DNA from: an uncultured bacterium
GTDB taxonomy: Bacteria > Nitrospirota > Thermodesulfovibrionia > Thermodesulfovibrionales > Thermodesulfovibrionaceae
NCBI GenBank assembly: GCA_937924475.1
Contig: CALDSV010000006.1
Coordinates: forward strand, 17,511-81,510
Direction: 5' to 3'
Length of the DNA stretch: 64,000 nt
Below, piece by piece: positions 1-64,000 of this stretch (the first letter of the stretch is position 1; every line of letters begins with the position of its first letter). A program made the translations under genes and the position numbers. The notes beneath the pieces are model-generated. The model was not told the origin of the DNA. It was given only the letters and a program-made list of their open reading frames with translations, and did no database searches.

Positions 1-136
1 AAAGCTCCTTTACGCTCATCCCTGCTGATTTTTCACTTGTAACTCCTACTATCTCAACTTCTTCATGGTTGGCAAGAATTCTTAAAAGTTCACTTCCTGT
101 GTAACCACTTCCACCACATATAAAGACTCTGAGCAT
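1..136 (-). CDS. argC: N-acetyl-gamma-glutamyl-phosphate reductase, N-terminal part (runs off window)
   Basis: Reverse strand reads [39 protein letters not shown]..., the typical ArgC Rossmann N-terminus; truncated by window edge. Confidence 0.85.
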
Positions 137-137
137 T

Positions 138-527
138 TTATCTCTTGGAGAATTGGAATCTCTTTCTTGCCTTTGGTTGACCGTATTTCTTCCTCTCTAC
201 TTCTCTTGGATCTCTGGTAAGAAGTCCTTCTTTTTTAAGTTTTGGCTTAAGGTCTGGATTAAGATTTACAATTGCTCTTGCGATTCCGTGTCTTATCGCA
301 CCTGCCTGACCACTTAATCCACCACCTTCAACTGATATGATTGCGTCATATTTACCAGCCACACCAGCTACTTGAAAGGGTTGCATAAGAATCATCCTAA
401 GAGTTTCTCTTGGAAAGTATTCTTCTATAGGTTTTTCATTTACAGTAATCTTACCTGAACCAGGTATCAGAATAACTTTTGCAACTGACCTTTTTCTTCT
501 TCCTGTTGCCAGATATTCAATAGCCAT
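138..527 (-). CDS. rpsI: 30S ribosomal protein S9
   Basis: [12 protein letters not shown]... and C-terminal [17 protein letters not shown], diagnostic of S9. Confidence 0.97.
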
Positions 528-538
528 AGTCTCTCACC

Positions 539-976
539 TCATCTTTTACTTAATTGAATTGGTTCTGGATTTTGAGCTTTATGGGGATGTTCAGAGCCTC
601 TGTAGACTTTCAGTTTTTTTATCATCTTTTTACCCAATCTTGTTTTTGGAAGCATTCCCCATACAGCATCAATAATAACTGCTTCAGGCTCCTTTTCAAG
701 CCTTTCTTTTAAGGTTTCTGCCTTGAGATTTCCTATATAACCTGTGTGATGATAATAGATTTTATCTGTTAGTTTTTTGCCTGTTACTCTAATTTTTTCA
801 GCATTAATTACCACAACAAAATCACCATTGTCTACATTAGGAGTGTAGGTGGGTTTGTGCTTTCCCATTAAGATTTTAGCAATTCGTGAGGCAAATCTAC
901 CCAGGGTTTGACCTGTAGCATCTGCCATATACCAATTTCTTTGAGTATCTTCTTTTTTAACAAAAGCTGTTTTCAT
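539..976 (-). CDS. rplM: 50S ribosomal protein L13
   Basis: L13 motifs ([49 protein letters not shown]); paired with rpsI. Confidence 0.97.
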
Positions 977-1092
977 CTTTATACCTCTCCTTAAAGAGAA
1001 TTTTTATAGGAATTAAAATTATAATTTACTTTAAAATTTAACTATTTGTCAAATTTTTTCCTTTAAGGGTCTTACTTCTAAGGTGAGCCGTG

Positions 1093-1172
1093 GCAATCTC
1101 AATGAAGGCCTTAACAGTAAAGTAGACAAGATGAGAGTGCTTCGCTACGCTCGCAATGACAGAAGGGGGGGC
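1093..1172. repeat. REP-like dispersed repeat (GCAATCTC...TGCTTCGCTACGCTCGCAATGACAG)
   Basis: Shares the core CTCGCAATGACA / GCAATCTC with copies at 8494, 15857 and 32771. Confidence 0.7.
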
Positions 1173-1293
1173 AATTACAAAGGCAGGCGAAATGAAAAAG
1201 AGGTTAAGTAATGACAAAAGATGGTTTTAATCATATAGGAGATGAGCAATTTTGAAAGTCTTTTTACAAAAGAGTTTTAGAAAAAATTTTTAT

Positions 1294-3114
1294 TTAGTAA
1301 TTTACCATACGAGTTTGTATCATTTGAGCCTGTGGTGTAAGAGGATCTCTAACACATTCAACTTCTCTAAAAAATCTAAAACGAGAAGAAACTTTGTCTA
1401 TAATTGATTTGGAAAAAGATAGATTAAAGCCCGTGGAGATATTTATATTTAATGATCTGTTTTCTGGAAAGTTTCTTATTAGAAAACCTCTTAGGTCTTG
1501 ATTTGATACATTAGACCATCTTAAATAAGTAATATCCTCCCCATACCATACACCCCAAATATATACAGTACCAGAGGGAGAATCTGTTCTAACTGTTGTA
1601 TTATTTGATATAAAAAGAATGGGATTTGGATTTCCTAAGGAATCTCGTCCAATATTTAAGTTTATTCCATAGCCGTACCATCCACACCATAAAGAATTGC
1701 TATCACAAGCAGCTAAGGAAGATGTATCTGTGTCTCTTGAACAGTTAGGACAAGCGTAGGCATAAACATAAATAAGGGAATTTAAGATTCTCACTGTACT
1801 GTTATTTGCAAATCTTAAGCTTCTTGCGATTATTATATTAGGATTATTATCTTCCGTAGAGTTACCAATAGTGAAATCTCCGGAGAAAACTAAATTTTTT
1901 TCGGTATTTACATTATTTGTTTCATTAATGTCTGTAAACCCTATTATGATTCTTGAATTATTAATTGTAGCTCCAGCATTTACAGTTATTCTATTTGTAG
2001 AGACTATTTGAGCATAATCTATATTTGTCAATGTTGTAATTCCTGATGTATATATTTTAAAGTTAGATGCACTATTTAAAGTTGTATTGGAATTTGTATA
2101 TACTTCAAAATTATTAGTATTACTGTCAAAGGTAGAATTAGCATTAGTGTAAAGTATGAAGTTTTTTGCTCCACTAAAGGTTGTAGCATAACTTTGAGCG
2201 TAAATTTTTATCTTACTACTGCTTCTAATTCCATCTCCTGATATAGATGAAGGTGATCTCCTTAATTTTATCTCATTACATGAAAGATATTGGGTGCTTA
2301 AATTAATACTACCAGTAGTATTAAATTCACAACTGGAGGGAACATTTGGAGGAGACGGAATGGCAGGTAAATTTATTAAGGGTATCCCATATTTATTGCT
2401 ATTTTGTTGAAAATTCAAGAATTTATGAGGTGGAGAAGGTATTACTTCTGGGTCTCTTCCATAATCATATTCTAAGTAATCAAGCAAGCTTTGATTACAA
2501 GAGTTATCACCATACTTATTGAAACATTTTACCTTGAAAAATATTCTTGACAAATCACCTTGATTAAGATTAAGCACAGGTTCTTGTCCATATACTCCTG
2601 TTCCACCATTGTCAGAACTACAATACCTGGGGGTCACAGATGTTGAAATATTTCCTGAAGCAATAAAAGCTGGGACAAAGCAATTATTTTCTCTGTCACA
2701 TCCAGAAAGTCTAGCATTTCCTAAGTTAGCATTAACTCTGCCTCTAACTGTATAGAGCCCCACACCATAATATCCCTGAAAAATTGAAGTTCTTATAACT
2801 CTTGAATTTGCAAAGGCCCCTTCAGAACTTACAAACCAGATGTTCTTTCCACCAAACATTATTCTATATGAATATTCAGCATTACCTATGGTAGCACTTT
2901 CAGTTCTATCACTTCCTCCAGTGCCTGTTCTATTTATATAATCAAAGGCGGATAGAAGACCTGCATTTGAAGCTTTATCGGCTAAATTATATTGTACATC
3001 TGCTTTTGTTGTTTTCATGTTAGTCATGACAACATAAGCTCCTGTACCACCTATTATAAAGATAATAAGAGATAAAACTAAGACAGTAACTAAGGAAAAT
3101 CCTCTATTGTTCAT
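1294..3114 (-). CDS. Large type IV pilus minor prepilin-like (PilX-type N-terminus) with predicted beta-helical repeats
   Basis: N-terminus GFSLVTVLVLSLIIFIIGGTGAYVV; clustered with PilW/PilV/FimT-like genes; internal NFxxYTN...TTLNS repeats. Confidence 0.7.
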   Translation of the reverse strand: MNNRGFSLVTVLVLSLIIFIIGGTGAYVVMTNMKTTKADVQYNLADKASNAGLLSAFDYINRTGTGGSDRTESATIGNAEYSYRIMFGGKNIWFVSSEGAFANSRVIRTSIFQGYYGVGLYTVRGRVNANLGNARLSGCDRENNCFVPAFIASGNISTSVTPRYCSSDNGGTGVYGQEPVLNLNQGDLSRIFFKVKCFNKYGDNSCNQSLLDYLEYDYGRDPEVIPSPPHKFLNFQQNSNKYGIPLINLPAIPSPPNVPSSCEFNTTGSINLSTQYLSCNEIKLRRSPSSISGDGIRSSSKIKIYAQSYATTFSGAKNFILYTNANSTFDSNTNNFEVYTNSNTTLNSASNFKIYTSGITTLTNIDYAQIVSTNRITVNAGATINNSRIIIGFTDINETNNVNTEKNLVFSGDFTIGNSTEDNNPNIIIARSLRFANNSTVRILNSLIYVYAYACPNCSRDTDTSSLAACDSNSLWCGWYGYGINLNIGRDSLGNPNPILFISNNTTVRTDSPSGTVYIWGVWYGEDITYLRWSNVSNQDLRGFLIRNFPENRSLNINISTGFNLSFSKSIIDKVSSRFRFFREVECVRDPLTPQAQMIQTRMVNY

Positions 3115-3116
3115 AT

Positions 3117-4052
3117 TTACCTCCCAAAAAATCTGGTAAGAGGAAATTTTTGACCATTTGATCCTCTTGTTTCCATATCAATCCTAATTCCTTGACTAAA
3201 CAGTTGAGCTTTAAAAGAATCTACAGGAATAAGGGGCTGGGGAGGTTCATAAGCATTACAGTCCGTTGCCATGTCTATTGCTTCCATATATAACCAAAGA
3301 GTATTATTGTCTTGAGAATTTTGTTGACAGAACAATCTTATCCTGTGAGGAACTCTCATAATTATCTCTCCGCCTTCAAAATTATAGCTATCAATTAGAT
3401 TGCCATTTTCATCTTTTAAAAAACCATTAAGAGCTGTTGCTGTTGGTGAAATTGTGGCATTGGGTTCTAATGTTCCATCAGTGCAAACAAGATTATTATT
3501 ACTAAGTCCAGAAATAGAAAAAATTAAAGGTTTATAAATATCAGGATTTTGCTTATCACTTATAAATTTAGCACCTCTTTTTATATGATAGCAATTTTGT
3601 CTTTGATTAGTGGAAAGTCTACAACTCTTAATATTCATCAAAATGGGTTGCTCTATGGTAGGAAGATGAACAAAACCATTTCCGTAAAGATTTGCATAGA
3701 AATAAATTTCATCACAGGGATTGTTCTGGTTTATTGTTATACACAAGGAGCTTGGAGGTGGATAAGGAAAAGTACCTCCTCCACTGCCACAAGGGGTAAT
3801 GGAAGTGCATTGTGAAGGATCTTGATTACTACAAGGTGTTGAAGCGCCCCATCTTTGAAATAGCCATTCAAGCTGTGCCATCCCTCCTTTTGCGATTTCT
3901 TTCACATCAGAAGTATCTTTTGTCCTTTTAAAGACTTTATCAGTAGTGATGTATAGAGAGGTTATAGCTCCTAAAACTATAATGCTAACTGCAATAGCAA
4001 CCATTATCTCAGCAAGAGTTAATCCTTTGTTGTCTCGCAAAAATTTTTTCAT
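3117..4052 (-). CDS. PilW-like minor prepilin
   Basis: N-terminus KGLTLAEIMVAIAVSIIVLGAITSLY (class III/prepilin signal). Confidence 0.75.
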   Translation of the reverse strand: MKKFLRDNKGLTLAEIMVAIAVSIIVLGAITSLYITTDKVFKRTKDTSDVKEIAKGGMAQLEWLFQRWGASTPCSNQDPSQCTSITPCGSGGGTFPYPPPSSLCITINQNNPCDEIYFYANLYGNGFVHLPTIEQPILMNIKSCRLSTNQRQNCYHIKRGAKFISDKQNPDIYKPLIFSISGLSNNNLVCTDGTLEPNATISPTATALNGFLKDENGNLIDSYNFEGGEIIMRVPHRIRLFCQQNSQDNNTLWLYMEAIDMATDCNAYEPPQPLIPVDSFKAQLFSQGIRIDMETRGSNGQKFPLTRFFGR

Positions 4053-4058
4053 TTTATC

Positions 4059-4469
4059 CTATCCTTGAGGGAAATTACATACTAAATCTTTTAAAACCAT
4101 AGTCCTTCCACTTACAGAAGCTGTAGCAGTTACCTCAGCACAGGCAGATTGGCCAGAGCCCATAGTTGGTGGTTGTGCTGGTGGATTCCCAGTGATTGTA
4201 ACATTAACAGAAAGCCCTCCACAGTTAATCACTATTGAACTTGTTGAATAATCCGCTCTTTTTGCTTCTATGCCAGAAGATGCGGCTTGAAGTAAACAAG
4301 TGGATATGAAATCATCTCTAGTATATTTAGAGAACATCGTAGTTAAACCAATAACTCCCATTACTAATATTGCTACTAATAAAACTGACATTAAAGCTTC
4401 AAGCAAAGAGAAACCTTCATAACTTTTTATTAATTTTATTAATTTTAATTCTAACTTCCTCATTAACAA
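4059..4469 (-). CDS. PilV-like minor prepilin
   Basis: GFSLLEALMSVLLVAILVMGVIGLT prepilin signal; operonic. Confidence 0.75.
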   Translation of the reverse strand: MLMRKLELKLIKLIKSYEGFSLLEALMSVLLVAILVMGVIGLTTMFSKYTRDDFISTCLLQAASSGIEAKRADYSTSSIVINCGGLSVNVTITGNPPAQPPTMGSGQSACAEVTATASVSGRTMVLKDLVCNFPQG

Positions 4470-4927
4470 CCACCGCTTCCCTTCTGGGTTCTAATGGCAC
4501 CAAATCTACTAATAAATACTTTATAATATGAATCGCCGTTTGTTAGACAAACATTACCATTGAAAATATCAAAACCTCGAGGATCAAAGGCAGCTCCAGA
4601 ACCATGTAAAAAGACAAAATCATCCCTAATATTTAAAGTGATTAAATCGCTTCCAGTACATATATTACTCCTGTTTGTTCCCATATTTACTATTCTCAGG
4701 GTTTTGTTGTCTGCTATACATAATCCTACATTAATACTTCTTTCCATTGCTGTAATTTTTGCCCATCTTACAAGATTTTCCATAGAGGAGGTATATTCAA
4801 TATACTTATAGGTTTTATACATTTTGTTTATTTGAGGCACTGCGATGGCAGAGAGAATTGAAATTAAAGCAATAACTACCATGAGCTCCACGAAAGAAAA
4901 ACCTTTATTTCTTAGAAATTTAAACAT
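4463..4927 (-). CDS. GspH/FimT-like minor prepilin
   Basis: GFSFVELMVVIALISILSAIAVPQINK prepilin signal; small globular C-terminal domain. Confidence 0.8.
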   Translation of the reverse strand: MFKFLRNKGFSFVELMVVIALISILSAIAVPQINKMYKTYKYIEYTSSMENLVRWAKITAMERSINVGLCIADNKTLRIVNMGTNRSNICTGSDLITLNIRDDFVFLHGSGAAFDPRGFDIFNGNVCLTNGDSYYKVFISRFGAIRTQKGSGGC

Positions 4928-4993
4928 TTAATTTTAGTTTATCAAAAATTCTAATTTTCAACAAGATAATTTACACTCTTTTTTTCTTTTATA

Positions 4994-5037
4994 ATTATGA
5001 CAAAAAAGGAAAGTATACAATGTGAAAATTCTGTGAA
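4994..5037 (-). promoter_or_regulatory. Candidate pilin-operon promoter: TTCACA-N5-TTCACA direct repeat, 21 nt, CATAAT -10
   Basis: Plus-strand TGTGAA at 5021 and 5032 (11 bp apart); ATTATG at 4994-4999; same layout as 8437-8479. Confidence 0.5.
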
Positions 5038-5080
5038 TCTCTCTTCTCTCAGATAAAAAATGACAATTTCTTATTTTTCT

Positions 5081-5722
5081 CTATGCTAACCATAGTCCTA
5101 AAACCCACAGCAAGAAGAATAACAAGTAAGAAAGACCCCCAAAGGCAATGCATCTTTTATTTATAGGTTTTTTAAATCCCCTACAAATTATGAAAATCAA
5201 GGAGGTAATCCAACCTAAAAGAGAAAAAACTGTCACGAAACTCCAAAACAATGATGGTGCATTATCATAACTTAGAATTTCAAGCTGTATATGAAAATTT
5301 CTTTCATATTCTTTTCCATCCCCCTGATCCAACTTATTTTTTAGATTTGCTCTTAAATTTGCTATTTTAGGATTTATCCTCTCTAATATTTCACTGTAAG
5401 GTTCATGTAGACTCCTTATCTGAATAAGACTACTTCTTAGGGTCTCATAACAGTAAAGTTTTTCTTTTTCTTCCGGAAATTTTTCACAGCTCAACAAAAG
5501 CTCTTTTATTGCTCTTTCTGTGTAAGGACTTGAGGGGAAATGGTTTAAGATAACCCTCTCATAAGCCTTCACTTTCTCTAATCCCTCACTTTTTTCCCCT
5601 TCCTTTTCATGAAGAGCTTGATGATAAAGGTTCCTCACAAAAAGCAAAAGCAAAATAAATAGAATAAAAAATAGGCTAAAAATTATGTATTTACGGTAAA
5701 AGATAGGCTTTTCGCCGATCAT
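5081..5722 (-). CDS. Hypothetical membrane protein (two predicted TM regions flanking a helical segment)
   Basis: Hydrophobic N- and C-terminal segments; follows the DUF2723-like gene. Confidence 0.5.
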   Translation of the reverse strand: MIGEKPIFYRKYIIFSLFFILFILLLLFVRNLYHQALHEKEGEKSEGLEKVKAYERVILNHFPSSPYTERAIKELLLSCEKFPEEKEKLYCYETLRSSLIQIRSLHEPYSEILERINPKIANLRANLKNKLDQGDGKEYERNFHIQLEILSYDNAPSLFWSFVTVFSLLGWITSLIFIICRGFKKPINKRCIAFGGLSYLLFFLLWVLGLWLA

Positions 5723-7607
5723 TGTAATGAATTATCCTTTCATAAAGTTCCATATATTTTTCATTCTCTTTGCCAATTATAATGTTAACCTTATAAGGCT
5801 CCTGAATGCTACCGTATCTAATAGTTGTATCAAGCCTAAAAACTCCCTCAGGCTTCATAGGTATAATATAGCTTGCTATATTTAAATAAGCAAGAGCCAC
5901 AAATCTACATTGAGCAAAGGTAAGAGGGTCATCAGTTCCGTGAATGAGACAATAAGAGGGGGTTAGAAATTTCTCTAAGGATATAATTTCTAAGGAATTT
6001 ATTCTTTCCTTTGGTAATCCGCTTTCTTTGGAGATATAAAAATAAGATAAAACATAGGGTTTTGTATAAGCCACTTCATAGAGAGGATGAATTTCATTAA
6101 GTCCGATTGTGGAGAAATATCTGCCTTCCTTTATCAAAGTAATCATATCCTTTTTGTATACCTCTGGAAATAAAACCTCATAAAGCTTCTGCGGTTTACA
6201 TCCCTCTAAGTTCCAATCCAGTGATTCATAACGAAATACCACAGTATGGCATACATCATCTCTATATCTGCCAACAAGCTTCAAATACCAAGTATCAAAA
6301 CTTTTATTATCACCATAGGTATTTAAAACTGCTGAAACTGGCATTGTGGATAGCAAATCTTTACTGTAGTAGTAAAGCGCCCAATTATTTGCCTGAGATG
6401 TTTGGGTGTATCTCATAGGTATGAAAATTAATGGTAAGACAATAAATAGTAAAGGTATTGCTCTATGCAGTAGCTTGTAATTCTTTATTTTCTCTGTAAG
6501 TAAGTATATGCCTTCTACAAAAAAAATTACATAAAAGAAAAAAGCAGGCAAAAAATATTGATTACCTACGATGTATAGCGCTCCTTCATTTCCTTCAATA
6601 CTTCCACTGAAGGTAAGCTTTGAGAGAACAAAGGAAAACATTAAAAAGGCTGAAAAAAGAAAGAGAAAGAGCTTTACATTTTTTCTAAGAAGATGAAAGG
6701 CTCCCAGAATAAAAAAAAGAAGGGTTATATAGCCAAAGTTAGCATCAATCATGTATAGAAAATTTTTAAAAGCATTAATTAGATCTTCAGCTTTTGATAC
6801 AGCTGAAGTTAATACTTGAAGAGACTCACCTTCTTTGTAAAATTTTCTTAGAATAATATCCAGGAAATTGAGGGCAAAACCCTCTTTTCTTACTGCAGCA
6901 AAAGCACCCTTCAGATTTCTCAAATAAATATGGAGATTAATGGAAAAACCGAGTAAGAAAAAAATAAGAGAGAGAGGAAGAGACTTCAAAAAGGGCTTAA
7001 AATAAAAAAAACCTAATATAGCCAGAGGAATTATCATAAAAAGAGCTGTATGATGTAGTGCTGTGGATATGCCAAGGATTAAGGCGCAGAGATAGGCATA
7101 TCTTCTGTCAAAGCCTTCCTTTAAAACTTTCATCCCCAGAAAAGTAAGAACAGTAACTAAGAAAAGATTTAAAGGATAAAACTTACCTATAATGGTCTGA
7201 AAATAAAAAGAATAGGATAAACCCAGAAATAAAATGCCCACAAGAGGGAAAAATTTTAGATAAAGGTATTCTTCTTTACTAAAATCTAACCTTTCGTTAA
7301 AGTAGAGAAGCTCCTTAATGATATAGTAAAGCATTAAGAGAGAGAGAATTGAAAATAGAGGAGGTAAAAGAGAAAGACGAAATCCTATGTTACCAAATGG
7401 TAAAAAAGTGATGAGTTTTCCTAACTCAATATAGAGAGGATAGCCGGGTGGATGAGCAATACCAAGAAAATAGGAAGCTGTTATAAGTCCACCTGCATCT
7501 CCGCTTGGAAGGATTGGATTAAGGGAAAAGAGGTATATTAATATTAATAAGCTAAAAAGGATTATTGCAAATAACTCTGCCTGTATTCTCATTATATTCA
7601 CATTCAA
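5691..7607 (-). CDS. DUF2723-like polytopic membrane protein (putative glycosyltransferase/protein O-glycosylation)
   Basis: N-terminal DAGGLITASYFLGIAHPPGYPLYIELGKL motif, multiple TMs; start may be at 7592. Confidence 0.7.
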   Translation of the reverse strand: MNVNIMRIQAELFAIILFSLLILIYLFSLNPILPSGDAGGLITASYFLGIAHPPGYPLYIELGKLITFLPFGNIGFRLSLLPPLFSILSLLMLYYIIKELLYFNERLDFSKEEYLYLKFFPLVGILFLGLSYSFYFQTIIGKFYPLNLFLVTVLTFLGMKVLKEGFDRRYAYLCALILGISTALHHTALFMIIPLAILGFFYFKPFLKSLPLSLIFFLLGFSINLHIYLRNLKGAFAAVRKEGFALNFLDIILRKFYKEGESLQVLTSAVSKAEDLINAFKNFLYMIDANFGYITLLFFILGAFHLLRKNVKLFLFLFSAFLMFSFVLSKLTFSGSIEGNEGALYIVGNQYFLPAFFFYVIFFVEGIYLLTEKIKNYKLLHRAIPLLFIVLPLIFIPMRYTQTSQANNWALYYYSKDLLSTMPVSAVLNTYGDNKSFDTWYLKLVGRYRDDVCHTVVFRYESLDWNLEGCKPQKLYEVLFPEVYKKDMITLIKEGRYFSTIGLNEIHPLYEVAYTKPYVLSYFYISKESGLPKERINSLEIISLEKFLTPSYCLIHGTDDPLTFAQCRFVALAYLNIASYIIPMKPEGVFRLDTTIRYGSIQEPYKVNIIIGKENEKYMELYERIIHYNDRRKAYLLP

Positions 7608-7917
7608 AAGGACCTATGGGAGAAGATGCCTTAAGTTTAAGAGGTGTATTACTAATAATCTCAATTGATTGGGTGTTAGGCGATTTTACACAATTAACTA
7701 CAATACTGTTTAAGTCCCTATTTCCACTTTGAGTGTTTCTTGCAATATCATTTATGCAATTTCTTAAATCAGAAAGAAGCTGTGCCTTTACAGAATTAAC
7801 TTTATATTTATTGTATTGAACTATAGCAATAGAGGCAAGTATTCCAATTATTACAGTTACTATGAGTAACTCTACTAAGGTAAACCCTTTTAGACTCTTA
7901 AATTTTGCATTTTTCAC
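7552..7917 (-). CDS. Type IV pilin / major-pilin-like prepilin
   Basis: [30 protein letters not shown]. Confidence 0.85.
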   Translation of the reverse strand: MKNAKFKSLKGFTLVELLIVTVIIGILASIAIVQYNKYKVNSVKAQLLSDLRNCINDIARNTQSGNRDLNSIVVNCVKSPNTQSIEIISNTPLKLKASSPIGPFECEYNENTGRVICNNPF

Positions 7918-7944
7918 TAAAAAATCTTCTCTCTATAAGATAAC

Positions 7945-7973
7945 TAAAAAATCTGGGGGGATTCTCTCCCCCC
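7945..7973 (-). terminator. Rho-independent-like terminator after pilin
   Basis: Minus strand GGGGGGAGAGAATCCCCCC followed by AGATTTTTT. Confidence 0.7.
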
Positions 7974-7983
7974 AAAAAAAGAA

Positions 7984-8379
7984 TTATACACCATCGCAAC
8001 CTGCCACACCACCCTCTGTAGCAGAACAGGTTACGTTCTCAGCAATGCCTGTGCCTGTGCAAGTAACAACCAAGTCTTCTCCTACATCGCCACTGGCTGT
8101 ACAACTATCGGTATAAGCTCCTTTTACACAGTTATTGGTGTTTACAGTGGGATCTGTGCTTCCTGCTTGAATAGAAGCTGTGTAGTCAGCTATTACGGTA
8201 TTAAGGCAGTTTTTAGCATCGGACTGAACTGAAGAGACAGCTGCGTTTTTTCTGTACTTTTGATATTGGGGAATAGCAATAGCTGCAAGAATAGCAATAA
8301 TAGCTACTACAATTAGAAGCTCCACCAGGGTGAAACCTCTCTCATCCCTTAGTTGCATACGATTAATTACCCTCATCAT
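7984..8379 (-). CDS. pilA: Type IV pilin (PilA-like)
   Basis: [45 protein letters not shown]; strong prepilin signal. Confidence 0.9.
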
Positions 8380-8436
8380 AATAGAACCTCCTTAGATTTT
8401 TTAGGTTTCCAAAGGAAACCTTTTTCCATTGATTTT

Positions 8437-8479
8437 ATTATAGCAAAGTAATTTGCGATGATTGTGAAAATTTTGTGAA
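8437..8479 (-). promoter_or_regulatory. Candidate pilA promoter: TTCACA-N5-TTCACA, 20 nt, TATAAT
   Basis: Plus-strand TGTGAA at 8463 and 8474; ATTATA at 8437-8442. Confidence 0.55.
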
Positions 8480-8493
8480 TAGGAGAAATGTAT

Positions 8494-8533
8494 GTCATTG
8501 CGAGCATTCCGTAAGGACTGCGAAGCAATCTCT
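8494..8533. repeat. REP-like dispersed repeat (GTCATTGCGAGC...GCGAAGCAATCTCT)
   Basis: Same core as the copies at 1093, 15857 and 32771. Confidence 0.75.
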
Positions 8534-8548
8534 ATATAACCCTTGAGT

Positions 8549-9373
8549 TTATCTAAATTTCAGTTGGCAAATAAAATATTCTCCCTTTGTACGATGGAGA
8601 AGTTGAAAGCCTTGCTTGCTTGCTAAGGTTTCTGAAATTTTTAAACCTATCCCAGTACCTCTGCTTAAGACCAAAATCTTGTTTCTTATTGCTAAATATC
8701 TTCTTGTAACCCTTATGTAAACTATTCCTTCCGAGTATTTTCCTGCATTTTCAATAAGAGGAAATATTATGTTTTCAAAGATTTGCTTATTGGAGTAGAC
8801 ATAGACATCCTTTCCACTTATTTTGAAAGACTTCTTTTCTGATAGAATATCTATGCACTTGTTAAGAATTTCCATTACACTAACTCTTTCTTTTTCTGAG
8901 GAAAATTTCTTAAAATTTTCAATATAGCTTAATATGGTGCTAAGATCATCCTTAATAAGCTCATAGTTTTTCTCAAGCCTTTGTAAGGCCATCTCATCTC
9001 TCTTTATCTTGAGTATTTCTATATTTCCTTTCTGGGATGCGAGAAAATTTCCAAACTTATGAGATATGGTAAGAAGCAGTAATTCAAGAAAGTCCTTATA
9101 TTCTCTCTCCTGCTTACTCATTCTATCAATAATTTTGTAAAGTATAAGCATTGTAACCAAAATAAGCAAAAATTCCCACAGAATAACTTGTTTAGTATAC
9201 TCATAGATTTTATTTTCAATAAACTCTCTATTGATTCTATTTTGTTGAAGATAGTGGAGAAGGTAATCTTCTTTAAAGTAATCAATGAAATTAAAAAACA
9301 TTGAATTAAGATAAAAAAATACAGTTATGGTAACAAAAGCAAAGGCAATTATAACTTTAATATGGAATCTCAA
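8549..9373 (-). CDS. Membrane sensor histidine kinase
   Basis: Two TM segments, ISHKFGNFLAS H-box-like, N-box (PLIENAGKYSEG), GTGIGLKI; overlaps the response regulator gene. Confidence 0.8.
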   Translation of the reverse strand: MRFHIKVIIAFAFVTITVFFYLNSMFFNFIDYFKEDYLLHYLQQNRINREFIENKIYEYTKQVILWEFLLILVTMLILYKIIDRMSKQEREYKDFLELLLLTISHKFGNFLASQKGNIEILKIKRDEMALQRLEKNYELIKDDLSTILSYIENFKKFSSEKERVSVMEILNKCIDILSEKKSFKISGKDVYVYSNKQIFENIIFPLIENAGKYSEGIVYIRVTRRYLAIRNKILVLSRGTGIGLKISETLASKQGFQLLHRTKGEYFICQLKFR

Positions 9374-10014
9374 AGCAATCTGTATCCCCTTCCCGGATAA
9401 GTTTTTATGGAATCTGGAGGAAGTATTTTCCTTAGTTCTTTAATGTAGGCTCTAATAATATCATCACTTACGTCTTTATTAGGCCAAATATAGTTAAATA
9501 TTGTTTCATTGTTTACTATTTCGCCTCTTCTTTTTAACAACAGTATTAAAAGCTCCCAAGCATTTTTTGAAATTTTAATCTCTTTATCCCCTTTGTATAT
9601 TGTCTGCGCATCCAGATTTATAGTAATGTCTCCTACTTGCACAATTGTTTCAATATGTCTTCTTTTATTCAATGCATGAAGCCGCAAAATTATTTCCTTG
9701 AAATCAAAGGGTTTTATAAGATAATCATCAGCACCTTTAAGAAAACATTCCTCCTTACTTTCCATATCTCTCTTTGCAGTGATTACAAGAATAGGTTTAT
9801 TAAATCCTGATTTTCTTAAAACTTCAATTATTTTTTCACCAGAGGTGTGTTTAAGTATCAAGTCAATAACAAAAACATCAAATTCATATTTTCCTATTAC
9901 CTTAGGCAGTTCTCTTTCATCCCAAAGCCAAAGGGTTTCAATATTATGAAGCTCAAGAAAATCCCTTAAGGTTTCTCCTAAAATCCTGTCATCCTCAACA
10001 AGGAGAATACGCAT
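9370..10014 (-). CDS. OmpR/PhoB-family response regulator
   Basis: Receiver (LLVEDD, VIDL, TAKR, KPFDF) plus winged-helix C-terminus (IWPNKDVSDDIIRAYIKELRK...YPGRGYRLL). Confidence 0.9.
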   Translation of the reverse strand: MRILLVEDDRILGETLRDFLELHNIETLWLWDERELPKVIGKYEFDVFVIDLILKHTSGEKIIEVLRKSGFNKPILVITAKRDMESKEECFLKGADDYLIKPFDFKEIILRLHALNKRRHIETIVQVGDITINLDAQTIYKGDKEIKISKNAWELLILLLKRRGEIVNNETIFNYIWPNKDVSDDIIRAYIKELRKILPPDSIKTYPGRGYRLL

Positions 10015-10038
10015 AGGAGAGCATTTAAATTAGTCGTA

Positions 10039-12192
10039 TCAATAAGGTTGAGGCTCTATTATTCTTGGAGTAATGAAGATCATAACTTCATAGATATCTT
10101 CATCCCTTCCTCTGCTTGTAAAGAGCTCTCCCACCAAGGGTATGTCTCCAAGCCCCGGAACCTTTGAGTTTGACATTCTATCTACTTTCTTATAAATACC
10201 CCCAAGAACAAGGGTTTCTCCCGGTTTTACTGTTGCCTCAGTATTAGATGATAGTTTTACGGTTAATGGAGCTAAAATACCACCTATGTTAACAAATTGA
10301 ACAAGATCCTCCTTTGTGAAGGATACATAAAGATTCATCATATTTTCATCTATTACTCTTGGTGTTACATCAAGAGTTATTGCAACGTCTTTAAATTTAG
10401 TTGAAATCTCTGTAGTTCCACCGGTAATAGTTCTTTCACCATATGGTATAGATTCACCCTGAATAATGGTAGCTTTTTGATTATCAAGAGTTACGATTCT
10501 TGGATTTGAAATAATTTTTCCTTTTCCTGTTTGCTGCAAAGCTGAAATTCTTAAATCAAGAGCAAAAGTTCCTGAAGCATTTAAATATCCTACAGTAATA
10601 GCTGAAGTTCCCCCTGCTCTACCAGTCCCAGCTGGCAAGTTTACTGCTAAAGGAGTAGAACCACCAGAAATTGTACCTCCTTGAGAGCCAACAATATTAG
10701 TTCTTGACCCTGGAGGTGACCATCTTATACCCCATTGAAAACCAAGACTCTTTGAAAAAGAGCTACTTATCTCAATTATTCTTGCTTCAATTAAAATTTG
10801 TTTTTGTGGAACATCTAATTTAGCTATGACTTTCTCAATTTCCTTATGAAGTAGGGAAGGAGCATTTACTATGAGGGTGCCTGTAAGCTCATCTGTTGAA
10901 AAACCAAGAAGTTTAATTACTTTCTCCTCTACAGTTTCACCAGCCCTTAAATATTTAATTGTCTCTGAATACTCTTTCTCTTTTATGCTATCAATTTCAT
11001 AGACTATTTCTCCTGTTTTATCGTCTTTTTTTACTCTAATGGAATCTATATTGAAATATTGAAATATTCGCGTTTCAGTGAAAATTGTAGTAAAATTAGC
11101 TGTTCTTTGCAAAATAATTGAGGGTCTAACATATTTTAATTTATATAATCTTACCTCTTTGGGAGATAAAGCTATCTCAATGAGATATGAATCTATAGGT
11201 AAAATCCTTATAACATTGTTTTCTTCTAATTTAACAAGATTGTTGTTTTTACAAATCAAATCCATAGCCTGAGTTATGGTAACATTTTTGAGAACCATAG
11301 TTATTTTTCCACCTATCCTTGGATGTATGACTAAATTATAACCTCCTGCCTCAGCAAGAAATCTAAGGGCTCCTACTATATCTGCATCCTGTAGGTCAAG
11401 AGATATGTTTTTTTCTGGAGATAGTATTTTTTTCTCTATTAATTCAGTCTGTTCTAACTTCTTAGAATTGTTTTTAGCAATTTTAGTAGAAGGAATCATA
11501 TCTTTTGATGTTAATATAACTTCTTCCTTTTCCTTTGGAATATTTATGTGCAAAACCACCTCATCTACTAAATAGGAAGCTTCTGCCTGAACTTCTTTGT
11601 CAAATTTAAAATTAAACTCTAAAATATTGTCTTTCTTATCTAAAATAAGGGGTATGTCTTTTGATGGTTCTGTTGCCAAGTCTACATCTGAAAAAGATAT
11701 CTTTATTGTGTTTCCTTCTTTTATTACTTCTGGCTCTGGCAGTACATTGTCTCCTTTTATGGATATTTCATAGCCACTTTCAGTTTTTTCCATGTTTATA
11801 TCAATTATCTTTACAGGCTCTTCTTGAGAAAGGGAATTTTTCCCAAAAGAAACCCTTAAAACATTACCTTCTGTGATAATTTCAGCTTTTGTAGGCTGAG
11901 AAAAAAGTATGTCTAATATAGTGTTATTTTCATAAGCTTGAGCAAATATCTCACTTACAAGCCCAGAGTGAAAGAGCATCTTTTGAGATATAATGCCGGG
12001 TTTTGTGTCAATGAGTTCAATTTTTAATCTAAATGGATCATCTTGAGGAATAATTTTGTAGTTAGGTTTTGATGTAAGTTGTATTAATAAACTGTTCTCT
12101 TCACTTGAAACCGAATTGATCTGGCCTGCCCAAGCCATGGAGACAAAAAAGAATAAAAAGAAAGCTAAGATAATATTAACTCTATTTATCAT
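10039..12192 (-). CDS. pilQ: Type IV pilus secretin PilQ
   Basis: AMIN-like N-terminus, STN/secretin domain (VPGLGDIPLVGELFTSR, MIFITPRII); end of pilMNOPQ. Confidence 0.95.
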   Translation of the reverse strand: MINRVNIILAFFLFFFVSMAWAGQINSVSSEENSLLIQLTSKPNYKIIPQDDPFRLKIELIDTKPGIISQKMLFHSGLVSEIFAQAYENNTILDILFSQPTKAEIITEGNVLRVSFGKNSLSQEEPVKIIDINMEKTESGYEISIKGDNVLPEPEVIKEGNTIKISFSDVDLATEPSKDIPLILDKKDNILEFNFKFDKEVQAEASYLVDEVVLHINIPKEKEEVILTSKDMIPSTKIAKNNSKKLEQTELIEKKILSPEKNISLDLQDADIVGALRFLAEAGGYNLVIHPRIGGKITMVLKNVTITQAMDLICKNNNLVKLEENNVIRILPIDSYLIEIALSPKEVRLYKLKYVRPSIILQRTANFTTIFTETRIFQYFNIDSIRVKKDDKTGEIVYEIDSIKEKEYSETIKYLRAGETVEEKVIKLLGFSTDELTGTLIVNAPSLLHKEIEKVIAKLDVPQKQILIEARIIEISSSFSKSLGFQWGIRWSPPGSRTNIVGSQGGTISGGSTPLAVNLPAGTGRAGGTSAITVGYLNASGTFALDLRISALQQTGKGKIISNPRIVTLDNQKATIIQGESIPYGERTITGGTTEISTKFKDVAITLDVTPRVIDENMMNLYVSFTKEDLVQFVNIGGILAPLTVKLSSNTEATVKPGETLVLGGIYKKVDRMSNSKVPGLGDIPLVGELFTSRGRDEDIYEVMIFITPRIIEPQPY

Positions 12193-12707
12193 GGCACTTC
12201 CTCCGTTCTTAATTTCAAAATTTTCTTAGTTTGTAATGTCTCGCCAGTTGGAGACTTTATAGTCTCTACGATTTCTACCTCATTTTTTGAAATTTTTATT
12301 ATTTGGCCTTTTTTAAACCCAATTCTATCCTTTTCTTTTACAACAAAATATCTTCCATCGGGTGTCTTTATTAAAGCCCTGTATTCTTTATCGTCCTTTA
12401 AAATACCTGCAAGCTTTAACTCTTCTATATCAAAATTTTCAAGAGGCCCTTGTCCCTTAGTCTTATCTTTCCTTACAATTTGAGGGTAAAAGGGATCGAT
12501 TAAATTAGAAATTTCATAGGAGTTGTTCTTTGTAGCAACTTGTTGTTGCACATTTTTTGAAGTATCTATGGATGTAAAAGATTTTGGCTGTATTTTGGTT
12601 TCTTTCTGAGGTTGAATTCCCACAGAAGTTAATTGATAAATTCCGTAAACTCCAACGGCAAACAATAAAACTATTAAAATTAATATTTGTATCTTTTTTC
12701 TGTCCAT
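12189..12707 (-). CDS. pilP: Type IV pilus lipoprotein PilP-like
   Basis: Position; FDIEELKLAGILKDDKEYRALIKTPDGRYFVVKEKDRIG. Confidence 0.88.
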   Translation of the reverse strand: MDRKKIQILILIVLLFAVGVYGIYQLTSVGIQPQKETKIQPKSFTSIDTSKNVQQQVATKNNSYEISNLIDPFYPQIVRKDKTKGQGPLENFDIEELKLAGILKDDKEYRALIKTPDGRYFVVKEKDRIGFKKGQIIKISKNEVEIVETIKSPTGETLQTKKILKLRTEEVP

Positions 12708-12711
12708 AACA

Positions 12712-13332
12712 TTACTTTTTCTTTTCTTCTTTTAATTTTTTCTTTTCTTCTTCGGGTATCAATGAGTAAGTAGCTATCATTAAGTTAGCATTAATATTTG
12801 TAGGTTCACCCTCTTTTCTTAGCTCACCTCTTTCATCAATGTTTCCTGCTTTAAATTCAAAAGAATTCACATTTACCACTCTTTCAATTTTTGCAATTTC
12901 TGAAAAGAAAAGCCCAAAGCTATGATATTTACCTCTCATCTTCACTTCTACTGGTAATTGATAGATCTCCTTTGATTCATGGACTACCTTGTCTTTAGGT
13001 CTCCATAAAGTAACCTGTAATCCTTGCTGAATACCCAGCTCAGATACTCTTTTCAAAAGACCTGAGACTTCTGTTTCCTTCGGCAAAAGACCTATTAGGT
13101 AATCCATTTTTTTCTGTAACTCTAAATTAATAGCTTTTATTTTTTCGTATCTCGCAGCTAATTGATTTGCTTTATCTATTTCTTGTTTAATAGCTTCATT
13201 TTCTTTTTTAAGCTTACTGATTGTATCCATGCTTTCAGCAAAATAAAGGGAATAAAAAAGGGCTAAAATAGCCAATGGAATTATTAACATTATTAAAATT
13301 CTATTTCGTCCTGAAAACTTTGTTAAATCCAT
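12712..13332 (-). CDS. pilO: Type IV pilus inner-membrane protein PilO
   Basis: Single TM, coiled coil, LIGLLPKETEVSGLLKRVSELG. Confidence 0.9.
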   Translation of the reverse strand: MDLTKFSGRNRILIMLIIPLAILALFYSLYFAESMDTISKLKKENEAIKQEIDKANQLAARYEKIKAINLELQKKMDYLIGLLPKETEVSGLLKRVSELGIQQGLQVTLWRPKDKVVHESKEIYQLPVEVKMRGKYHSFGLFFSEIAKIERVVNVNSFEFKAGNIDERGELRKEGEPTNINANLMIATYSLIPEEEKKKLKEEKKK

Positions 13333-13336
13333 ATCT

Positions 13337-13951
13337 CTATTCCTTTAGATTAAATTCTAATATAAACTTATATACTGGAAAATTTTCATACTTGGTCTGT
13401 TGCGTTTCAAGAAGTTTTACTTCTCTGAATTCCGGAACTTTTTTCAGTGCCTCCACAAAGGCAACTATGTTTAAATTTGAAAAACCAAAGCCTTTCACTA
13501 CGATTTTTCTCTCCCACTCTTTCTTAGCCTCTTTTACAGGTTGTTGACCTACTTGAGGTTTATCCTGCATACCAAAGCTCACTTCTGATAGCCAAAGACC
13601 CTCGCTTAAATTTTTAGCAAGAGAACTGAGGATAGCAACTGGATCATTCTGTCTGCTCTTTAAGTTTTCAATTAATTTTGTCTTTGTCTCTATTTCTTTA
13701 TTCATCTCTTCAAATTTCTTCACTTCTTCAATTTTTTTCTGAAGTTGAGCAAAAATTTTTTTATTATTCTCAATGTCCTCTTTGAGTTTTGTCTTTGTTA
13801 TTTCCATATAGATAAATAGGCCTGTCACTAATAAAATAGCAATTGCTGTAGGTAATCCTAATTTAATAAACATCTCTTTTGAGGAGGCTAAAGCTATAGA
13901 TGGCTTGGCTTTCTTTTTTCCCACTTTTGGTAAAAGATTTATCCTAATCAT
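13337..13951 (-). CDS. pilN: Type IV pilus assembly protein PilN
   Basis: MIRINLLPK N-terminus, single TM, coiled coil; operon order. Confidence 0.92.
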   Translation of the reverse strand: MIRINLLPKVGKKKAKPSIALASSKEMFIKLGLPTAIAILLVTGLFIYMEITKTKLKEDIENNKKIFAQLQKKIEEVKKFEEMNKEIETKTKLIENLKSRQNDPVAILSSLAKNLSEGLWLSEVSFGMQDKPQVGQQPVKEAKKEWERKIVVKGFGFSNLNIVAFVEALKKVPEFREVKLLETQQTKYENFPVYKFILEFNLKE

Positions 13952-14886
13952 TATATCCTCTCCGTTCCCCTTAAAGAGGCACCTATGGATATTGCTGATA
14001 AAGATGCAAAATTCTGCATTTTTGTTGATAATTCCTTAGCAATTTTTATTTTTTTAAAGGGATTAAAAAGTTTTATGGCCACATCAAGCCTTTCCTGAAG
14101 AAATTGAATGAATTGAGTTGAGGATGTGGGGGAGCCTGTAACATATACTTCTTCTATATTGCTCTCACTGCTTATGGTTTTGAAGTATTCAATTTGTCTA
14201 TATATCTCAGCTGCTACTTCGTCTGCATAATTTCTTATTTCATCCTCTGTGGAATTGTCTATGGGAACATGGGAAGAATTTATACTTTCTCTTATGTATA
14301 AAGGTTCATATCCCTTTGCTATAACAGAATTTATTACATGCTCTCCAATGTTCATAATAATCGATAATCCGTTTTCAGAATAATTCATTTCATAAACATT
14401 GTAGAGAGCAAGAGAACTTAAATCAGCAATTTTAGGCATCATACCCGCTTTTTCTAAAATGTTGGCATAGTCATTTACAATTTCTTTTAGAGCCACAGCA
14501 ACTACTATTTTTGAAGAGTTTTTATCTTTCGCAATTATATGATAGTCATAATAAATTTCTTTAATGCTAAAAGGTACATATTTGTCAAGTTCAGTGGGAA
14601 GGTTTAAATCTATTTCATTATTATTAATGTAGGGGACTTCAATAATTCTAATGGCACAATTAGTAGGTCCTGTAATACAAAAGGCTACTTCAGGGTTTTT
14701 TATATTGAACTTTGGAGGTATTTTAATGAGGGTTCTAAGTAAAGTGTCCGTATCAGCTATTCCCGTATTTTTAACAACTCCTTCTGGCAACTCAAATATT
14801 TCCCAACCTATAAGCTCATATCCACCTTTTTTCCTTACTAAGGCAGCTTTTACAAAAGAAGGTTCTATTTCTAAACCTATAATCAT
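13951..14886 (-). CDS. pilM: Type IV pilus assembly protein PilM
   Basis: Actin-like fold motifs (GLEIEPSFVKAALV, VYVTGSPTSS); operon order. Confidence 0.92.
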   Translation of the reverse strand: MIIGLEIEPSFVKAALVRKKGGYELIGWEIFELPEGVVKNTGIADTDTLLRTLIKIPPKFNIKNPEVAFCITGPTNCAIRIIEVPYINNNEIDLNLPTELDKYVPFSIKEIYYDYHIIAKDKNSSKIVVAVALKEIVNDYANILEKAGMMPKIADLSSLALYNVYEMNYSENGLSIIMNIGEHVINSVIAKGYEPLYIRESINSSHVPIDNSTEDEIRNYADEVAAEIYRQIEYFKTISSESNIEEVYVTGSPTSSTQFIQFLQERLDVAIKLFNPFKKIKIAKELSTKMQNFASLSAISIGASLRGTERI

Positions 14887-14899
14887 CAGATATGTTTAA

Positions 14900-14928
14900 G
14901 TTGTACCAAATTTAGATATTTTTGTCAA
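14900..14928 (-). promoter_or_regulatory. Candidate sigma70-type promoter of pilMNOPQ
   Basis: Minus strand TTGACA - 17 nt - TACAAC just upstream of pilM. Confidence 0.55.
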
Positions 14929-15752
14929 TAGTTTTTTTTATCTTTGAAAATTTTTTTCATAAGTGGGAGAGGAGCAGCTTTTCCAATCCATATTTCAAAG
15001 GCTTTAGCAGCCTGCCAAATTAACATGCCAGACCCATCTAAGGTTTTACACCCACACTTTTTAGCCTCCTTCAGTAAAGGAGTATCTTTATAAATTAAAT
15101 CTATGTATACCTGATCTCTACTTAAAAAATTTGGGTTAATAGGCATAGGGTCATTATCTTTTAGTCCTAAGGATGTGGCATTAACAACAATTTGAAAATT
15201 TTTCATAATATCGGCGTTAATTTCTTTAATTATTTCAATGTTTCCCATTTTTTGAAAGGTCTCTTTTAATTTATAGGCTTTTGATAAAGTTCTATTGAAA
15301 ACGAAGAGATTACCACCTTCTTTTAATATACCAAAGGCTACTGCTTTTGCTGCTCCTCCAGCACCTAAAAGAAGTATATTAGAACCTTTAACTCTTACAC
15401 CCTCCTCAAAAATAGAATTTATAAAACCGTAAGCATCAGTATTAAAGCCTATAAGTTTACCATTATTGTTTAAAATTGTATTTACAGCTTCTATGTATTT
15501 TGCCTCTTCCTTTATTTCATCAAGATATGGAATTACGGCTTCCTTATGAGGCACTGTTATGTTTACACCTATGAAATTAAGGGCTCTAATTGCCTCTATA
15601 GCCTCTTTTAATCTTTCAGACTTTACAAGAAAGGGAACATAACAGTAGTCGAGGCCAAGTTCTCTAAAAGCACTATTATGTAGTAGGGGAGAAAAGGTAT
15701 GTTCAATAGGATCACCAAATATGCCTATTATCTTTGTTTTTCCGGTAATCAT
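14925..15752 (-). CDS. aroE: Shikimate dehydrogenase
   Basis: [41 protein letters not shown]; start set at [10 protein letters not shown] rather than the longer ORF. Confidence 0.95.
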
Positions 15753-15856
15753 GTGGTTATTGTAGCAAATGGTAGTGAGAGTTATCAATAAAAAAACATT
15801 AACTAACCTTTGGGTCCTCGCCATGATAGAATAAGTAGGCAAAGGGACGAGGTTTA

Positions 15857-15930
15857 GAGATTGCTTCGGGTGCTCGCAATGACATTATGGGGTGTCATTG
15901 CGAGTAGCTTTAGCAACGAAGCGATCTCAT
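15857..15930. repeat. Paired, inverted REP-like repeats
   Basis: GAGATTGCTTCGGGTGCTCGCAATGACA - ttatgggg - TGTCATTGCGAGTAGC...CGAAGCGATCTC. Confidence 0.85.
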
Positions 15931-16036
15931 CTTTTCCCCAATGTAGAGAAAATCAGCAATTTAGGATATCCATTGATTAATGTTTTACTTTTGTTATATG
16001 ATTTAAAATTATTCAAAAATTCTAAGGGAGGGGTCT

Positions 16037-17653
16037 ATGCAAGAGGCTATGCAAAAGTACTACGAAGAGTTAAAAAATTTCAAAATTCAAGTGCCTGAGA
16101 AATTCTCCTTTCCTCTTGATGTATTTGATAAATGGGGAGATACCCAGGCTTTAATTTGGACTAATGGAGAGACTCTTAAAAAATACTCCTTCAAAGAACT
16201 AACAGTGCTCTCCAGTAAATTAGCTGGTGGATTTAAAAAACTGGGAATCGGCAAAGGTGATAAAGTTCTAATCCTTCTTCCCAATGTCCCTCAATGGTGG
16301 ATCATTATTCTTGCTATTATGAGAATAAATGCTGTGGCAATCCCAGGTACTACTCTTTTAACAGCAAAGGATATAGAATATAGATTAAAAGCTGCTGATA
16401 TTAAAGCGGTAATATCTGATGCTGAAAATGCATCAAAAATAGAAGAAGCAGTCAACAAATACGGAAATGATGTTTTATTGATAAATATAGATAACGTAAA
16501 TGGTTGGAAAAATTATGATGATGTTATAAAGGCTGATGCTTATCTTGGTGAAAGAACTTTTTCTCATGATCCTGCTTTTATATTTTTTACTTCTGGAACA
16601 ACAGGACTTCCAAAAATGGTTTTACATACTCAAGTTAGTTATCCCTTAGCACACATAATTACAGGAAAATTTTGGCTTGACCTTAAGCAAGGAGATATCC
16701 ACTGGAATATATCTGACACTGGATGGGCAAAAGCAGCCTGGTCAAGTTTCTTTGGTCCATGGAATATGGGAGCTACTGTTTTTACCTACTATAGAAAAGG
16801 AAAATTCTCTCCTGCTCTAATTGTAGAAACGCTTAAAAAATACGAAATAAACACACTATGCGGACCTCCTACTGCTTATAGAATGATTGTTAAAGAAGTT
16901 CCTCTTGAAGAACTAAAATTCAAAACAGTAAGACATTTTGTGGCAGCTGGCGAACCTCTTAATCCAGAGATTATAAACTTATGGAAAGAGGCAACAGGTG
17001 AATGGATATACAATGGATATGGTCAAACTGAAACTGTAAATACACTTGCCATGTTTAGATTCGTTCCCATGAAAGCAGGTGCCACAGGTCTACCCACACC
17101 GGGATTTCATATTGATATAATTGATGAAAACGGTAACCCACTTCCACCTAACACTGAAGGTAATATTGCAATTAAAGTAAATCCTGAAAGACCTGTAGGA
17201 TTATTCCAGGAGTATATTGGAGATAAACTTGAGATGGCTGCCGCCTTCAGGGGTGAATGGTACTACACAAGAGACAGAGGATATAAGGATGAGGATGGCT
17301 ATTTCTGGTTTATAGGCAGAGAAGACGATGTTATAATAAGTGCTGGTTACAGAATAGGACCTTTCGAGGTGGAAAGTGCACTTATTAAACATCCAGCAGT
17401 AAAGGAAGCTGCTGTTGTGGCAAGTCCTGATGAAGTAAGAGGAGAAGTAGTAAAAGCCTTCATTGTATTGACATCTGATTATACTCCCTCAGAGGAACTT
17501 ATAAAAGAGATACAGGATTTTGTTAAAAAAGAAACTGCACCCTATAAGTATCCAAGAAAAATAGAATTTGTAGATGAGCTTCCAAAAACAATTAGTGGTA
17601 AAATAAAGAGAAAAGAACTAAAACTTAAAGAATTCGGTAAGTTGCCTAAGTAA
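16037..17653 (+). CDS. AMP-forming acyl-CoA synthetase (medium-chain type)
   Basis: FFTSGTTGLPKMVLHT, YGQTET, ISAGYRIGPFEVESALIKHPAV, PKTISGKIKRKELK. Confidence 0.92.
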   Translation: MQEAMQKYYEELKNFKIQVPEKFSFPLDVFDKWGDTQALIWTNGETLKKYSFKELTVLSSKLAGGFKKLGIGKGDKVLILLPNVPQWWIIILAIMRINAVAIPGTTLLTAKDIEYRLKAADIKAVISDAENASKIEEAVNKYGNDVLLINIDNVNGWKNYDDVIKADAYLGERTFSHDPAFIFFTSGTTGLPKMVLHTQVSYPLAHIITGKFWLDLKQGDIHWNISDTGWAKAAWSSFFGPWNMGATVFTYYRKGKFSPALIVETLKKYEINTLCGPPTAYRMIVKEVPLEELKFKTVRHFVAAGEPLNPEIINLWKEATGEWIYNGYGQTETVNTLAMFRFVPMKAGATGLPTPGFHIDIIDENGNPLPPNTEGNIAIKVNPERPVGLFQEYIGDKLEMAAAFRGEWYYTRDRGYKDEDGYFWFIGREDDVIISAGYRIGPFEVESALIKHPAVKEAAVVASPDEVRGEVVKAFIVLTSDYTPSEELIKEIQDFVKKETAPYKYPRKIEFVDELPKTISGKIKRKELKLKEFGKLPK

Positions 17654-18646
17654 ATGTCATACATAGCTGTCATAGGTGCGGGAAGCTGGGGAACTACCTT
17701 GGCTTCCCTTCTCTCAAAAAAAGGCTTTGATGTGGTTTTATGGGCAAGGGAAAAGGAAATTGCTGACTCCATCAATACTAAAAAAGAAAATACCCTATAT
17801 CTTCCCGGTATCCCTTTGCATGAAAATCTCTTTTGCACAAATAATCTCTTAGAATCAGTAAAAAAAGCCAGATTTATAGTTAATGTAGTTCCTACCCAAT
17901 TTATTAGAAATGTTTTTAACCAAATAAAGGACAAAATAAACAAGGAAACAATAATTGTCAGCGCATCAAAGGGAATTGAGAAAAAAACTCTCCGCACTCC
18001 TTCACAAATTCTTGAGGAGATATTCAATAAAAATGTTTATGTTCTCTCTGGACCAAGTTTTGCAATTGAAGTAGCTAAGGAAAAACCCACTGCTGTAACT
18101 TTATCAGGTATTGACAAAAAGGAAAGGCTTCTTCTACAAGAAATATTCAGTACCAATTACTTTAGAGTATACGAACATGATGATCCCATAGGTTCTGAGA
18201 TCGGAGGAGCAATAAAAAATGTTATTGCCATAGCCTCAGGAATATGCGATGCCTTAGAGCTTGGTAACAATGCAAGAGCAGCACTAATTACAAGAGGTCT
18301 CCAAGAAATTATGAGACTTGGAAAAAAAATGGGAGCAAAAGAGATAACTTTTTCAGGCCTAAGCGGAATAGGCGATCTGTTCCTTACCTGCACATCAAGA
18401 CTTTCAAGAAATTATACAGTAGGATTCAGGCTTGGAAAAGGCGAAAGCATTAGAGAAATATCTGAAAGCATGCGTTCTGTGGCAGAGGGAGTAGAGACAA
18501 GTCAATCAGCCATAGAACTGGCTGGTAAATTAAATATTGAAATGCCTATTACAGAACAGATCTATAAAGTAATTTATGAAGGTAAAAATCCTGAAGAAGC
18601 AACTCATGATTTGATGAACAGAGCATTAAAACCCGAATTTTATTGA
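17654..18646 (+). CDS. gpsA: Glycerol-3-phosphate dehydrogenase [NAD(P)+]
   Basis: GAGSWGTTLA, SGPSFAIEVA, GGAIKNVIAIASGI, GLSGIGDLFLTCTS. Confidence 0.96.
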   Translation: MSYIAVIGAGSWGTTLASLLSKKGFDVVLWAREKEIADSINTKKENTLYLPGIPLHENLFCTNNLLESVKKARFIVNVVPTQFIRNVFNQIKDKINKETIIVSASKGIEKKTLRTPSQILEEIFNKNVYVLSGPSFAIEVAKEKPTAVTLSGIDKKERLLLQEIFSTNYFRVYEHDDPIGSEIGGAIKNVIAIASGICDALELGNNARAALITRGLQEIMRLGKKMGAKEITFSGLSGIGDLFLTCTSRLSRNYTVGFRLGKGESIREISESMRSVAEGVETSQSAIELAGKLNIEMPITEQIYKVIYEGKNPEEATHDLMNRALKPEFY

Positions 18647-18677
18647 AAACATATTCATTTCTTTGGTATTATTCAAT

Positions 18678-19364
18678 ATGTTTTTAACGATAATAGTTAT
18701 TTTTCTCTTCTTCCTTAATTGCATTGCCTGGGGGCAAAAAATTTGCATTAAGGAAATTGACGGAGAAAAGGTTTATACAAACCTTTGTGTTACAAAAACA
18801 AAAGCAGTTTCATTAAATAAATCTTCCTATAAAATTAACAATCAGTCCTACAAAAATCTTCCGAGAGAACTTTCAATTTTCTCAAGAGAGGAATTAGAAA
18901 AAATTGTTGAAGAAAAGGCTAAAATTTATGGAATAGATGCTAAACTAATTAAAGAAATTATAAAAGAGGAATCTAACTGGAATGTTTATGCCGTCTCCCC
19001 GAAAGGAGCCATGGGAATTATGCAGCTCATGCCATCAACAGCTCTTCTTTTAGGAGTAAAAAATCCTTTCGACCCTCAAGAAAATATAGACGGTGGTATA
19101 AGATATATTAAATATCTTCTGGATAAATTTCAGGGTAATATAAACCTCGCTTTGGCAGCCTACAATGCAGGACCAAACTTGGTTGAATCCTTAGGTAGAG
19201 TTCCAAAAATAACTGAAACCATTCAATATGTTGCTAATATTACGAGAAGATACTTTGGGATTTCATCGCCAGACTTAGAAAATTATACCTATAGAAAGAG
19301 AACAAACCCTATAAAAGCTATCTATATGTCTGACGGAACTATACTCTACACTAATAGATACTGA
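18678..19364 (+). CDS. Lytic transglycosylase (SLT domain)
   Basis: ESNWNVYAVSPKGAMGIMQLMPSTA...NIDGGIRYIKYLL...ALAAYNAGP; start chosen at MFLTIIV. Confidence 0.9.
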   Translation: MFLTIIVIFLFFLNCIAWGQKICIKEIDGEKVYTNLCVTKTKAVSLNKSSYKINNQSYKNLPRELSIFSREELEKIVEEKAKIYGIDAKLIKEIIKEESNWNVYAVSPKGAMGIMQLMPSTALLLGVKNPFDPQENIDGGIRYIKYLLDKFQGNINLALAAYNAGPNLVESLGRVPKITETIQYVANITRRYFGISSPDLENYTYRKRTNPIKAIYMSDGTILYTNRY

Positions 19365-19373
19365 GGTGGGATT

Positions 19374-20297
19374 ATGAAAGAGCAAATGATAGAAGAAATC
19401 ATAAAATTAAAAAAAGAAAGAAATGCCATAATTCTTGCCCATAACTATCAGAGAGAAGAAATACAGGATTTAGCCGACTTTGTAGGTGACTCCTTAGAAT
19501 TAAGTAGGAAAGCAACTGAAGTTGAATGTGAGGTAATAGTTTTTTGTGGCGTTCATTTTATGGCTGAGACAGCTGCAATTCTAAATCCAAATAAAATCGT
19601 GCTCCTTCCTGAGATTGAAGCTGGTTGTCCTATGGCTGATATGATTAATGGTGAAAAACTTAAAAAATGGGCTTTACAGTATCCTGATGCTTCTGTGGTC
19701 TCCTATGTTAATACAACTGCTGAGGTAAAAGCTCTCAGTTATGTTTGTTGCACCTCTGCTAACGCAATAGAAATTGTGAAAGCTGTTCCTCATAAGAGAA
19801 TTCTTTTTGTCCCTGACAAAAACTTAGCCTTCTGGGTAATGAAAAATATACCTAATAAAGAAATTATACCTTGGGAGGGCTTCTGCCCAACTCACTTTAT
19901 GATAAAAAAGGAAGATGTAATTCGTGCAAAGGAGCTTCATCCTCAGGCCTTAGTTGTAGTTCATCCTGAATGCAGACCAGAAGTAATAGATTTGGCTGAC
20001 CACGTAGCCTCCACTTCAGGAATGGTAAGATTTGCTAAATCTTCCACATCAAAAGAATTTATTATTGCAACAGAATTAGGATTGCTACATAGACTTAAGA
20101 AAGAAAATCCTGACAAACATTTTTATCCTGCTAAAAAGACCATGATTTGTCCGAACATGAAGATAACAACTCTTGAAAGTTTATTAAGAGCTCTGAGGGA
20201 GATGAAATATATAATTAAAGTCCCAGAAGAAATTAGAATAAAAGCAAAAGAAGCTTTAGATCGCATGCTTGAAATTTATAAACCACAATCTAAATGA
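19374..20297 (+). CDS. nadA: Quinolinate synthase
   Basis: AHNYQREEIQDLADFVGDSLELSRKA; CGVHFMAETAAIL; CPNMKITT. Confidence 0.96.
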   Translation: MKEQMIEEIIKLKKERNAIILAHNYQREEIQDLADFVGDSLELSRKATEVECEVIVFCGVHFMAETAAILNPNKIVLLPEIEAGCPMADMINGEKLKKWALQYPDASVVSYVNTTAEVKALSYVCCTSANAIEIVKAVPHKRILFVPDKNLAFWVMKNIPNKEIIPWEGFCPTHFMIKKEDVIRAKELHPQALVVVHPECRPEVIDLADHVASTSGMVRFAKSSTSKEFIIATELGLLHRLKKENPDKHFYPAKKTMICPNMKITTLESLLRALREMKYIIKVPEEIRIKAKEALDRMLEIYKPQSK

Positions 20298-21367
20298 AGG
20301 AAAATTCCCTACAAAAACTAATCAAAGAAAAAATAAAAAAACAAGGTCCTATTCCCTTTGATGAATTCATGAATATGGTTCTTTATGAACCGGAAGTGGG
20401 ATACTATATGAGGAAAGAATTAAAAATCGGAAGAGAAGGTGATTTTTTTACTGCTTCCCATCTTGGTAAAACTTTTGGCATACTTTTATCAGAAGCCATT
20501 GTAAAATTATGGAATAAATTAAAGTGTCCTAAAAATTTCTCCATAGCTGAAATCGGACCTGCTATGGGATATCTTGCAGAAGATATTTTAGAGGAACTCT
20601 TAAAGAGAGATTTCCCTTCTCATATTGAATTTAACTATATTCTTATTGAGATAAACCCCACATTGATAGAGCATCAGAAAGAAGTATTAAAAAAATACAA
20701 TAAAAAAACTACTTGGTACAGTTCAATTAATGAGGTTAAGCCTATCAATGGTATTGTAATAGTGAATGAAATTTATGATGCTTTTGCAGTTCGGATTTTT
20801 GAGATAAGAAACCATAAAGCCTTTGAAATATATGTGGCATTGGATAAAGAAAATAATTTCATTGAGACTTTAATGCCAGCAAGAAAGGAAACATTAGATT
20901 ATTTAGAAGAATTTGCTCCACAAGTTTTTCAAATTGAAGGATATCGCTCTGAAGTAAATCTGAGGGCAAAGGACTTTACTCTGCAACTTTTCAATTTGCT
21001 CCAAAAGGGATATATCTTAATTTTTGACTATGGCTTTGAGGCAGAGGAGTATTATGTTCCTTTTAGAAATAGAGGAACTCTTATGTGCTATTTTAGACAT
21101 ACAATGAATGAAAATCCCTACTTAAACCTTGGTCAACAGGATATAACTTGCCATGTTAACTATTCAGCCCTCAAAAAATGGGCTCAGGAAGCAGGATTTA
21201 CCATAGAAACTTTTACCACCCAAAGTAAGTTTCTTCTCTCACTCTGTGATGAAAGACTACTTATGAAACTTCACAAGGAAGGATTAATTGACAAATTTAA
21301 AAGGCTAATTCTTCCCCAAGGAATGGGAGAGACTCATAAAGTATTGATTTTATCTAAATTATTTTAA
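20294..21367 (+). CDS. SAM-dependent methyltransferase, MidA/NDUFAF7 family
   Basis: GPIPFDEFMNMVLYEPEVGYY, GDFFTASHLGKTFG, NEIYDAF. Confidence 0.88.
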   Translation: MKENSLQKLIKEKIKKQGPIPFDEFMNMVLYEPEVGYYMRKELKIGREGDFFTASHLGKTFGILLSEAIVKLWNKLKCPKNFSIAEIGPAMGYLAEDILEELLKRDFPSHIEFNYILIEINPTLIEHQKEVLKKYNKKTTWYSSINEVKPINGIVIVNEIYDAFAVRIFEIRNHKAFEIYVALDKENNFIETLMPARKETLDYLEEFAPQVFQIEGYRSEVNLRAKDFTLQLFNLLQKGYILIFDYGFEAEEYYVPFRNRGTLMCYFRHTMNENPYLNLGQQDITCHVNYSALKKWAQEAGFTIETFTTQSKFLLSLCDERLLMKLHKEGLIDKFKRLILPQGMGETHKVLILSKLF

Positions 21368-21924
21368 TAAGGCTTTTTACCCTTTATATTACCTGCAGGA
21401 TTATAATTACAAACCCAAATTTCTTCTCCTCCTTTACATAAGGCTCTACCACATCCTACTTCTTGGGTTTCCCCCCAAATAATTTGAGTATAATGTCTGC
21501 ATTCTTTTCCTAATTTACAACTATTTGAGGTGTAATCATAGTAAAATCTTTCCTGAGCCCAGTATTCAACAACATATTGGGCTTTAACTGGATAATTTGC
21601 CCAGAATATATTTTCTCCATAACTACTTGCCCTATGTATCATTCTACAACCATAAGTCCTACTTAATTTATATGCCCAATCTTGTGCAAGATCTTCCATT
21701 TCAGAGGACCATCTTAAAGAAGGCACCCCTACCTGAGACCGCCACTTATTATGCTCTGTTAATAACTCCATTTTTTCCTTTGAAGAGAGCTCCTCATAGT
21801 ATCTTTTACTTTCAGCGGTATGTTTATGAGCAACACAATTAATTACTGTGAGTGTTACAAAGACAAGCATTAAAACTTTGGCTGTTACAACGAAAAAATG
21901 TGAAAAATACTTAAAAATGCCCAC
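21364..21924 (-). CDS. CAP/SCP (PR-1-like) secreted protein
   Basis: HNKWRSQVGVPSLRWSSEM, GENIFWA, HYTQIIWGETQEVGCG, CNYNPAGNIKGKKPY. Confidence 0.92.
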   Translation of the reverse strand: MGIFKYFSHFFVVTAKVLMLVFVTLTVINCVAHKHTAESKRYYEELSSKEKMELLTEHNKWRSQVGVPSLRWSSEMEDLAQDWAYKLSRTYGCRMIHRASSYGENIFWANYPVKAQYVVEYWAQERFYYDYTSNSCKLGKECRHYTQIIWGETQEVGCGRALCKGGEEIWVCNYNPAGNIKGKKPY

Positions 21925-21929
21925 GAATA

Positions 21930-23090
21930 CTAAATTCCAGCCTTTGTTAGTTCCTTTATTATTGCCTGTCCTATTACATTTCTTTGAATTTGATTTGTGC
22001 CTTCATAGATCTGAAGTATCTTTGCGTCCCTCATCATTTTCTCAACAGGGTATTCCTTCATGTATCCTGAGCCTCCCATAACTTGAACCGCATCTACTGT
22101 TACCTTCATTGCTACATCTGTTGCAAAGGTTTTAGCCATTGCAGAGGCTTTTGTTATATCCTTTGCACCACTGTCAATGTATCTTGCAACAGAATATACA
22201 AGCGCCCTTGCTGCCTCAATCTGAATTGCCATGTCAGCAAGCATATGTTGTACTGCTTGAAAACTTATAACAGGTTGACCAAATTGTATTCTTTGTTTTG
22301 CAAACTTTGCTGCTTCTTCAAAGGCACCTTGTGCCACCCCCACTCCTTGTGCTCCCACACCTACACGGCTCTGATCAAGAGTTTTCATAGCAACAATAAA
22401 TCCCATTCCTTCTTTACCAAGAAGATTTTCTTTTGGAACTCTGCAGTCTTCAAAGATTAATTCTCTGGTGGCAGAAGCTCTTATCCCCATTTTGTTTTCC
22501 TTTTTACCAAAACTGAAACCAGGAGTACCTTTTTCCACTATAAAAGCTGATGCTCCTCTTGCTCCTTTACTTTTGTCTGTAAGGGCTATGACTGTATAAA
22601 TTTCTGCTTCTCCTCCATTAGTTATCCATTGTTTTCTTCCATTAAGAATATAGTAATCACCATCCTTAGTAGCTATGGTCTGAATACCACCAGCATCACT
22701 TCCAGCATTTGGTTCTGTAAGAGCAAAGGCAACGAGTCTTTTACCTTCAGCAATGTCTGGAAGATATTTCTGTTTCTGTTCCTCATTACCAAAAAGAAGA
22801 ATAGGATAAGTACCTAAGGCATTTGCTGCATAGGTAGTGGAAACTCCAAGACAAATCCTTGATAACTCTTCCACTACTAAACAAAGTTCTAAAGCACCAG
22901 TACCAAGACCACCATATTGCTCAGGGATGAAAACTCTAAACATATCTGCCTGAGCTAAAATTTTCATAATTTCCCATGGAAACTCTCCAGTCTCATCAAA
23001 TTCTGCCCGCACAGGTAAAATATGTTCCTCAGCAATCTGCCGTGCCAATTCTTTTATCATTTTCTGGTCTTCTGTTAAAAAATAATCCAT
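21930..23090 (-). CDS. Acyl-CoA dehydrogenase
   Basis: FALTEPNAGSDAGG, QVMGGSGYMKEYPVEKMMRDAKILQIYEGTNQIQR. Confidence 0.95.
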   Translation of the reverse strand: MDYFLTEDQKMIKELARQIAEEHILPVRAEFDETGEFPWEIMKILAQADMFRVFIPEQYGGLGTGALELCLVVEELSRICLGVSTTYAANALGTYPILLFGNEEQKQKYLPDIAEGKRLVAFALTEPNAGSDAGGIQTIATKDGDYYILNGRKQWITNGGEAEIYTVIALTDKSKGARGASAFIVEKGTPGFSFGKKENKMGIRASATRELIFEDCRVPKENLLGKEGMGFIVAMKTLDQSRVGVGAQGVGVAQGAFEEAAKFAKQRIQFGQPVISFQAVQHMLADMAIQIEAARALVYSVARYIDSGAKDITKASAMAKTFATDVAMKVTVDAVQVMGGSGYMKEYPVEKMMRDAKILQIYEGTNQIQRNVIGQAIIKELTKAGI

Positions 23091-23101
23091 CTCAACCTCC
23101 T

Positions 23102-24418
23102 TTAGCCTGATATATCAAGCCCTTCTACAAGAAGGGTTGGTGCTCCTAAATTGCCGTAAAAAGTTAAGTCCGTACCTGTTGCTATAATGTTTTTAAAAAA
23201 ATCTCCTATGTTACCAGAAATAACAACCTCTTTTAATGGATATTTAATTTCACCTTTTTCTATGTAAAGCCCCGCAACTCCGACTGAGAAATCACCACTA
23301 ATAGGATTGGCAGTATGCATACCCATGACATCAATGACATAAATACCCCTGTCTATAATTTTTAATAAGTCCTCAAAAGAATAATTTCTATTTTCTGTGT
23401 CTAAATATAAATTCGTAGGGCCTACAGAGATTCCTCTATCTGTTCTCAAAGCATTCCCTGTTGAGCTTTTTAATCCAGCTCTTTTAGCAGTATAACTGTT
23501 ATGCATTAAACCTTTAAGAACTCCTTTTTCAATGAGAAATTTCCTCTTAGTAGGAACTCCCTCTCCATCAAAAGGTGTGGAACCAAACCTCTCCTCTAAT
23601 AATCCATCATCAATTATGTTTATCTTGTCGTTTATTACTAATTTATCCATTTTATTGATAAAAATTGACTTACCAAGGAAGAAATTTTCCGCTGAGAGAG
23701 ATTTAGAGATAAGTTCAAGAAATTCAACTGCTACTGCAGGAATAATTAATCCGTAACCTTTTAAAGATTTAATTCTCTTACCATTAAGCAATAAAGTAGC
23801 TTTAGCAGCAGCATCCCTTCCTATCTCAAAAAAATTGACATTTTTTAGAAATCTTTCAGCTCTGTAGGACCATCCCATTTGAGAGTCTAAATCTTCTGCT
23901 ATGGCCATAATATGAGCAGTTATTTGGCTAAAATTATAGGAAATCTCTAATCCCTTTGAATTTATAAACCCTTTTTCATCGAAGGACACATGAACTTCAC
24001 TGTTTCTTAACTTTTTTACTCTTTTATCCTTAAAAGCTCCCTTTTGCATCTCTACCAAAAAATCTGTCAAATTATCACTTACCTTTTCCAGCTCCCTATC
24101 ATATACCTGCACTTCTTGTAATTGCCCGGGTTCAGGAATTTCTGAGAATTCATCGGGATCAGAATTCTCAGCCAGCATAATGGCATGATTAAAGGCATCA
24201 CTTATTCTGTCAAGGGAAGTGCAAGTAGCAAAGCCTATTTTACCATCCTTTAGAACTCTAATTGAAAAAAGCTCCCTTACTGCCACTTTATTTTTATCAA
24301 AATCAAAATCTTTACCTTCTAAGGAAAAGGATTTTCTTCGCAAAAAATAAATTTCCCAGTGAGCCTTTATAGATGAAATTTTCCTTAAAATCTCATTCAA
24401 AATAGGTTGCTGAGGCAT
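23102..24418 (-). CDS. TldD/PmbA-family metalloprotease (TldE-like)
   Basis: FDGEGVPTKRKFLIEKGVLKGLMHNSYTA, ISGDFSVGVAG, LVEGLDISG. Confidence 0.9.
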   Translation of the reverse strand: MPQQPILNEILRKISSIKAHWEIYFLRRKSFSLEGKDFDFDKNKVAVRELFSIRVLKDGKIGFATCTSLDRISDAFNHAIMLAENSDPDEFSEIPEPGQLQEVQVYDRELEKVSDNLTDFLVEMQKGAFKDKRVKKLRNSEVHVSFDEKGFINSKGLEISYNFSQITAHIMAIAEDLDSQMGWSYRAERFLKNVNFFEIGRDAAAKATLLLNGKRIKSLKGYGLIIPAVAVEFLELISKSLSAENFFLGKSIFINKMDKLVINDKINIIDDGLLEERFGSTPFDGEGVPTKRKFLIEKGVLKGLMHNSYTAKRAGLKSSTGNALRTDRGISVGPTNLYLDTENRNYSFEDLLKIIDRGIYVIDVMGMHTANPISGDFSVGVAGLYIEKGEIKYPLKEVVISGNIGDFFKNIIATGTDLTFYGNLGAPTLLVEGLDISG

Positions 24419-24761
24419 TCTCTGACTCCCACACAGTAACTGAATGAATTCTTACAAGGGTCTCCCTAAATTGATCTTTAAGTTCATGATAAAGCCACTT
24501 TGCAATATTTTCACTGGAAGGATTTATCTGGGTGAAGGGATAAACTTCATTTATAAAGGTATGGTCTAATTTAGAGACCACTTTTTCAGTTATACTTTTT
24601 AATTCTTTAAAATCTATAGCAATCCCAATATCATTTAAATATTCAGAGAATACCTCCACCTCCACCTTCCAATTATGTCCATGAATGTTTTCACACTTTC
24701 CCTTATATCCTCTTAATTGATGAGCAGCATCGAAATCTGTGATTATCTTGAGTTTATACAT
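24393..24761 (-). CDS. queD: 6-carboxy-5,6,7,8-tetrahydropterin synthase-like (QueD family)
   Basis: FDAAHQLRGYKGKCENIHGHNWKVEV; LDHTFIN; PSSENIAKW. Confidence 0.9.
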   Translation of the reverse strand: MYKLKIITDFDAAHQLRGYKGKCENIHGHNWKVEVEVFSEYLNDIGIAIDFKELKSITEKVVSKLDHTFINEVYPFTQINPSSENIAKWLYHELKDQFRETLVRIHSVTVWESENASATYFE

Positions 24762-25285
24762 TACTTAGCTTCTTTTTTGAATATCGTAAGGTAGGGGATA
24801 TTTCGAAAAGTCTCCTGATAATCAAGCCCATATCCCACTATAAATTTATTAGGCACTGAAAAACCAACATAGTCAACAGGAACTTCCACTATTCTTCTCT
24901 CTTTCTTATCAAGAAGCACGCATATTTTTAGAGAGGATGGTTTTTTTTCGAGGATTTTGTCTCTCAGGTATTGAAGAGAGATACCTGTATCAATTATATC
25001 ATCTACCAAAAGAATGTCTTTACCCTCCAATTCCTCCTTAGGGAAATAATGAATTTTTACCTCACCAGAAGTAGTATCCTTTATGTAACTGGAAGCTATT
25101 ATAAAATCAATTCGTAAGGGGCTTTTTATGTGTCTTATGAGATCTGAGAAAAACATAAAGGAACCCTTTAGAATACCTATGGCAAGAAGATCTTTTTTAT
25201 CATAATCCCTTGATATTTTTTGGGCAAGCTCCCTTACTTTTCTCTGAATTTCCTCTTCAGTAATAAGTGGTGTTCCAATAAACAT
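24761..25285 (-). CDS. hpt: Hypoxanthine phosphoribosyltransferase
   Basis: ILLVDDIIDTGISL PRPP motif; ILKGSFMFFSDLIR; GYGLDYQETFRNIPYL. Confidence 0.95.
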   Translation of the reverse strand: MFIGTPLITEEEIQRKVRELAQKISRDYDKKDLLAIGILKGSFMFFSDLIRHIKSPLRIDFIIASSYIKDTTSGEVKIHYFPKEELEGKDILLVDDIIDTGISLQYLRDKILEKKPSSLKICVLLDKKERRIVEVPVDYVGFSVPNKFIVGYGLDYQETFRNIPYLTIFKKEAK

Positions 25286-25477
25286 GGTTTATATTATAAC
25301 AAAAAATCTGAATTCGTAAAAACATAAAATTCTTTCATTGTAAATTAAAAAAAAGGGTATACCTCCCTTATCATCCCAAATCCCTTAAAATTCTAAAAGA
25401 TGAGATTGCTACGGGATAAAAGAAATCTTAACCATCTTGAAGGTCAAAAAATAAAGTTTCCTAATACAGATCTTCCA

Positions 25478-25741
25478 CTAAAGATACTCTTTGCTTGCCT
25501 GAATTGTCTTAATTTTATCTGCAAGATAAGCTTTTTTTTCTTCAGCAATGGCTTTGATATAATTTATGAGATTTCCTACTGCCTGAAGCTCTTCAATGCT
25601 AAGGGAATTAAATTCCTCTGGGTTAATTCCTGAAAGCAAAGCTAAAGCCTCCTCAAAGCGTTCCTCTTTCAAGGCAATTTCTATTTGAATGAGGAGGCTT
25701 CTTACCTTAGATTGCACCTGCAAAGGCTCTTTTTTGCTCAT
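25478..25741 (-). CDS. Small helical protein downstream of fliS (FliT-like position)
   Basis: Overlaps the fliS stop; 87 aa, helical and charged; identity unproven. Confidence 0.55.
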   Translation of the reverse strand: MSKKEPLQVQSKVRSLLIQIEIALKEERFEEALALLSGINPEEFNSLSIEELQAVGNLINYIKAIAEEKKAYLADKIKTIQASKEYL

Positions 25742-26132
25742 TTTGCGATTCCTTTGCCTGTTTTTTTATATCTTCCCACGCTGACTTTAAATTATTTAGT
25801 ATGCTTATACATTTTTCAATAATTTCAACATCATTGAAAAGATTAGCTCTTACAAGTTCATTTGCCAAAGTTGTATAAATTATGCTTAAATTTTCAGCAA
25901 TCTCTCCACCTCTTTGTTTGTCTAAAATATCGTTAAGATAATAAAGGATATCTGTTGCCTTTCCCAGTTCTTTTGCTTTCTTTGTAACTGTCTCAGGTTC
26001 ATTAAGTCCCTTTAGAATGGAATCTTTAGCAATATTCAATGCTACTATTGCTCTGTCATAAAGCATGGTTATGAGCTCTAAGGCATCCGCTCCCATTACT
26101 TTGCTCTGAAGATATGAGTCTACATGGTTCAT
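25707..26132 (-). CDS. fliS: Flagellar secretion chaperone FliS
   Basis: ALELITMLYDRAIVALNIAKDSI; order fliD-fliS. Confidence 0.92.
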   Translation of the reverse strand: MNHVDSYLQSKVMGADALELITMLYDRAIVALNIAKDSILKGLNEPETVTKKAKELGKATDILYYLNDILDKQRGGEIAENLSIIYTTLANELVRANLFNDVEIIEKCISILNNLKSAWEDIKKQAKESQNEQKRAFAGAI

Positions 26133-27463
26133 TTCTGTTTTCCTCCTGTCATTTGTGATAAAGATACCATGAAATCTTGAAGCCTTGTGCTAATTTGGTT
26201 CATCTGATTTATAAAAGCTTCAAGTTGTGCATACTCCTTACGAAGTCTCTCTTCATACTTGGAAAGATAATTCTGAAGATTAGTCATTTTTTGATTAATG
26301 CTGTTTATCTGACTTTCGCTAATATTTCTGTAAGTATTAATAGCGCTTGTCCAAGCATTAAGTTGAACAGAGTAGGAGTCTTTTAGATTTGATATTATTT
26401 CCTTTAGTTTTTCAGGCTTTGAATCCTTTAAATTGCTAAGGGCTTCAGTATTTAGAGATATAGTTCCGTCTTTATCAGAATAGTTTATCAAGCCTGCAGT
26501 GATTAGGGGATTAAGAAATCTAACAAGACCTGTCTTTATAGTTGTGATGGTGCTGTCACCTTGAAACTGGGCACCCTTTCCAGTAAGTTGATTAACAATG
26601 GAGTTTATGCTGTTATAGTTCGATATGAAATTATTCAAAAAACTGTCAATCTGGGAGTAGTCTTCCTTTATAGTAATTGTCACAGAACCTAACTCTTTCA
26701 CAGTTATGTTGAGACCATTGATTATATTTTGAAAAATATTTGAAGGAGAGGTTATTTCAGTCGTTGAATTTCCTATTTTAAGAGCAGAATTCTGGGCATT
26801 CTGAAGTATTTCAAGGGGTCCTATACTTTGATCATAAAGCTCTGAAGGAAGACCATTTACCTCAATTACACTATCATTATTGGCTGTTTCTTTTGTTGAT
26901 TTTGAGGCATCTGCCTCTGTAAGAAGCAATCTATACTCAGAACCTGTATAGTAAACTGAAGTTTTCACTTCATTTTGAGAGGAGTTAATACTATTTACAA
27001 GGTCTTGCAAGGTCTGCCCTGCAGAATAATTTATATCATAACTTACAAAGTTTGAATTATCTTTCCAATACTTTAATGTCATAGTGCCAGAGGAAGAGAA
27101 GGTATCTGTGAGAGATGAAAAACCTTTTGTGCTTGTGCTCATCTCTGTTTGTGCAAGGCGGGTAACTGTAACTGACATAGTAAGATTTGGAACATCTTTT
27201 GTTGCTTCTGCTGTGACAACATTACTATTTGAAGAAAGGGCTTTTTTTGTTGAGAAAATTTTATCTATATCAATACCCTCCATGAAAGTTTTCATACCAT
27301 TTAAGGCACCATAAAGATTAGAGAGGCTTGCTACCTTCGTCTGAATCAAAGCCTTCTGCTGTGTTAAGACTTGAAGGGGTTGTTGCTTTATTTTTAGCAG
27401 ATTACTTATCATTGTTCCTGTATCAAAGCTACCTGTAAGCCCTGAGATAAAAAGATCAGCCAT
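26129..27463 (-). CDS. fliD: Flagellar hook-associated protein 2 (filament cap)
   Basis: ISGLTGSFDTGTMISNLLKIKQQPLQVL; FliD_C features; position. Confidence 0.94.
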   Translation of the reverse strand: MADLFISGLTGSFDTGTMISNLLKIKQQPLQVLTQQKALIQTKVASLSNLYGALNGMKTFMEGIDIDKIFSTKKALSSNSNVVTAEATKDVPNLTMSVTVTRLAQTEMSTSTKGFSSLTDTFSSSGTMTLKYWKDNSNFVSYDINYSAGQTLQDLVNSINSSQNEVKTSVYYTGSEYRLLLTEADASKSTKETANNDSVIEVNGLPSELYDQSIGPLEILQNAQNSALKIGNSTTEITSPSNIFQNIINGLNITVKELGSVTITIKEDYSQIDSFLNNFISNYNSINSIVNQLTGKGAQFQGDSTITTIKTGLVRFLNPLITAGLINYSDKDGTISLNTEALSNLKDSKPEKLKEIISNLKDSYSVQLNAWTSAINTYRNISESQINSINQKMTNLQNYLSKYEERLRKEYAQLEAFINQMNQISTRLQDFMVSLSQMTGGKQK

Positions 27464-27856
27464 TTATACCTCCTTGGAGTAAAAAACTCCCCTTAATTCT
27501 TCCATTCTTCTTAACATCTCCACTATCCATTCTGGTGGAATCTGTCTTATTACTTCCTCTGTTCTCATATCAATAATCTTTGAAATAGGCATTTCAAGCT
27601 CTCTGTCTATGTCTATTTGGAGATATTTTTCAAGCATGCTAAATTTATGTTTTATCTCCTCCATTATTCTGTTAAGCTCTTCTTGAGACATTGTTATTTT
27701 CCCAGAATTATCTAAATTTTCTTGCTCAAAACTTTTTTGATTACTCAAACTATTTAAACTTTCTTTCTGGAGGGACTGAGTGTATGTAATATCTGACTTA
27801 GCCTGTCTGTAAGGATTTATTAATATAATTTCTTTTTCTATCCCATCCAGCTTCAT
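27464..27856 (-). CDS. flaG: FlaG-family flagellar protein
   Basis: IDRELEMPISKIIDMRTEEVIRQIPPEWIVEMLRRM matches FlaG C-terminus (vVkivD..TgEvIrQIPpEe). Confidence 0.88.
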   Translation of the reverse strand: MKLDGIEKEIILINPYRQAKSDITYTQSLQKESLNSLSNQKSFEQENLDNSGKITMSQEELNRIMEEIKHKFSMLEKYLQIDIDRELEMPISKIIDMRTEEVIRQIPPEWIVEMLRRMEELRGVFYSKEV

Positions 27857-27881
27857 TTTTTATTCTCCTGAAAAATTTTTT

Positions 27882-27906
27882 GGGGAGGGTATCCCCTCCC
27901 CCTTTT
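27882..27906 (-). terminator. Intrinsic-terminator-like hairpin after flagellin
   Basis: Minus strand GGGGAGGGGATACCCTCCCC followed by AAAAAATTTTT. Confidence 0.65.
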
Positions 27907-27909
27907 TTA

Positions 27910-29520
27910 TTATCTCAATAGCTGAAGCACCAGCTGAGGTAAAGCGTTTGCCTGAGCAAGCATAGCCACACCAGACTGCATTCTAATCTGCATGGTTGTG
28001 AATGTGCTCATCTCTTCAGCAAAGTCTGTGTTACGAATGACATTTTCTGCCTCTTTTGTATTGTCAAAGGAGGCTTTCTGTCCATCCCATATAGCCTGGA
28101 GGTTATTTATTACAGAACCAATCTGAGTGCGGACTTTATCAACTTTCTGCAGCGCTTTATTTACTATATCAAGAGCAAGCTCAGCATCTCTGTTTGTCGT
28201 TACATTAAGAGTAGTTAAATCCTTAGCTGTTGCATCATCGGAAGCTTCTACACCAAGTCCAGCATTATTCGTTGATATTCCAGTAAAATTATAACTGTAA
28301 GCATCTATTCCGGCAATTGTGAGATCTCCTACTTTGACTCCTGAACCTTCGTTAGTATCTGTACCATCACTAGCTGTACTAGATACTACAGCTGAGCTAC
28401 CGCCAAAGATCTGATTTAAGTCAAAAGATACTGTAACTGAACCATTATCATCAGCACTTGCACTTAAAGTTACCTGAGCTCCTATGGTTTTACCCTCCTC
28501 AGATTTCAGTAAAAGCCGTCCTTCCGAAACATAGGCTCTTACTGATAAACCCTTGTTAATTGCTTCACTATTTATATCTGCTACAAGGGAATCAAGATTT
28601 GAAAATAGTGTTCCCGTTGAGGTGGTACTTCTTGTTAAAGTAATCGTTTTTGTAGCATCATTTACATTTGTATTAAAGCCCTCTGTAATATAGATAGTTG
28701 CTGTGGCTGAGCCAGTCATTGGATCTGTTCCAGAGGGAGTAAATGTAACATTTACACCTGCCCATGAAGCTCCTGTCATAGAATTAGATGCTCTGGCAGA
28801 AATTCCATTTAACTGTAAATCACTATTGCTATTTATTGCACTGGCTATAGAGTAAGCATCAACAGCTCCCTGGGTTAAGCTACTATTTAGACTTATTCCA
28901 TTTACAATTACTGAATCAGCTGTGCTAAATTGCCAGTCTCCAGTTATTATGTCACTATAAGCCTCACTAGATGAGACAAAAGATTTTCCTGTTCCAGAGA
29001 CCATAAAGGCACCTAACTTTGTTGCTCTTACATCTGCAATTCCAACTGTAATTGTCTGGTTTGCCCTTGCTCCGTAATGGATTACTTTGTCAGAAAATGT
29101 TCCATCTAAAAGTTTAATTCCATTATACTCTGTGTCTGTTCCGATCTTTTGAATAGCATCAACAAGATAAGAGATATCCCTTTGAAGTGCTGCTCGGGCA
29201 TTTGGGTCATTAATGTCATTGGCTGCAGACTGTGCTTTTGTATAGATTGTCTGCAGTTTATCAAATATCTGACCCACATTTGTCTCAGCAATCTGCAAGG
29301 CACTAATACCTGTTTGAATGTTTCTATTACCTTGCTGAAGTGCTGCAGCAACAACGTTAAGCTGATCAGCGATAAACAAACCTGCTGCATCATCCGCTGC
29401 AGAGAGAATTCTGTTACCTGTTGAGATTCTTAAGAGGGATTTGTTCATTGCCCTTTCGTTTCTTAAAAGGGCTGTGTGTGTTACTGCTGCTTCTGCGTTA
29501 AAATTAATTTTTAATGCCAT
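27910..29520 (-). CDS. fliC: Flagellin
   Basis: NERAMNKSLLRISTGNRILSAADDAAGLFIADQL and C-terminal MQSGVAMLAQANALPQLVLQLL. Confidence 0.97.
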   Translation of the reverse strand: MALKINFNAEAAVTHTALLRNERAMNKSLLRISTGNRILSAADDAAGLFIADQLNVVAAALQQGNRNIQTGISALQIAETNVGQIFDKLQTIYTKAQSAANDINDPNARAALQRDISYLVDAIQKIGTDTEYNGIKLLDGTFSDKVIHYGARANQTITVGIADVRATKLGAFMVSGTGKSFVSSSEAYSDIITGDWQFSTADSVIVNGISLNSSLTQGAVDAYSIASAINSNSDLQLNGISARASNSMTGASWAGVNVTFTPSGTDPMTGSATATIYITEGFNTNVNDATKTITLTRSTTSTGTLFSNLDSLVADINSEAINKGLSVRAYVSEGRLLLKSEEGKTIGAQVTLSASADDNGSVTVSFDLNQIFGGSSAVVSSTASDGTDTNEGSGVKVGDLTIAGIDAYSYNFTGISTNNAGLGVEASDDATAKDLTTLNVTTNRDAELALDIVNKALQKVDKVRTQIGSVINNLQAIWDGQKASFDNTKEAENVIRNTDFAEEMSTFTTMQIRMQSGVAMLAQANALPQLVLQLLR

Positions 29521-29546
29521 GGTTTAAACCTCCTTGTTTTATTTTT

Positions 29547-29563
29547 GGATGCCTCCTGCATCC
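29547..29563 (-). promoter_or_regulatory. 5' UTR hairpin GGATGC-AGGAG-GCATCC in flagellin leader (possible CsrA-type site)
   Basis: Perfect 6-bp stem with AGGAG loop read directly on the minus strand. Confidence 0.5.
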
Positions 29564-29626
29564 TTAACAGCTTCCGGGTAGATTATCTCTATTCACCTCC
29601 CTTCCACCCTGCTGTCTTAGTTTTTT

Positions 29627-29653
29627 ATATCGGAGAATTTTATTAAAAGTTTA
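29627..29653 (-). promoter_or_regulatory. Sigma28 (FliA) promoter of flagellin
   Basis: Minus strand TAAA-N15-TCCGATAT, versus known consensus TAAA-N15-GCCGATAA. Confidence 0.8.
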
Positions 29654-29674
29654 GTGAAATTTTACAAATTCAAT

Positions 29675-31822
29675 TTAACCCTGAAAATTTCCTAAAAATT
29701 TCCGTGGCTTCCCAGCACCTTGAGGTGGTCCCACAAGACCGTCTTCCTCGAGGATATCCATTATTCTTGCAGCTCTGTTGTAGCCAATTTTAAATTTTCT
29801 CTGAATAAGGGATATGGAAATCTCTCCTACCTGTGAGGCATATTCTATAACCTTCTCATAGAGTTCATCTCTTTCAAAGCCTTTTTCTATTCCATTGTCC
29901 TTTTTCTCAGAAGGTATCTGAATTGATTGAAAGAGAGAATAATCAGGAGAAGCCTGACTCCTTAAGTATTCTACTACTTCCTTTACCTCTTCTTCGCTGA
30001 CATAAGCTCCGTGAACTCTTATTATTTTAACCCCTGATAGCATAAAGAGCATATCTCCCATGCCCAACAGTTTTTCTGCACCTTGTGTGTCCAGTATGGT
30101 TCGAGAATCAATCCGAGAAGTGACCTGAAAAGCAATCCTCGCTGGAAAATTAGCTTTAATTATACCTGTTATTACATCAACGCTGGGTCGCTGAGTAGCA
30201 ACAACAAGATGAATACCAGCAGCTCTTGCCATTTGAGCAATTCTTGTAACAGCATGTTCTACTTCTGATGGAGCTGTAAACATTAAATCTGCAAATTCAT
30301 CAATAAAAACCACCACATAGGGAATTCTTTCCTGAGGAGAAACAGCCCTATTAAAGCTTTCAATATTTCTAAATCCCTTTGATGCAAAAAGTTTATATCT
30401 TCGTTCCATCTCTACAATTACCTTTTTTAATGCTTCTGAGGCTTCCTTTGGATCTGTTACTACCGGTGCCATGAGATGTGGGATGTTTTCATAGATGGAA
30501 AGCTCAAGGAGCTTAGGATCAATAAGGAGAAGTTTCACATCTTGTGGTTTTGCTTTAAAGAGAATACTTAGTATCATCGTATTTAAGCAAACACTTTTTC
30601 CTGAACCTGTTGCTCCAGCTACAAGAAGATGGGGCATTTTTGCGAGATCAGCTACAAAAGGATTTCCATATATATCTTTTCCTAAACATAAAGTAAGATA
30701 GGAGGCACTCTTATGGAATTTTTCTGATCCAATTATTTCACCAAGCCATACTATCTGACGTTTTTTATTGGGAACTTCAATTCCAATGGTGGACTTGCCA
30801 GCAATAGGATAAACCCTTATACTTTGAGCTTTTAGTGCCAAGGCTAAATCATCACTTAAGGTTAAGATTTTGCTAAGTTTTATTCCACTGGCTGGTTCAA
30901 ATTCATACATGGTTACTACAGGACCAGGATGCACTTCCTTAATAGTGCCTTGAATTCCAAACTCAGCAAATCTCACTTCAATACTATGGGCAGACTCTAT
31001 TATTTCATCTTTTGAAATAGTACCCTCACTTTTCTCCACTTTAAGGAGACTTAGAGGTGGAAGTTTAAAAACATCCTTTGCTAAATCTGTAGCCTTTTCT
31101 TTAGATATGTCTGCAGATATGTCTGCCTGGGGAATATCTAAATTTTCCTCTTTCTGAGATTCTCCTTCAAACTTTCTTATTTGAGACTCTGCTTTTGAAA
31201 CCTTTAAAATTTTTATTTCTTCTTTAGAAGGTGATTCATGAGTGATTAACTGCTTTTTCCTTATGATTATCTCTGGTTTTATAAGGATAATTGAAGCTAA
31301 AGCAATAGAAATCCAAAATATATAAGTTCCTGCCAAAGAAATATAATTTTTAAAAAAATGAAAGGCAATCCATGATAAACCTTCAGGAAATCTTTTGTAG
31401 CTCCTTATGACATCTCTTAAAGGTTCCATCATTACCGCTAAAGAGAAAAGAAAAATCAACAGAAATGGTATTTTAGAAAAGGGTATTGAGCCCCTGATAA
31501 ACACTCTTATGGCAAACCAAAGCAAGCCCAAAGGGATCAAGAAAGTAGCCAACCCAAAGAGGCTTAACAGTAAATCTGATAAATAAGAACCTACAATACC
31601 TCCATAATTATTAGGTTTCAATTGTGTATAAGTAAACAAAGAGGGATCTAAAAGGTTATAGGAAAAAAGGCTTATGGAAAGATATACAGCAAGGGCTAAG
31701 AAAAAAATTGATTTAAAAACATGAGCTGCCTTGAGGGTATCTTTTTGATAATTTTTTGGAGCTTCAATTGAAAGATTTACCCTCCTTTTAGGAGGTTTTC
31801 TATAGAATACTTTTGTTGCCAT
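29675..31822 (-). CDS. ftsK: DNA translocase FtsK/SpoIIIE
   Basis: Four N-terminal TMs, VAGATGSGKSVCLN Walker A, VVFIDEFADLM, C-terminal gamma domain. Confidence 0.96.
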   Translation of the reverse strand: MATKVFYRKPPKRRVNLSIEAPKNYQKDTLKAAHVFKSIFFLALAVYLSISLFSYNLLDPSLFTYTQLKPNNYGGIVGSYLSDLLLSLFGLATFLIPLGLLWFAIRVFIRGSIPFSKIPFLLIFLFSLAVMMEPLRDVIRSYKRFPEGLSWIAFHFFKNYISLAGTYIFWISIALASIILIKPEIIIRKKQLITHESPSKEEIKILKVSKAESQIRKFEGESQKEENLDIPQADISADISKEKATDLAKDVFKLPPLSLLKVEKSEGTISKDEIIESAHSIEVRFAEFGIQGTIKEVHPGPVVTMYEFEPASGIKLSKILTLSDDLALALKAQSIRVYPIAGKSTIGIEVPNKKRQIVWLGEIIGSEKFHKSASYLTLCLGKDIYGNPFVADLAKMPHLLVAGATGSGKSVCLNTMILSILFKAKPQDVKLLLIDPKLLELSIYENIPHLMAPVVTDPKEASEALKKVIVEMERRYKLFASKGFRNIESFNRAVSPQERIPYVVVFIDEFADLMFTAPSEVEHAVTRIAQMARAAGIHLVVATQRPSVDVITGIIKANFPARIAFQVTSRIDSRTILDTQGAEKLLGMGDMLFMLSGVKIIRVHGAYVSEEEVKEVVEYLRSQASPDYSLFQSIQIPSEKKDNGIEKGFERDELYEKVIEYASQVGEISISLIQRKFKIGYNRAARIMDILEEDGLVGPPQGAGKPRKFLGNFQG

Positions 31823-31824
31823 AA

Positions 31825-32595
31825 TTATCTAAGAAAATATAACAAAAAAATAACGCCTGCTAAAATCCAACGGTAATAAATGAAAAGATGGAGGGGATAC
31901 TTTCTTAAAAAATTAAGTAAAAATTTTATGGCAACAACTCCTGTAATGGCAGCTGAGACAAAACCAATTAAAAATAAATTATAATCATGAGAAAGACCCA
32001 TTTTCATGGATTTGTAAAAATCAAGAAATCCTGCTCCTGCAATAGCAGGAGTAGACAATAAAAAAGAAAATTTTGCTGCATAAGCTCTATCAAGTCCTCT
32101 GAATAATCCAGCAGTAATTGTTATTCCTGAACGCGAAACACCAGGAATTAATGCAAAGGCTTGAGCGATTCCTATTATAAAAGCATCGCTGAATTTTACA
32201 TTTTTTCTAATTTTTTTACCCACTTTCTCTGAAATTAACATGAGAATTCCTACAAAAACCAATGTAAAAACAATAATTAATGGATTTCTTAATGATGTCT
32301 CAATAAAGTCATGTAAAACAACTCCTGCCAGCCCAGCAGGAATGGAACCTATGATTAAATAGGAGAGCATTTTTAAATCTTTAAAAAAAATATTCATCCA
32401 ATCACGCCAAAAACAGTAAAGCAATGAAAAAAGAGTCCCTAAATGAACAGCAATGTCAAAACTAAGAGAATCTATAGCCCCACTCCAACCAAAAACCCAG
32501 GGTATAATTACCAAATGTGCAGTACTGCTTATGGGAAGAAATTCCGTAATTCCTTGTATGATCCCAAGTATGAGGGCTTTAAATATCTCTTCCAA
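31825..32595 (-). CDS. uppP: Undecaprenyl-diphosphatase
   Basis: GIIQGITEFLPISSTAHLVI, ALIPGVSRSGITITAGLFRG. Confidence 0.96.
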   Translation of the reverse strand: MEEIFKALILGIIQGITEFLPISSTAHLVIIPWVFGWSGAIDSLSFDIAVHLGTLFSLLYCFWRDWMNIFFKDLKMLSYLIIGSIPAGLAGVVLHDFIETSLRNPLIIVFTLVFVGILMLISEKVGKKIRKNVKFSDAFIIGIAQAFALIPGVSRSGITITAGLFRGLDRAYAAKFSFLLSTPAIAGAGFLDFYKSMKMGLSHDYNLFLIGFVSAAITGVVAIKFLLNFLRKYPLHLFIYYRWILAGVIFLLYFLR

Positions 32596-32770
32596 TAACT
32601 TTAAACCTCCCTTAAAAGAGCTATCTGATTATTATAACACCCTTTTGTTTTATTCTGCTGAAATTGGTTAGGACTTTACGAAAAACTCATGATTTCAGCA
32701 TCCTTACCTTATTATTTCTTATTTTTTAGTATCTCGACAGAATCATAAAGGGTATCTTCTAAATACCGGC

Positions 32771-32804
32771 TTGCATCGCACCCTTCGGATGCTCGCAATG
32801 ACAG
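32771..32804. repeat. REP-like dispersed repeat (TTGCATCGCACCCTTCGGATGCTCGCAATGACAG)
   Basis: Same core as the copies at 1093, 8494 and 15857. Confidence 0.7.
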
Positions 32805-33025
32805 AAAGTAGAGATGACTACGCCTCATTTATTAATCCTCCAATGACCTCTCCAAGGTGATTGTCAGCATAGAGAGGCAATCCACAATTGTAAGACAATA
32901 CCTCAAATACTTGACACCCTAATGCCTCAGACAGAAGAAAAAAGAGAAGAGATAATTTATCGGGCAGACCCATTTATTTTCGTTTTAGATTTGAAATTTT
33001 AAAAAAAGTAACTACATGATTTTTT

Positions 33026-33063
33026 TTGACAAAGTATTCAGTTTTAATTTAGAATTATTTTTA
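33026..33063 (+). promoter_or_regulatory. Promoter TTGACA-N18-TAGAAT with overlapping Per/Fur-box-like sequence TTAGAATTATTTTTA
   Basis: 12 of 15 positions match the B. subtilis Per-box TTATAATTATTATAA (counted by eye). Confidence 0.5.
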
Positions 33064-33581
33064 TGAAACCTAAAATAAAATGGACACCTCAAAGATTAGC
33101 AATTCTTAAGTATCTTGATGGTAATAAAGAGCATCCATCAGCAGAAGACATTTATGCTGCCCTTTCGAAAGATTTTCCTACTATGTCAGTGGCTACTGTT
33201 TACAATGTTTTGGAGTTTCTAAAAAGAACAAACAGAGTTAAAGAGATTAACATTGATCAGGAAAAAAGACGCTTTGACCCTGACACCTCAGAACATCATC
33301 ATGCTATATGCGTAAAATGTAAGAAGGTTTTCGATATTTTTAAGGATATTAATATTCCTGATTTGGATAAATATCTATCAGGATTTGATGTTATTGATGC
33401 ACATCTTCAAATACATGTCTTATGTCCTGAATGTAAAGAAAAAAAGGATTTACACATAGGCCAGAGAGAGTATCAGTGCAGTATATGTGGTTCAATCAGA
33501 ACAGCAAAGCATAAACCTCAAAAATGTCCTTCCTGCGGAAGCAGAGGATCCCTCAAAGAGTTTAACCATCAAAAACATTAA
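33063..33581 (+). CDS. Fur/PerR-family regulator with additional C-terminal zinc-ribbon/rubredoxin-like segment
   Basis: Fur fold (TPQRLAILKYLDGNKEHPSAEDIY...HHHAICVKCKKVFDI) then YQCSICGSIRTAKHKPQKCPSCGSRG. Confidence 0.9.
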   Translation: MKPKIKWTPQRLAILKYLDGNKEHPSAEDIYAALSKDFPTMSVATVYNVLEFLKRTNRVKEINIDQEKRRFDPDTSEHHHAICVKCKKVFDIFKDINIPDLDKYLSGFDVIDAHLQIHVLCPECKEKKDLHIGQREYQCSICGSIRTAKHKPQKCPSCGSRGSLKEFNHQKH

Positions 33582-33613
33582 TCAAAAAAACAAATCAAAA
33601 AGGGAGGTGTCTC

Positions 33614-34033
33614 ATGATAAGCAATGAGTTAATGAGCAAACTACAGAAAGCTGTTGCAAGAGAGCTTCAGGTAAGCATTCAGTATATGTGGCAACATGTC
33701 TTAGCAAAGGGAATTAAAGCAGAATCAGTAGGAGCCCTTTTCAAACAGTTTGCCATTAATGAAATGTTGCATGCAGAAAAGATCGCAGAAAGAATATCTT
33801 TCTATGGTGGTATTCCTACAACGCAACCAGATCCAATTACAATAGGCAAAAATCTCACAGAAATGCTCCAGATTGATAAAAAAGCTGAGGAAGAAGCAGT
33901 AGCCCTTTACAAAGAAATTATCAAACTTGCTGAAAAAGAAGAAGACTATGTAACAAGAAAACTTTTTGAGCAGATTTTGGAAGAAGAAGAGATTCATCTT
34001 GATAAATTTAGTTCCCTTCTTGAGGAGGAATAA
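33614..34033 (+). CDS. Ferritin-like diiron protein (bacterioferritin-like)
   Basis: ELQVSIQYMWQHVLAKG, EMLHAEKIAERI, EEEIHLDKF carboxylate/His pattern. Confidence 0.85.
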   Translation: MISNELMSKLQKAVARELQVSIQYMWQHVLAKGIKAESVGALFKQFAINEMLHAEKIAERISFYGGIPTTQPDPITIGKNLTEMLQIDKKAEEEAVALYKEIIKLAEKEEDYVTRKLFEQILEEEEIHLDKFSSLLEEE

Positions 34034-35253
34034 TGAAGCCTGTAGAGCTTAAAAATGGGATTTACTGGGTAGGAGTTATTGATTGGGCTGTAAGGGATTT
34101 TCATGGATATGAAACTCCACATGGCACAACCTATAACAACTACCTTATTATTGACGATGAACCTACACTTGTTGATGCAGTCCATCATGACTTTGCTCAC
34201 ATCTCCATAGAGAATATTTCAAGAATAATTGAAACTCAAAAAATAAAGAATGTTGTGATTAATCACATAGAAAATGACCATGCTGGTGGATTAGAGCAAA
34301 TATTGACATTAATTCCTGAGGCTACCCTTTATATGACTGAAAAGGCAAAAAAAGCTCTTAGTAAGTTTATCAATATTGAAAAATATAAGATAAAAACAGT
34401 AAAAACTGGTGATACCTTAAAAATAGGTAAAAGAACCCTCTATTTTATTGAAACTCCTATGATGCATTGGCCTGATTCAATGTTTACCTACCTTAAAGAA
34501 GATAAAGTTCTTATTAGCCAAGACGCCTTTGGGCAGCATCTTGCAACAGTGGAAAGATTTGATGATGAATTTGTAGACTGCTATTCCGTGGCTGAGTTAG
34601 AAGATGCTGTTGTTGACTATTATGCCAATATTCTAATGCCCTATGGAAATGTAATAAAGGCAAAAATTGAAGAGATTAAAAAATCCGGGATTGAAATTGA
34701 AATTATCGCACCAGATCATGGAGTAATATGGCGTTCTCATATTGATAAGGTTTTAAATCTTTACAGCGAAATGGTTGATGCAAAAGCTCAGCTTGGTGCA
34801 GTAATTGTTTATGATACCATGTGGCATAGCACAGAACAGATGGTATATCCGATTGCTAAGGGTCTTGAAGAAGAAGGGGTGCCTGTTAAGATATTTAAAC
34901 TTAGGGCAACACCAAAAAGTGTAGCTGTAAAAGAAGCATGGAAATACAGAGGATTGATTGTAGGTTCACCTACTCTAAACAATGGTATTTTCCCCTCTGT
35001 AGCTGATTTTCTCACTTATATTAAAGGCCTTAGATTGAAAAATAGACTATTTTCTGCCTTTGGAAGTTATGGGTGGTCAGGAGAGGCAGTAAAGGAAATT
35101 TTAGAAATTGGAAAGGCTATGAAACTTGAAGTATTAGAACCAGGCATTAGAGTTTTATATAAACCTTCAGAGGAGGATTTAAATAAATGCTATGAATTTG
35201 GCATAGCCTTTGGCAAGGCTTTAAAAGAATATCATGCAAAAAGGGAGGTGTAA
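34033..35253 (+). CDS. Flavodiiron protein (FprA / rubredoxin:oxygen oxidoreductase-like)
   Basis: NHIENDHAGG (metallo-beta-lactamase diiron site) plus C-terminal flavodoxin domain (VIVYDTMWHSTEQM, VGSPTLNNGIFP). Confidence 0.94.
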   Translation: MKPVELKNGIYWVGVIDWAVRDFHGYETPHGTTYNNYLIIDDEPTLVDAVHHDFAHISIENISRIIETQKIKNVVINHIENDHAGGLEQILTLIPEATLYMTEKAKKALSKFINIEKYKIKTVKTGDTLKIGKRTLYFIETPMMHWPDSMFTYLKEDKVLISQDAFGQHLATVERFDDEFVDCYSVAELEDAVVDYYANILMPYGNVIKAKIEEIKKSGIEIEIIAPDHGVIWRSHIDKVLNLYSEMVDAKAQLGAVIVYDTMWHSTEQMVYPIAKGLEEEGVPVKIFKLRATPKSVAVKEAWKYRGLIVGSPTLNNGIFPSVADFLTYIKGLRLKNRLFSAFGSYGWSGEAVKEILEIGKAMKLEVLEPGIRVLYKPSEEDLNKCYEFGIAFGKALKEYHAKREV

Positions 35254-35255
35254 AA

Positions 35256-35750
35256 ATGGAAAAAACCCTTAAAAATTTAATGGAAGCCTTTGCAGGTGAG
35301 TCTCAGGCAAATAGGAAATACTTAGCTTTTGCTAAAAAAGCCGAGGAAGAAGGCTATCCTGGAATAGCAAAACTTTTCAAAGCAGCTGCTGAGGCAGAAA
35401 CAGTTCATGCCATGAATCATCTTAAAGCAGCAGGAGAAATAAAAAGCACCAAGGAAAACTTAGAAGCAGCAATAAAGGGTGAGACTTACGAATTTGAAAG
35501 CATGTATCCACCAATGCTTCAAGATGCTGAAGCAGAAGGACAAGCTCAGGCAAAGAGAAGCTTTTATTATGCTAATGAAGTTGAAAAGGTACATGCTGAG
35601 CTTTTCAAAAAAGCCCTTGAAAATATTGATAAAAAACTGGATACTGATTACTATGTCTGCCAAGTATGTGGTCATACAGTAGAAGGTGAGCCTCCAGATA
35701 AATGTCCTGTTTGTGGTTCACCAAAAAAGATGTATAAAAAAATTGAATAA
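35256..35750 (+). CDS. Rubrerythrin
   Basis: Ferritin-like ESQANRKY...EAETVHAMNHL plus rubredoxin CQVCGHTVEGEPPDKCPVCG. Confidence 0.96.
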   Translation: MEKTLKNLMEAFAGESQANRKYLAFAKKAEEEGYPGIAKLFKAAAEAETVHAMNHLKAAGEIKSTKENLEAAIKGETYEFESMYPPMLQDAEAEGQAQAKRSFYYANEVEKVHAELFKKALENIDKKLDTDYYVCQVCGHTVEGEPPDKCPVCGSPKKMYKKIE

Positions 35751-35755
35751 AACTG

Positions 35756-35783
35756 AAGCTCCCTCTCTTTGAGGGAGCTTTTT
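35756..35783 (+). terminator. Intrinsic terminator after rubrerythrin
   Basis: AAGCTCCCTC-TCTTT-GAGGGAGCTTTTT. Confidence 0.9.
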
Positions 35784-35790
35784 GTCTCAA

Positions 35791-36363
35791 ATGAAAATCT
35801 TAGCCATACATGGTTCTCCAAGAAAAGGAAACTCAGAGCTTCTCCTAAAAGAAGCATTGAATAATATTGACTCAAACCTTCACGAGATAAAAATTATAAA
35901 CCCTTCTAATTTAAATATTTCAGGATGTACTTCCTGTGACGGATGTAAACATACAGGTAAATGCATTATCATTGATGATATGGACGAAATTTATCCTCTT
36001 CTTAAGGATTCTCATAGAGTAATTATTTCTTCTCCCATATTTTTCTTTAGTGTGCCAGCTCAATTAAAAATGCTTATTGACCGATGTCAGTGTCTTTGGT
36101 ATGAAAAGTATGTGCTGAGTAAAACTAAGCAAAAGGATACCAATAGAAAAGCTCTAATCCTCCTTGTAGGTGGAATGAAAAGAGGAGAGGTTGGTGTTAC
36201 CTGTGCTGAGGCAACTCTCAAGGCCTTCTTAAGGACTATTGATGTAAAAGAGCATAAAACCTTATCCTATCTTGGTTACAATGAGCCCGGTGAAATAATG
36301 AAAAATCCCAGAGTAATTAGTGATATAAAATATGCCGTGGAAGAGATTATGAAAAATGATTGA
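35791..36363 (+). CDS. NADPH-dependent FMN reductase / iron-sulfur flavoprotein-like
   Basis: AIHGSPRKGNSELLL, GCTSCDGCKHTGKC; start placed at internal ATG, since the 35782 TTG lies in the terminator. Confidence 0.85.
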   Translation: MKILAIHGSPRKGNSELLLKEALNNIDSNLHEIKIINPSNLNISGCTSCDGCKHTGKCIIIDDMDEIYPLLKDSHRVIISSPIFFFSVPAQLKMLIDRCQCLWYEKYVLSKTKQKDTNRKALILLVGGMKRGEVGVTCAEATLKAFLRTIDVKEHKTLSYLGYNEPGEIMKNPRVISDIKYAVEEIMKND

Positions 36364-37249
36364 GTATGTTCAATTTTTCCCCACATTAAGATGCAATCAA
36401 AATTGCGAATTTTGTTTTAGCAGAGGGCTTCAATACAATGATTTTCCTGAGGATAAAATTGAAGATTTTGTTATTCTTTTGCAAGAAAACAGAATACAAA
36501 ATCTGGATATATTAGGTGGAGAGCCCTTTCTTTACGGAGAGTTAAATCAATTAGTTGAAAAAGCTTTAGCAAAAAACATTAAAGTTACAATAAGTACAAA
36601 CGGAACGCTTCTGAGGGAACTTAAAGCTTTTCTCAAAAACTACAACAGTGAAAGAGTTAAGGTAGGCGTATCAATTAACAACACAGTCACTGATGATTTA
36701 TTAGAAACAATAAAGGAACACAAAGTTTGGATAAAAAGTGTATTAAGCAAACAGAGTCTTACCAGGGAGAATCTTCTAAATTTTGCTAACACCTTTGAAA
36801 TTAAGTATTACCTAATTTATATGGATGCAATGAATGAGAAACAGTTAGAGAATTCTCTTCCCTTTTATGAGTTTATTTCTATAATAAATGCTCTTCAGAG
36901 GTCCTTTCCTCAAATTGAGCCAGTTTTTTGTAAAGGATTTATAGGAGCTAATTCAAATTATCGCTGTCCTGCTGGAAGCGAAAAAATAACAATCATGCCC
37001 GATGGCTCTGTATATCCCTGTTATCTCCTGGCAAGATATGAAGAGTATAAAATTGGAAATTTTTTCGAAAATTCACTCTCAGAAATTCTGTCCTCCCTTA
37101 ATCTTCAAATTTTTAAAACTTACTTTGGTAATATATGCAATAATAAGATATGTGATTATCATGAAAAATGCAGAGGCGGATGCGTTGCCCATAGCATAAT
37201 TCATTATGGCAGGCACGATAAGCCTGACCCAAGATGTAATATAAGTTAG
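36356..37249 (+). CDS. Radical SAM protein with SPASM-like C-terminus
   Basis: LRCNQNCEFCFSRG CxxxCxxC; GGEPFLY; C-terminal CNNKICDYHEKCRGGC. Confidence 0.88.
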   Translation: MIEYVQFFPTLRCNQNCEFCFSRGLQYNDFPEDKIEDFVILLQENRIQNLDILGGEPFLYGELNQLVEKALAKNIKVTISTNGTLLRELKAFLKNYNSERVKVGVSINNTVTDDLLETIKEHKVWIKSVLSKQSLTRENLLNFANTFEIKYYLIYMDAMNEKQLENSLPFYEFISIINALQRSFPQIEPVFCKGFIGANSNYRCPAGSEKITIMPDGSVYPCYLLARYEEYKIGNFFENSLSEILSSLNLQIFKTYFGNICNNKICDYHEKCRGGCVAHSIIHYGRHDKPDPRCNIS

Positions 37250-37295
37250 GAGGCAGAGTATGATACAACAATTAAAAAATATTGGAGGGGATAAA

Positions 37296-38033
37296 ATGAA
37301 AGAAATGTTAAGAATTAAAAACCTCCATGTATCTGTGGAAGGAAGGAAAGTTCTTGAAGATATTAATTTCTCACTTAATTATGGTGAAATTGCTGTGCTC
37401 TTTGGACCTAATGGAGCTGGAAAAACAACTTTCATAATGACCTTGATGGGATTTCCGAGATACAAGATAGAAAAAGGTAGCATAATTTTTAAAGGCATAG
37501 ATGTAACCCATATGGATGTCTCAGAGAGAGCTAAACTTGGAATGGGTATATCTTTTCAGAGACCGCCTGTTGTAAGAGGTGTAAGCCTTAAAAAGCTTCT
37601 TCAGATACTTGGTAATGGTAGCAAAGAAGAGGAAATTATTGAATATGCTAAAAAACTTAACCTTCTAAACCATTTAGATAGAGACATAAATGATGGTTTT
37701 TCAGGTGGTGAAGTAAAAAGAGCAGAATTATTACAGTTGCTAATGCAAAAACCAGAGCTTGTTTTTATTGATGAGCCAGAATCAGGAGTTGATCTTGAAA
37801 ATATAGTATTGATTGGAGAGATGACAAATCTTCTTCTTGGTAGAGGGCAAAGAATTAAAGACCCCAAAAGTAGTGCGATAATTATCACTCATACAGGTTA
37901 TATTCTTGATTATATAAATGCAGACAGAGGCTATATACTTTTAAATGGTAGACTTCAGTGTAGAGGAAATCCAAGAGATATTCTCTCTGAGATCAAGAAA
38001 AATGGTTATGGGAGGTGTGTCACATGCCAGTAA
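37296..38033 (+). CDS. sufC: Fe-S assembly ABC ATPase SufC-like
   Basis: GPNGAGKTTFIMTLMG; NDGFSGGEVKRAELLQLL; FIDEPESGVDLEN; SD GGAGGGG before ATG at 37296. Confidence 0.9.
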   Translation: MKEMLRIKNLHVSVEGRKVLEDINFSLNYGEIAVLFGPNGAGKTTFIMTLMGFPRYKIEKGSIIFKGIDVTHMDVSERAKLGMGISFQRPPVVRGVSLKKLLQILGNGSKEEEIIEYAKKLNLLNHLDRDINDGFSGGEVKRAELLQLLMQKPELVFIDEPESGVDLENIVLIGEMTNLLLGRGQRIKDPKSSAIIITHTGYILDYINADRGYILLNGRLQCRGNPRDILSEIKKNGYGRCVTCQ

Positions 38034-39274
38034 GCAAAAAATACATAAAGGAGATCCAAAATAGAGCAAAAAAAGCCATTAATAAACCTGCTCTTTATGG
38101 AGAAGACATAGATTTAAATAAATTTCAAAAATTCATTGAAAGAGGCAAGATTGAAAGCCTTGAACTTTTACCAGAACTTGCAAAAGAAGCAGCTTTGATG
38201 GCTGGAGTTGATGTAGAAGAAAAAGAGAGATCTGGGTCCTATGTTCAGATGGATCACTCTGTTGTTTATAGGAAGTTAAGCAAAATCTATGAAGGAAAAG
38301 TAGAACTAATGAGCACAAACGAGGCTGTTGAAACCTATGATTGGCTTGAAGATTACTTTTGGAAAATAGTACCACCTGACACAGACAAATATACAGCACA
38401 GGTTGCCCTAAATCCTACCCATGGGTATTTTATAAGAATTCTTCCAGGACAAAAGCTTGATTATCCTCTTCAGACTTGTCTTATGATTGCAGAAGGATAC
38501 ATAAGTCAGAATGTCCACAATATAATAATAGTTGAAGAAGGAGCAGAGCTTCATGTAATTACAGGCTGCACTCTCTCTAAAGATGATGCTACAGGAATTC
38601 ATCTTGGTATTTCAGAATTTTATGTTAAAAAAGGTGGAAAACTATTTTTCACCATGATTCATAATTGGGCAGAAAACTTCTATGTGAGGCCAAGAACAGC
38701 AGTGGTAGTTGAAGAAGATGGTGTCTATGTCAATAACTATGCTTTGCTTAAGCCTGTAAAATCAATACAGTCAAGCCCTGTTGTTTATCTCAAGGGAGAT
38801 AGAGCTTCAGCAAGATTCAACACTGTGATATATGGACTTAAAGACTCTCAAATTGATCTTGGTTCTAAAATTATTTTTGAAGGTAAGGATACAAAAGGTG
38901 AATCCCTTGCAAGAACAATAGCAGACCATAAAAGCGTTATATACTCCAGAGGAGACTTAATAGCAAAAACTCATGAATACTGTATGGGAAGACTTGACTG
39001 CAGAGGTATAATATTTTCAAAGGAAGCATCCATATATGCCATACCTCAACTTATTTCCTACGGAGCTGATAAAGCAGATCTATCTCATGAAGCATCTATT
39101 GGACCAATCTCTGAGGAACAGGTTGAGTATTTAATGTCCAGAGGTATGACTAAAGACGAGGCTACAAGCCTAATTACAAGCGGATTCCTAAATCTTGACA
39201 TTCCCTTCCTTCCAGAGATTATTGACAAACATATAAAGGAAGTAATAAGACTAACAGCTAAAGAATCTCTATGA
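38024..39274 (+). CDS. sufB: SufB/SufD-family Fe-S assembly protein (minimal SufB-like)
   Basis: SufBD fold signatures (RSGSYVQMDHSVVY, IGPISEEQVEYLMSRGMTKDEATSLITSGFL). Confidence 0.88.
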   Translation: MPVSKKYIKEIQNRAKKAINKPALYGEDIDLNKFQKFIERGKIESLELLPELAKEAALMAGVDVEEKERSGSYVQMDHSVVYRKLSKIYEGKVELMSTNEAVETYDWLEDYFWKIVPPDTDKYTAQVALNPTHGYFIRILPGQKLDYPLQTCLMIAEGYISQNVHNIIIVEEGAELHVITGCTLSKDDATGIHLGISEFYVKKGGKLFFTMIHNWAENFYVRPRTAVVVEEDGVYVNNYALLKPVKSIQSSPVVYLKGDRASARFNTVIYGLKDSQIDLGSKIIFEGKDTKGESLARTIADHKSVIYSRGDLIAKTHEYCMGRLDCRGIIFSKEASIYAIPQLISYGADKADLSHEASIGPISEEQVEYLMSRGMTKDEATSLITSGFLNLDIPFLPEIIDKHIKEVIRLTAKESL

Positions 39275-40159
39275 TTCCTCTCCAGAGGGTGGACTCATAG
39301 GTGGTCCACCCTCTATTAAATGACTTCCATCACAACTTTTAGAAGTATTATAGTTTGAAAGCTTTTCTCTACAAGTGGAAAAGGTTAAATTTAGTGAAAG
39401 GCAAATCTCCCTAACAGCGGAGATTATGCTTTCCCTCTTTTGGTCTTCTAAATAAATTGAATTTCCTCTCCTTTTCCCTCTTCTTATATACAAATCCTCA
39501 AGTATGGGGACCCTTTCAGGGAATCTCTCCTTTAGTCTTTTCCAGCTATCTAATCTTGGCTTAAAGGTACTCACAGTAACATGGGACACTCCAGCAGACT
39601 TAGCTAAGGAGAGTATCTCAAAGGCTTCATCTTCATTTATTGTAGGAATTATTGGATCAAACCTTAAGCCTGTTGGTATTCCCTCTTTACTTAATCTTTC
39701 TAAAGCATTTAATCTCTTGAAAGGACTTGGTGCATAAGGTTCAAGCTGGGAGGAATACTTTAAAGTTGTAATTGTAATGGTTACAGCGGAAGCCATATTT
39801 TTAAGTAAATCTATGTCTCTACAGACTATGTCACTTTTGGTTATTATTAGAACCTTCAAGGACTCTTTTCCAAAAATTTTCAAACAATCTCTTGTAAGTG
39901 CCTTTTGTCTTTCCATAGGTGGATAGGGATCTGATGTATTGCAAAGAGAAATAAGACTTCCCTTTGGAAGCTTTCTTATCTCTCTGCTGAGTACTTCGAG
40001 TAGTCGTGGTTTTTGTCGACATTTAAAAAAATCCTTTATGTAAGAGGATGCATAACAATAGATGCATGCATGGGCACAGCCTGTATAGGGATTAAGAGAA
40101 TACTTGGGAGGACAACTACAGAGTTCATTCTTCCATGGATCAAATCTTTGTAAATACAT
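39269..40159 (-). CDS. Radical SAM protein (SPL-like family)
   Basis: SLNPYTGCAHACIYCYASSY; ITKSDIVCRDIDLL; RFDPIIPT. Confidence 0.88.
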   Translation of the reverse strand: MYLQRFDPWKNELCSCPPKYSLNPYTGCAHACIYCYASSYIKDFFKCRQKPRLLEVLSREIRKLPKGSLISLCNTSDPYPPMERQKALTRDCLKIFGKESLKVLIITKSDIVCRDIDLLKNMASAVTITITTLKYSSQLEPYAPSPFKRLNALERLSKEGIPTGLRFDPIIPTINEDEAFEILSLAKSAGVSHVTVSTFKPRLDSWKRLKERFPERVPILEDLYIRRGKRRGNSIYLEDQKRESIISAVREICLSLNLTFSTCREKLSNYNTSKSCDGSHLIEGGPPMSPPSGEES

Positions 40160-40189
40160 AATTTATTATGTCACAATATAATATAATTC

Positions 40190-40867
40190 TTGGATATGAA
40201 GGAAACTCAACAAATTAAATCAATGTTTGATAAAATCGTTTTGCGATATGATCTTCTAAATAGATTACTCTCTTTTGGGCAGGATATCCTTTGGAGAAAA
40301 AAAATGGCAAAAGAGGCTTTGAAAGATGGCTCTCAACTTATATTAGACCTTGCAGTGGGGACAGGAGATTCAGCTAAAGAACTCTTAAATAAAAGATTGA
40401 AAGTAATAGGAGTTGACATAAGTTTTGAAATGCTCAAGATTGCAAAGGGAAAAATTCAAAAAAACTTTTTTCCCCTACGTGCCTCAGCCTATGAGCTTCC
40501 TTTCAGAGAAAAAGTATTTGATGCTGTTACCTGTGCATTTGGCATTAGAAATATGCATGCAACAGAAATAGCTTTGAGAGAGATTCATCGAGTTATTAAA
40601 GATAATGGAAAAATAATAATACTTGAGTTCTCTCTACCCAAGGGTTTTTTGAAGAAACCTTATTTGATATATCTAAAAAATATTGTACCAATAATTGCTT
40701 CTTTTCTCTCCTGTCGGTCTGCATATGAATATCTGGGCTCTTCCATAGAGGAATTTTTTAAACCCGAGGAATTCTCTAAGCTTTTACAAAATTGCGGATT
40801 TAAAAACTTAAGGATTTATTCCTTAAGTTTAGGCGCTGTTTATCTTTATGTGGGAGAGAAAACTTAA
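40190..40867 (+). CDS. menG: Demethylmenaquinone/ubiquinone methyltransferase
   Basis: MFDKIVLRYDLLNRLLSFGQDILWRK; LDLAVGTGD; CAFGIRNM. Confidence 0.93.
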   Translation: MDMKETQQIKSMFDKIVLRYDLLNRLLSFGQDILWRKKMAKEALKDGSQLILDLAVGTGDSAKELLNKRLKVIGVDISFEMLKIAKGKIQKNFFPLRASAYELPFREKVFDAVTCAFGIRNMHATEIALREIHRVIKDNGKIIILEFSLPKGFLKKPYLIYLKNIVPIIASFLSCRSAYEYLGSSIEEFFKPEEFSKLLQNCGFKNLRIYSLSLGAVYLYVGEKT

Positions 40868-42261
40868 AAATTATTTTTCTTTTCAATCTCTTTTTTCATC
40901 TTATCATAACATTCTGGACAAATGCTGTGTGTAAACTCTGCTTCTGTATGTTGTTTAAGATAACTCTCAAGTTTCATCCAGTAACCCTCGTCATTTCTTA
41001 TTTTTTTGCACCAAGAACATATGGGTATGAGCCCTTTCAATGTTCTTATATTTTCCAATGCTTTCTTGAGTTCTTCAATGAGTTTTTCCCTATTTTCATC
41101 ATAAACTTTTTTATCTGTTATATCCTCTCCCGCACTAACAGTGGCAACTATTTTACCCTCTGTATCTCTTAAAACCGTATTATGCCAAGCAAAAATTCTT
41201 TCTGAGCCATCCTTTCTTAAAACTTTACTTTCGAAGTAATGAGTAATTTCAATTTCTCCAGAAATTACACTATCGAATATTAACTTTACACCTTCTCTAT
41301 CTTTTTCAGGTATTACTGTATTTATCCAGTCTTTCCACATCAATTCCTCCTTTGTATAGCCTAACTTTTCTGCTCCTTTTCGATTAATACGCATAATTTT
41401 TCCTGTTCTATCTAAAACTACGAAAATTAGATCAAGTACTTCTGTATAGGTATCGAGCTTTATATAAGCATTTTTAAGATTTTGTTCACTCTCTTTTAAT
41501 TTTTTCCATAATAAATTGAAGGGGTCTTTAAAGGCTGTTTTAACTATAGCTTTATAGATAAAGAAAAAAGAGATTATCTTAAAAATATGACCTATAAAAT
41601 TAAAAGCATCGTATACGCTTACATATTTTGTGAAAGATAATTCTGCAAAAATTGAGGTTATCAATCCTAATTGCACATATTGAAAGGTTAAATCAGGAAA
41701 GGATTTTCTATTTTTTCTCATAAGAATCAAAGAGATTGCTAAAATAAGACAAATAACATACTCACTGTAAATTTTGAAAGAAGTAAGTCCTTTGCCTTCA
41801 ATGTAGCAGTCAGGGAAAAATTTAAAAAAGAAGATAGATAGTAAAATTATTGCCGTAATGGCAGAGTAGAGAAACATCAATGGATATATCCTAACCCTTT
41901 TATCAATAAAAAAAGTAGCAAAAAGAAAACTGAAACTTTCTAAATATCTTGCCGATATCCATAGTTGAGTTGGAAGATTTGCATCAAAGCCTTGAAATAT
42001 GTTCATACCTTTAAAGGAAAGTGTATGAATTAGGTCAAGGATAACAATAAACAAATAGGAAATACCAAGGAAATTTAAATATCCCTGTTCAATTTTATCT
42101 CCTAAATTATAAGCAATAATAAAAATCATAGCGCCTATTATTATGCTGTAGAGCTCTGCAAGAGTGTGAAATAGTAAATAATTATAGAGAGCACTCAAAG
42201 ATATTACTGAGAGGACAATTAAGAAAAAAATATAATCTTCATATTTTTGTAAAAATTTCAT
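40864..42261 (-). CDS. MASE3-like membrane sensor + PAS/PAC + Cys-rich C-terminal domain; no kinase domain
   Basis: Multi-TM N-terminus, PAS/PAC, then GLIPICSWCKKIRNDEGYWMKLESYLKQHTEAEFTHSICPECYDK. Confidence 0.8.
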   Translation of the reverse strand: MKFLQKYEDYIFFLIVLSVISLSALYNYLLFHTLAELYSIIIGAMIFIIAYNLGDKIEQGYLNFLGISYLFIVILDLIHTLSFKGMNIFQGFDANLPTQLWISARYLESFSFLFATFFIDKRVRIYPLMFLYSAITAIILLSIFFFKFFPDCYIEGKGLTSFKIYSEYVICLILAISLILMRKNRKSFPDLTFQYVQLGLITSIFAELSFTKYVSVYDAFNFIGHIFKIISFFFIYKAIVKTAFKDPFNLLWKKLKESEQNLKNAYIKLDTYTEVLDLIFVVLDRTGKIMRINRKGAEKLGYTKEELMWKDWINTVIPEKDREGVKLIFDSVISGEIEITHYFESKVLRKDGSERIFAWHNTVLRDTEGKIVATVSAGEDITDKKVYDENREKLIEELKKALENIRTLKGLIPICSWCKKIRNDEGYWMKLESYLKQHTEAEFTHSICPECYDKMKKEIEKKNNF

Positions 42262-42325
42262 TTTTTTTGATTATATCAAAAATAACATTGTGATAAAATA
42301 TATTATACTTCAATAGGAGTGAATA

Positions 42326-43132
42326 ATGTTCCCTTATCCAAATATTAGCCCAGAGATAGTTAAAATTGGTCCGCTGTCAATTCGCTGGTATGGCTTAATG
42401 TATCTTATCGGTTTTATTTCTTCTTATTTAATAGTAAAAAGGGAAATAAAAAGAAAGGGATTGAGGGTTGAAAGAGATTTTCTTGAAAATCTCTATTTTT
42501 ACCTGATTTTAGGACTTCTAATTGGAGCAAGACTGGGCTATGTGGTTTTTTATAATTTATCCTACTATCTGGAAAATCCTTTTGAAATTTTTGCTATTTG
42601 GCATGGTGGCATGTCTTTTCATGGTGGTCTTCTTGGAGTAATTGTATCAGCTTGGATTTTTTCAAAAATAAAAAAATTTGATTTTTTTACCCTTACTGAC
42701 ATGCTTGTTATATCTGCACCAATAGGTCTTGGATTAGGCAGAATAGGTAATTTCATTAATGGAGAACTTTATGGAAAAGTTACAGATGTCCCCTGGGCAA
42801 TGGTTTTTCCTCAAGGTGGACCATTCCCAAGGCATCCCAGTCAACTTTATGAAGCAGCCTTTGAAGGAGTTTTATTATTCACTATTCTATGGTTTTTGAA
42901 AGACAAATTTAGTAGTTCTGGGATTATCTCCTCTATATTCTTAATTCTCTATGGCCTATTTCGATTCTTCATAGAGTTTTTCAGAGAACCAGATCCTCAG
43001 ATAGGCTATATTTTAGGGATAGTTACCATGGGTCAAGTTTTATGTAGTATTATGATAATTATTGGTTTAACCTTAATGTTTTACAGGAGTAAAAATGATA
43101 GAAATTTCTCAAGAATTAATAAAAAGACTTAA
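42326..43132 (+). CDS. lgt: Prolipoprotein diacylglyceryl transferase
   Basis: SIRWYGLMYLIGF, HGGMSFHGGLLG, GRIGNFINGELYG, RHPSQLYEA. Confidence 0.97.
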   Translation: MFPYPNISPEIVKIGPLSIRWYGLMYLIGFISSYLIVKREIKRKGLRVERDFLENLYFYLILGLLIGARLGYVVFYNLSYYLENPFEIFAIWHGGMSFHGGLLGVIVSAWIFSKIKKFDFFTLTDMLVISAPIGLGLGRIGNFINGELYGKVTDVPWAMVFPQGGPFPRHPSQLYEAAFEGVLLFTILWFLKDKFSSSGIISSIFLILYGLFRFFIEFFREPDPQIGYILGIVTMGQVLCSIMIIIGLTLMFYRSKNDRNFSRINKKT

Positions 43133-43520
43133 TGATCTAAAAAAGCATACTTTTTTTGAAATCCTAAACCTTGCTGGAAGAGTATTTATAATTGTTGATT
43201 ATAATGAAAATGTTGTTATTGGAAAAAGAGGTTTTCTACCTCAAGAAAAGGAGCAAGGATTAGTCCTCGTTTTCAATAGTAAAATGAATTTTACCTGGGA
43301 TGAAAATGCACTTACTGCTACTCTCTTTTTTGGGAATTCCCCGGAAAAATGCTACATACCCATTGATTTTATTGCTGGAGTTTTCTCTCCTGATCTAAGA
43401 ATTCAACTTATAGTGCCAGTTTTAAAAAAAATAAAGCAAATAGAAGACGAATCCCCGGCTATCACTCAGGAGAATGATAAAGAAAAGATAATTGATATTA
43501 AGAAGCTGAGAAAAAAATGA
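43095..43520 (+). CDS. SspB-like ClpXP adaptor family protein (tentative)
   Basis: GRVFIIVDYNENVVI...GLVLVFNSKMNFTWDENALTATLFFGNSPEKCYIPIDFIAGVFSPD resembles the SspB fold pattern. Confidence 0.6.
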   Translation: MIEISQELIKRLNDLKKHTFFEILNLAGRVFIIVDYNENVVIGKRGFLPQEKEQGLVLVFNSKMNFTWDENALTATLFFGNSPEKCYIPIDFIAGVFSPDLRIQLIVPVLKKIKQIEDESPAITQENDKEKIIDIKKLRKK

Positions 43521-43852
43521 GCTTGGAAAAGTATCTTAAAGAATTACTAATTCATCAAATTAGACAAAGGCTAAGCAAGATAAAACAAGATTTAGAGCCT
43601 CTTCAATCCTCTCCTCCTGATTTGATAATAAAAAGTTACGGAATGACTATTGGATACATGGACATATTGATAGAAAAAGAAATTGACCCTGAAAGAATTA
43701 CTAAATGGAAAAATCTCATAAAAGAGGGTAATAAATTAATTATTATAGTGCCTAAGGAAGAGAAACTGAAAATTACAGAAATCTTATGGAGAGAAGGGCT
43801 TGCTGAAAAAATAAGTATGGGAACATATGAGATCAACTTATCTTTGCCTTGA
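43517..43852 (+). CDS. Conserved-looking hypothetical protein
   Basis: Overlaps the upstream stop; SD-like context; no family recognised. Confidence 0.55.
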   Translation: MSLEKYLKELLIHQIRQRLSKIKQDLEPLQSSPPDLIIKSYGMTIGYMDILIEKEIDPERITKWKNLIKEGNKLIIIVPKEEKLKITEILWREGLAEKISMGTYEINLSLP

Positions 43853-44542
43853 GATAAAATCCTCCAAGCAAAGCTTTTGAATCTCTTCTGTAACAAATGT
43901 TCCTCTTAACATTTTACCCTCCACCATATAAATAACCATCTCTGCTATATTTGTGGCGTGATCTGCTATCCTTTCAAGGTATTTAGCTATGAACATTCTT
44001 TTAAGAGCAAGGGGAATTATATCAGGATTTTTTATCATTAACTCAAAAAGTTCATTATGATTATTTTTAAGAAGCTCATCTACTTTATCATCTCTTTTTA
44101 TAACATCGTAGCATAAGTCTACATCTTCTTTCACAAAAGCATTTATAACATCTTCTACCATACTTTCAGTAATTTCTGCCATTTTAGGAATATTTACGAA
44201 AGGTTTTAGAAAAGGTTCTTGGTTTAATTCTACGGCTCTTTCAGCAATATTCACAGCAAAGTCACCCATTCTCTCAAGATCAGTGGATATTTTCATTGCC
44301 GTGGTTATAAATCTTAAGTCCTTTGCCATAGGTTGTCTAAGGGCTATTAATCTTATACATTCTTCATTTATATCCACTTCAAGACCATTTATAAGATTGT
44401 CTCTTGATATAACCTGTTTTGCCAATTCGTTGTCTCTCTCAATAAGAGCTTTGACAGCCTTTCTTACTCCCTCTTCCACCAGACAACCCAGTATAAGTAT
44501 CTTTTCTTTTAATTTTCTTAATTCTTCATCTAATATCCCCAT
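43838..44542 (-). CDS. phoU: Phosphate signalling protein PhoU
   Basis: Two PhoU repeats (AKDLRFITTAMKISTDLERMGDFAVNIAERA; LKRMFIAKYLERIADHATNIAEMV). Confidence 0.96.
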   Translation of the reverse strand: MGILDEELRKLKEKILILGCLVEEGVRKAVKALIERDNELAKQVISRDNLINGLEVDINEECIRLIALRQPMAKDLRFITTAMKISTDLERMGDFAVNIAERAVELNQEPFLKPFVNIPKMAEITESMVEDVINAFVKEDVDLCYDVIKRDDKVDELLKNNHNELFELMIKNPDIIPLALKRMFIAKYLERIADHATNIAEMVIYMVEGKMLRGTFVTEEIQKLCLEDFISRQR

Positions 44543-44708
44543 GCCATCCTCCTTAAGTTTCCTTAGGTTATTATACAGTTAAGATGTCTTTATTAACAAG
44601 ATACTGATAAAGAGATTATTTAAAAACTTAAATAAAAAAACCTTCTTAATTATTGTAATTGATGTTCCATATATCTATTAAAACGCATTAAAAGGAAATG
44701 AATTGTCC

Positions 44709-45566
44709 TTAACCAAATCTTCCTGTTATGTAGTCTTCTGTGAGTTTTTGGGAGGGTACAGTAAATATTTTTTGAGTGTTTGCAAACTCAATTAACTCTC
44801 CCAAGTACATGAAACCTGTCCAGTCAGAAACTCTCGCTGCCTGTTGCATGTTATGGGTGACGATTATTATTGTTAATCTATCTTTAAGTTTCATAATTAA
44901 TTCCTCTATTTTTGATGTAGATATTGGATCCAAAGCACTTGTAGGCTCATCAAACAAGAGAACATCAGGTTCAATAGCTATAGCTCTTGCTATACATAAT
45001 CGTTGCTGTTGTCCTCCCGAAAGACTATAAGCATTGGCATTAAGCCTATCTTTTACTTCATCCCAAAGGGCTGATGCTCTCAGTGCCCACTCCACTTTCT
45101 CTTGAATTAATTTTTTATCTCTTACCCCATTTACTCTTAATCCGTAAGCTACATTTTCAAAAATGGATTTCGGAAAGGGATTAGGTCTCTGAAAAACCAT
45201 ACCTATTCTTCTTCTCAGATCAAGAACATCTATCTTAGGATTTGCTATATTAATACCCTCAGGATGAAAAATAATATCTCCTTCATATCTTGAACCTGGA
45301 TAGAGATCATGCATTCTGTTGAAACATCTTAGTAGAGTAGTTTTACCACATCCGCTCGGTCCAATAAGAGCAGTTATTTTTTTTGTAGGAATTTTAAGAT
45401 TGATATTTTTTAAAGCTCTAAACTCTCCATAGTAGAAATTTAAATCCTTTACCTCCAGTTTTATTTCACCTTCTGGTTTTTGAATAGCATTTCCCATTTC
45501 TGAAACCCTCTCTGCAGTGAATGAAAAAAAATTTTTGATGCTTTCTATCATAGATCCAATTACCAT
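44709..45566 (-). CDS. pstB: Phosphate ABC transporter ATPase PstB
   Basis: [49 protein letters not shown]. Confidence 0.97.
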
Positions 45567-46480
45567 ATGTATTTTCTCCTTACTTTTTGCCTAAAATAGT
45601 AAGCTATAGCGTTCATTAAGACTGTTAAAATAAGCAATATAAATCCTGCGGCTGCAGCATTAACCTGAAAGGCTGCTTGGGGTCTGGAAACCCAGTTAAA
45701 TATTTGAATGGGCAGAACTGTGAAAGGTGACATGAAAACTTCCCAAATTTTATCCACTGATATAAAGGGAAAATCGGATGTAAAAGGAGAAGGTGGTAAA
45801 AAAGCAATAAAGGTAAGAGCACCAATTGTTATAAGAGGTGCTGTCTCTCCAATAGCACGAGATGCAGCAATTATTAGACCTGTCAGTATTCCGCCTAAGG
45901 AGTAAGGCAAAATGTGGTCTCTCACAGTATCCCATTTTGTTGCACCTACTGCATAAGCTCCCTCTCTTATGTCACGGGGGATTCTTCTAATGGCTTCTCT
46001 TGTATTTACCACTATTACCGGTAACATGAGAATACTCAAAGTTAAGCCAGCTGTTAAGATACTTTCTCCAAATTTAAATCTATAGACAAAAATACCCAAA
46101 GCTAATAATCCGTAGATAATAGCCGGTACTGCAGCAAGATTATTTATGTTTAGTTCAATTATTGTCTCAATTTTACCTATGATACCTCTTTTTGTTGCAT
46201 ATTCCTCCAAATAAATTCCTGCTGGAATTCCAATAAGTAATGACCAAAATATGGCTCCAGCCATCACAAGAAGAGTTCCCACCCAGCCTGAAAGAATTCC
46301 AGCTTGATCAGGAAATCTTGAGGGAAAAGACACATAAAAGGAAGGATCCTTGATTTTCTCTAAGCCATCAATAAATAAATTAATTATTAATGTAAAAAGA
46401 AAAGAGAGCACTATGAGAAAAGCTAAAGCTCCAATTATAGGAAATAATATGTCAGGTCTTGAAGTATTTTTTCTTTTCAT
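45560..46480 (-). CDS. pstA: Phosphate ABC transporter permease PstA
   Basis: BPD permease; [25 protein letters not shown]. Confidence 0.95.
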
Positions 46481-46482
46481 CT

Positions 46483-47376
46483 CTAATAAACCTCTCTTAT
46501 TCTTGACCTAAGCCAAAGTGCAATAGAATTAAAAATAAAAGCTATTAGAAATAAAGCTAAACCAACAGCAAAAATTGACAGATACTCAATGGAACCGAAA
46601 GGTAAGTCACCCAAAGCTACTTGAACTATATAACCTGTCATTGTTTGAACAGGCTCTCGGGGGTCTAAGGTAAGATTAGGATACATTCCAGCAGCAATAG
46701 CAACAACCATTGTCTCACCGATAGCCCTTGAAGCTCCTAATATAAATCCAGCTACAATTCCTGAAACAGCTGCAGGTAGAACGATTGTGAGAGCAGTTCT
46801 TAATTTGGTTGCACCTAAAGCATAGGAAGCTTCTCTAATTCTTTGAGGTACACCTTTCATAGCATCTTCAGCCATTGAAGCTGTATAGGGAAGTATCATG
46901 AAACCAAGAACAATTCCTGGTGCTAATGAATTAAATCCTTCCAGATTAGGAACTATTTTCTGTAAAATTGGAGTGACAAATAATAGTGTGAAATAACCAA
47001 AAACAACTGTTGGGATTGCTTCAAGAAACTCAATGATAGGTTTTGCAATCTCTTTAACCTTTACAGAGGCATATTCACTTAGATAGATTGCTATCAGCAA
47101 TCCTAAAGGAATTGAAACTAACATAGCAATTCCTGCGATGAGAAAAGTGCCTGCCACTAAAGGCCAAATTCCGAATTTTTTGGTGGCGAAAACAGGTGTC
47201 CATTCTTTTTCAGTGAGAAATTCTTTTATAGAAACCTCTTTAAAGAATTCAATTGAGTCCGATAAAAGCACATAGACTATTCCTACGGTTATGAATATTG
47301 TAATAAGGCCGGCGGTGAAGAACACCGCCAGCATTAATTTGTCTAAAATTTTTTTATGGGCTACACTGGAAAACAA
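46483..47376 (-). CDS. pstC: Phosphate ABC transporter permease PstC
   Basis: [35 protein letters not shown]. Confidence 0.95.
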   Translation of the reverse strand: MFSSVAHKKILDKLMLAVFFTAGLITIFITVGIVYVLLSDSIEFFKEVSIKEFLTEKEWTPVFATKKFGIWPLVAGTFLIAGIAMLVSIPLGLLIAIYLSEYASVKVKEIAKPIIEFLEAIPTVVFGYFTLLFVTPILQKIVPNLEGFNSLAPGIVLGFMILPYTASMAEDAMKGVPQRIREASYALGATKLRTALTIVLPAAVSGIVAGFILGASRAIGETMVVAIAAGMYPNLTLDPREPVQTMTGYIVQVALGDLPFGSIEYLSIFAVGLALFLIAFIFNSIALWLRSRIREVY

Positions 47377-47395
47377 TTCTAATTTATCTCCTTAA

Positions 47396-48406
47396 TTAGT
47401 GTTTTGTTTCTCTATTAAGAAGCTCTTCTACTGTAAGTCCAACCTCAGGCTCACCACCAAAGACTGTTCCTTTCTGCATCTTTTTGAATCTCTCAAGAGC
47501 CATTTGATAAGCTTTTGCTGGAAGAGGAATTCCGCCTACTTGCTTTGTTATTTTTGAAGCGTTTTTAAGATAAAACTCAACAAATTCTTTTACTTCAGGT
47601 TTTTCTTTTGCTGATTTTTCATTTACATAGATGAATAGGGGTCTTGAAAGAGGGTTATAGGTTCCATCCATAACAGTTTTTTCACTTGGCATCACACATT
47701 TACCTGTTTTTGGATTGAGAACTGCCAGAGGCTTTACTTTCCCTTTATTTTCAACAACATATGTAAGTCCTACATAACCAAGTCCGCCTAAATCCCTTAT
47801 TACTGCATTCATGATAACATTGTCATCTTCACTGGCAACATAATCGCCTCTGCTTGCCTTAGCTTTTCCAACAACTGCCTCAGTGAAGTAATCAAAAGTT
47901 CCTGAATCAGCACCAGGTCCTGCAAGTCTAAGAGGTCTGTCAGGCCAGCTTGGATCAACCTGATTCCATTTTGTAATTTTACCTTGAGCTTCAGGCTCCC
48001 ACATTTTTTTTAGCTGTTCTACTGTTATGCAATCATTCTTGATCCAATTGTTTTTCACATTTACAAAAACTGAAAGAGCATCATAGGCTACAGGTAATTC
48101 AATATAGGTGATTCCAGCTTCTTTGCAGGCATCCATTTCCTTTTTTAAAATTGGTCTTGATGCATCAGATATGTCTGTCTCACCTCTACAAAACTTTTTA
48201 AAACCTCCACCAGTGCCTGAAATTCCTACTGTCACTTTTACAGCCCCTTTTTTAGCTTTCTGAAACTCCTCAGCTATTCCTTCAGTAATAGGAAAGACTG
48301 TTGATGAACCATCAATTTTGATGATAGGCTGTCCATAGGCAAGGGACATGACTGAGAAGAAACCAATTACTGCAAAAAATACTCCCAAAAGCTTTTGATA
48401 CCTCAT
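47396..48406 (-). CDS. pstS: Phosphate-binding protein PstS (SphX-like type)
   Basis: IDGSSTVFPITEGIAEEF; GISGTGGGFKKFCRGETDISDASRPI; first gene of pstSCAB-phoU. Confidence 0.94.
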   Translation of the reverse strand: MRYQKLLGVFFAVIGFFSVMSLAYGQPIIKIDGSSTVFPITEGIAEEFQKAKKGAVKVTVGISGTGGGFKKFCRGETDISDASRPILKKEMDACKEAGITYIELPVAYDALSVFVNVKNNWIKNDCITVEQLKKMWEPEAQGKITKWNQVDPSWPDRPLRLAGPGADSGTFDYFTEAVVGKAKASRGDYVASEDDNVIMNAVIRDLGGLGYVGLTYVVENKGKVKPLAVLNPKTGKCVMPSEKTVMDGTYNPLSRPLFIYVNEKSAKEKPEVKEFVEFYLKNASKITKQVGGIPLPAKAYQMALERFKKMQKGTVFGGEPEVGLTVEELLNRETKH

Positions 48407-48440
48407 AAAAACCTCCTTTTGATTTTATTTATATATTTTT

Positions 48441-48494
48441 AGTATAGAAACTTCTTGTTACAGCAAATTTACAGAAATGTTAAAATTGTGTTAC
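48441..48494 (-). promoter_or_regulatory. Pho box 1: four 11-bp-phased (G/T)TAA(C/A)(A/T) hexamers, 9 nt, TATACT -10 (for pstSCAB-phoU)
   Basis: Plus-strand TGTTAC 48456, ATTTAC 48467, TGTTAA 48478, TGTTAC 48489; AGTATA 48441-48446. Confidence 0.8.
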
Positions 48495-48546
48495 AAAATG
48501 GAAATTATTTGGTAAAATATTAAAAAAATTTTTTAAGGAGAGCTTT

Positions 48547-49554
48547 ATGATTAAAAGATTAAGCATTTTAGCTATTTTATCGGTTCTCCTTTTTCCTTGT
48601 TATGCTTTCTCTTCTGAGATGATTAATGGTGCTGGAGCAACCTTCCCTTACCCTCTCTATTCAGCTTGGGCTTCAAATTATTACAAAGCAACAAACATTA
48701 AAGTTAATTATCAATCAATTGGTTCAGGTGGAGGCATTAGACAGATAACAGAAAGAACAGTCCACTTTGGTGCTTCTGATATGGCTCTTATGCCTGATGA
48801 AATTGAAAAATCAAAACTTTTGCAGTTTCCTGCAGTTATAGGAGGAGTAGTTCCGGTAGTAAATCTTCCAAACATAGCTTCAGGTAGTTTGGTACTTGAC
48901 GGTATAACCTTGTGTGAAATATTTCTTGGTGAAATAAATAAATGGGATGATCCTAAATTAAAAGCCTTGAATCCTAATATAAATCTTCCTTCTAAACCAA
49001 TAACTGTTATTTATCGCTCCGATGGTTCTGGTACCACAGCCATATTCACCCATTACCTAAGCAGTGCTTGTAAAAAATGGTCAGAAAAAGTAGGGTATGG
49101 AACATCTGTAAAATGGAGAACAGGACTTGGAGGAAAAGGAAATGAGGGAGTTGCAAATTATGTTAAAAGAACTCCCTATTCTATAGGATATGTAGAATTT
49201 GCTTATGCAAAACAAAATAATTTGAGTGTAACAAAACTAAAAAATAAAGCAGGACAAATTGTTAAACCCGAAATTGATACCTTTGCAGAAGCTGCACTCA
49301 CTGCGTCTCTGGAACCGAAAAATCATTTCTATGCATGGTTAACCGATGCAACAGGCAAAAAAGCTTGGCCTATTACAGGAGCCACTTATATACTTCTTGC
49401 AAGAGAAAAAAATGATATTAACAAGTCAGTTATCAAATTCTTTGATTGGGCTTTTAATAATGGTGATGAAACTGCAAAAAAACTTGACTATGTACCTTTG
49501 CCTAAAAATTTAAAAGAAAAAGTGAGAACTTACTGGAAAACATACATAAAATGA
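48547..49554 (+). CDS. pstS: Second phosphate-binding protein PstS (E. coli-like type)
   Basis: INGAGATFPYPLYSAWASNY; SIGSGGGIRQITERTVHFGASD; RSDGSGTTAIFTHYLS. Confidence 0.95.
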   Translation: MIKRLSILAILSVLLFPCYAFSSEMINGAGATFPYPLYSAWASNYYKATNIKVNYQSIGSGGGIRQITERTVHFGASDMALMPDEIEKSKLLQFPAVIGGVVPVVNLPNIASGSLVLDGITLCEIFLGEINKWDDPKLKALNPNINLPSKPITVIYRSDGSGTTAIFTHYLSSACKKWSEKVGYGTSVKWRTGLGGKGNEGVANYVKRTPYSIGYVEFAYAKQNNLSVTKLKNKAGQIVKPEIDTFAEAALTASLEPKNHFYAWLTDATGKKAWPITGATYILLAREKNDINKSVIKFFDWAFNNGDETAKKLDYVPLPKNLKEKVRTYWKTYIK

Positions 49555-49588
49555 ATTTATCAAATTTTCCTTAAAGATACAAAAAAGG

Positions 49589-49624
49589 GCTCAGAGTTAT
49601 ATTTAGTTTATTTATAATCTGAGC
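49589..49624. terminator. Hairpin between convergent pstS2 and receiver gene
   Basis: GCTCAGAgTTATA ... TATAATCTGAGC inverted repeat. Confidence 0.55.
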
Positions 49625-49637
49625 TCAGAATTTTAAA

Positions 49638-50018
49638 TCAATTATTCCCTCTTTTTTTCATATGGAGAGAGATTTTTCTGTATAGTTGAAAAATATCTCC
49701 TTTTACAATATAATCAGCAATGCCCTTAAGTGTTTTCATTTCTCTTAAATAAACTTCATCATAAGAGGAATAAAATAAAACAGGAATTTTCGATTTCTCA
49801 GTAAATTCTTTGATCAAATCACAAACCAAATCTCCTGACAAAGCAGGCATATTTACATCAAGAAGAACTAAGTCTGGTTGTAAATATTTAACATTCTTAG
49901 TGATTCCAAGCCAACCTAAATTTTCAATTACCATGTATCCAGCTTTTTCAAGAAGCTTTTTAGTTGTAAATAAATCCTTTTCATCGTCATCCACTAATAA
50001 AATCTTTCCTCTTTTCAT
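49638..50018 (-). CDS. Single-domain response regulator (receiver only)
   Basis: ILLVDDDEKDL; DLVLLDVNMPALSGD; PVLFYSSYDE; K in DYIVKGD. Confidence 0.92.
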   Translation of the reverse strand: MKRGKILLVDDDEKDLFTTKKLLEKAGYMVIENLGWLGITKNVKYLQPDLVLLDVNMPALSGDLVCDLIKEFTEKSKIPVLFYSSYDEVYLREMKTLKGIADYIVKGDIFQLYRKISLHMKKRGNN

Positions 50019-50094
50019 TGTTAACTCCTCCTTTCTTTACTTTGCAGGTTTCGGAGTTTTGATTTAGAAAAATGAATTTATTCTACTTATAGAG

Positions 50095-50148
50095 AGGATA
50101 CTATCTTTTTGTTAAAGAGAAATTAAAAAAATATTAAAAAATTGTTAA
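50095..50148 (-). promoter_or_regulatory. Pho box 3: four 11-bp-phased TTAA(C/T)(A/T) hexamers, 9 nt, TATCCT -10 (for receiver gene)
   Basis: Plus-strand TGTTAA 50110, AATTAA 50121, TATTAA 50132, TGTTAA 50143; AGGATA 50095-50100. Confidence 0.75.
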
Positions 50149-50186
50149 ACTTTTTTATTTTTTCTATTTCAAAGTTTTTTAAAAAT

Positions 50187-50224
50187 AAAAGAGCCTCAAG
50201 AGACCATCCTCTCAAGGCTCTTTT
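50187..50224. terminator. Intrinsic terminator at end of the PHP/GT/phosphatase operon
   Basis: AAAAGAGCCT ... AGGCTCTTTT perfect 10-bp stem. Confidence 0.8.
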
Positions 50225-50246
50225 GGGGAGGAGGGGTGCTGCGCTC

Positions 50247-50438
50247 TTAATAAGTTTTTTTCCTTAAAAATAGAGAAATTTTTCGATAAATATGAAAAAC
50301 ATCTCCTTTCTCTATAAAGGATGCTAAGTTATCCTGTAACATCATTGAATCGATATTAAATTGATGAGATTTTAAGGATGACAAAACAGGTATCTTACTT
50401 GATTGCTTTGCTTTCTTTAAAATTTTTTCTTTTTTCAA
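50247..50438 (-). CDS. 63-aa C-terminal receiver-like microprotein (half-length paralogue of 49638..50018)
   Basis: SKIPVL...EKGDVFHIYRKISLFLRKK aligns with SKIPVL...VKGDIFQLYRKISLHMKKR; TTG start with AGGAGG SD. Confidence 0.7.
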   Translation of the reverse strand: MKKEKILKKAKQSSKIPVLSSLKSHQFNIDSMMLQDNLASFIEKGDVFHIYRKISLFLRKKTY

Positions 50439-50446
50439 TTTTCCTC

Positions 50447-51163
50447 CTATTTTCCTATGATAAGTTTTTCTGCAAAATAATAGGGTAGGCCTCTATCAAT
50501 TATGGCATCAATAACTCTTTTAATGTCATATTCCTTTCTTATAAATTGAGTACTAACCTCTTCTTCTTTTATCTCCACAAAACATACGCAAGTTCTTGGG
50601 TCACCATCCTTAGGCTTTCCAACACTTCCTGCGTTTATAAAATATTTTCCACCAATTTTTTTGAAATAAGGAATATGAGTGTGTCCGTAGATCATTATAT
50701 CTGCTCCTGCCTTTTGAGCCATCAGAATAAAAAACTTATCATGCCTGTCTTCATACCAATATAGATTATTTTTTATTGGAGTAGCATGAAAAATACTCAC
50801 TCTCTTGCCTTCTATCTGAAAATTAATTCTAAAAGGCAGATTTTTCATGAAATCTCTTGTCTTCTCAGTAACATTTTTTTTGGTCCACTGGAAGGAAAGA
50901 TGAGCCATTTCTGCTTGTAAAGAATCTTCATACTTACAACCACAGTGCTCACTGTTGTAGGCAACATTTTCATCGTAATTTCCCTGAACTCCTTCAATCT
51001 GATGCTCTATCAAAAAGTCAACAACTTCATTAACAAAAGGCGCGTAGCCACCAAGATCACCCAGGTGATAAATTTTGTCAACTCCTAATTCAATCAGTGA
51101 GTTGTAAGCAGTTTTCAAAGCCTCTATGTTACCATGAATATCGCCTAATATGCCTAATTTCAC
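50447..51163 (-). CDS. Calcineurin-like metallophosphoesterase (YfcE/MJ0936-like)
   Basis: GILGDIHGNIEAL; HLGDLGGYAP; GNYDENV; YGHTHIPY. Confidence 0.93.
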   Translation of the reverse strand: MKLGILGDIHGNIEALKTAYNSLIELGVDKIYHLGDLGGYAPFVNEVVDFLIEHQIEGVQGNYDENVAYNSEHCGCKYEDSLQAEMAHLSFQWTKKNVTEKTRDFMKNLPFRINFQIEGKRVSIFHATPIKNNLYWYEDRHDKFFILMAQKAGADIMIYGHTHIPYFKKIGGKYFINAGSVGKPKDGDPRTCVCFVEIKEEEVSTQFIRKEYDIKRVIDAIIDRGLPYYFAEKLIIGK

Positions 51164-51184
51164 TATATTTATACTCCTATAGTC

Positions 51185-52732
51185 TTAAGCTATATGATAA
51201 TTAAGATGTCTTTCCCATTCCTCCTTTGTAATTTCTCTCACAAATTGGAGGGCTTCTTTCTTTGTCATTTTAGGATTATTATATTTTAAACCTAAATATT
51301 CAGTCATCACATAATATAAGTCCGTGTTATCTATGAGGTTTTTTAACTTTGTACCAAAGGAATCTTTTCCGTATATTAAAGTAAGCTGATCTTCGGCTGT
51401 ATGATTTGTTGAGGTAAAACCAATGTTGCCTCTTCTTACCTTTGCAGGCTTTTTTAGTTTGTCTTCTTTTTCGTAGTCATAAACACTTTTCCTTAGAATA
51501 TTTCCCATGGTTGCCTCTGGCTCATACCAAATATCATTTACAATTAAAGTTCTTTTATTGGTTAATTTTGAGTATATTTCCTCTGCTTCCTGTGAAGAAA
51601 TCTCAATTTTTGTGTAAAACTCAAAAATATCTTTTACTGTCTTTAAATCTTGATTTCTCATTTTTTTAATCATATATTCAAAGGATGCTGTGTTGTTATA
51701 TTTCATTAATGCTTCAGTAGCGTCATTGTATTCTGGGCCGGTACCATTGATACCAAATCCAGAGTTTCCATGATCAGAGGTTAATATCATCACCACATCG
51801 GGATTTTTATCAATAAAATCCTTAACGATTGCGATTGTTTTGTCTAATTCATAACAATCCATCATAGCTCCGAAGGCATCATTAGCATGACAGGCATGAT
51901 CTATTCTTCCAGCTTCAATAAGAAGCAGAAAGCCTTTTTTATTCTTTGAAAGCTTCCTTAAAGCTACTGCTGTCATCTCCGGTAAAGAAGGTTGCTTATT
52001 GCCCATTTCTTTATCATTCAATCTGTCAACAAAATAACTAATGTGAGAAGAATTGAAAACACCTAAAAGAGGAACATCATCACTAACTTCTAATAAATCA
52101 TCTCTGCTGCGCAGGATCTTATAACCTTTTAAGGAAAATTCTTCATATAGATTTCTACCATCTTTCCTCTTTTCTGGATTAAAGTGTCTGTCACCTCCAC
52201 CCATAGCAACTTCCAACCTACTATTAAGTAAATCTATAGCTATGTTATCCTCATCATCTCTATTTAAATTATGACTATACCAAGCAGCTGGAGTAGCATG
52301 AGTTACTCTTGTAGTTGTTACAAATCCACAGGAATATCCTTTTTTATTGGCTAACTCAAAGAGAGTGCTTAGGTTTCTCCCATCGGGCAACACCGCTAAA
52401 TATCTATTAGCAGTTTTGGAACCTGTTGCCCAGGCAACAGAAGCAGGAGCAGAGTCAGTTACTACCGAAGATAAAGATGAGGTATTCTGGAGAAAAATCC
52501 TTGTTTTATTATCTCTTAAAAGTATAGATAAATTACTCTCTTCCTTAAATTTTCTTTCAATAAACTCGTTCATTGCCTTCATTACTCCAAGAGGAAAACC
52601 GTCACCTACTATAAATACAATACCCTTTGCTTTACTCTTCTGGTTGTTTAAGCTTGCAAAAACTTCCTCTGATGAAGCAATTAGGGAGATAAAGCTTGCC
52701 AAGGATGCTTTTAAAAAATCTCTTCTGTCCAT
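51185..52732 (-). CDS. Alkaline phosphatase, Tat-type signal
   Basis: MDRRDFLKASLASFISL signal; VVTDSAPASVAWATGSKT; LTSDHGNSGFG. Confidence 0.93.
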   Translation of the reverse strand: MDRRDFLKASLASFISLIASSEEVFASLNNQKSKAKGIVFIVGDGFPLGVMKAMNEFIERKFKEESNLSILLRDNKTRIFLQNTSSLSSVVTDSAPASVAWATGSKTANRYLAVLPDGRNLSTLFELANKKGYSCGFVTTTRVTHATPAAWYSHNLNRDDEDNIAIDLLNSRLEVAMGGGDRHFNPEKRKDGRNLYEEFSLKGYKILRSRDDLLEVSDDVPLLGVFNSSHISYFVDRLNDKEMGNKQPSLPEMTAVALRKLSKNKKGFLLLIEAGRIDHACHANDAFGAMMDCYELDKTIAIVKDFIDKNPDVVMILTSDHGNSGFGINGTGPEYNDATEALMKYNNTASFEYMIKKMRNQDLKTVKDIFEFYTKIEISSQEAEEIYSKLTNKRTLIVNDIWYEPEATMGNILRKSVYDYEKEDKLKKPAKVRRGNIGFTSTNHTAEDQLTLIYGKDSFGTKLKNLIDNTDLYYVMTEYLGLKYNNPKMTKKEALQFVREITKEEWERHLNYHIA

Positions 52733-52747
52733 TTTAAATTACCTCCT

Positions 52748-53920
52748 TTAGTGATTGAAAGCTGTTTTAAGCTTATTAAAGATAATCCTCACAGAAGATA
52801 AGTTATTATTAGGAATTATAATGGTATCCTTACCAATTTTGTAGATGTTACCCCTCCAACTTAACCTACAGCTAATAAAAGGTACAAACCAAATTAGAGC
52901 AGTTATTAGGTCTTTTATGGGTATTAGCAAAACAGAAATATTTAAAGGGGATTTAATTAGCCTACTTGTATAAAAATCAAAAGATATTTTTAAAAGAAGA
53001 GTCATGAGAAAAACTTTGAGGGACATTATGGAAAAATTATCCACAAAGAAGGTGAGAGAGGATAGAAAGAGGGGATTAGATAGAGGTTCTGTAAAATATT
53101 TTATTCCTCCTATCTTCCATCTTATCTTTGCCCACCTCGTATGCCTATTAAGAAATCTACTTAAACTCCAATATTCATTTACATTTTTGACCATATAATT
53201 ACTGAGAACAACTCCTTTGCCCTTTTCATGCATAAGCTTACCCAGCATGTAATCTTCTGCCAGTATGTCCTTTATAGCATCAAATCCTCCGATTTCCTCA
53301 AAATCCTTTTTTCTCATGAGCATTGATTTGCCAATGCTACAGGGCATTTTTAGAAATTTATCAAGAAAACATGTGGCAAGTATAACAAAAGAATTTAATT
53401 GAAGATTCTCCAGTTTTGCACCTATGCTTCTTCCCGAAACACCCACTATCAGATTTGTTATAAGGCCAGTATTTTCAGTCATGCAAGAAACTGTTTTCCT
53501 CAGATAATCTTTTCCTACATAAACATTACTATCACTTATAAGGAAGTAATCGTATTTAGAGTTTCTATAGGCAGTTATCATGTTTTTCACCTTTGGATTT
53601 AATGCTCTTTGAGAGCCATCTAATATTATCCTTACTAAATGAGGATATTTATTTTTTATCTTCTCTGCTATTCTGTAGGCAGGATCATTAACATCCTGCA
53701 AAGAAAAAATAATCTCATATTCAGGGTAGTCTTGTTTGCAAAAGCTCTCAAGATTGTCAAAAAGATTATCATCAATGCCTTTTAAAGGCTTAATTATAGA
53801 TACAGGAGGAAGAAAAGTTGAATTATAACTTTCACTTAGTTTCTTTCTCAATGCCAGAATTTGGAAAAAATAAATTGTTATGCTTACTAAAATTAATGCT
53901 AAAATTATCCATAAAAACAT
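52748..53920 (-). CDS. GT21-like glycosyltransferase (ceramide glucosyltransferase / HpnI-like)
   Basis: PPVSIIKPLKGIDDNLFDNLESF; LISDSNVYV; DILAEDYMLGKLM; RHTRWAKIRW. Confidence 0.88.
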   Translation of the reverse strand: MFLWIILALILVSITIYFFQILALRKKLSESYNSTFLPPVSIIKPLKGIDDNLFDNLESFCKQDYPEYEIIFSLQDVNDPAYRIAEKIKNKYPHLVRIILDGSQRALNPKVKNMITAYRNSKYDYFLISDSNVYVGKDYLRKTVSCMTENTGLITNLIVGVSGRSIGAKLENLQLNSFVILATCFLDKFLKMPCSIGKSMLMRKKDFEEIGGFDAIKDILAEDYMLGKLMHEKGKGVVLSNYMVKNVNEYWSLSRFLNRHTRWAKIRWKIGGIKYFTEPLSNPLFLSSLTFFVDNFSIMSLKVFLMTLLLKISFDFYTSRLIKSPLNISVLLIPIKDLITALIWFVPFISCRLSWRGNIYKIGKDTIIIPNNNLSSVRIIFNKLKTAFNH

Positions 53921-53924
53921 TAAT

Positions 53925-54614
53925 TTACCCCCTAAAAAGTGTTATTGCCACGCCTTTGTTATGCTTTATACATCTCTTTATTGAAATAATGTCTTTTTCA
54001 CAGTTAAGAAGAGTTTTCCATGAGTAAAGATGTCTTGGCTTGTGAAAATCGCTATTTGCAATATAAGGATATTTTTTAAGGCTTACCACATTGAAAACAT
54101 CATCTCTATTTGCTATTTCCCATGCATCTATATATTTCCCGTATATATCTCTGTTATTCCAAAGATATAGTGTATTCCTTATTTCTCCCCTCATGTGGTG
54201 AGGATGGCAAGCAATTATAAGGGCGTCTTGTTTTTTTGCTTCAAGAAATATATTTTCATAAGATTCACAGGCTGGGATAAAGTCTTTTATATCGAGAATT
54301 AGAATATGGGCAGATTTTTCAGAGGACAAATAATTTTTACTTATCTCAACTCCTGGAATAACGAGCATTTCGTATTTATTCCAGGCTCTCTGAGCTTCAT
54401 ATTTTATGTTTTCCATATATTCATTGAAATTTTTATGTGTAATTGTAAATCTAAATCGATGGGCAAACTTACCTATTAAACTATCTCCATTTACTACATG
54501 GTCTGTTATAGCTATAACATCAAAACCAGCCTGACCGAATATATCTACCACTTTTCTTAGCTCTATTGAACCATCAGAGTATTTAGTGTGAATGTGAAAA
54601 TCACATAACAGCAT
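53925..54614 (-). CDS. PHP-domain phosphoesterase
   Basis: CDFHIHTKYSDG; ITDHVVNGDS; PGVEIS; ANSDFHKPRHLYSWKT; start moved to internal ATG (see findings). Confidence 0.85.
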   Translation of the reverse strand: MLLCDFHIHTKYSDGSIELRKVVDIFGQAGFDVIAITDHVVNGDSLIGKFAHRFRFTITHKNFNEYMENIKYEAQRAWNKYEMLVIPGVEISKNYLSSEKSAHILILDIKDFIPACESYENIFLEAKKQDALIIACHPHHMRGEIRNTLYLWNNRDIYGKYIDAWEIANRDDVFNVVSLKKYPYIANSDFHKPRHLYSWKTLLNCEKDIISIKRCIKHNKGVAITLFRG

Positions 54615-54621
54615 ATAATTC

Positions 54622-54675
54622 ATAATAAATATTAGTTGTTACAGGATAGTTAAGAAATTTTTAAATTTCTGTTAA
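54622..54675 (-). promoter_or_regulatory. Pho box 2: four 11-bp-phased TTAACA-like hexamers, 9 nt, TATTAT -10 (for PHP/GT21/phosphatase operon)
   Basis: Plus-strand TGTTAC 54637, AGTTAA 54648, TTTTAA 54659, TGTTAA 54670; ATAATA 54622-54627. Confidence 0.78.
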
Positions 54676-54704
54676 ATTTTCATATCCCCTTATAGAATAA
54701 AATT

Positions 54705-54878
54705 TCATTTTAAAACTTGATTTATATTGCTTATTTGCTTTTCTACTTTTCCTTTGATAAAAAATGCCTCTTTCTTTGCAAGATAAGTCTTTTTAATTCT
54801 TAGCTTTTTTAATCTATTGAGGGGATACCCCTTTGAGAGGGCAACCATTTTTTCTTCAATGTAAAAAAGGATTACCAA
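54705..54878 (-). CDS. Candidate small ORF or gene remnant (57 aa, TTG start)
   Basis: Reads (M)VILFYIEEKMVALSKGYPLNRLKKLRIKKTYLAKKEAFFIKGKVEKQISNINQVLK*; AAGGA upstream; open further upstream. Confidence 0.3.
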   Translation of the reverse strand: MVILFYIEEKMVALSKGYPLNRLKKLRIKKTYLAKKEAFFIKGKVEKQISNINQVLK

Positions 54879-55015
54879 AAAGTCCTTAGAAATTCCTTTA
54901 ATGAAGGAGGAAGTGGTGGCAATAAAAACCTTTCTTAGGAAAACATTATAAAACTTGAGATTTTATATTAAAGATTGCTACTATAAATAGATTTAAAATT
55001 ATCAGGAGGTGAATT

Positions 55016-55366
55016 ATGAAATTGGATTTATTGGCCAGTAGTGCCTATGCTATGGGACCTGCCCCTCAGCAAGGTGGACAGGGAGACCCTATAATGAGTT
55101 TGATAGCAAGTCTTTTACCTTTGGTTTTAATAATTGTTGTTTTCTATTTTCTCCTCATTAGACCTCAGCAGAAAAGAGCAAAAGAACACAGACAAATGCT
55201 TGAAAATCTAAAAAGAGGAGATAAAGTAATCACTGTTGGTGGTCTTTACGGAGTGGTAGATAGTGTAAATCCAAATACAGTAGTTCTTAAAGTAGCTGAA
55301 AATGTGAAGTTAAAGTTTTCCAAGCAGTCTATTGCTGCTTTGAGACCACCTACAGATGAGGATTAA
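55016..55366 (+). CDS. yajC: Preprotein translocase subunit YajC
   Basis: YFLLIRPQQKRAKEHRQMLENLKRGDKVITVGGLYG. Confidence 0.96.
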   Translation: MKLDLLASSAYAMGPAPQQGGQGDPIMSLIASLLPLVLIIVVFYFLLIRPQQKRAKEHRQMLENLKRGDKVITVGGLYGVVDSVNPNTVVLKVAENVKLKFSKQSIAALRPPTDED

Positions 55367-55375
55367 GATATCTCA

Positions 55376-56998
55376 ATGAGAAGAGGTATATATCTAAGAA
55401 TAGCTCTGATAACCCTTACGGTAATCATGGCATTTGTCTTTTTGCTGCCAAATACTCCTTTTTTCCAATATATGCCTGATTGGTGGAAGAAAAATTTTAC
55501 CAAAAGGGGAATAGTTTTAGGTCTTGATTTAAGAGGAGGTTCTCATCTTATTTTTGAGGTAGATCTTAAAAGAGCAAGAGAAATAACCTTAGAGAGAATT
55601 GGAATGCATCTTCAGAGTCTTCTTGAAAAGAGAGGCATAAAGTCTTCTGTTAGTATCAGGGGGGAAAAGATATTTATTCAACCTTTAAGTGAAGAAGCAA
55701 AAAAAATTATAAGTGAGAATTATCCGGATCTTTCCATTTCATTGCAAGATACAAAAATTATTGCTTCACTTCCAGAAAATGCCTTCAAAAAAGTTGAAGC
55801 CACATCAATTGAGCAGGCAATAGAGGTAATTCGTAATAGAATTGATCAGCTCGGTGTTGCAGAGCCAACTATTCATAAACAAGGAGAAAGCGAAATAGTA
55901 GTGCAACTTCCCGGTGTTAAAGATCCTAAAAAAGCACTGGAAATAATAGGCAAAACAGCTCAATTAGAATTTAAACTTCTTGATGAAGAGACCCAGCTTT
56001 GGAAAGATCTTCCCTCCTTGATAAAACCTCAAGAGGAAGAGACTCTTTTAGCTCAATGGAAGTCTATTTTACCAGAAGATGATGAAATTGTCTTTCAAAA
56101 GATAACAAACAAAGAGACCGGAGAAGTGTATAAAAGACCATATATTGTTAAGAAAAATGCTCTGCTTACAGGAGATCTTTTAGCAGAAGCTCATGTAAGT
56201 ATTGATCAAAGATTTAATGAGCCTTATGTATCCCTGAGATTTAATGAAGCTGGAGCAAAAATTTTTGAAGAAATTACAGGTAAATATGTAAAAAGAAGAC
56301 TCGCAATAATTCTTGATGGAAATCTCTATTCAGCACCTGTAATTCAGGAAAAAATTGAAGGAGGTAATGCCCAGATTTCAGGTAATTTTACTCTTGAGGA
56401 AGCAAAAGATTTAGCAATCGTACTTAGAGCTGGTGCTCTTCCTGCACCTGTAAAACTTATTCAGAATGTAACAGTAGGACCTACTCTTGGAAAGGACTCT
56501 ATTGAGGCTGGGAAAAAAGCTATTTTGATAGCTGCACTCTTTGTATCTTTGTTTATGATAGTATACTATCGCCTTAGCGGTTTAATTGCTGATTTTGCTC
56601 TTCTGCTGAATATTATTCTTCTTTTAGGTGCTTTAGCTGCTCTGAATGCAACTCTTACATTGCCCGGAATTGCTGGTATAGCTTTAGCTATTGGTATGGC
56701 TGTAGATTCTAATGTTCTTATGTTTGAGAGAATAAGGGAGGAGTTAAGATTAGGTAAAACTCCAAAAGCAGCTATTGAGAGTGGTTATAAAAAAGCCTTC
56801 TGGACTATCTTTGACTCTCACGTTACCACTCTTATAACAGCAGCAGTACTATTTCATTTTGGTTCTGGTCCCATAAAAGGTTTTGCCGTAACTCTTTCCT
56901 TAGGTGTAGCAATAAATCTTTTTACTGCCCTAATTGGAACAAAGACTGTATTTGATCTTATATATATAGGAAAGGAGAGTAAGAGTCTTAGCATATGA
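55376..56998 (+). CDS. secD: Protein translocase subunit SecD
   Basis: [52 protein letters not shown]. Confidence 0.97.
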
Positions 56999-57900
56999 TA
57001 CAAATTCTGGGTAAAACTAATATTGATTTCTTAGGGAAAAGAAATTTTGCCTTTGCATTATCAATAATAATGACAATTATTGGTATTTTCTCTATATTTC
57101 AGATTCAAACAGGAAAAGCAAATCTTGGAGTAGATTTTGCAGGTGGCTTAAGCCTTCAGATAAGGTTTTCTCAGCCCATTACTATTGCAGAAGTAAGAAC
57201 AGTTTTAGATAAGGCTGGTATTAAGGATGCTGATATACAGGATTTGCCCACAGAGAGAAAACTTTTAATTAAGCTTAAAAAACAACAGCAGGATGCACAG
57301 GATGTAATTGAAAAGGCTCTAAAGGACAGTCTTTCTGCAAAGGAACCCATCATAGAGTCCATAACTGAGATAGGACCGAAAATCGGTGAAAGAACAAAAA
57401 GAGATGCTCTCTTGGCTATTTTAGTAGCTACCTTAGGAATTCTAATTTACATTGCTATTAGATTTAGATTTCATTTTGCTATTGGAGCAACTTTAGCTAC
57501 TTTCCATGATGTAATGGCAGTGTTGGGGATTTTTTATCTTCTAAATAAAGAGATTAATTTAATTTTTATCAGTGCACTTCTTACAATTGCTGGTTATTCT
57601 CTTACGGATACAGTTGTTGTTTTTGATAGAATTCGTGAAAATCTCGGAAAAGTAGCAAAAGGTTCTATGACTTTAGAAACATTAATGAATAAAAGCATAA
57701 ATGAAGTTTTATCAAGAACAATTATCACATCCCTTACCACATTTATGGCAGCTTTAGCTCTCTTCTTATTTGGTGGAGAAGTCTTACATGACTTTGCTCT
57801 TGCTATAATGATTGGGATTTTAGTGGGAACATACTCTTCTATTTTTGTAGCAAGTCCAGTGGTTTTGCTTCTTGGTAATAATTCCTTGATAAAGAGATAA
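56995..57900 (+). CDS. secF: Protein translocase subunit SecF
   Basis: [34 protein letters not shown]. Confidence 0.97.
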
Positions 57901-57901
57901 G

Positions 57902-59575
57902 ATGGAATATTCAGAATGGGTTGTTACAAAAACAAATCAGGATTATCTTCAGTATATATCAAACACCCTTGGTATAACTGTTCCTATTGCTCAGGTTTTA
58001 CTCTCACGGGGGCTTAGGGAAGTTGAAGAAATATACTCCTTCCTTAATCCTCATCTGGACAGCATTGATCCTTTTGAAATTTCAGGAGTCTATGAAGCAA
58101 CCCAGATAATAATTTCTGCAATAAAATCCAATAAAAAAATCTTAATTAATGGTGATTACGATGCCGATGGCTTAACCTCAACAGCTCTTCTTTACGATAT
58201 TTTAAGGAAAAAAGGTGCGCAAGTTTTTTATTACATACCTAATAGAATATTACATGGTTACGGTTTAAGCCAAAAAAGCCTTGAAGAGGCAAAGAGGGTT
58301 GGAGCAGAATTAATAATTACTGTGGATTGTGGTATAAGAGATTTTGATGCTGTAGATCATGCAAACAAAGAGGGGATAGGGGTCATAATTACAGATCATC
58401 ATGAACCCTTAAGAGTCAATGAAAAAGTAAAAATTCCTCAGGCTTTAGCTGTTATTAACCCAAAAATTGATGGCAAAGTTACCTACAGCTGTCTTTCAGG
58501 TGTAGGTGTTGCTTTTATGCTTGCTATGGCGTTGGACAGGGAAAAGGCTCTGGAATACTTAGATCTTGTTGCCATAGGAACCTATGCAGATATGGTTCCT
58601 CTTACTTTTGCAAATAGAGTTATTATGAAGCATGGATGGAATTTTATTGAATCTCCAAAGAGAAACTCCCTTAGAGTCCTCAAGAGTGTGGCTGGAATAA
58701 ATTCGAATTATTTAAAAGGTTTTCATTTAAGCTTTTGTCTCATACCAAGAATTAATGCTCCTGGCAGAGTTGACGATGCTACTGATGTGGTTAGATTTTT
58801 AATTTCTGAAGATGATTCAGAATTAGAAAAACTTAGTAAATGGCTAAATCAAATAAATTCTCTAAGACAAAAGATGGAAGAAAAGATAATGACTGAGGTG
58901 GAGGAAAAATTACAGAAGGATTTTAATGATGAACCTGTAATTGTTTTATGGGGAAAGTGGCATCCCGGAGTAATTGGTACTGTAGCCAGCAAACTAATTG
59001 ATAGGTTTCAAAGGCCTGTTTTTGTTTTCTCTACTAATGAAGAAATAGCAAAGGGTTCAGCAAGAGCACCTTACGGAATAGATCTACAAGAGTTATTAAT
59101 GGGATGTAAGGATATACTTCTAAGATTTGGTGGACATAAAGGAGCTGCTGGTATGTCTCTGAAAGGAGATGATTTAGACAATCTCAAAGAGCGTTTATGT
59201 AGCATTGCTAAAGATTTAATAAAATACAATAAAAATATCCTCTATTTAGATGTGGCAGTAGCTTTGAAGGAAGTGACAGAAAGAGTAGCAAAAGAGGTTG
59301 CCTTACTTGAGCCTTTTGGAGAAGGTAACAAAGAGCCCCTATTTGGAGCAAAGGAATTAACTGTGGTAAATTTAAAAAAAGTAGGAAACAATCATCTAAG
59401 AATGTTTTTGCGACAAAATGGAAATACTCTTGCAGCCATTGGATTTGATATGGCAGAAGCGCAAATCTTAGAGGGTTCACTGGTTGATGCAGCTTTTATC
59501 CCTACTATCAATGAATGGGAGGGGATAAAAAGTCTTCAGCTTCAACTTAAAGCAATAAGAAAGGCATGCCAATGA
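57902..59575 (+). CDS. recJ: Single-stranded-DNA-specific exonuclease RecJ
   Basis: INGDYDADGLTSTALL; TVDCGIRDFDA; ITDHHEP; RFGGHKGAAGMSL. Confidence 0.96.
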   Translation: MEYSEWVVTKTNQDYLQYISNTLGITVPIAQVLLSRGLREVEEIYSFLNPHLDSIDPFEISGVYEATQIIISAIKSNKKILINGDYDADGLTSTALLYDILRKKGAQVFYYIPNRILHGYGLSQKSLEEAKRVGAELIITVDCGIRDFDAVDHANKEGIGVIITDHHEPLRVNEKVKIPQALAVINPKIDGKVTYSCLSGVGVAFMLAMALDREKALEYLDLVAIGTYADMVPLTFANRVIMKHGWNFIESPKRNSLRVLKSVAGINSNYLKGFHLSFCLIPRINAPGRVDDATDVVRFLISEDDSELEKLSKWLNQINSLRQKMEEKIMTEVEEKLQKDFNDEPVIVLWGKWHPGVIGTVASKLIDRFQRPVFVFSTNEEIAKGSARAPYGIDLQELLMGCKDILLRFGGHKGAAGMSLKGDDLDNLKERLCSIAKDLIKYNKNILYLDVAVALKEVTERVAKEVALLEPFGEGNKEPLFGAKELTVVNLKKVGNNHLRMFLRQNGNTLAAIGFDMAEAQILEGSLVDAAFIPTINEWEGIKSLQLQLKAIRKACQ

Positions 59576-60366
59576 GATTTACGGTTATAGATTTACTTAC
59601 CAAGAAAAAACAAGGCTCAAAGATTACCATGCTTACTGCCTATGATTATCCCTTTGCAAGTATTGTTGATGAAGCTGGCATAGATATGATTTTGGTAGGA
59701 GACTCTCTATCAATGGTCTTTCAAGGAAATGAAAGTACCCTTCCAGTTACCATGGAGGAGATCATTTATCATACAAAAATTGTCTCTAAAGCTACAAAAA
59801 GAGCCATGGTAGTAGCAGATATGCCCTTTATGTCTTATCAAATAAGTAAAGAGGAAGCTGTAAGAAATGCAGGAAGACTTATAAAGGAAGCCTATGCTCA
59901 AGCAGTAAAACTTGAAGGAGGAAGAGAAATTTTAAATCAAGTTAAAGCTATTACAGAAGCTGAAATTCCGGTAATAGGCCACATTGGACTAACTCCTCAA
60001 GCAGTTTTAAGAATGGGAGGATATAAGCTCCAAGGAAAACATCCTGAACAGGCAAAGAGAATAAAAGAAGATGCTTTAATGCTTCAGGATGCTGGAGCTG
60101 TCGCTGTGGTGTTAGAGGTTATTCCTTCAGAACTTGCTAAGGAAATTACAGAAAGCCTTGAAATTCCCACCATAGGAATTGGTGCTGGACCTTTCTGTGA
60201 TGGTCAGGTTTTGGTACTACATGATTTACTTGGACTTTTTGAAAAATTTACACCTAAATTTGTAAAGAAATATGCAAATCTAAGAGAACATATATTAAAA
60301 GCATTAAATCAATTCAGAGACGAAGTAGAAAAAGGATTATTTCCAGATAAAGAACACTCTTTTTAA
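59566..60366 (+). CDS. panB: 3-methyl-2-oxobutanoate hydroxymethyltransferase
   Basis: [60 protein letters not shown]. Confidence 0.97.
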
Positions 60367-60379
60367 GGGAGGTAAAAAG

Positions 60380-61594
60380 GTGTTATCACCAGACAGACAA
60401 TTTGAGATCATTAAAAGAGGTGCAATTGAAATAATTCTGGAGGAAGATCTCAAAAAAAAGATTGAAAAATCATATAGAGATAAGAAACCTTTAAGAATTA
60501 AAGTGGGCTTTGATCCAACAGCTCCAGATATTCATTTAGGACATACTGTTTTGCTTGAAAAGATGAGGCAATTTCAGGAATTAGGACACGAAGTAATATT
60601 TTTAATTGGTGATTTTACTGGAATGATAGGAGATCCCTCTGGAAAAACTGAAACAAGAAAACCTCTCACAAAAGAGGAAGTCTTAAAAAATGCTGAAACT
60701 TATAAAGAACAGGTTTTCAAAATACTCCATCCAGAAAAAACGATTATAAGATTTAACAGTGAATGGTTTGGCTCCATGACAGCTTTGGAGATGTGTAGAC
60801 TTGCTGGTGCTGAGACAGTGGCAAGAATGCTTGAAAGAGAGGATTTTAAAAAGAGATTTTCTGAGGGAAGGCCAATAACAATTCTTGAATTCCTTTACCC
60901 TCTTCTGCAAGCTTATGATTCTGTCTATCTAAAGGCAGATATAGAGCTTGGAGGCACTGATCAAAGGTTTAATCTGCTCATGGGAAGACAGCTTATGAAA
61001 ATGTATGGTATGGAGGAACAGGTTATAATAATGATGCCTTTGTTGGAGGGACTTGACGGAGTTCAAAAGATGTCAAAAAGTCTTGGAAATTATGTAGGAA
61101 TAAATGAGGCTCCAGATGAAATGTTTGGGAAACTCATGTCAATAAATGATGAATTAATGATTAAATATTACGAACTTTTAAGTCATATTCCTCTTGAACA
61201 GTTAGAGGAACTTAAAAGAGGTATAAAGGAAGGTAAAGTAAATCCAAGAGATGCAAAGGAATCCTTAGCTTTTGAATTGGTACAAAGATATCATGGAAAA
61301 GAGGCTGCTCAACGAGCAAAAGAGAGATTTATAAGGCTATTCAGACAAAAGGACACTCCCGAGGATATCGAATCATTTGAGATTTCCTACGAAGAAGGAG
61401 GACTTTGGATCCCGAAAATATTCAAAGAAAAGGGAATAACAAAAAGCACTTCAGAAGCAATTAGACTAATCAACCAAAAAGCAGTAAAGATAAACAATTA
61501 TGTTATAACAGATAAGGATACAAAACTTAAACCCGGAGAATACACTATAAAAGTGGGAAAAAGAAGGTTTTTTAAACTCATAGTAGTCCAATGA
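60380..61594 (+). CDS. tyrS: Tyrosyl-tRNA synthetase
   Basis: [40 protein letters not shown]4 domain. Confidence 0.97.
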
Positions 61595-62283
61595 AAGGTT
61601 TTTTAAAAAAATTTCCCACCATTGCAATAGTTCTTAATGATAGGGATGTTATAAGCCTTCCTAAGGAAGAAATAAAAGATGCTGATATCATAGAGTTAAG
61701 AATAGATCTTTTTGAAAACATTGAAAAAATAGAAGATATTTTTCATGAGGCTAAAGAGAGATTTGATTTACCATTAATAGCAACAATTAGAATTCCTCAA
61801 GAGGGTGGAGGGAAAAATTTTGAAAATAGAGTAGATCTTTACAGAAAAATATTGGACTATGTGCAATTTATTGATGTAGAAATCTTTTCAGAGGATGCAA
61901 AAATTATAAGGGAAGTTGCAAAAGAAGCTAATAAAATTCTAATAACCTCCTATCATTGCTTCCAATATACGCCTAACATAGAAAAACTCAGAGAAATACT
62001 AATAGCTGGGAAAAAATTGGGTGGAGACATTATTAAAATAGCCACCATGATTCAAAATGTTTCTGATTTGGAGACTATTCTCCTCTTTACTTTACAGCAT
62101 AAGGAGGAAAATATAATTACCATAGGCATGGGTGACAAAGGAATTCCATCAAGAATTATTAATCCCCTTTTTGGTTCTTTGATCACATATGCTTCTTTAC
62201 ATAAGGCTTCAGCTCCGGGACAGATTCCTCTTAAAGAAATGGTAAAAATTTTTCAGACCCTAAAGGTTCTCTCTTCTGTCTAA
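61591..62283 (+). CDS. aroD: Type I 3-dehydroquinate dehydratase
   Basis: [50 protein letters not shown]. Confidence 0.92.
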
Positions 62284-62320
62284 TTTATGTCTAATTTAAT
62301 TGGAAAATCAGGCTGAAAAA

Positions 62321-63628
62321 TTAATGATTAGGTGATATATTATTAAGGAATTTTCTGCTTTTAATAAGATAAGAATAGAAATGGGCTGCTTTAGTTGGTA
62401 TTCTTTTAAAAGTTTTAAAATCAACTCTGTAAAGTCCAAATCTTGCATCAAGTCCGTGAAGCCATTCATAATTGTCAATTAAAGACCAATAGAAATAGCC
62501 CCTTACATCTATTCCTTCTGCTATGGCATTTTCTATTACATCAATGTGTGATTTAATGTATTTAATTTTTCTGTTGTCATTCCTTGTGGCAATTCCATTT
62601 TCTGTAATGATTAGAGGAACATTAAGCCGAGAAGCGTATTTTAGAACCTTCTTTAATCCCTTTGGGTATATTTCCCATCCCATATCAGTAAGACCGTGTC
62701 CGTCTATGTCTCTATGTCTAAATTCAATGAATAGTTTCCGAAAAGGATTAAATCTCATATGAACTCTTGTATAGTAGTTTATGCCAAAAAAGTCAATTTT
62801 TCCCTTTATGGGAACTTCTATTTCTATTCCTTTTCTAAAGGGAATGGGTAGAGTAATTTTTCCCTCTAAAAATCCATCAATTATTGAGTGATTGTAGAAT
62901 CTTTTTGCAACTTTTGATAAAACTCTATCAAAAGGATTCCATCTACACCAAGGTGCAAAAACAGCCATGTTGTGGGCAATACTTACCATGGAATTCTTAT
63001 TAATTAAATGTAAAAGTTCATAGATATGGCTATGACAAATTAGAATGTTTTTTAAAGCTTTCATCCCCAAATTTAAATCTCTATATCCTGGAGGAATACA
63101 ACCTTCTAAGTAACCACCCAATATGAGAAGATAAGGCTCATTGAAAGTAATCCAATAGTCAACTCCCTTTATGTTTTCAATAAGTTTTTCTACGTATTCT
63201 GTGAATTTCTCTATGGATTTTCTCTTATGCCAGGGATATTTGGTTATAAACCATATGGGATGAGTAAAATGATGAATTGTAACCATTGGTGTTATGTTGT
63301 TTTCTCTTAATAGATCAATAATTTTTTGATAATGTTGAACTACTTCCTTATTCCAGTAATTTTCAGCAGGTTGAATTCTGCTCCATTCAATAGAGAATCT
63401 GTAGGCATTGACACCAAGATTTTTTATAAGTTTAATATCTTCCTTGTAGAGTTCATAATGATTGGTCACCTTTGGATTAAGCTCAAAGATACTGTCCCAT
63501 GTGGACCAATCAGCATAGGGAGAACCTTCCAACTGAAAAGCAGAAGTAGCTACTCCCCAAAGAAAGTCTCTATTTTGGTTTGTGTCTATATGGTAATGAG
63601 ATATAAACTGATGTTCCTTTTCCATATT
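62321..63628 (-). CDS. GH1 family beta-glycosidase
   Basis: DFLWGVATSAFQLEG; TFNEPY acid/base; ITENG nucleophile; start set at MEKEHQF. Confidence 0.93.
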   Translation of the reverse strand, partial: NMEKEHQFISHYHIDTNQNRDFLWGVATSAFQLEGSPYADWSTWDSIFELNPKVTNHYELYKEDIKLIKNLGVNAYRFSIEWSRIQPAENYWNKEVVQHYQKIIDLLRENNITPMVTIHHFTHPIWFITKYPWHKRKSIEKFTEYVEKLIENIKGVDYWITFNEPYLLILGGYLEGCIPPGYRDLNLGMKALKNILICHSHIYELLHLINKNSMVSIAHNMAVFAPWCRWNPFDRVLSKVAKRFYNHSIIDGFLEGKITLPIPFRKGIEIEVPIKGKIDFFGINYYTRVHMRFNPFRKLFIEFRHRDIDGHGLTDMGWEIYPKGLKKVLKYASRLNVPLIITENGIATRNDNRKIKYIKSHIDVIENAIAEGIDVRGYFYWSLIDNYEWLHGLDARFGLYRVDFKTFKRIPTKAAHFYSYLIKSRKFLNNISPNH

Positions 63629-64000
63629 CGCTCTCAATTTCAATGGCTCCTTTAAGAATATTTATAAGTTCTCTTGTTATGTATAGACCTAAGCCAGAGC
63701 TTTCATAAATTTTTTCATTAATTGATTCTAAGGAACAGTAAGGATGGAAAAGATTTCTCATTTTATCCATGGGAATTCCTCTTCCTGTATCTTGAATTTT
63801 TATTAGAATTTCTTCTTTTAATATTTTTAAACCTATGAATATATAGCCTTCTTCAGTAAATTTGGCTGAATTTGATGCTATATTCATAAGAATTTGTCTT
63901 ATTTTTAAGGGATCAGAAAGCATTACAAAGCTTTTAGAGGGGAAGTGAGTTTTTAATTGTATTGGTTTACTACCTATGAGAATTTTAGTTATTTCAATAA
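63570..64000 (-). CDS. Histidine kinase C-terminus (HATPase), runs off window
   Basis: LSDPLKIRQILMNIASNSAKFTEEGYI; QDTGRGIP; SSGLGLYITREL; frame stays open to 64000. Confidence 0.88.
   Translation of the reverse strand, partial: IEITKILIGSKPIQLKTHFPSKSFVMLSDPLKIRQILMNIASNSAKFTEEGYIFIGLKILKEEILIKIQDTGRGIPMDKMRNLFHPYCSLESINEKIYESSGLGLYITRELINILKGAIEIESEYGKGTSVYISLPYRHKPK

Follow-up and report, generated by a model that had tools for sequence, protein, structure and literature searches.

Why should a receiver domain with no output domain be made from a promoter of the phosphate-starvation type? The question was raised by an intergenic element in a 64,000-nucleotide stretch of genomic DNA (the window, on contig C6) from an uncultured bacterium of the Thermodesulfovibrionaceae, here genome G000. 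Its gene content suggests a Thermodesulfovibrio-like member of the Nitrospirota. The first-pass annotation had read this element as a third Pho box upstream of a lone receiver gene, and had proposed the gene as a new Pho-regulon member.

A four-repeat Pho box precedes the receiver gene

Read directly, the minus strand from 50148 to 50095 is TTAACA-N5-TTAATA-N5-TTAATT-N5-TTAACA-N9-TATCCT, so that the four hexamers at 11-bp intervals and the 9 nt to a -10-like hexamer are exactly as had been claimed. The receiver ATG (50018) lies downstream of both on the same strand, behind a strong Shine-Dalgarno sequence.

50110..50148, minus strand: Pho box 3, hexamers TTAACA/TTAATA/TTAATT/TTAACA with an 11-bp period (50148-50143, 50137-50132, 50126-50121 and 50115-50110)
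50095..50100, minus strand: -10-like hexamer TATCCT, 9 nt from box 3
50025..50034, minus strand: Shine-Dalgarno sequence AAAGGAGGAG of the receiver gene, read directly
49638..50018, minus strand: stand-alone receiver, 126 aa (Pfam Response_reg, E 2.7e-14)

Scored against four copies of TTAACA at 11-bp spacing, box 3 reached 21/24, and the receiver gene thus carries the features expected of a Pho-regulon motif: a tandem 11-bp box at promoter distance, with a -10. No sigma-70 -35/-10 pair was found on the minus strand at box 3, nor any other promoter-like site on that strand between 49500 and 50500. The counterpart in the relative G013 reads TTAACG/TTAATA/TTAATC/TTAACA with a -10 of TATGCT, and the distance from box to ATG is 90–91 nt in both genomes; with this one close relative compared, the hexamers (22/24 identical) were not clearly better conserved than their flanks.

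PHO boxes take the place of the -35 element in front of pst and phosphatase genes, and the repeats recognized by Bacillus subtilis PhoP are TTAACA-like. Those of PhoB and PhoP promoters in Escherichia coli and B. subtilis are tandem 11-nt direct repeats (PMC4415409), as in box 3, but the sites described here nearly always have four repeats and a fixed 9-nt gap to the -10. They differ also from the PhoB box reported for D. vulgaris, (c/t)GT(n)AC, with a 6-bp repeat and a 4-bp spacer (PMC3333781).

Three such sites in 6 kb exceed chance expectation

Just three sites in the window scored at least 19 (48456-48494, 50110-50148 and 54637-54675). All lie on the minus strand, each has a TAnnnT hexamer at exactly +9, and together they span about 6.2 kb, in agreement with the first-pass count of three sites of one geometry in about 6 kb. 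The two others precede the pst and phoA operons.

48456..48494, minus strand: Pho box 1, 19/24, -10 TATACT at +9
43838..48406, minus strand: pstS1-pstC-pstA-pstB-phoU (ORFs; PstS1 domain in Pfam)
54637..54675, minus strand: Pho box 2, 21/24, -10 at +9
53925..54623, minus strand: PHP-domain protein, encoded first in the phoA operon (Pfam PHP)
52748..53920, minus strand: glycosyltransferase, Glyco_transf_21 (HpnI-like, below the HpnI cut-off)
51185..52732, minus strand: alkaline phosphatase PhoA (Pfam PF00245, 3.6e-72)
50447..51163, minus strand: YfcE-like metallophosphoesterase (Pfam/NCBIfam)

The names pstC, pstA, pstB and phoU are those we presume from translations and family knowledge. A second PstS gene (48547-49554, plus strand), divergent from pstS1, has a weak own-strand box (16/24).

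The earlier view that AT-richness alone is a poor explanation stood up to the shuffle test that had been proposed for it. When the whole window was shuffled (dinucleotide shuffles in 500-bp blocks, n = 500), none of the 500 shuffles contained even one site scoring at least 19 with a -10, and the mean number of such sites without the -10 requirement was 0.05. Shuffling the 228-nt intergenic region gave 0/10,000 both for a maximum of at least 21, the level of box 3, and for a score of at least 19 with a -10; for its 95-nt, 85% AT core, the corresponding values were 0/10,000 and 1e-4. The pattern therefore did not occur equally often in AT-matched shuffled DNA.

A scan of the 1.87-Mb genome allowing up to three mismatches returned five matches against none in a reversed control. 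Four of the five are distinct promoters with 0–2 mismatches, three of them here and one on contig C58, outside the window. They precede pstS1-pstCAB-phoU, PHP-GT-phoA-phosphoesterase, the receiver and, on C58, an operon of the order EAL - CBS/GGDEF - kinase - GH1; box 3 hence shares its motif with genes of G000 whose place in the Pho regulon is beyond dispute (pst, phoA). A looser pattern ranked the same four best, with a total of six matches against five in the control. Both scan patterns were drawn from the sites themselves and are mildly circular, so the weight rests on the shuffle tests, in which TTAACA served as a fixed scoring reference.

Box 1 is conserved in the genus and box 2 has a counterpart in all genus genomes mapped. 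Across the genus and the near relatives examined, the best -10 stood at exactly +9 in 34 of 41 sites, several of the remaining seven being scan artefacts with a start codon close by.

The receiver is a single domain with an intact phosphorylation site

The 126-aa protein is, as the first reading of the sequence had proposed, a receiver with no output domain; it consists of a single Response_reg domain, and its orthologs lack an output domain too. Because D10, D11, D54, S84 and K106, which make up an intact phosphorylation site, are invariant in 18 orthologs, the receiver should be phosphorylatable. It has the attributes of the CheY/DivK/Spo0F type, namely one receiver domain with a full acidic pocket, Asp, Ser/Thr and Lys; by sequence, the closest solved structure is DivK (1m5t, 7.6e-15), with Spo0F next (2e-12). 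While DivK, CheY and Spo0F resemble it as lone receiver domains with a full active site, this family differs in having its own motifs (GW-G-T around residues 35–40, FYSSxDE and YIxKGD), Pho control and a CBS-kinase neighbour.

Orthologs were found in 20 of 61 relatives and in 32 of 296 genomes of the phylum, and their scores are well separated from those of other receivers (3e-26 for the weakest ortholog, 8e-14 for the best of the rest). A search of named genomes with the receiver returned only an unrelated Comamonadaceae match. Two genomes carry two orthologs in tandem (G123:C160:14740-15512 and G082:C52:28416-29180).

Pho control is older in the genus than the private promoter

In every one of the 11 genus genomes in which the receiver is full-length, a four-repeat, 11-bp box lies upstream with its -10 at +9, and together with box 3 itself this makes Pho-regulon membership, as judged from sequence, well supported. 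In nine of the 11 the receiver is the last gene of a PHP-GT-(phoA)-(phosphoesterase)-receiver operon; in the other two, G000 and G013, it stands directly behind its own box, past a terminator.

50187..50224, minus strand: intrinsic terminator between the receiver and the upstream phoA operon (17-bp stem, -23.4 kcal/mol, z -5.25)
50247..50438, minus strand: receiver remnant, 63 codons, TTG start with RBS, β4 to α5 half with no phospho-acceptor
50247-50438 (minus strand), L036 8303-8491, L103 1419-1610 and L104 9578-9742: half-receiver ORFs of 54–63 codons, β4–α5 only, in four genomes

The terminator, the stem of which is mostly conserved in G013, cuts the receiver off from the phoA operon, and a private promoter is therefore needed. 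Given the operon position behind a box in nine of 11 genomes, the receiver stood behind a Pho box before it acquired one of its own. The word ‘new’ in the original proposal holds for the mostly open-access literature searched, in which no Pho-controlled lone receiver was reported; within the genus, placement behind a Pho box is old and only the private promoter is recent.

The remnant occupies the ancestral operon position, between phosphoesterase and receiver. It is found at the operon position also in G013 and G004, and is differently shortened in G003. A marker tree joins G000 and G013 to G004 (support 0.96), whereas in the receiver tree their full-length copies join that of G007 (support 0.84). 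The simplest account that these short sequences suggest is truncation of the operon copy in a common ancestor, followed later by the return of a full-length copy in front of its own Pho box. With a dN/dS of 0.30–0.47 where measured, weak constraint on the half-receiver is possible; it may be a remnant or a small decoy protein.

Adjacency and co-occurrence point to a partner kinase

Outside the genus, wherever both genes are readable, a CBS-kinase gene lies immediately or almost immediately upstream of the receiver and often overlaps it (in some GC-rich genomes the receiver frame is masked by a longer overlapping ORF and was placed from search coordinates). Neighbours of the pair are usually pst, PhoB-like, PHP, GT, GH1 or EAL genes; a stringent same-strand Pho box upstream of the pair was found in a minority of these genomes only (for example, G028, G046, G071, G132 and G283).

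The best match in G000 to the CBS-kinase of other genera (2e-54) is a 232-aa histidine kinase without a sensor domain on contig C58, whose gene is third in the EAL - CBS/GGDEF - kinase - GH1 operon that the fourth Pho box precedes. Taking matches above 160 bits as kinase orthologs, both partners occurred in 19 genomes, the receiver only in one (G010), the kinase only in one (G004) and neither in 40; as the genomes are related, these numbers do not represent independent events. In G004 the kinase is present but the receiver survives only as a remnant, and G010 has a divergent receiver and no kinase, so the pair is not strictly obligate. Apart from these two exceptions, adjacency in relatives and co-occurrence are as expected of a cognate pair, and the C58 kinase is probably the partner of the receiver, under the same Pho switch. 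G002 has a shortened phosphoesterase and what looks like a broken kinase frame (L039 9785-9991 and 15364-16060, respectively). REC-HisKA-HATPase proteins, a possible relay element, are encoded at L151 11265-12353, L152 3080-4189, L153 9238-10329 and L156 7075-8271, adjoined by the CBS-kinase in three of the four.

The end of the window reaches into the kinase operon.

63570..63998, minus strand: C-terminal portion of the histidine kinase predicted as partner, truncated where the contig stops, 82% identical to the C58 kinase
62321..63643, minus strand: GH1-family protein, encoded downstream of the kinase in its operon (Pfam Glyco_hydro_1, 4.1e-87)

The end of C6 overlaps the start of C58 (C58:1-1047) by 1,047 bp at 93% identity, and in G013 the kinase operon and the receiver region are on one contig; from these two observations the kinase-operon promoter lies about 16 kb from the receiver. 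We rejected the idea that the kinase copy at the end of C6 is a paralog, given this overlap and the single copy in G013. The junction is probably a strain-variant contig break, reflecting a strain mixture in the assembly. Near the kinase operon, C58 also carries another pstC-pstA-pstB set, which lacks pstS (L055 9462-11982, plus strand).

The kinase operon encodes putative c-di-GMP enzymes

Almost all copies checked retain the EAL motif, some reading ESL, and the GGDEF motif is GGDDF in every copy checked (L055 1310-2329 and orthologs), which makes a net breakdown of c-di-GMP at low phosphate plausible, by analogy with RapA. This Pho-induced c-di-GMP phosphodiesterase of Pseudomonas fluorescens (PMC3032545) is a parallel in function, being made at low phosphate as the EAL protein of the C58 operon would be. 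In contrast to RapA, the EAL gene shares its operon with the CBS/GGDEF and histidine kinase genes, and a separate Pho-controlled lone receiver belongs to the set. The domain order is that of EAL-CBS-GGDEF signalling proteins, of which G028 has one as a single fused protein, but in the C58 operon it is split into two genes, followed by the kinase, and the motif is GGDDF. The N-terminal CBS region of the CBS/GGDEF protein (L055 1310-2329) resembles the corresponding region of the CBS-kinase found in other genera. For D. vulgaris, too, PhoB has been reported to be linked to c-di-GMP (PMC3333781).

The PHP, Glyco_transf_21 (HpnI-like) and GH1 genes (52748-54623 and 62321-63643 in the window) recur together near Pho boxes across the phylum, the PHP-domain protein being present in 35 of 61 relatives. 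This set is a candidate for glycolipid synthesis that would replace phospholipids at low phosphate (compare PMC5193443 and PMC10667739).

A proposed mechanism and its rivals

The reading that we favour, and hold to be likely, is of a Pho-induced, PhoB-driven, diffusible receiver that is phosphorylated by the co-controlled C58 kinase. The four 11-bp repeats would stand in for a -35 element and be occupied by two PhoB dimers, which would recruit RNA polymerase to the -10, making the promoter activator-dependent. A PhoB-like regulator with an adjacent histidine kinase is encoded on contig C24; its TIGR02154 score, the best obtained, is 275 bits, below the equivalog cut-off of 296. Phosphate limitation would lead to synthesis of the receiver, which would act as a diffusible phospho-switch of the DivK/CheY/Spo0F kind, receiving phosphate from the C58 kinase, which has no sensor domain. 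Because the kinase operon too has a Pho box, both partners would appear only at low phosphate. The mode of PhoB binding is modelled on known PhoB systems, and binding, induction and kinase-to-receiver phosphotransfer are predictions. That the receiver might modulate c-di-GMP turnover through the co-induced EAL protein is a weaker deduction, and one we regard as rather doubtful.

A Pho-induced receiver could also feed back on PhoR/PhoB, as a phosphate sink or a Spo0F-like relay that damps or delays the response. Its co-induction with the Pho regulon, as judged by the motif, would suit such a role, as would the frequent position of the pair beside a PhoB-like gene or pst outside the genus; the REC-HisKA-HATPase proteins next to the CBS-kinase in some relatives would suit a relay. 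In most genomes, however, a dedicated CBS-kinase lies next to the receiver and could take the place of PhoR as donor, and we think feedback of this kind unlikely. It is more improbable still that the box is real but bound by another OmpR-family regulator responding to a signal other than phosphate. OmpR/WalR-type regulators do recognize similar tandem repeats, and the window encodes a second OmpR-type regulator (9370-10014; G000:C6:26886-27521). The C24 PhoB-like regulator falls short of the PhoB cut-off, and its TIGR02154 score (275.3 bits) is close to its YycF score (267.3 bits). Against this, the motif marks pst and phoA-type operons throughout the genus, and the genome has few other copies of it.

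The spacer region of box 3 is very T-rich and its -10 (TATCCT) is weak, as a chance match in AT-rich DNA would have it, the receiver then being transcribed by read-through or from an unseen promoter. We reject this explanation, the least probable, on the local shuffles; the same geometry recurs in G013, read-through would have to pass the upstream terminator, and the minus strand around the gene offers no alternative promoter-like site.

Implications for phosphate signalling

On the favoured reading of a PhoB-driven receiver with a co-controlled kinase, the promoter is ordinary in kind, a Pho promoter, and the target is unusual. Across the phylum, PhoB may induce a dedicated second-tier two-component system of CBS-kinase and lone receiver, along with c-di-GMP enzymes and genes presumed to remodel lipids, so that a second sensor, which might read adenine nucleotides by way of its CBS domains, would be built only after starvation has been registered and would set c-di-GMP levels or envelope remodelling; we offer this wider view tentatively, as possible but somewhat short of an even chance. 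A lone receiver with no assigned role is placed in a testable pathway that comprises its promoter, the kinase predicted to feed it, the condition expected to induce both and candidates for the output enzymes, and that is conserved across many genera in a phylum that has been little studied. Combining a regulator box shared by two separate genes with adjacency in relatives also offers a route to the partners of orphan receivers. If true, the scheme would add a nested two-component and c-di-GMP layer to the phosphate response.
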